The notes beneath the pieces were generated by a model that was not told the DNA's origin, ran no database searches, and was given only the letters and a program-made list of their open reading frames with translations. Below are positions 1-22,167 of a stretch of 22,167 nucleotides of DNA, piece by piece. The position numbers were made by a program, and so were the translations under genes. Numbering within the stretch: position 1 is the first letter of the stretch; every line of letters starts with the position of its first letter. The stretch comes from a virus: positions 1 to 22,167 of IMG/VR virus record IMGVR_UViG_3300025133_000654; one strand, 5' to 3'.

Positions 1-1
1 T

Positions 2-310
2 AATTGTGATTTCTCTAGTGTGTGGAGTTTTAATGGTTTCGCAAATGGTGTTAACTTAACTGGACTCAAACTACACGCTACATCTAATTTTGGTAGCTGT
101 GGTAATTTTACTAATTTCGCTAATGGACCCACACCTTTATCGACAACTGATTATGATTATTTCCTTGATCGATTAGCCGCAACTGGTGTGGCCGTGCCAC
201 TTACTCTAGATATGGGTATTGCAACATATACAATAGCTACAGCCGGTGCTTATCATACTTATTTGACTGGCACGTTGGGATGGATTATAAATGACAACGG
301 AGGAATTTAA
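2..310 (+). CDS. Tail fibre / adhesin-like protein, C-terminal fragment (5' end outside window)
   Basis: The reading frame is open from the first complete codon at position 2, so this is the end of a longer protein; the GTG at 20 is almost certainly internal. The visible 102 residues contain two loosely repeated units, each with a Phe-Ala-Asn-Gly core (around residues 12-17 and 36-41). They close with a segment rich in Tyr, Thr and Ala that ends in GWIINDNGG. As I recall them, BspA-like leucine-rich-repeat (DUF285-type) surface proteins and some phage receptor-binding proteins end in such a 'G-W-x-I-x-D-x-G' tail. This suggests a fibre or adhesin contacting the host surface. The next gene starts 50 nt downstream behind an A/T-only leader. 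The partial status is certain; the fibre role is inferred from the C-terminal motif and from its place before the terminase genes. Confidence 0.6.
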   Translation, partial: NCDFSSVWSFNGFANGVNLTGLKLHATSNFGSCGNFTNFANGPTPLSTTDYDYFLDRLAATGVAVPLTLDMGIATYTIATAGAYHTYLTGTLGWIINDNGGI

Positions 311-360
311 AAAATACTAACGTAAGGTTAGAAATAAAAACAAACAATAAATTTAATTAA

Positions 361-621
361 ATGAAAATTAAAGAAGAAGAATTAAGTAAAATTAAAGAGC
401 AACAAATAAAACTACAAACTGTTGTGAATGAAATAGGTTTAATAGAATCTAAAAAACATCAACTGTTACATTTAGTAGGTACTATTAATGAAGAAGTTGA
501 AGAGTTTAAAAAAGGATTAGAAAAAGAATATGGATCGATTAATATTAATCTAGAGACAGGTGAATATACTGAAATAGAAAGTAACTCTGAAATTAAAGAA
601 GAAGATCCAAGTTTAGTGTAA
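361..621 (+). CDS. Small coiled-coil protein of unknown function
   Basis: An 86-residue, highly charged protein. Residues 1-57 are rich in Lys, Glu, Leu and Ile with heptad-like spacing and are probably one long helix or coiled coil. Residues 58-75 look like a short beta segment around YGSININLETGEYT, followed by an acidic tail. There is no signal peptide or membrane segment. The ATG follows an A/T-only leader with no Shine-Dalgarno. The stop overlaps the next start by one base (TAATG), so it is probably translationally coupled to the 74-residue gene. I recall similar small 'coiled coil plus Tyr-Gly-x-Val/Ile-Asn-Ile' proteins next to structural genes in marine phages, but no function is known to me. 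It could be an assembly or packaging accessory factor. Confidence 0.75.
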   Translation: MKIKEEELSKIKEQQIKLQTVVNEIGLIESKKHQLLHLVGTINEEVEEFKKGLEKEYGSININLETGEYTEIESNSEIKEEDPSLV

Positions 622-845
622 TGAGCAATATTAGAAAAATTAGTATAGGATCTGATTATAAAAATGATGCAATGCATTATTCTGTAGGTCAAGAAGTGTA
701 TGGAGGTCATGTTATCTGCGATATAATTAATGCTGAAAAAAAAGATGAATACTTAATTTATATTAAAAAAGGTGATGAGGTTTTACCATGGAAAAAGTTT
801 AACTCCAATATGGCTATTGCAGTAGAATTTGATCTTAAGTATTAA
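621..845 (+). CDS. 74-residue conserved hypothetical phage protein
   Basis: A compact protein with predicted beta structure: an N-terminal IRKISIGSDYK strand, then a GQEVYGGHVI hairpin, a KKDEYLIYIKKGDEVLPWKKF segment and a C-terminal VEFDLKY strand. It has no cysteine cluster, membrane segment or catalytic motif that I recognise. Its start overlaps the preceding stop by one base and its own stop overlaps the next ATG by one base (TAATG both times). Translation is therefore probably passed from gene to gene towards the co-chaperonin-like gene. Codon use matches the neighbours. I recall similar proteins beside GroES-like genes in uncultivated marine phages, which suggests a conserved mini-cluster. 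The function is unknown. Confidence 0.72.
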   Translation: MSNIRKISIGSDYKNDAMHYSVGQEVYGGHVICDIINAEKKDEYLIYIKKGDEVLPWKKFNSNMAIAVEFDLKY

Positions 846-1444
846 TGAAAAGTTTATATAGTTTTATAATAAAACCTCTTCATGATAGATACAATAATAA
901 AAAGAAAATTGAAGGAGGAGGAGAGCTAATATTAAATTCTAATATAGAAATATTCCAATCTGTAGAAAAAAGAGCTATTGTAGTTGCGAAACCAGCGGCC
1001 TTGTCTACCCCTATTAAAGTAGGTGATGAAATATATATTCATCACAATATATTTAGAAGGTATTATGATATAAGAGGAAACGAAAAAAACAGTGGATCAT
1101 ACTTCAAGGACAATATGTTTATATGTGAACCTCATCAAATTTACCTATATAAAAGTAAAGACCATTGGAAATGTAACTTAGACTACTGCTTTGTTCAACC
1201 AGTACAATCAGAGGACGTTTTTAATACACAGAAAGACGAACCTCTAATTGGTGTGGTAAAATATAGCAATAAGTTCTTAGAAGCAAAGAAAATAAATCCT
1301 GGAGACACTATTGTTTTCACCCCGAATTCAGAATTTGAATTTAAAGTAAATGGTGAATTATTATATTGTATGAAATCAAATGACATAGCATTAACAAATG
1401 AGTATAAAAAAGATAAAATTAAATATAATCCAAGCTGGGCATAA
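845..1444 (+). CDS. Two-domain (tandem) GroES-like co-chaperonin
   Basis: This 199-residue protein appears to hold two GroES (Cpn10) folds in a row. Domain 1 (about 6-104) opens with IIKPLHDRY, closely matching the RPLHDR strand of bacterial GroES. A charged, Gly-rich loop follows and ends in GGGELIL, like the GroES mobile loop with its hydrophobic GroEL-binding tripeptide (LIL at 28-30). It then has KVGDEIYI, matching the KVGDIVIF strand. Domain 2 (about 113-183) repeats the pattern: FVQPV, GVVKYS, INPGDTIVF and a C-terminal ELLYCMKSNDIAL strand resembling GroES EEVLIMSESDILA. Its mobile-loop equivalent is short and lacks the tripeptide. Phage co-chaperonins such as T4 gp31 partner host GroEL to fold the capsid protein; a similar role is inferred here. 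The tandem form recalls chloroplast Cpn20. The start overlaps the upstream stop and the last 47 nt overlap the next gene. Confidence 0.78.
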   Translation: MKSLYSFIIKPLHDRYNNKKKIEGGGELILNSNIEIFQSVEKRAIVVAKPAALSTPIKVGDEIYIHHNIFRRYYDIRGNEKNSGSYFKDNMFICEPHQIYLYKSKDHWKCNLDYCFVQPVQSEDVFNTQKDEPLIGVVKYSNKFLEAKKINPGDTIVFTPNSEFEFKVNGELLYCMKSNDIALTNEYKKDKIKYNPSWA

Positions 1445-1676
1445 AGCTGTTGAAGAATTGATTAAAGTGGCACAAGAACCTATTATAGATACAAAAGAAG
1501 ATATTTCTGCAGATAGATTAAAAAATGCAGCAGCTACTAAAAAATTAGCAATATTTGACGCGTTTGAAATACTACATAGAATAGATGAAGAAAAAGCTAT
1601 TTTAGAAAACAAACCTATCAAAGAAGTAAAAGAAGAAAGATCTTTTAAAGGTTTTGCGGAAGGAAGAAGCAAATGA
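1398..1676 (+). CDS. Small helical protein in the small-terminase position
   Basis: A 92-residue, mostly helical, basic-tailed protein. Residues 10-25 form an amphipathic helix (QAGHKAVEELIKVAQ), followed by an acidic linker. A second helical stretch (about 38-60) is rich in Ala, Lys and Leu, and the C-terminus is basic (SFKGFAEGRSK). The ATG lies inside the co-chaperonin gene, giving a 47-nt overlap in another frame. I keep this start because no later ATG exists in frame and the region right after the overlap is part of the first helix. Its stop overlaps the large terminase start as ATGA. The position directly before the large terminase and the small helical make-up fit a small terminase subunit that recognises DNA. 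No helix-turn-helix is clear, so this assignment is tentative. The gene itself looks real. Confidence 0.62.
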   Translation: MSIKKIKLNIIQAGHKAVEELIKVAQEPIIDTKEDISADRLKNAAATKKLAIFDAFEILHRIDEEKAILENKPIKEVKEERSFKGFAEGRSK

Positions 1677-3901
1677 GTTATCAACAAACATTATATAATG
1701 AAATAAAAGACCATATAAATCCTAAAATTTTAAAGAAAAATAATAGATTAAAAAAATGGAAATATGGATATAATTCTGATTATGATTTTATTGTTATAAG
1801 TAAAACAGGGGAAATTGGAGAAATCATTGAAATACAAAATCTCAAAATCGCTTTACCAACAGTTGTTACTCCGTATAAAAAATCAAAAAAAGAAAGTGAA
1901 CAATTTTGGGAAAAAAGAGAATATCCTAAAGAATTAAAAAGAATTAAAAGTAGGTTTGATTGGGATGAATATAGTGTAGAATTTAAAGAAAAATGGTACG
2001 ATTATATAGATGAAGAATTTAGACGAAGAGACGAAGGGTATTGGTTTTATAATAAAGGAAATCCTACTTATATCACTGGTACTCATTACATGTACCTTCA
2101 ATGGTCAAAAATTGATGTCGGAGCACCGGATTACAGGGAATCAAACAGATTATTTTTTATCTTCTGGGAAGCATGTAAAGCAGACACCAGATGTTATGGG
2201 ATTTGCTATCTTAAGAATAGACGATCTGGATTTTCATTTATGGCTTCGGCAGAACTGGTTAATCAAGCAACCATTTCATCTGACAGTAGATATGGGATTT
2301 TATCCAAAACAGGAGCTGATGCTAAAAAAATGTTTACGGATAAAGTTGTACCAATCTCGATTAACTATCCATTCTTTTTCAAACCCATCCAAGACGGTAT
2401 GGATCGTCCTAAAACCGAACTGGCATATAGAGTTCCAGCATCTAAACTTACACGTAGAAAATTGGAAGCAAATGAAGAGCTTCGAGAACTAGATGGATTA
2501 GATACAACTATAGATTGGAAAAACACAGGAGATAATAGTTACGATGGGGAGAAGTTAAAAATTCTAGCTCACGATGAAAGTGGGAAATGGGAAAGACCAG
2601 ATAATATACTAAATAACTGGAGAGTTACTAAAACCACCTTGCGATTAGGTAGTAGAATTGTAGGTAAATGTATGATGGGATCTACAAGTAATGCACTAGA
2701 CAAAGGAGGAGAAAATTTCAAAAAACTTTACAATGCTTCAGATGTTACCCAAAGAAATAAAAATGGACAAACAAAGTCAGGATTATATAGTTTATTCATT
2801 CCTATGGAATGGTCCTACGAAGGATACATTGATACTCATGGTGTACCTGTGTTCGATACTCCAAAAGAACATGTCAGAGGTATTGATGGATTACCTATCA
2901 CCATCGGAGTTATTGAACATTGGGAAAACGAAGCAGCAGGATTACGAAACGACCAAGATGGTTTAAATGAATTTTATAGACAATTTCCACGAACCACTAA
3001 GCACGCTTTTAGAGATGAAACTAAACAATCATTATTCAATCTAGTTAAAATATACGAGCAAATAGATTATAATGAAGAAATTCATAATATAAGCTCTGTT
3101 ACTAGGGGTAATTTTCAGTGGATTAATGGAATAAAAGATACTAGCGTGATATTCTATCCCAACAAAGATGGAAGATTTAATATAACATGGGTGCCAGAAA
3201 AAAAATTACAAAATAATGTAATATTAAAAAATGGAATAAGATATCCAGGTAATGAGTTTTTAGGAGCGTTTGGTTGTGATAGTTATGATATCTCTGGAAC
3301 CGTGGATGGTAAAGGATCTAATGGAGCATTACATGGTTTAACAAAATTCAGCTTAGAGGATTGTCCTCCTAATCACTTTTTTTTAGAATATATATCTCGT
3401 CCCCCTACTGCTGAAATATTTTTTGAAGATGTTTTAATGGCTTTAGTTTTTTATGGAATGCCTATTTTAGCAGAAAACAATAAACCTAGATTATTATATT
3501 ATTTAAGAAGAAGAGGATATAGAGGTTTTAGCATGAATCGTCCAGATAAAATATGGAATAAATTATCTGTTACTGAGAAAGAGGTAGGAGGAATACCAAA
3601 TTCTAGTGAAGATATAAAACAAGCTCATGCCGCTGCAATAGAAACTTATATAGAAAATGAAGTGGGATTGTTAAATAATGACACTTATGGAGATATGTAT
3701 TTTCAAAAAACGTTGGAAGACTGGGCAAAATTTAATATAAATAACAGAACAAAGCACGATGCTGCGATAAGTTCTGGTTTAGCTATTATGGCTTGTAACA
3801 GACTTAAATACAGACCAGTCGCTAAACGTAATAATACCCCAGTAGACTTAGGTATTAAAAGATATGATAATAAAGGATTAATTTCAAAAATAATAGAATA
3901 A
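1673..3901 (+). CDS. terL: Terminase large subunit (packaging ATPase and nuclease)
   Basis: This 742-residue motor protein translocates DNA into the prohead and cuts the concatemer. The ATPase half shows an altered Walker A at 181-189 (KNRRSGFSF): the lysine sits at the start and Phe187 replaces the usual GKS/T lysine, a variant known in large terminases. Walker B is LKILAHDE (Asp301, Glu302). A coupling-type motif MMGSTSN lies near 334-340. The C-terminal RNase H-like nuclease has its expected acids: Asp536 in GCDSYD, Glu601 in LAENN and Asp696 in TKHDAA. The N-terminal 150 residues are a long basic/aromatic extension, making the protein longer than many terminases (about 450-600) but similar to those of large Bacteroidota podoviruses. 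The start overlaps the preceding stop (ATGA), and the stop directly abuts the portal ATG. Confidence 0.93.
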   Translation: MSYQQTLYNEIKDHINPKILKKNNRLKKWKYGYNSDYDFIVISKTGEIGEIIEIQNLKIALPTVVTPYKKSKKESEQFWEKREYPKELKRIKSRFDWDEYSVEFKEKWYDYIDEEFRRRDEGYWFYNKGNPTYITGTHYMYLQWSKIDVGAPDYRESNRLFFIFWEACKADTRCYGICYLKNRRSGFSFMASAELVNQATISSDSRYGILSKTGADAKKMFTDKVVPISINYPFFFKPIQDGMDRPKTELAYRVPASKLTRRKLEANEELRELDGLDTTIDWKNTGDNSYDGEKLKILAHDESGKWERPDNILNNWRVTKTTLRLGSRIVGKCMMGSTSNALDKGGENFKKLYNASDVTQRNKNGQTKSGLYSLFIPMEWSYEGYIDTHGVPVFDTPKEHVRGIDGLPITIGVIEHWENEAAGLRNDQDGLNEFYRQFPRTTKHAFRDETKQSLFNLVKIYEQIDYNEEIHNISSVTRGNFQWINGIKDTSVIFYPNKDGRFNITWVPEKKLQNNVILKNGIRYPGNEFLGAFGCDSYDISGTVDGKGSNGALHGLTKFSLEDCPPNHFFLEYISRPPTAEIFFEDVLMALVFYGMPILAENNKPRLLYYLRRRGYRGFSMNRPDKIWNKLSVTEKEVGGIPNSSEDIKQAHAAAIETYIENEVGLLNNDTYGDMYFQKTLEDWAKFNINNRTKHDAAISSGLAIMACNRLKYRPVAKRNNTPVDLGIKRYDNKGLISKIIE

Positions 3902-6328
3902 ATGCAGATTAATACAACAGATTATAGTTCTTTTCCAGACCAGGTGGTACCTGAAGCTGAAAAAAGTACTTTAGATTATGGATTACAAGTTGCTCGAGCT
4001 ATTGAAGGTCAATGGTTTAGAAATTCCAGGGGAGGATTAGGTGCAGGTTATGCAAATGGAGGATATGCGGTTAATTTTAATACTTATCACACTTTACGAT
4101 TGTATGCTAGAGGTGAGCAACCAGTACAAAAATATAAAGATGAATTATCTATAAACGGTGATTTATCTTATTTAAATTTAGATTGGAAACCTGTTCCTGT
4201 AATTTCTAAGTTTGTAGATATTGTAGTAAATGGAATGTCTCAAAGAGTTTATGATGTTAGAGCTTTTGCATGTGATCCTGAATCTACTGAAAAAAGAACT
4301 GAATATGCTAAAAAATTACTTACAGATGTTAGAGAAAGAGAATTAACACAGCAAGTAAATGATGCTATAGGAATTGATATAAGATCAAAACCACAACAAG
4401 CATTAGGTTTAGAAAGCGAAGAAGAATTAGCTTTACATCTTCAATTGGATTATAAGCAATCGATAGAAATCGCAGAAGAAGAGTTAATTAGTAATGTATT
4501 AGAAAAAAATAAATTTGATTTAACTAGAAGAAGATTTTCACAAGACTTAGTTACATGTGGTATTGGTGCTGTTAAAACTAGTTGGAATAAATCAGAAGGA
4601 ATTGTTATAGATTATGTAGATCCAGCAAGTCTAGTTTATTCTTATACTGAAGATCCTAATTTTGAAGATATATATTATGTAGGAGAAGTAAAAAATATAT
4701 CTTTGCAAGATTTAAAAATGCAATTTCCTAACCTCACTACCGAGGAAATGGAACAAATTCAAAAATATAGAGGAAATGCAGAATACTTAAGAAATTGGAA
4801 TGGATATTATGATGGGCAAACAGTACAGGTATTATATTTTGAATATAAAACATATGTAGATCAAGTGTTTAAAATAAAAGAAACTAATACTGGTTTATTA
4901 AAAGCTTTAGAAAAACCAGATACTTTCAATCCCCCAAGTAATGATAATTTTGAAAAAGTATCTAGATCTATAGAAGTATTATATAGTGGAGCAAAAATTC
5001 TAGGACATCCATTAATGTTAGAATGGAAGATGGCAGAAAACATGACACGTCCTGTATCTAATAATACTATTGTTAGAATGAATTATGTGGTATGTGCACC
5101 GAGAATGTATAAAGGAAGAATAAATTCCTTAGTTAATAGAATAACTGGTTTTGCTGACATGATTCAATTAACTCATCTAAAACTCCAACAAGTATTAGCC
5201 CGTATTGTTCCCGATGGGGTTTATTTAGATATGGATGGTTTGGCAGAAGTTGATTTAGGAAATGGTACTAATTATAATCCTGCTGAAGCTTTAAATATGT
5301 ATTTTCAAACTGGTAGTGTCGTCGGGAGATCTATGACTCAAGACGGTGAAATGAATCATGGTAAAATTCCTATTCAAGAATTACAATCTTCTAATGGAGG
5401 CGCTAAAATACAATCATTAATACAAACTTATCAGTATTATTTACAAATGATAAGAGATGTTACCGGCCTTAATGAAGCTAGAGATGGTAGTACTCCAGAT
5501 AAAAATGCTCTAGTAGGTTTACAGAAACTAGCTGCTGCTAATTCCAATACTGCAACTAGACATTTAGTTCAAGCCATGTTATACTTAAGTTCTCGTATTT
5601 GTGAAAATGTAACATTAAGAGCAGCTGATTCTTTAAATTTCCCATTAACTAGAGAAGCGTTACAAGATAGTTTAAGTAGATATAATACTGCTACTTTAGA
5701 AGAATTGAAAAATTTAAACATCCATGATTTTGGTATTTATCTTCAATTAGAACCAGATGAGGAAGAAAAACAATTATTAGAACAAAATATTCAAATTGCT
5801 TTACAACAACAGCAAATTGATTTAGAAGACGCCATTGATTTAAGAGAGATTAATAATATAAAACTCGCAAATCAAATGTTGAAACAACGACGAACAAAGA
5901 AACAAGAAAAAGATCAACAAATAGCACAACAAAACATTCAAGCCCAAGCCCAAGCAAATGCAGAAACTGCTCAAAAAGCAGCGATGGCAGAAGTACAAAA
6001 AAATCAAGCTTTAGCTGAAAGTGAATTACAAATAGAACAAGGGAAATCTCAATTCCGAATGCAAGAAATGCAAACTAAAGGAGAAATTGATAAACAATTA
6101 ATGGCAGCAAAATTTGATTATGATCGTCAATTAAAATCAATGGATATTAATCAAGTTCGCCAAAAAGAGCAATTTATTGAAAATAGAAAAGATAAAAGAG
6201 CTAAATTAGAAGCTACACAACAAAGTCAAATGATGAATCAGCAGATGTTAAAAACTCCGCCGATTGATTTTGAAGACGGAGCAGAGGGTATAGGAGATGA
6301 ACCTATGACGCCATCAGCTTTAGAATAA
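3902..6328 (+). CDS. Portal protein with long Gln-rich C-terminal coiled coil
   Basis: An 808-residue protein placed directly after the large terminase (TAA then ATG with no gap), the usual place for the dodecameric portal that forms the DNA channel. The segment around 204-260 (FDLTRRRFSQDLVTCGIGAV, then strands with DYVDPASLVYSY) has the look of the portal wing/clip region: a helix, a conserved Gly pair and an alternating beta region. The 390-560 region is helical and hydrophobic, as expected for stem and crown-side helices, and includes TGLNEARDGSTPDKNALVG, which I associate with phage portals. Residues about 618-780 are a very long Gln-, Ala- and Lys-rich coiled coil, perhaps a barrel or crown extension. 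The size agrees with crAss-like portals (about 800 residues as I recall). The assignment rests on context plus these patterns. Confidence 0.82.
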   Translation: MQINTTDYSSFPDQVVPEAEKSTLDYGLQVARAIEGQWFRNSRGGLGAGYANGGYAVNFNTYHTLRLYARGEQPVQKYKDELSINGDLSYLNLDWKPVPVISKFVDIVVNGMSQRVYDVRAFACDPESTEKRTEYAKKLLTDVRERELTQQVNDAIGIDIRSKPQQALGLESEEELALHLQLDYKQSIEIAEEELISNVLEKNKFDLTRRRFSQDLVTCGIGAVKTSWNKSEGIVIDYVDPASLVYSYTEDPNFEDIYYVGEVKNISLQDLKMQFPNLTTEEMEQIQKYRGNAEYLRNWNGYYDGQTVQVLYFEYKTYVDQVFKIKETNTGLLKALEKPDTFNPPSNDNFEKVSRSIEVLYSGAKILGHPLMLEWKMAENMTRPVSNNTIVRMNYVVCAPRMYKGRINSLVNRITGFADMIQLTHLKLQQVLARIVPDGVYLDMDGLAEVDLGNGTNYNPAEALNMYFQTGSVVGRSMTQDGEMNHGKIPIQELQSSNGGAKIQSLIQTYQYYLQMIRDVTGLNEARDGSTPDKNALVGLQKLAAANSNTATRHLVQAMLYLSSRICENVTLRAADSLNFPLTREALQDSLSRYNTATLEELKNLNIHDFGIYLQLEPDEEEKQLLEQNIQIALQQQQIDLEDAIDLREINNIKLANQMLKQRRTKKQEKDQQIAQQNIQAQAQANAETAQKAAMAEVQKNQALAESELQIEQGKSQFRMQEMQTKGEIDKQLMAAKFDYDRQLKSMDINQVRQKEQFIENRKDKRAKLEATQQSQMMNQQMLKTPPIDFEDGAEGIGDEPMTPSALE

Positions 6329-6335
6329 CATAAAC

Positions 6336-6351
6336 TTATATTATATTATAT
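6336..6351 (+). promoter_or_regulatory. A/T-only 16-nt element (TTATA)3T before the scaffold gene
   Basis: TTATATTATATTATAT ends one nucleotide before the ATG at 6353, within a 24-nt gap after the portal stop. The same 16 bases sit at the same distance from the ATG at 9443. It could be a phage late promoter, a translation initiation element in a host that does not use Shine-Dalgarno pairing, or both. The exact shared length and spacing are what raise it above background A/T richness. Confidence 0.4.
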
Positions 6352-6352
6352 C

Positions 6353-7495
6353 ATGTCAACACAACAAGAACAAGAGGCTAAACCTCTAAAAGTAAAAAAA
6401 CCATCATTTAAATCCAAACGAGAAGATGATGCAGTATTTAAGGTAAACTTAACTAAAGATAAAAACGATGCCATTCCAGAGCGAAAAACAGAGGAAATAT
6501 CTATGGGCGAACCATCCGGAAATAGCAAGAGCGTGGACGCAAGCATACGGGTCGACACCAATAAAGCGGAAAGTAAGACCACTCAAGAAAAAGAAGTAAT
6601 TACTATAACCGAAGAAGTTAAAACACCAGAAAATAACACAACTATTACTCCACAACTTTCTACTCCAAAAATAGAAATACCAGAGAATATTGGAAAAGTT
6701 ATAGATTTTATGAAAGATACTGGGGGAACATTAGAAGATTATGTTAGATTGAATGCTGACTATTCTAATGTAGATCCAGATGCTTTATTAAGAGAATATT
6801 ACAAACAATCAAAACCTCATTTAACATATGATGAAATAGATTTTCATATGCAAGATTCATTTTCATACGATGAGGAAGATGATGAAGAGCGAGAAGTTAA
6901 AAGAAAACAACTTGCTGTTAAAGAAGAAATTGCAAAAGCTAAAAACTTTTTAGAAGATACAAAGAGTAAATATTATGAAGAAATCAAGTTGAGATCTAAT
7001 AATACTCCCGATCAACAAAAAGCAGTAGAGTTTTTCAATAGATACAATCAAGAAAAAGAAGCGGCAAATAAGCAACATGAAGTATTTGTAAACAATACTA
7101 AAGATTATTTAACTGATAAATTTGAAGGTTTCAAATTTGATATTGGTGATAAAAGTTTTAGATATAATGTTTCAAATCCAGAATCAATTGCTAATCAACA
7201 ATCTAATGTAGGTACATTTTTTAAGAAGTTCTTAAATGAAAAAGGTGCTGTAGAAGATTATAAAGGTTATCATAAAGCTATGTATGCTGCCAATAATGTC
7301 GATTCCATTGCGGAACATTTTTATGAGCAAGGTAAAGCCGATGCTACTAAAAATATAATAAGTAAATCTAAAAATATAAGTAATGACCCACGTCCTCAGG
7401 ATTCAGGTGAAGTATTTATTGGAGGATTAAAAGTTAAAGCAATTAATGGGGTTGATAGTTCGCGATTGAAAGTAAAATACAAAAATAAAAAATAA
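6353..7495 (+). CDS. Probable head scaffolding protein
   Basis: A 380-residue, hydrophilic, strongly charged protein between portal and major capsid genes, the standard scaffold position. Residues 1-105 are low-complexity and rich in Lys, Glu, Thr and Ser. Residues about 112-160 form a conserved-looking helical block (ENIGKVIDFMKDTGGTLEDY onward). An acidic run follows (DEEDDEERE, about 176-184), then a long Lys/Glu helix to about 250. The last part ends in a very basic tail (RLKVKYKNKK), reminiscent of the basic C-terminal helix-turn-helix by which scaffolds bind capsid protein. No protease motif is visible, so a maturation protease is less likely. Codons for about residues 40-78 are much richer in G and C than the rest (49% G+C at 6481-6580 against 31% at 6681-6780, counted by hand). 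The scaffold role is inferred from context and composition. Confidence 0.66.
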   Translation: MSTQQEQEAKPLKVKKPSFKSKREDDAVFKVNLTKDKNDAIPERKTEEISMGEPSGNSKSVDASIRVDTNKAESKTTQEKEVITITEEVKTPENNTTITPQLSTPKIEIPENIGKVIDFMKDTGGTLEDYVRLNADYSNVDPDALLREYYKQSKPHLTYDEIDFHMQDSFSYDEEDDEEREVKRKQLAVKEEIAKAKNFLEDTKSKYYEEIKLRSNNTPDQQKAVEFFNRYNQEKEAANKQHEVFVNNTKDYLTDKFEGFKFDIGDKSFRYNVSNPESIANQQSNVGTFFKKFLNEKGAVEDYKGYHKAMYAANNVDSIAEHFYEQGKADATKNIISKSKNISNDPRPQDSGEVFIGGLKVKAINGVDSSRLKVKYKNKK

Positions 7496-7500
7496 AAATT

Positions 7501-9000
7501 ATGAGTTTTGTAACAGGCGGGAGTTTTCCTGCATCCCTTATACCAGCTCAGCAAAGAATGGCCTTAAGCAGTAATTATATTGATTTCACAGGTACATCAG
7601 GCGGAAACTTTGCTCAGCAGTATTTACCAGAGCTTTACGAAGCAGAGGTAGAAAGATATGGAAACCGAACAATTGGAGGTTTCCTTAGAATGGTTGGCGC
7701 TGAAATGCCAATGACATCAGATCAAGTTGTTTGGTCTGAACAAAATAGACTACACGTTGCTTATAAAGCAGCGACAGTATCAGTTATTGGAGGAACAGAT
7801 GTTGATATAGAAGTATTAATTGACGTTGCAGCCGCTGGTGCTACTAATGGCGCAGTAAGAGTTGGACAAACAATTTTAATGGCAGATAATGCTACTGGAT
7901 TAATTGTTCAAAAAGGTTTAGTTCAAGCTCTTGGTACAACTACTCTCCCGGATGATACGTTATCTGTAAAATTATATGGTACAGCTACTAATGCTTTACC
8001 TACGGCAACAGATGGTATCAATTTATATGTTTATGGTGCTGATTTTGGAAAAGGATCTGTAGGAATGGATGGTTCAATTGAACCTCAATTCACTCAGTAT
8101 TCTAATAATCCAATAATTATCAAAGACAACTTTCAAATTAGTGGATCAGATGCTGCTCAAATTGGTTGGGTTGAAGTATCAACAGAAGATGGACAATCAG
8201 GATATTTATGGTATCTAAAATCTGAATCTGAAACAAGATTAAGATTTGAAGATTACTTAGAAATGGTAATGGTTGAAGCTCTTCCAATGGATCAAGGTAC
8301 ATATGTATCAACTGCTGAATATCAATTTGGTGGACCTGGTGTGCCTTCGGGTACTACAGGAACAGTTATTGCAGGATCAGAAGGATTATTTTCTGCTATA
8401 GAAGACAGAGGTAATGTATATTCTGGTTTTGCCGGTGCTGCTGCTCCAGGTTCTGGTGCTTTAGGTGATTTCGATGAAATCCTTAAAAATCTAGACAAGC
8501 AAGGTGCTATTGAAGAAAACATGCTTTTCTTATCAAGATCAACTGCTTTAGATTTCGATGATATGGTTGCTGCAATGAATGGAAGTTATGCTTCTACTCA
8601 AGCTGCTTCTTATGGATTATTTGAAAATGACGGTGAAATGGCATTAAACTTTGGATTCAATGGTTTTAGAAGAGGTTCTTATGACTTCTACAAAACTGAT
8701 TGGAAATATCTAAACGATGCTTCTTTACGTGGTCTATCAAATGAGATTGACGGGGTAATGATTCCAGCAGGAACTACAACAGTTTATGATCAAATTCTTG
8801 GATCTAATATTAGAAGACCTTTCTTGCATACAAGATATAGAGCTTCTGAGACAGAAGATAGAAGAATGAAATCATGGATTACTGGTTCTGTTGGTGGTGC
8901 TTATACTGATACGCTAGATGCGATGACTGTGAGTTTCTTATCTGAAAGATGCTTAGTGACTCAAGCTGCGAATAACTTTGTTTTATTCAAAGGAGCTTAA
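7501..9000 (+). CDS. Major capsid protein (HK97-fold type)
   Basis: A 499-residue protein directly after the scaffold-like gene (5-nt gap). The N-terminal block at about 38-86 includes YLPELYEAEVERYGNRTIGG, then FLRMVGAE and QVVWSEQNRLH. I recognise this signature from major capsid proteins of crAss-like and related Bacteroidota podoviruses. Residues about 95-185 form a beta-rich, Gly/Ala/Thr-rich stretch (VRVGQTILMADNATG and onward) that probably is an inserted surface domain. The remainder has the helix/strand alternation expected for the P- and A-domains and ends in a segment of short strands. The length fits that family (about 490-500). Codon use is slightly richer in GCT, GGT and GGA than neighbours, as expected for an abundant protein. 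There is no visible N-terminal protease or delta domain; scaffolding seems to be supplied in trans by the preceding gene. Confidence 0.87.
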   Translation: MSFVTGGSFPASLIPAQQRMALSSNYIDFTGTSGGNFAQQYLPELYEAEVERYGNRTIGGFLRMVGAEMPMTSDQVVWSEQNRLHVAYKAATVSVIGGTDVDIEVLIDVAAAGATNGAVRVGQTILMADNATGLIVQKGLVQALGTTTLPDDTLSVKLYGTATNALPTATDGINLYVYGADFGKGSVGMDGSIEPQFTQYSNNPIIIKDNFQISGSDAAQIGWVEVSTEDGQSGYLWYLKSESETRLRFEDYLEMVMVEALPMDQGTYVSTAEYQFGGPGVPSGTTGTVIAGSEGLFSAIEDRGNVYSGFAGAAAPGSGALGDFDEILKNLDKQGAIEENMLFLSRSTALDFDDMVAAMNGSYASTQAASYGLFENDGEMALNFGFNGFRRGSYDFYKTDWKYLNDASLRGLSNEIDGVMIPAGTTTVYDQILGSNIRRPFLHTRYRASETEDRRMKSWITGSVGGAYTDTLDAMTVSFLSERCLVTQAANNFVLFKGA

Positions 9001-9025
9001 TTATTAACATTTAAAAATAGAAACT

Positions 9026-9370
9026 ATGGCTTATATAAAAATAAAAAACAACGCCAACGGCGCTGGCTCTACAATAGCAACAGTAGCAATAGATGGATGT
9101 ACTGAAACAATAATAGATGTAGATCTTCCAGTGTTAGCAGTGGATGATACGCTTCCCGCTTTTACGGTTAAGGTAACTAACAACGCTGGATCTTCTGGTG
9201 AAGATTGTGATATCACTGTTGATGGTACTATTACTATGGCAGATATATATAACACACTAAATGCAGCGGTTGAAGCTGGTTTAGCTGATCCTTATCATAT
9301 ACCTACCGTTAGTGGAATCGTTGATTCTGATGGTGGAATAAATCCAATAACAGTAATAACTGCTCCGTAA
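9026..9370 (+). CDS. Small beta-rich protein after the capsid gene, candidate decoration protein
   Basis: A 114-residue acidic protein with alternating hydrophobic residues (IATVAI, TETIIDVDLPVL, FTVKVTN, CDITVDGTITM), suggesting a small beta-sandwich, followed by one short helix (DIYNTLNAAVEAG). It has two cysteines and no signal peptide or membrane helix. The ATG lies 26 nt after the capsid stop behind an A-rich leader. A strong rho-independent terminator begins 20 nt after its stop, so it shares a transcript end with the capsid gene and is probably expressed at a similarly high level. Position, size and composition fit a head decoration or head-fibre protein. I recognise no family; another minor virion protein is possible. 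Confidence 0.7.
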   Translation: MAYIKIKNNANGAGSTIATVAIDGCTETIIDVDLPVLAVDDTLPAFTVKVTNNAGSSGEDCDITVDGTITMADIYNTLNAAVEAGLADPYHIPTVSGIVDSDGGINPITVITAP

Positions 9371-9390
9371 TACGGGTAGATAAATTATCT

Positions 9391-9418
9391 AAGACCCCTT
9401 TTATTAGGGGTCTTTTTT
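9391..9418 (+). terminator. Rho-independent terminator after the capsid/decoration genes
   Basis: Stem AAGACCCC (9391-9398), 8-nt loop TTTTATTA, stem GGGGTCTT (9407-9414), ending in a run of six T (9413-9418). The eight base pairs match perfectly and contain four G-C pairs in a row, very unusual in this A/T-rich DNA. It sits 20 nt after the 114-residue gene and 25 nt before the next ATG. Confidence 0.93.
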
Positions 9419-9425
9419 AAAACAA

Positions 9426-9442
9426 TTATATTATATTATATT
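9426..9442 (+). promoter_or_regulatory. A/T-only (TTATA)3TT element, second copy
   Basis: TTATATTATATTATATT directly precedes the ATG at 9443. Its first 16 bases are identical to 6336-6351 and end at the same distance (one intervening base) from the start codon. Because a terminator ends only 8 nt upstream, this is one of the few places where a promoter for the 9443 gene could lie, unless it is served by read-through. Confidence 0.45.
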
Positions 9443-10213
9443 ATGAAAACACAAGAAATAGAAAATAAACCTCCTGTTGAAAAATGGGAATATAAAGATA
9501 GAAATTACTATCTTATGCACAATAAGATGCCTTTAACTTATACTTTACCTACAAGGCATTCTCGTAAATATCCTTTAGTATGGTTTGATTCAGAAAAAGG
9601 TTATGAAAGAGAATTGCGTTACGCGACTAATCATCCAAGTATTTTTGTTGATGAACAAAAAGGTCAAGTAACATTGAAGCATGTAGTATTTGAAAAAGGA
9701 CACTTAAGGGTTCCTAAAAACAAAAGAAATTTACAAGAATTTTTAGCTCATCACCCACATAATGGTTTAATATTTTTAGAACATGATGCGGAGGTAGTAG
9801 CTGAAGATGAATTTGATAAATTAGAAATAGAGTTAGCCGCAGCTAATTTAGCTTATGAAATGGATGTTGATACAGCAGAAGCTTTAATGAGAGTGGAAAT
9901 AGGATCTAAAGTAACTAATTTAAGTTCAAAAGAATTAAAAAGAGATTTACTTATATTCGCAAAACGCAATCCTAGACTTTTCTTAAATTTAGCTCAAGAT
10001 GAAAATATATTGTTACGTAACTTTGCGATTAGAGCAACGGAAGCAAATATTATTAAACTAGCTGATGATCAACGCACTTTTAAATGGGCTAGCAATGGTC
10101 GTAAATTAATGAGTGTTCCATTTGATGAAAATGCTTATTCAGCAATGGCTGCTTGGTTTAAAACAGATGAAGGTTTAGAAGTTTATCGATCAATCGAGAA
10201 AAAACTTAAATAA
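9443..10213 (+). CDS. Conserved-looking phage protein of unknown function, insulated by terminators
   Basis: A 256-residue soluble protein. The N-terminal part (15-110) is rich in aromatic, basic and beta-forming residues (YYLMHNKMPLTYTLPTRHS, RELRYATNHPSIFVDEQ) and closes with HHPHNG at 103-108. An acidic helical linker follows (about 112-150). The C-terminal part (about 150-256) is helical with LKRDLLIFAKRNPRLFL and then RTFKWASNGRKLMSVPF, a strand-turn-strand that could belong to a winged-helix-like fold. I recall similar proteins in the head regions of marine phages, without a known role. Terminators lie 25 nt upstream (9391-9418) and 12 nt downstream (10225-10256), so it looks like a single-gene transcription unit in an otherwise polycistronic region. 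A DNA- or RNA-binding or dosage-sensitive assembly role is possible but not shown. Confidence 0.74.
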   Translation: MKTQEIENKPPVEKWEYKDRNYYLMHNKMPLTYTLPTRHSRKYPLVWFDSEKGYERELRYATNHPSIFVDEQKGQVTLKHVVFEKGHLRVPKNKRNLQEFLAHHPHNGLIFLEHDAEVVAEDEFDKLEIELAAANLAYEMDVDTAEALMRVEIGSKVTNLSSKELKRDLLIFAKRNPRLFLNLAQDENILLRNFAIRATEANIIKLADDQRTFKWASNGRKLMSVPFDENAYSAMAAWFKTDEGLEVYRSIEKKLK

Positions 10214-10224
10214 CAAGTGATACT

Positions 10225-10256
10225 AAAGGGTGGCTTAACCGCCATCCTTTTTTTTT
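10225..10256 (+). terminator. Rho-independent terminator after the 256-residue gene
   Basis: Stem AAAGGGTGGC (10225-10234), loop TTAACC, stem GCCATCCTTT (10241-10250) with one G-T wobble, running into nine T (10248-10256). It is 12 nt after the stop codon and 17 nt before the next ATG. Confidence 0.92.
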
Positions 10257-10273
10257 AACATAAAAATATTATT

Positions 10274-11047
10274 ATGAACGTAGATGAAGTCTATAAAACT
10301 GTACTATATATTCTAAATAAAGAACAAAGAGGATATTTAACACCAGAGGAATTTAATAAGGTAGCAACTCAAGTTCAATTAGAAATTTTTGAAAAGTACT
10401 TTGAAGACTTAACTCAACAGCTACGTTTACCCGATGTTACCGATAGTGAATATGCAAATAGAGTTAAATTAATTGAAGAAAAAATATCTAAATTTGAAGT
10501 TTCAGAAACCCTAACAGGTGGTGGGCCTTTTGATTTAACAGGGCTTACGGTACCACTGCATAGATTAGGTACCATTGAATTTACACCTGCCCTTACTCCT
10601 GCAGCGTGGACTAATAATCCTCCAACTCTGCCGGTAGAATTAGAAGAAGTTACACAGCACGAGTTCAATTTAACACGAAGATCTAAATTAACAGCTCCCT
10701 CTGATGTATGGCCTATTTTCACTTTAAAAGACAATCTAGTAACTACAGCTCCTAATTTAGCTAATATAACAGTATATTATGTTCGGAAACCAGCCGATCC
10801 AATATGGGGTTATAGTGTTGGAAGTTTAGGACAATATATTTGGGATGGAGATCCTAGTGCAGCTTCTCCTTTTTATCCTGGTGGTGGTCTTGTACCTGTT
10901 AGTGTTGATTTTGAAATATCAGATATAGATAAAACAGAAGTTATATTAAAAATATTAGCATACACGGGAGTTATTATTAGAGATCCTAATATAGTAGCTA
11001 CAGCAGGTCAAATGGCTCAAGCAGAAGATATAATTGAACAAACTTAA
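10274..11047 (+). CDS. Head-tail connector / neck ring protein (adaptor-type)
   Basis: A 257-residue protein. The N-terminal 55 residues are helical (VYKTVLYILNKEQRGYLTPE, then FNKVATQVQLEIFEKYFEDL), a pattern I associate with the first ring or adaptor protein beneath the portal in crAss-like and related podoviruses. The middle (about 75-180) is beta-rich with several Pro-containing turns and VYYVRKPADPIWGY. The C-terminal helix (about 220-257) resembles the closing helix of such adaptors. Position also fits: downstream of capsid and immediately upstream of another ring protein and the giant tail proteins, as T7 gp11 precedes gp12. The ATG follows AAAATATTATT with no Shine-Dalgarno. The next gene starts 5 nt after the stop. 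Function is assigned by pattern and synteny; individual ring identity is not resolved. Confidence 0.66.
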   Translation: MNVDEVYKTVLYILNKEQRGYLTPEEFNKVATQVQLEIFEKYFEDLTQQLRLPDVTDSEYANRVKLIEEKISKFEVSETLTGGGPFDLTGLTVPLHRLGTIEFTPALTPAAWTNNPPTLPVELEEVTQHEFNLTRRSKLTAPSDVWPIFTLKDNLVTTAPNLANITVYYVRKPADPIWGYSVGSLGQYIWDGDPSAASPFYPGGGLVPVSVDFEISDIDKTEVILKILAYTGVIIRDPNIVATAGQMAQAEDIIEQT

Positions 11048-11052
11048 AAAAA

Positions 11053-12210
11053 ATGGGATTAATAACAGAAACAGATTATCAATATTACGAAGGCGAACAA
11101 TTATTTACTGCTAGTGGTGGTATAAATCAAGAATTAGTTTGTACATTTAATACTACTATGTTAGATATTAATGCGCAACATCCTTCAAATTACATTGTAG
11201 AACATAGCACTGTAACTCCTCCTACCGCAACCAGTTGGGTTACAATTCCTATTGCGGATTATGTAGTATCTCAAAATATAGTTCGGATTACTCCTGCTCT
11301 AGGCGCTGGCGATTTAATAAGAATAAAAATAATTGAACCAGCTAAATGGGATAATTATGGTGGTTATGAATACATAAAACTAAATGATATAATAGATAAT
11401 TTCTTAGTAGCATATGTAGGAGATGACAAATTAATACCTAGAGTTAAAAGAAGAGACGTAATGTTTCATGCGAAGCGTGGATTGCAAGAATTTAGTTATG
11501 ACACATTAAAAAGTGTTAATTCTATAGAGATATCTATGCCTCCAAGTTTATCTTTTCCTATTCCACCAGACTATGTTAATTATGTTCAGCTTTGCTGGGT
11601 TGATCAATTAGGAGTTAAACATATTATATATCCTACTACTTTAACAAGTAATCCTACTCAAGTACCTATTCAAGATGGAGAATACGAAGCATTACCAACT
11701 CAAGATCATTGGGGTGAGAATTTAGAAGCTCAACAATCTTTTACTAATGAAAGGTGGAGGACTGCTAATGATAGATTAATAACTGGAGAATTAGATAATT
11801 ATTGGACAGGTGTATATGATTGGAATTGGTGGAAATTAGCTTATGGTAGAAGATATGGATTAGAACCTTCTGTAACTCAAAAAAATGGATGGTTTACGAT
11901 TGATGAAAGAAGAGGTATGTTTTCATTTTCTAGCGACTTAGCTGGGAAGCTTATAATGATCAATTATATCTCAGATGGCTTAGGGTATGATTCAGATATG
12001 AAAGTCCCTAAGATGGCAGAAGAAGCCATGTATTTGTATATTTTACATGCTATACTATCAACTAGATATGGAGTTAATGAATATGTAGTTAGAAGATTTA
12101 AGAAAGAAAAATCAGCAGCATTAAGAAATGCAAAAATTAGATTATCAAATATTAAACTAGAAGCATTCACTCAAATTATGCGAGGGAAATCTAAATGGCT
12201 TAAAAATTAA
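11053..12210 (+). CDS. Second neck/tail ring protein with an extra N-terminal beta domain
   Basis: A 385-residue protein. Residues 1-14 (MGLITETDYQYYEG) and about 99-385 look like one conserved neck protein: KLNDIIDNFLVAYVGDDKLI, then RRDVMFHAKRGLQEFSYDT, PIPPDYVNYVQLCWVD, and a C-terminal helical part (MAEEAMYLYILHAILSTRYG, KEKSAALRNAKIRLSNIKLE). I recall this as a widespread ring protein of Bacteroidota podoviruses. Between these parts lies a stretch of about 80 residues (15-96) with a different flavour: FNTTMLDI, YVVSQNIVRITPALGAGDLI. This is typical of small beta-sandwich domains like the N-terminal part of T7-type tail fibres. It may be a docking site for fibres on the neck. It ends 5 nt before the first giant tail gene. 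The role is inferred. Confidence 0.67.
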   Translation: MGLITETDYQYYEGEQLFTASGGINQELVCTFNTTMLDINAQHPSNYIVEHSTVTPPTATSWVTIPIADYVVSQNIVRITPALGAGDLIRIKIIEPAKWDNYGGYEYIKLNDIIDNFLVAYVGDDKLIPRVKRRDVMFHAKRGLQEFSYDTLKSVNSIEISMPPSLSFPIPPDYVNYVQLCWVDQLGVKHIIYPTTLTSNPTQVPIQDGEYEALPTQDHWGENLEAQQSFTNERWRTANDRLITGELDNYWTGVYDWNWWKLAYGRRYGLEPSVTQKNGWFTIDERRGMFSFSSDLAGKLIMINYISDGLGYDSDMKVPKMAEEAMYLYILHAILSTRYGVNEYVVRRFKKEKSAALRNAKIRLSNIKLEAFTQIMRGKSKWLKN

Positions 12211-12215
12211 TATAT

Positions 12216-15200
12216 ATGGCTAACGAGTTAAAAAGTACGTTTCTAAGATCTAAAATGAATAAAGATCTAGACGCAAGAATATTACCTCCCGGTGAATATC
12301 GTGATGGTGAAAATATTGCTATAAGTAGATCAGAAGGTGCAGATGTTGGTGCTTTGGAAAATATTCTTGGAAATAAATTAGTATCAGATTTTGGTATAAC
12401 TGCCATTGGAGTTGAGACTATAGGTATGTATACGGATAATGGAAATAATAGAATTTTTCTATTTATGACTAATTATACTGATAGTTCAAGTGATCAATTA
12501 AGTAATAGAGCATCTGTAGATTCCTATTGTTCTATTATTGTATATGATTTTGATGATGAAAATTATGAAGTATTAGTAGAAGGTAGTTTCTTAAATTTCT
12601 CTAAAACTCAACCTATATATGGTATTAATTTGTTAGAAGATTTATTATTTTGGACAGATGATAGAAATCAGCCTAGAAGAATAGATATATTAAAAGCTTT
12701 AGACGCTCCCGCTACGAGTCCAAATCCCTATTATCAACTAGAAGAAAATATTTCTGTAGCTAAATATTATCCTTTTTCTACTCCAGAAACTTATGAGGAG
12801 ATAACTGTTACAGTTAAAGCTATTACTACAGTATTAAATTTTGATGGTAGTAACTTAAATGCAGCCGCAACTGGCCTAGGCACAATACCATTTGTACCTC
12901 CTGTGGATTATCCTCAAACCAAATATAATACTATTTGTGAAATACAAGGAGATTTACCTAATATAAAATTGCACCCGGGATTAAAATTTTATGTAAAAAG
13001 TTCTACTCCTAATGGAGGATATGGATCTTTAGATACGTTTACTACGTGGCCTTTTTATAATGAAATAAAAAATTATCCAATAGAATGGGCAATGCAATCT
13101 CTGCATGGAGGAGCACCTACTCCATTTCCATGGCCCATGTATGATATGAATTCAGCCCCTAATCCTCCTAGAGCAGAATATGAGGAAGAGTCTGGGTACA
13201 GCGATAGATGGATGAGTGTATCTAAAGAATATGCTAGTAACCCTAATGCACTTTTTAGAGCAAATACCCCGGGTGGGCCAATAACTTCTAAAGATGATAC
13301 TGCAACAGGAGCCACTCAAGATTTACATTCCTTAGATTATCAAGAAAATTATTTAAAATGGTTTTATCCTAATATACCATTTTTAGATACTAGTACTGGA
13401 GAAGAATGGGAAGGGGAAGTGGAATTAGTATTTATTGTACCAAAATTAAGGAATAAAACAGATAGATGGTTACCTTCTACTTATCGAATTAGACTAAATG
13501 ATATTGAACAGGCAGATATTACCACAGATTTAGCATATGCTCCGGAAAAAGGATTAGCTAGTCAAGGATATCATGAAGATGGAATGCCTGCTATTGGTTT
13601 AATTGCCACATCTCCAAACGCTCAATGGCTTCCAAGAAATACTTTAGGATCTATTAGTGGAATAAATGAAGCTTGGTTAGCAAATGAAATGGTTTTAATA
13701 GCGGGCACTACTAATACAGTAAATTATTTAACGGATTATCAAAAGTCTGTTGGATTAGGATTACTTAATGTTACTTTAAACCCTTTAAATGGTTATGGAA
13801 TTGGACCTAAATTAGGACCTGCTATAACTACTGCCCCAGGATACACTATACCTTTAAGAACTTATGCTAAATGGTATTTTCAACCAGGTATGAAAATTGA
13901 TTGTCCTTTATTCACTGACCCTAATGTAACGCTTGTTATAGATCAAATTTTTCCTAATGGGGCTTTTCCTGATAATACAGGTCCAGATTCCAATCTTGGT
14001 ACATTTTTAATATCTGTTCATGGTGAAGATAGAGATGGAAATTTTCTAACACATTGGGTTACTCCTGATATGGAAGAGTATTTGTATGATGGATCATATG
14101 GAGGGATATATTTAGATTTATCTTTTCCTAATCCTTACTATGAACAGAATTTTGGTGGAGACACTTTTTACTTAGATGAAAAATTTTGTAGATTAGCATA
14201 TAGATATAAATTTGATAGTGGAGAATATTCTTTAATCTCTCCTTTCACTCAATGTTTATTTCAACCTAAAAACAAAGGGTATTATTTAAAAGGTAAAAAT
14301 AAATGGGATTATGATACCGCAGGAGTTGCTTTTTTAACAGTAGGAGATGCTGAACCCACTAGTGATATTGAAGATGTTTCTCAAACTACACTTAATAAAC
14401 TATACGAAAATTCATTAGAGCAAGTCCAGATTCTTATAGAAAGCCCGGTCATAGGAGTAGATAATATTCCTTTTAATGAAATAGGTGAAAAATTAAAAAT
14501 AGAATCATTAGAAATAATATTTAATGAATCAGATAGTACTGCGCTAAAAGTTCTAAAATCTATCCCTGTTTCAGATCCAGCAATAACAACTAATGCTACT
14601 AATGTATTTACTTACACTTGGGAAGGAGATAAACCTTATAGTACTTTACCAGCTAAAGAAGTAGTAAGAGTATCTGATAAAGTTCCTATTAAAGCCTTAG
14701 CTCAAGAAATAGCAGGGAATAGAGTGATATATGGGAATTTTGTTAATAGACATTCGTCACCAGAGTTTTTAAATTATGACATAGGGATAAGTAGGAAATA
14801 TACAGTAGATGATGAATTTACTAGTTTTTCTACCGAATCTTATCCTAATCATACTTTAAAGCAAAATAGAAGTTATCAAGTTGGAATAGTATTATCAGAT
14901 AAATATGGAAGACAATCAGATGTTATATTAGCTCCGTCTGAAATTAGTACATTAGAAGCAAATTCTCAAATCTTCAGTGGTGATACATTTAAAGCTAAAT
15001 ATTTAACAATAGAAGAGGCTGTAGATGTACTTCCTCAAGGGCGTAATATAACTGACTGGGTAGGCAATAGTATTAAAATATTGTTCAATGATGTTATTCC
15101 TAAAGAAATCGCAGGGTTAGATGGATATCCTGGGCTATATACAGATCAAGGTGGAGTGGTTAATGTTGTTGTAAATAATGGAGGCGTTGGTTATACAGCA

Positions 15201-17168
15201 GCTAAAAACGTTCCTACTACAACGCTCTCATCCTTAGGTGTTGGATTAACCGTAGATATTACAGAAACGGGAGGTATTATAGATGGAATATTTATTAATC
15301 AACCAGGTAAAGGATATGAAGTAGGTGACACGGTCAATGTAAACCAAGATGGAAATGTTTCCGCTATTTTAGAAATTACAGAAACTTCAGCAGCTAATCC
15401 TTTAGGATGGTATTCTTATAAAGTAGTAGTAAAACAACAAGAGCAAGATTATTATAATTTATATCTTCCTCAAATACTTAATGGTGAACCTTTGTCTGAT
15501 CCTGGGGTTTCACCTCCTTATCTTAACCGCGTAGGTGTTGAAAGTAAATTTGTTTTCTCAACTTTAGGAGACAATATAAACAAAATCCCTAGAGAAGTTA
15601 ATGAAAGTAATCAATTTGTAGACTATGTAACTAGTAAAACAAAATTATTTCCTAGAGTTAGTCAATTTGGAGGAGAACAATCAACGTGGGGGATTTTTGG
15701 AGTAGGTCTTTCTTCATGGGGTAGCAGCACAAATATTAAAACTGGAAATGTATTTAATGATGAAAATGCTGATGGAGTAGTTAATTTAGGATCATTTAAT
15801 AATATATATAACATAGATCCAGCGACTCCTCCAAGTTATAGTCTTTTGCAATATATTTTATATAAACAACAAGACAATCCGTATATAACAATAGGTACTA
15901 ATAGCCCTGGTAGAAGTCCTTTTTTACTATCATATTTATATTCTCCTGGGGGAATTGCTGGGTTATTTTATGATGGTGCTGAAGTTAATTATGATGGTTA
16001 TATAGAAACTACTGGAGTTGGTACAACTCATTATAGTGGTTCATCTAGCGCTATATCTCAAGGAGCATTTAACAGCGGTATAGGGGTTGTTGAAACATCT
16101 CCTTTTGTATCTAAATTAGATATTTTTTACGAAACCTCAACTAGTGGTAAAATAAATGATTTAAATTATTTAATTGAAACTAATGCTGACGAAAATATTC
16201 CTTATGATTTAAGAATTGAAAACGCTCTATGGACAGAAAATCTTGATCCATTATATTGGAGTTTGTGGAGAATTAACGGCTTACCTAGCCCTGTTCCTGT
16301 AGCTGGTGCTGATCCTTGGATATCTAAAATAACTCCTCAGAACGCCTTAGGATTAACTATACCTTTAGCAGACGTCGTTTCAGTTGATATGTCAGTGGTA
16401 GATAATTTAGGTGTAGATAGAAGTAATGAGTTTTTAATATCAAATAATGTATCTGGTACTAGTACTTATGGTATATATTTAGACAATGGGCAAGATGGTG
16501 GTTTAACATATTTAGAAAGTCCTTCACAGGCGCATGATTTTACGTTTACAATTACAGTAGAAACATTGGCAGAAATACCTACCGATCCAAACAATGTAAA
16601 AGTATTTAATTTTAGTAGAAGTTATACTAATGCACGACCTGACTTATCCCAATCTGGATCAAACCCTAGAGGAGGACCTGCACCACTAGACCCACCAATT
16701 CTTAAAGCTGATGAAACAGGAATAGTATGGGGAAAGATAATAGATCCAACAGGAATGAGTGGACCTTGGGGTACAAATATTGCTGCGGTTAACGGAGGTA
16801 TGCGGACGTGGTATAATACTATTGGAGGAATCCCGGGATTGGGGTTACAAGAAGATATTGCTCAACAATTAAAATGGAGTATTATAAGTTGTATAAATCA
16901 AACGGATTTACAGGATTATAAAAATAACATTTCTTTCACTCAAGGAAGTAATGGATACATAACTAATCCAAACCCACCAGGTAATCCACAACAGTGGCAA
17001 AATGAGCAAGCTATTCAAGTAGATACTCCACTTCCTGCGGGAGATTACCAAGTAGTATATCAAATCATTGATGCAAACAATAATGATAGTGAGGGTGGTC
17101 AAATAATATATGAATACCCAACCACTGAAGGATTTGGTCCTTTGCAATTCACTATCGATCCTGTGTAA
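12216..17168 (+). CDS. Giant tail nozzle / 'muzzle'-type structural protein, part 1
   Basis: At 1650 residues this is the largest protein here. The N-terminus has the signature SKMNKDLDARILPPGEYRDG, then AISRSEGADVGALENILGN, and INLLEDLLFWTDDRNQPRRI near 135-155. I recall this pattern from tail-stabilisation/nozzle (muzzle) proteins of crAss-like and other marine podoviruses; it suggests beta-propeller blades. Around 655-685 it continues with CRLAYRYKFDSGEYSLISPF, and around 834-905 with NRVIYGNFVNRHSSPEF and LKQNRSYQVGIVLSDKYGRQ. Residues 981-1057 are a separate GxGY-type beta domain also found in the next protein. The last 120 residues look like an Ig-like or beta-sandwich domain (GDYQVVYQIIDANNNDSEGG). 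It probably forms the tail tube or nozzle under the ring proteins. A 29-nt gap, not a frameshift, separates it from the next gene. Confidence 0.74.
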   Translation: MANELKSTFLRSKMNKDLDARILPPGEYRDGENIAISRSEGADVGALENILGNKLVSDFGITAIGVETIGMYTDNGNNRIFLFMTNYTDSSSDQLSNRASVDSYCSIIVYDFDDENYEVLVEGSFLNFSKTQPIYGINLLEDLLFWTDDRNQPRRIDILKALDAPATSPNPYYQLEENISVAKYYPFSTPETYEEITVTVKAITTVLNFDGSNLNAAATGLGTIPFVPPVDYPQTKYNTICEIQGDLPNIKLHPGLKFYVKSSTPNGGYGSLDTFTTWPFYNEIKNYPIEWAMQSLHGGAPTPFPWPMYDMNSAPNPPRAEYEEESGYSDRWMSVSKEYASNPNALFRANTPGGPITSKDDTATGATQDLHSLDYQENYLKWFYPNIPFLDTSTGEEWEGEVELVFIVPKLRNKTDRWLPSTYRIRLNDIEQADITTDLAYAPEKGLASQGYHEDGMPAIGLIATSPNAQWLPRNTLGSISGINEAWLANEMVLIAGTTNTVNYLTDYQKSVGLGLLNVTLNPLNGYGIGPKLGPAITTAPGYTIPLRTYAKWYFQPGMKIDCPLFTDPNVTLVIDQIFPNGAFPDNTGPDSNLGTFLISVHGEDRDGNFLTHWVTPDMEEYLYDGSYGGIYLDLSFPNPYYEQNFGGDTFYLDEKFCRLAYRYKFDSGEYSLISPFTQCLFQPKNKGYYLKGKNKWDYDTAGVAFLTVGDAEPTSDIEDVSQTTLNKLYENSLEQVQILIESPVIGVDNIPFNEIGEKLKIESLEIIFNESDSTALKVLKSIPVSDPAITTNATNVFTYTWEGDKPYSTLPAKEVVRVSDKVPIKALAQEIAGNRVIYGNFVNRHSSPEFLNYDIGISRKYTVDDEFTSFSTESYPNHTLKQNRSYQVGIVLSDKYGRQSDVILAPSEISTLEANSQIFSGDTFKAKYLTIEEAVDVLPQGRNITDWVGNSIKILFNDVIPKEIAGLDGYPGLYTDQGGVVNVVVNNGGVGYTAAKNVPTTTLSSLGVGLTVDITETGGIIDGIFINQPGKGYEVGDTVNVNQDGNVSAILEITETSAANPLGWYSYKVVVKQQEQDYYNLYLPQILNGEPLSDPGVSPPYLNRVGVESKFVFSTLGDNINKIPREVNESNQFVDYVTSKTKLFPRVSQFGGEQSTWGIFGVGLSSWGSSTNIKTGNVFNDENADGVVNLGSFNNIYNIDPATPPSYSLLQYILYKQQDNPYITIGTNSPGRSPFLLSYLYSPGGIAGLFYDGAEVNYDGYIETTGVGTTHYSGSSSAISQGAFNSGIGVVETSPFVSKLDIFYETSTSGKINDLNYLIETNADENIPYDLRIENALWTENLDPLYWSLWRINGLPSPVPVAGADPWISKITPQNALGLTIPLADVVSVDMSVVDNLGVDRSNEFLISNNVSGTSTYGIYLDNGQDGGLTYLESPSQAHDFTFTITVETLAEIPTDPNNVKVFNFSRSYTNARPDLSQSGSNPRGGPAPLDPPILKADETGIVWGKIIDPTGMSGPWGTNIAAVNGGMRTWYNTIGGIPGLGLQEDIAQQLKWSIISCINQTDLQDYKNNISFTQGSNGYITNPNPPGNPQQWQNEQAIQVDTPLPAGDYQVVYQIIDANNNDSEGGQIIYEYPTTEGFGPLQFTIDPV
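15156..15386 (+). repeat. GxGY-type beta domain in the 1650-residue tail protein (copy 1)
   Basis: Residues 981-1057 contain two half-repeats, NNGGVGYTAAK and INQPGKGYEVGDTV, separated by a Gly-rich strand. The second half is close to INQAGSGYVSADTV in the following gene (18278-18538). The unit looks like an inserted beta module, often seen in phage structural proteins and perhaps used for glycan or cell-surface contact; that role is not shown. Confidence 0.6.
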
Positions 17169-17197
17169 TATAAATAAAAAATAAGTGATAATTAATT

Positions 17198-19351
17198 ATG
17201 GCAGCAATTGTAGAAGTAGATTATTTTAATTCCTTTTGGACAAAAAGAATTCACACTGGAGCACCATGTACTTCTGATCTTGATGAACTTATAGTGCCCG
17301 GCTTTGGTAGTGTTAGTCCTAGATTAACTTCAAGTACATCAACATACCCTGGTCCAGTTAGTTTTGGAGATGCTATAACAGGTTTACAAAACCAAAATTT
17401 AGTTGGAGATAGCTCAGCAGGTGCACTTAGTGATGATGACGACAAATGGCCAGCATGGTGGAATAGTGCAGAAAAACAAAAGCTTAGAGAAGGTTATTTT
17501 ATTGAAGATAGCAGAATTAGAGGAGGATATGGAAATACTCAAGTAAATTTAGGGGTTAGAGCTTATATAAATGAAGATGATCCAACTAGTCAAAGAAGAT
17601 TTGCTTCTTTAATTTATTCAGGACCATATAATGGTTTAACAGGCTTTAATGAAACCAATGTATTTTCTGTTGGAGAAAGTATAATTAAATCAGTTGATCC
17701 TGCTTATAGATCTATTCAGAAATTATATGCAGATGATACTAACTTGTTAATTCTGCAAGAAAATAAAAGTAGTTATGCTTTAATAGATAAAGATGCTATT
17801 TATTCTGCCGAAGGTTCTGGAACTGTTACTTCTACTAATTTAGTTATAGGTCAAGTAGTTCCTTATTTAGGTGAATATGGTATTAGTCAAAATCCAGAAT
17901 CTTTTGCTACATTTGGTTTTCAAAAATATTATGTAGATAAAGATAGAAGTACAGTAATGAGGTTGTCTAGAGATGGGTTAACTGAAATTGCTAACTATGG
18001 AATGGTTGATTATTTTAGAGATCAGTTAGGAGAGATTGATAATTCTTTTAAATTATATTATACCACAGCGACTGTAGTAAGCGCTAGCGGTCTTACGTCT
18101 ACGTTTACTATTGAAAACCCAGATCACGAATTAGAAGTAGGATCAGAGATATTCACTACAGTTGATGGAATTAATTATACACCTACAGGATCATATGTAG
18201 AAAATATAACAGATTTAGGTGCAAATCAATTTACTATTGATTGTAAACCTGCTGTTAATCTAATTGTAGCAGGAGCAGTAACTAATTTAAGTATCACGAG
18301 CGCAGGAACAGGATATGTAGCGGGTTCTGGTACAAATGACACTACGGTACCTATTGCGCCTACTCCTGGAATAGGTGTGGGACTTACTATAGATTGGACT
18401 TCTAATGCGCTAGCACCTAATGAATTAACCAGTGTAATTATTAATCAAGCTGGATCTGGATATGTTTCAGCAGATACTGTTACTTTGTCAGGAGTTGTAG
18501 TAACTACCGATGCTGTTATTACTGTAACTGCTACCCCTACTATACCAACAATTAAATTAGGTAGTTATAAAAGAGGTAGAATTTTAGGAGGTTATGACAT
18601 CTACTCTAAACATTATATTACATCGTTACAAACAGTTCCTGCGTTTTATAGTACTTTACCTAATACTTTTCAAACATTATCGTTTGATGAGCAAATAAAT
18701 GGATGGGTTAGTAGATATAGTTATAAACCAACCACTTTAGATAGTTTAGAAAATACTTATTATACAACTGATACGTATAAATTATATAAACAATTTGATG
18801 ATACTGTTGCTAATAAAAGAGGTTATTTCTATGATAATGCTTACGCCCCATCTTCAGTAACGTTTATCGCTAATGGAGAACCTACTACTAGCAAAGTGTT
18901 TCAAACTATTTCTTATGAAGGATCTAGTGGATGGAATGTACTGTCTTTTGATGGAGATTTTGAAGGAGAAGATTTCAGAAAATTAAATGGACTAATGGAA
19001 GAGTATGAGCAATACCAAGATCAAACTACAGTTGTGTATAGTTATTTAGAAGGAAAGTATGAACTAAGTAACCCTAGTAAGACTGGTGTTTTAGCTCAAG
19101 CACCTCCATTTGCTCACGCTGGATTTAATAGAAAAGAAAATAAATACGTAGCAAATTTAGTACAAAAAATGACTGACGAAACCGATCCTTCTACTTATCC
19201 ACCTAGACCAGGTGAAATTATATTTGGAAATACAATGTCTGGAATAAAAGGATTTTATGCTACAATAACAATGATAACAGATTCAACAACTGAGGTTGGT
19301 GGCGAAAAAGAATTATTTAGCGTCGCGTCGAAAGTTGTTAAATCATCTTAA
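17198..19351 (+). CDS. Tail nozzle / 'muzzle'-type structural protein, part 2
   Basis: A 717-residue protein. It begins with VEVDYFNSFWTKRI, and after a Ser/Pro/Gly-rich linker shows EGYFIEDSRIRGGYGNTQV (about 102-120). Then come RFASLIYSGPYN, FNETNVFSVGESI, IQKLYADDTNLLILQENKSS, DAIYSAEGSGTVTS and YYVDKDRSTVMRLSRDGLTE. I recall this ordered set of motifs as a conserved block of large tail (muzzle-type) proteins in Bacteroidota and marine podoviruses. It suggests a beta-propeller. Residues 361-447 are a GxGY domain shared with the preceding protein. The C-terminus ends KGFYATITMITDSTTEVGGE and a short strand. It lies 29 nt after the 1650-residue gene and probably assembles with it into one tail nozzle. 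In some relatives the two parts may be one polypeptide; that would need comparison. Confidence 0.75.
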   Translation: MAAIVEVDYFNSFWTKRIHTGAPCTSDLDELIVPGFGSVSPRLTSSTSTYPGPVSFGDAITGLQNQNLVGDSSAGALSDDDDKWPAWWNSAEKQKLREGYFIEDSRIRGGYGNTQVNLGVRAYINEDDPTSQRRFASLIYSGPYNGLTGFNETNVFSVGESIIKSVDPAYRSIQKLYADDTNLLILQENKSSYALIDKDAIYSAEGSGTVTSTNLVIGQVVPYLGEYGISQNPESFATFGFQKYYVDKDRSTVMRLSRDGLTEIANYGMVDYFRDQLGEIDNSFKLYYTTATVVSASGLTSTFTIENPDHELEVGSEIFTTVDGINYTPTGSYVENITDLGANQFTIDCKPAVNLIVAGAVTNLSITSAGTGYVAGSGTNDTTVPIAPTPGIGVGLTIDWTSNALAPNELTSVIINQAGSGYVSADTVTLSGVVVTTDAVITVTATPTIPTIKLGSYKRGRILGGYDIYSKHYITSLQTVPAFYSTLPNTFQTLSFDEQINGWVSRYSYKPTTLDSLENTYYTTDTYKLYKQFDDTVANKRGYFYDNAYAPSSVTFIANGEPTTSKVFQTISYEGSSGWNVLSFDGDFEGEDFRKLNGLMEEYEQYQDQTTVVYSYLEGKYELSNPSKTGVLAQAPPFAHAGFNRKENKYVANLVQKMTDETDPSTYPPRPGEIIFGNTMSGIKGFYATITMITDSTTEVGGEKELFSVASKVVKSS
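18278..18538 (+). repeat. GxGY-type beta domain in the 717-residue tail protein (copy 2)
   Basis: Residues 361-447 carry ITSAGTGYVAGSG and INQAGSGYVSADTV in the same two-half arrangement as residues 981-1057 of the upstream protein. They interrupt an otherwise propeller-like sequence. Similarity is clear at protein level but only scattered at DNA level, so the copies are old or were acquired independently. Confidence 0.6.
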
Positions 19352-19362
19352 AATAAATAACT

Positions 19363-20061
19363 ATGTCACTAACCCCCAAAGCACAAGCTCAATTAATTGG
19401 AGCCGGAGTACAGTTTGCTCAAGGTTTGTACGCACAAGGACAAGCTAATTCTTTAAATGAAGATATACGTAATTATCAAGCAGATATTGATGAACTAATA
19501 GATAGTCGTACAAATCCCATAGATCCTAGTAGTGGTGCTACAGAATTTCAAGGAACAGATCTTAGTGGTATGATACGTAATCCTTATGAAAACTTACGAG
19601 TGGCTAGTAAGGCTGCTGAAATACAAATGGAACAAACAGATATAGCTTTAGCTAACACCTTAGATACTTTAAGAGTTAGTGGGATGGGGGCTGGAGGTGC
19701 TACAGCATTAGCACAAGCTGCTGCTCAAGGCAAGTCAGGTATTGCTGCAAGTATAGAACAGCAAGAGGTTGCGAATGAAAAAATGCGTGCACAAGGTGAG
19801 TCTCAAATGCAACAAATGAAAATGCAAGAACAACAAAGGTTGCAAGGAATTTCACAACAAGAAGGAGCTAGAGTTCAAGGAATGCAAATGCAAGGAGCTC
19901 AATTCCAGGCTGCGATGACTGAGGATAGATTAAATGCAGATTTAGACAGAGCGCAAGGAATGTTAGATAATGAAAAAGCAAATCAGCAAAATTTAAGTAA
20001 TCAAGCCTTTGGAGCATTTGGAGATGCGGCTGCAGGTTTCGCTCAAATAGATTTTGGGTAA
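19363..20061 (+). CDS. Probable internal virion / ejection protein (T7 gp14-like position)
   Basis: A 232-residue protein. It starts with a mildly hydrophobic helix (AQLIGAGVQFAQGLYAQGQA), then YQADIDELIDSRTNPIDPSS and SGMIRNPYENLRVASKAAEI. Next comes a very Ala/Gly-rich segment LRVSGMGAGGATALAQAAAQ (about 104-123) that could insert into or cross a membrane, as ejection proteins do. Residues about 138-185 are strikingly rich in Met and Gln, with a repeated MQ/QG pattern and a probable coiled coil. I recall similar proteins in marine podoviruses labelled internal virion protein. In T7 the small gp14 follows the nozzle gene and precedes gp15 and gp16, the same order as here. It would be carried in the capsid and released with the DNA. 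Assignment is by composition and order. Confidence 0.62.
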   Translation: MSLTPKAQAQLIGAGVQFAQGLYAQGQANSLNEDIRNYQADIDELIDSRTNPIDPSSGATEFQGTDLSGMIRNPYENLRVASKAAEIQMEQTDIALANTLDTLRVSGMGAGGATALAQAAAQGKSGIAASIEQQEVANEKMRAQGESQMQQMKMQEQQRLQGISQQEGARVQGMQMQGAQFQAAMTEDRLNADLDRAQGMLDNEKANQQNLSNQAFGAFGDAAAGFAQIDFG

Positions 20062-20077
20062 AATAATATATATATAA

Positions 20078-22063
20078 ATGGGAACATATAGACAACCAAG
20101 TCAAATATTAGATGATAGAGTAAGTCATTTTCGCAAAGGATTCAAAGAGACAACTGCTGCTCACGATGCTAGAACTAAATTAGAAGACCAACAACAACTT
20201 AAATTAAAAAAAGAACAAGCTGCTGCTGCCTTAAAGAAAAGAAAGCAGTATGGAGATTTGTATAGACAAAGGGAGGAAATGAAGTCTGAAATTGGAGCAT
20301 TCTATGATGGTCAAGGTGCTGGTACTGTAGGATACGATTTAGTTTATACCGAAGATGGTAAAAGTGAATTAGTTAAAGTTAGTGATGCTCAAATTGAATT
20401 ATTAAAAAAGAAATATGCATCTAAAAAAGGTGATTATGATAATGATCCTAGTACTCCAGATAATTATAGAACTAGCTATGAACTAAGTGAAAAGGAAAAA
20501 GAATTAATTAATGATCAAAAATATTCTGCTAGGAGATTAGTATATGATAAAGATAAAAATACATATCAAACTGTAGATACTGAATTAGGAGAATTTTATC
20601 AAGGAGAATTAGAAGCAGGAAATGCTAATCCATTTGGTATAGGTATTAAAGGAAGTATAGAAAATCAAATTAGAGGAAATTACCAAGTTATGAGTATGTA
20701 TGCTGAAGATCCGGATAATCCTATATATATAACAGCACAACAAAATATTAAAACAGGTATTGAACAATATAATAATTTTGAAGGAGTTATGCAACAAAAT
20801 TCTACAAATTTAAAAGGAATATTAGATTCTGATGGAAATTTAAGTTCTTTAGATAGAGAGGGCGCTGTTTTAATGCAACAATCTCCACAGTTTATGTTAA
20901 ATCTAAATGCTTCTATTGATTACATGACAGGTCATAATAAACAGAGATTTAATGCAGTTTTAAAAGATGGGCAAATGACTGTTGGTTATAGCAATCCTAA
21001 TATCTCAGATGTGAATTTAGAAATTCCTTATAATGGTTTAATTGGTAATGTTAAAAAGAAAGGATTTGGATTAGTAAAAACTACTTCACAAAAACCAGTT
21101 GATTTAATGTATGATTATTTTAAAGCTGGGGTAAAAGATTTTTATAAAGCTCAAATAAATAAAGAAAAAAATACATATTATAAAGATGGTAAAAAAATAT
21201 CAGAAACACAAGTGTTTAAAATATGGGATGAGGCTAATAATAAGATGAGAGAATTTGTTGAAGATTATTTTCGTGGTTCAGATAAGGGTGGTGAAGGGAA
21301 ATTTACTAAAAGTCCTAATGCTCAAAATAATTGGCAAATGCTAGGAGGAGCTAATAAAACTGGGCATATCTTTTGGGGTGAAAGTAATTTAAGTGAAGAG
21401 CAAGTAAAAGAACAACAAGACTATATGATAGAAAAAGTTATCAATCATATGCAAACTGAATATGGAGCAGACATGGGAAGTAATAAGGGAAATGTAGCTT
21501 CTACTTGGACACAGGTCTCTCAATTAGCACCTAAAAATCAAAAGAAAGTAAGTGATACAGATCAACAATTAGCCAAGTGGCGTGGAGAAAGTATTGAAAT
21601 TGGTACTAACTTCGAAGATCAAGGATTTAAACGTGCTAGTGGAAAATATACTTTTCCAGAATTAAAACAGAATTACGAAAAATTAATCAAGAATCCACCT
21701 AAGATGGTAGAATTTCTTAATGAATTAAACAGCACATATCATCCATCTGATAATGAAAAAAGTTACATGACTGGTAAACAGGCTAATGCACAAGTAATTG
21801 AATGGAATAAAGACCAAGATGACGAGGATAAATTAGAAGCAAATTATCCAGACAATCATATTTACTATGGTAAAGCTGGAAGTAGTTTTAAAGAAATGGG
21901 CAAAGGATGGAGAAAGTTTTTATATGAAGTAGGAGATGCTATAAATATTTCTCCAGGTATAGTAAAAAAATTAATAGGAGGAGCAGAGACAAACGTTAGT
22001 ACAGACGATTTAACTAAACAAGCAAGTGCTGAAGATTTATACAACATGTTAACAACGGCATAA
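20078..22063 (+). CDS. Probable internal virion / cargo protein (T7 gp15-like position)
   Basis: A 661-residue hydrophilic protein. The first 75 residues are a Lys/Gln/Arg-rich helix (QQQLKLKKEQAAAALKKRKQ), probably a coiled coil. The middle is mixed and rich in Asn, Gln and Tyr (about 180-460), without membrane segments or a visible enzyme motif. No lysozyme or transglycosylase Glu context could be found. The C-terminal part has a helix FKEMGKGWRKFLYEVGDAIN (about 605-625). The ATG follows AATAATATATATATAA with no Shine-Dalgarno. Its place after the gp14-like gene, its size near T7 gp15 (747 residues) and the small gene-to-gene gaps suggest an ejected core protein or capsid cargo. A minor tail protein is the main alternative. 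I do not recognise the family with certainty. Confidence 0.58.
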   Translation: MGTYRQPSQILDDRVSHFRKGFKETTAAHDARTKLEDQQQLKLKKEQAAAALKKRKQYGDLYRQREEMKSEIGAFYDGQGAGTVGYDLVYTEDGKSELVKVSDAQIELLKKKYASKKGDYDNDPSTPDNYRTSYELSEKEKELINDQKYSARRLVYDKDKNTYQTVDTELGEFYQGELEAGNANPFGIGIKGSIENQIRGNYQVMSMYAEDPDNPIYITAQQNIKTGIEQYNNFEGVMQQNSTNLKGILDSDGNLSSLDREGAVLMQQSPQFMLNLNASIDYMTGHNKQRFNAVLKDGQMTVGYSNPNISDVNLEIPYNGLIGNVKKKGFGLVKTTSQKPVDLMYDYFKAGVKDFYKAQINKEKNTYYKDGKKISETQVFKIWDEANNKMREFVEDYFRGSDKGGEGKFTKSPNAQNNWQMLGGANKTGHIFWGESNLSEEQVKEQQDYMIEKVINHMQTEYGADMGSNKGNVASTWTQVSQLAPKNQKKVSDTDQQLAKWRGESIEIGTNFEDQGFKRASGKYTFPELKQNYEKLIKNPPKMVEFLNELNSTYHPSDNEKSYMTGKQANAQVIEWNKDQDDEDKLEANYPDNHIYYGKAGSSFKEMGKGWRKFLYEVGDAINISPGIVKKLIGGAETNVSTDDLTKQASAEDLYNMLTTA

Positions 22064-22073
22064 AATTATATAC

Positions 22074-22167
22074 ATGACAAGAATAGAATATGCTCAAACC
22101 TTAGTAGATAAAGGTTTACAAAAAGAAGAATTTATCTCTTTAATGGATAAATATGACACAAAAGATA
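22074..22167 (+). CDS. 5' end of the next late gene (partial; continues beyond window)
   Basis: An ATG 10 nt after the preceding stop, behind TAAAATTATATAC, opens a frame that stays open for all 31 codons to the window end. The visible residues (TRIEYAQTLVDKGLQKEEFI, then SLMDKYDTKD) form one amphipathic helix. Spacing, strand and leader match the other genes, so it is probably real. By synteny it could be a large ejection protein, possibly with a peptidoglycan-cutting domain, but nothing visible proves this. Confidence 0.6.
   Translation, partial: MTRIEYAQTLVDKGLQKEEFISLMDKYDTKD

Follow-up and report, generated by a model that had tools for sequence, protein, structure and literature searches.

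A start codon-abutting A/T-rich element conserved at two genes flanking the capsid gene in an uncultured marine phage lineage

Genes and copies of the element at the locus

The window (the whole 22,167-nt stretch of DNA that was analyzed) contains two exact copies of the 16-mer TTATATTATATTATAT and no third copy. As the initial annotation had claimed, each is separated by a single base from an ATG (Table 1). None of 1,000 dinucleotide shuffles of the window contained the exact 16-mer anywhere, hence none contained it followed by NATG. Allowing up to two mismatches, the window gave five matches for 0.60 expected, a number attained by none of 100 shuffles; two of the five were self-overlaps and one was intragenic (18048). 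A chance origin of the two copies was ruled out by these shuffles.

Table 1. Features surrounding the two copies of the element
Feature	Position	Strand	Remarks
Portal gene	3902..6328	+	phrog_6547 (E = 3e-138); P22_portal; stop 24 nt 5' of next ATG
Element copy 1	6336..6355	+	TTATATTATATTATAT-C-ATG; 16-mer 6336-6351, C6352, ATG 6353 of pre-capsid gene
Copy-1 gene, 380 aa, putative scaffold	6353..7495	+	Assigned by position only
Major capsid protein gene (MCP)	7501..9000	+	phrog_13704, virion structural protein (E = 8.5e-90), plus position; element-free leader
Accessory gene g5, 114 aa	9026..9370	+	Between MCP and terminator; in 2/81 sequences, window counted
Terminator-like hairpin and T tract	9391..9418	+	9-bp stem; directly 5' of copy 2
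Element copy 2	9426..9445	+	TTATATTATATTATAT-T-ATG; 16-mer 9426-9441, T9442, ATG 9443 of g6
g6 (copy-2 gene), 256 aa, conserved family	9443..10213	+	phrog_34748, phrog_16922
Second terminator-like hairpin	10225..10256	+	Hairpin 10225-10250; 5' of element-free g7

The copy-1 gene is referred to below as the first gene. Its product had no match in PHROG and Pfam searches, and the genes occupying this slot in phi38:1 and elemo carry the annotation "structural protein." The name "scaffold" given to the first gene in the initial annotation is positional. A fold search with the g6 product returned no match at an E value of ≤0.001.

Copy 2 does follow an intrinsic terminator-like structure, as initially described: the hairpin (9391 to 9414; −15.1 kcal/mol; z = −3.94) is extended by a T tract to 9418, and 24 nt separate this tract from the ATG of g6. 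The accompanying argument, that a new promoter would be needed behind a terminator, fared less well. The hairpin before copy 2 agrees with it, but a second hairpin precedes g7, which lacks the element; thus, terminator position alone does not predict the element.

Conservation and gene specificity in the lineage

A matrix built from 132 leaders gave the lineage consensus TATWATATYATATYATG. Gene starts were defined as the most upstream ATG that did not overlap the previous gene, by which some leaders are possibly misplaced; L039, with a misassigned g6 start, was excluded from the matrix and from some counts. The core TTATATTAT, counted within −30 to +3 and possibly drawing on the AT of the start codon, was present in 55/71 first-gene leaders and 62/63 g6 leaders, and the 16 other first-gene leaders all carried the TATAATAT form instead. 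The looser A/T leaders attributed to other genes are seen across the relatives as well; the core was found in none of the portal (0/58) and MCP (0/71) leaders. Counts further downstream were 1/52 for g7, 0/43 for g8, 0/37 for g9, and 1/24 for g10.

Clusters of TTATATTATA in 81 sequences were biased toward the forward strand (127 versus 9 on the reverse strand). Among the forward clusters, 96 were assigned to the two genes, 1 to g7, and 30 to no gene; 23 of these 30 read as the same leader followed by ATG and 7 were intragenic. Matrix scans of 10 long contigs placed the best-scoring sites at the two slots (20.2 to 29.5); the best other site (19.6) was off any called start, and among the remaining called starts the highest score was 17.9. 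In these contigs, the element is not equally common away from starts, the outcome that would have spoken against the initial proposal. All 109 16-mer-N-ATG sites examined in IMG/VR, a set in which 103 newly numbered loci were examined out of 120 stretches, belonged to the lineage; increasing the spacing by one base (16-mer-NN-ATG) gave 28 stretches, only 2 of them within the lineage. The element, conserved at two genes flanking the capsid gene, characterizes a large lineage of marine phages that have not been cultured, and the 20-mer is usable in metagenomes as a marker for these two late genes.

It is very improbable that the element is functionless low-complexity A/T sequence kept through common descent or repeat slippage. 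The number of pentamers does vary, as expected from slippage, with mainly two ahead of the first gene and three ahead of g6; however, the element is conserved at two separate sites although the capsid proteins of its carriers drop to about 55% identity with that of the window, and the strand bias and fixed register already contradict this explanation.

The same slots in the sister clade

According to its published description, the Bacteroidota housekeeping promoter has a −7 box (TTTG or TAnnTTTG), with transcription starting 4 to 5 nt past it, and produces a leader. This TAnnTTTG promoter occupies the first-gene slot in 67/71 members of the sister clade, including four isolates, where the element is absent; it thus stands where the element stands in its own clade. 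The two differ, as the element contains neither TTTG nor TAnnTTTG, the motif of σABfr promoters, and the start proposed here is at the ATG rather than at the published 4 to 5 nt. The median gap between the portal and first genes is 26 nt in the element clade versus 48 nt in the sister clade.

Within −200 to −18 of the first gene in the element clade, TAnnTTTG was found in 4/71 cases (25/58 for a stretch of equal length inside the portal gene) and every other tested promoter motif in ≤2/71. Within −80 to −1, TAnnTTTG occurred in 3/71 first-gene and 2/63 g6 leaders. It was not enriched upstream from genes in ten element-clade contigs (6/231 regions versus a shuffle mean of 6.95), indicating that other specificities are at work in this clade.

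The g6 gene of the sister clade also lies behind a terminator, yet TAnnTTTG is present in only 4/81 cases. Since element-clade g7 likewise follows a terminator and lacks the element, these terminators do not force a promoter. Genes behind terminators without a recognized promoter in both clades count against a promoter function, and we rejected the rule that a terminator implies a promoter as unreliable.

Leaders abutting the ATG in the sister clade are pentameric and end in TCAA, TCTA, or TTAA in 47/73 first-gene and 42/78 g6 cases; the corresponding counts were 3/54 for portal, 0/81 for MCP, 0/71 for g7, and 1/61 for g8, all of these figures excluding the three isolates other than MW202828. 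The idea that this shared leader is the sister-clade equivalent of the two-gene element was rejected. Each of the five sister-clade contigs scanned contained another gene that matched or exceeded one of the two leader scores; the leader is therefore nonspecific. Some of the competing starts come just after TAnnTTTG.

Translation context

The element does not contain a Shine-Dalgarno (GGAGG-like) sequence, with G in ≤1% at each position from −17 to −1. In the published work on Flavobacterium johnsoniae, A residues at −6 and −12 are among the positions favoring initiation. Element leaders carry A at −3 in 100% and 97% of cases and at −13 in 99% and 92% (first gene and g6, respectively), but avoid it at −6 (1% and 0%) and −12 (1% and 5%), and do not conform to the Kozak-like context of Bacteroidota (A at −3, −6, −12, and −13). 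MCP leaders have A at −3, −13, −6, and −12 in 96%, 88%, 71%, and 96% of cases, respectively. Of the two functions initially offered, a phage-specific late promoter or a translation enhancer, a generic enhancer fits poorly, because the capsid gene lacks the element in 71/71 cases and A is avoided at −6 and −12. It was discarded, nearly all other tested genes being element-free as well.

A more specific control of translation is the main alternative, though we regard it as less likely than a promoter: the ribosome, or an RNA-binding protein of phage or host origin, could bind (TTATA)n RNA beside the AUG and so tune both mRNAs, with transcription from promoters further upstream and terminator read-through for g6. 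A precedent is the translational operator of T4 gene 32, in which AU-rich repeats lie beside the start, except that it controls a single autoregulated gene whereas the element marks two genes throughout one phage lineage. The fixed register to the ATG would suit such an operator, as would A at −3 and the five-base periodicity (lag-5 identity of 0.59 and 0.68 versus 0.45 and 0.50 after shuffling). The same two sister-clade genes share the ATG-abutting pentameric leader, although TAnnTTTG is present at the first only, and they are the two best starts for this leader in MW202828 (18.3 and 17.7; next, 13.1). Against an operator are the lack of specificity of the sister-clade leader, the element-free MCP gene, the avoidance of A at −6 and −12, and the lack of any other tested promoter motif upstream from the first gene.

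A phage sigma factor accompanies the element

Lineage genomes encode, in their early/middle region, a phage sigma factor of about 250 residues. Pfam Sigma70_r2 was matched with an E value of 2e-7 (above the cutoff in two of four proteins), region 4 was below the Pfam cutoff in all four proteins (one was above it in another search), and PHROG 351 was matched by all four (E = 8e-23). A structural model (pLDDT of 76.7) was similar to Thermus σA by Foldseek (E = 2.5e-6; TM score of 0.30). By these profiles and the model, the proposed reader of the element is a sigma70-family factor with regions 2 and 4 and a sigma fold.

All 50 sigma-bearing contigs tested carried the element (≤1 mismatch; 17/50 for a reversed-pattern control) and encoded this MCP family. 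Among element-bearing contigs picked irrespective of sigma, the factor was present in 6/36 and in 4/5 of those of at least 55 kb. The profile had no match in 23 sister-clade contigs, in a search lacking a positive of its own (the same profile matched in another search), or in four whole isolate genomes. The element and sister sets form two clades in a capsid tree built by a quick method, with one change each, so that the co-occurrence of sigma and element amounts to one evolutionary event. The factor was not seen in the window, a 22-kb fragment without the early/middle region, but is presumably encoded by the phage from which the window derives. Two strong sites per genome are few for a dedicated late sigma factor, an observation that counts against a promoter read by this factor.

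Proposed function as a start-codon promoter

Our preferred reading, to which we give about even chances, is that the element is a phage-specific late promoter with an RNA start at the ATG or no more than approximately 3 nt from it, probably read by the phage sigma factor. A −10-like core, TATWATAT, would lie at −14 to −7 relative to the ATG, followed by six further bases, mostly A/T, before the A of the ATG. RNA would start at this A or up to approximately 3 nt 5' of it, giving leaderless or nearly leaderless mRNAs, one for the putative scaffold-capsid unit and one for g6, just past the terminator. The likely reader would be the host RNA polymerase core carrying the sigma factor of the lineage.

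This promoter is favored by the restriction of the element to two capsid-region genes, by the sister clade having a TAnnTTTG promoter in its first-gene slot, by the first gene having no other tested promoter motif upstream, and by the co-occurrence of the element with a phage sigma factor. The strict register points to a promoter at the start codon. A promoter that yields a leader is under no such constraint, as with the early −10-like box of the same genomes, which lies 3 to 47 nt from the ATG; for g6 of the window, it would also lack room in the 24 nt behind the T tract. Counting against leaderless transcripts, leaders exceed 10 nt in 87% of the predicted transcripts of F. johnsoniae.

It is unlikely that the element is instead a promoter read by another host sigma factor with the host RNA polymerase, or by an unrecognized phage polymerase, the phage sigma factor serving other late promoters. 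The lack of TAnnTTTG enrichment in the ten contigs and the presence of another plus-strand motif would agree with such a reader, as would the AR9 virion polymerase, which uses AT-rich promoters with starts 6 nt downstream. However, no RNA polymerase was among the PHROG matches listed for 58 of the 68 called proteins of one genome (one list giving the best 25 of 27 families). The PF00940 profile (T7-type RNA polymerase) matched 0/23 records, but its control was equally without a match, so that this count is no evidence on either side.

Comparison with known promoters

Leaderless genes of mycobacteria and Deinococcus have a −10 box a few nucleotides 5' of the ATG; this is a general feature of these hosts, unlike the element. 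The −10 element of T4 late promoters is TATAAATA. These promoters are described as simple: only the downstream site is recognized by sequence, and a phage sigma-family protein takes part. The T4 system (gp55/gp33/gp45) resembles the start-codon promoter proposed here in these features and in serving late genes. It differs in sequence, the element having TATWATAT (consensus TATWATATYATATYATG) abutting the ATG at two strong sites per genome, and in its reader, since gp55 resembles sigma70 in domain 2 only whereas the sigma factor of the lineage matches regions 2 and 4. The element therefore does not qualify as a T4-type late promoter.

Long, rigid AT-rich consensus sequences are also found in AR9 and phiKZ: the published descriptions give AAATATATATTAT-6N-G(+1) for the AR9 early promoter, with the core-to-start spacing proposed here, and TATG for phiKZ late promoters. 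Both have multisubunit polymerases of their own, whereas the scan of one lineage genome showed no such enzyme, and a sigma factor is present.

Host and implications

Among 25 MAG contigs with MCP relatives, 15 were labeled Bacteroidota and 10 otherwise, including Pelagibacter, Aliivibrio, Woesearchaeota, and Maricaulis; in view of these other labels, a Bacteroidota-type host is a candidate only. More tentatively, in Bacteroidota-type marine hosts the host promoter TAnnTTTG before the capsid genes may have been replaced by a sigma-read start-codon promoter, so that promoter, transcription start, and AUG would form one 17- to 20-nt unit, present twice per genome. Capsid messages would then be leaderless, and late infection would move translation to leaderless initiation. 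For a large marine phage lineage without cultured members, the analysis thus supplies a regulatory signature together with a matching phage sigma factor and predicts capsid transcript starts to within a few bases. It also provides a way to test leaderless translation in a phylum of bacteria where Shine-Dalgarno use is rare.

Other motifs

A scan of the region for sigma70-type promoters (−35 and −10 hexamers 16 to 18 nt apart) found 18 versus 21.1 expected; within this region without excess, 9 of 12 bases match at sites ending at 6347, 6354, and 9444. An EM motif search of plus-strand upstream regions gave only one weak motif, of width 14; at widths 20 and 28, it picked up noise from coding sequence. 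Other late genes have a different, weak motif, gtGTAAtaATaa, which counts against the preferred reading. Literature searches returned no description of the element among the matches listed; in a search by sequence string, the 10 of 131 matches listed contained the early-motif string only. Promoter-like GATAATA boxes lie 5' of early genes in the same genomes; the ATAATA within them also occurs in the TATAATAT form, in line with a promoter.

Conservation of the element at two start codons

The 22-kb virus record bears packaging and head genes, including further virion genes besides g6, the gene headed by the second copy of the element. Both 16-nt copies of the A/T-rich (TTATA)n element were found on re-checking exactly where the initial annotation had placed them.

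Coordinates of the element copies and neighboring genes in the window
Feature	Position	Product length	Remark
Terminase large subunit	1673-3901		
Portal	3902-6328		
Element, copy 1	6336-6351		
First gene	6353-7495	380 aa	Putative scaffold, named from position only
Major capsid protein (MCP)	7501-9000		
g5	9026-9370	114 aa	Small gene
Element, copy 2	9426-9441		
g6	9443-10213		Conserved family

Conservation was analyzed in 80 IMG/VR loci carrying a capsid relative (the best 80 of at least 600), which, with the window, gave 72 representatives at 95% DNA identity. Clusters of TTATATTATA numbered 127 on the coding strand versus 9 on the opposite strand. Among the former, 96 were assigned to the first gene, which precedes the capsid gene, or to g6; of 30 unassigned clusters, 23 looked like copies of this leader and 7 lay within genes. 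Counted from -30 to +3 of the start codon, the AT of which may form part of it, the core TTATATTAT was present in 55 of 71 first-gene and 62 of 63 g6 leaders, absent from those of the portal (0/58), MCP (0/71), g8 (0/43), and g9 (0/37) genes, and rare at g7 (1/52) and g10 (1/24). The remaining 16 first-gene leaders all contained TATAATAT (e.g., TATAATATCATATCATG), and the sole g6 miss (L039) was a misassigned start, the element preceding a g6-like N terminus on the same contig (L159). The matrix pooled from 132 leaders had the consensus TATWATATYATATYATG; G did not exceed 1% at any of the 17 upstream positions, and C occurred chiefly at -1, -6, and -15.

By a strict expression, the element abutted the ATG in 67/71 first-gene and 53/63 g6 leaders. 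In IMG/VR, the pattern TTATATTATATTATAT-N-ATG occurred in at least 120 stretches; the 109 sites examined, in 103 of these, led into g6 (85 sites), into the first gene (22 sites), or into a reading that resembles the first-gene or g6 proteins (2 sites). The same sequence followed by NNATG occurred in 28 stretches in total, and the 2 belonging to the lineage were the only ones in which an open reading frame of at least 60 aa followed. These counts indicate that the distance between the element and the ATG is nearly fixed, with exceptions. In ten long contigs (61 to 71 kb), the two top-scoring sites were the first-gene and g6 slots (scores of 20.2 to 29.5), 19 of these 20 sites being flagged as starts by the gene caller and the last lying ~60 nt past the MCP match. 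All other sites scored 19.6 or less, the best other called start reaching 17.9.

Transcriptional and translational readings

We give an even chance to the element being a promoter fused to the start codon. If TATWATAT (-14 to -7) acts as a -10 box, transcription would, at the usual spacing, begin on the A of the ATG or immediately ahead of it. In phage AR9, which has its own polymerase, transcription starts 6 nt past an AT-rich consensus, according to its published description, and this core-to-start spacing matches that proposed here. Leaderless initiation would explain the rigid register, and in the window only 24 nt separate the terminator tract from the g6 ATG, leaving g6 little room for anything besides a leaderless start. 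Models based on translation alone also account for the fixed register, and a translational operator at the start codon is possible, if somewhat unlikely. No significant RNA structure was found in the leader RNAs (z scores of -0.82 and -1.03). Against a generic translation enhancer stand the MCP gene, which lacks the element, and the base composition of the element leaders, in which A occupies -6 in 1% and 0% and -12 in 1% and 5% (71% and 96%, respectively, for MCP). Flavobacterium johnsoniae prefers A at -3, -6, -12, and -13, as stated in PMC6847099.

No description of the element was found among the papers listed in the literature searches; the sources drawn on were PMC6847099, PMC5312081, and PMC2988020. 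Phage sigma factors that direct late promoters are already known; if the promoter reading holds, the novelty is a late promoter fused to a start codon and used twice per genome.

A sigma factor accompanies the element

Among 23 records (21 long contigs with the element, MW202828, and Panino), 4 contained sigma70 region 4. The protein of ~250 aa matched Sigma70_r2 (E values of 2e-7 to 9e-5) and, in 4/4 cases, PHROG 351, "RNA polymerase sigma factor" (8e-23 to 1e-12), and its predicted model resembles sigma-A chains (Foldseek E value of 2.5e-6, TM score of 0.30, pLDDT of 76.7). In the single genome whose layout was examined in detail, its gene is on the minus strand, within an early/middle cluster that also encodes an HTH-like protein, an Erf annealing protein, an exonuclease, and a primase/helicase. 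The window is too short to cover this region.

A sigma profile retrieved 6 of 36 element-bearing contigs, which are mostly fragments; these included 4 of the 5 that reach 55 kb. It retrieved none of four whole genomes lacking the element at the first-gene and g6 slots and none of 23 contigs, seven of at least 55 kb, from the sister clade of MW202828-type relatives; the sister-clade search included no positive of its own, but the profile was positive in element-bearing contigs in a separate search. Conversely, all 50 contigs drawn from 80 sigma loci (the best 80 of 414) had at least one element at one mismatch or less, versus 17/50 for a reversed-pattern control. All 50 also had a capsid relative, in one case as an end fragment, with an element 0.9 to 2 kb upstream of MCP in 46, just downstream in 40, and at both sites in 37. 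Only G078 had neither, a second MCP fragment lying at its other end, ~1.2 kb past the site. Since the element and sister sets form two clades, this association represents one evolutionary event rather than fifty. That the element is a promoter read by something other than the phage sigma factor appears quite unlikely.

Other motifs and the sister clade

In ten element-clade contigs, the Bacteroidota promoter TAnnTTTG was not enriched upstream of genes (6/231, versus a shuffle mean of 6.95). Minus-strand early genes carry ACAAnnTAAATACGA-N9-GATAATA instead (GATAATA, 36 versus 6.2 expected), at a variable GATAATA-to-ATG distance of 3 to 47 nt. An expression covering both boxes matched 4 to 9 times in each contig on the minus strand, against 0 to 1 times on the plus strand. 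The ATAATA core also occurs within the TATAATAT form of the element. The lineage looks to infect Bacteroidota.

A search with the capsid protein of MW202828 supplied the 80 loci of the sister set. In a capsid tree, the two sets formed clades with supports of 99 and 96, with one change each by a quick method. Leaders examined from the sister loci, and from four named relatives, lacked the element. Among these leaders, TAnnTTTG occupied the first-gene slot in 67/71, g7 in 70/74, and g6 in 4/81. The median portal-to-first-gene gap was 48 nt in the sister clade versus 26 nt in the element clade. In the latter, the 182 nt upstream of the first-gene element contained TAnnTTTG in 4/71 (versus 25/58 for an equal stretch within the portal gene), ATAATAT-type boxes in 2/71, and the early motif in 0/71. 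The element thus looks like a positional replacement of TAnnTTTG at the first gene. At g6 there is no such replacement, which we counted against a simple promoter story. The first gene and g6 of the sister clade share an ATG-abutting leader ending in TCAA, TCTA, or TTAA (47/73 and 42/78; MCP, 0/81). In five contigs scanned, this leader was not unique to these genes; in MW202828, they were its two best starts.

Several genes in the sister clade (loci L188 to L267; contigs G087, G096, G097, G105, and G109) have a pentameric (TYAAA)n leader immediately 5' of the ATG, in some cases just past a TAnnTTTG box. In the element clade, the bipartite ACAAnnTAAATACGA-N9-GATAATA motif is strong and promoter-like; the minus strands concerned are those of G048, G084, G043, and seven further contigs (L390 to L429). 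Upstream of several other late genes in ten contigs, the plus strand has a weaker motif, gtGTAAtaATaa, which may represent a second class of late promoter.

Gene content of the capsid region and relatives

The named relatives are the elemo Flavobacterium phages, Cellulophaga phages (e.g., phi38:1), Maribacter phage Panino, and the uncultured genome MW202828, with capsid protein identities below 60% in every case. The interval between the capsid stop and the g6 start (9001-9390 in the window and the same slot in relatives) spans 56 to 2,062 nt and reaches at least 200 nt in 34/62. From the capsid gene to the terminator, it is an accessory-gene slot, filled in the window by g5, which is present in 2 of 81 sequences, window included. 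A fold search with g6 gave no match at an E value of 0.001 or less; the corresponding slot in phi38:1 and elemo carries only the annotation "hypothetical," most neighbors being "structural." GroEL and/or GroES chaperonin genes are carried by these phages (L398, 14833-16395, on G048; L186, 3122-5012; L187, 13089-13637; L273, 1246-1788). A capsid relative also lies in CP070801.1 (L465), a 1.05-Mb record labelled as an Aenigmatarchaeota archaeon chromosome, which suggests a chimeric assembly.
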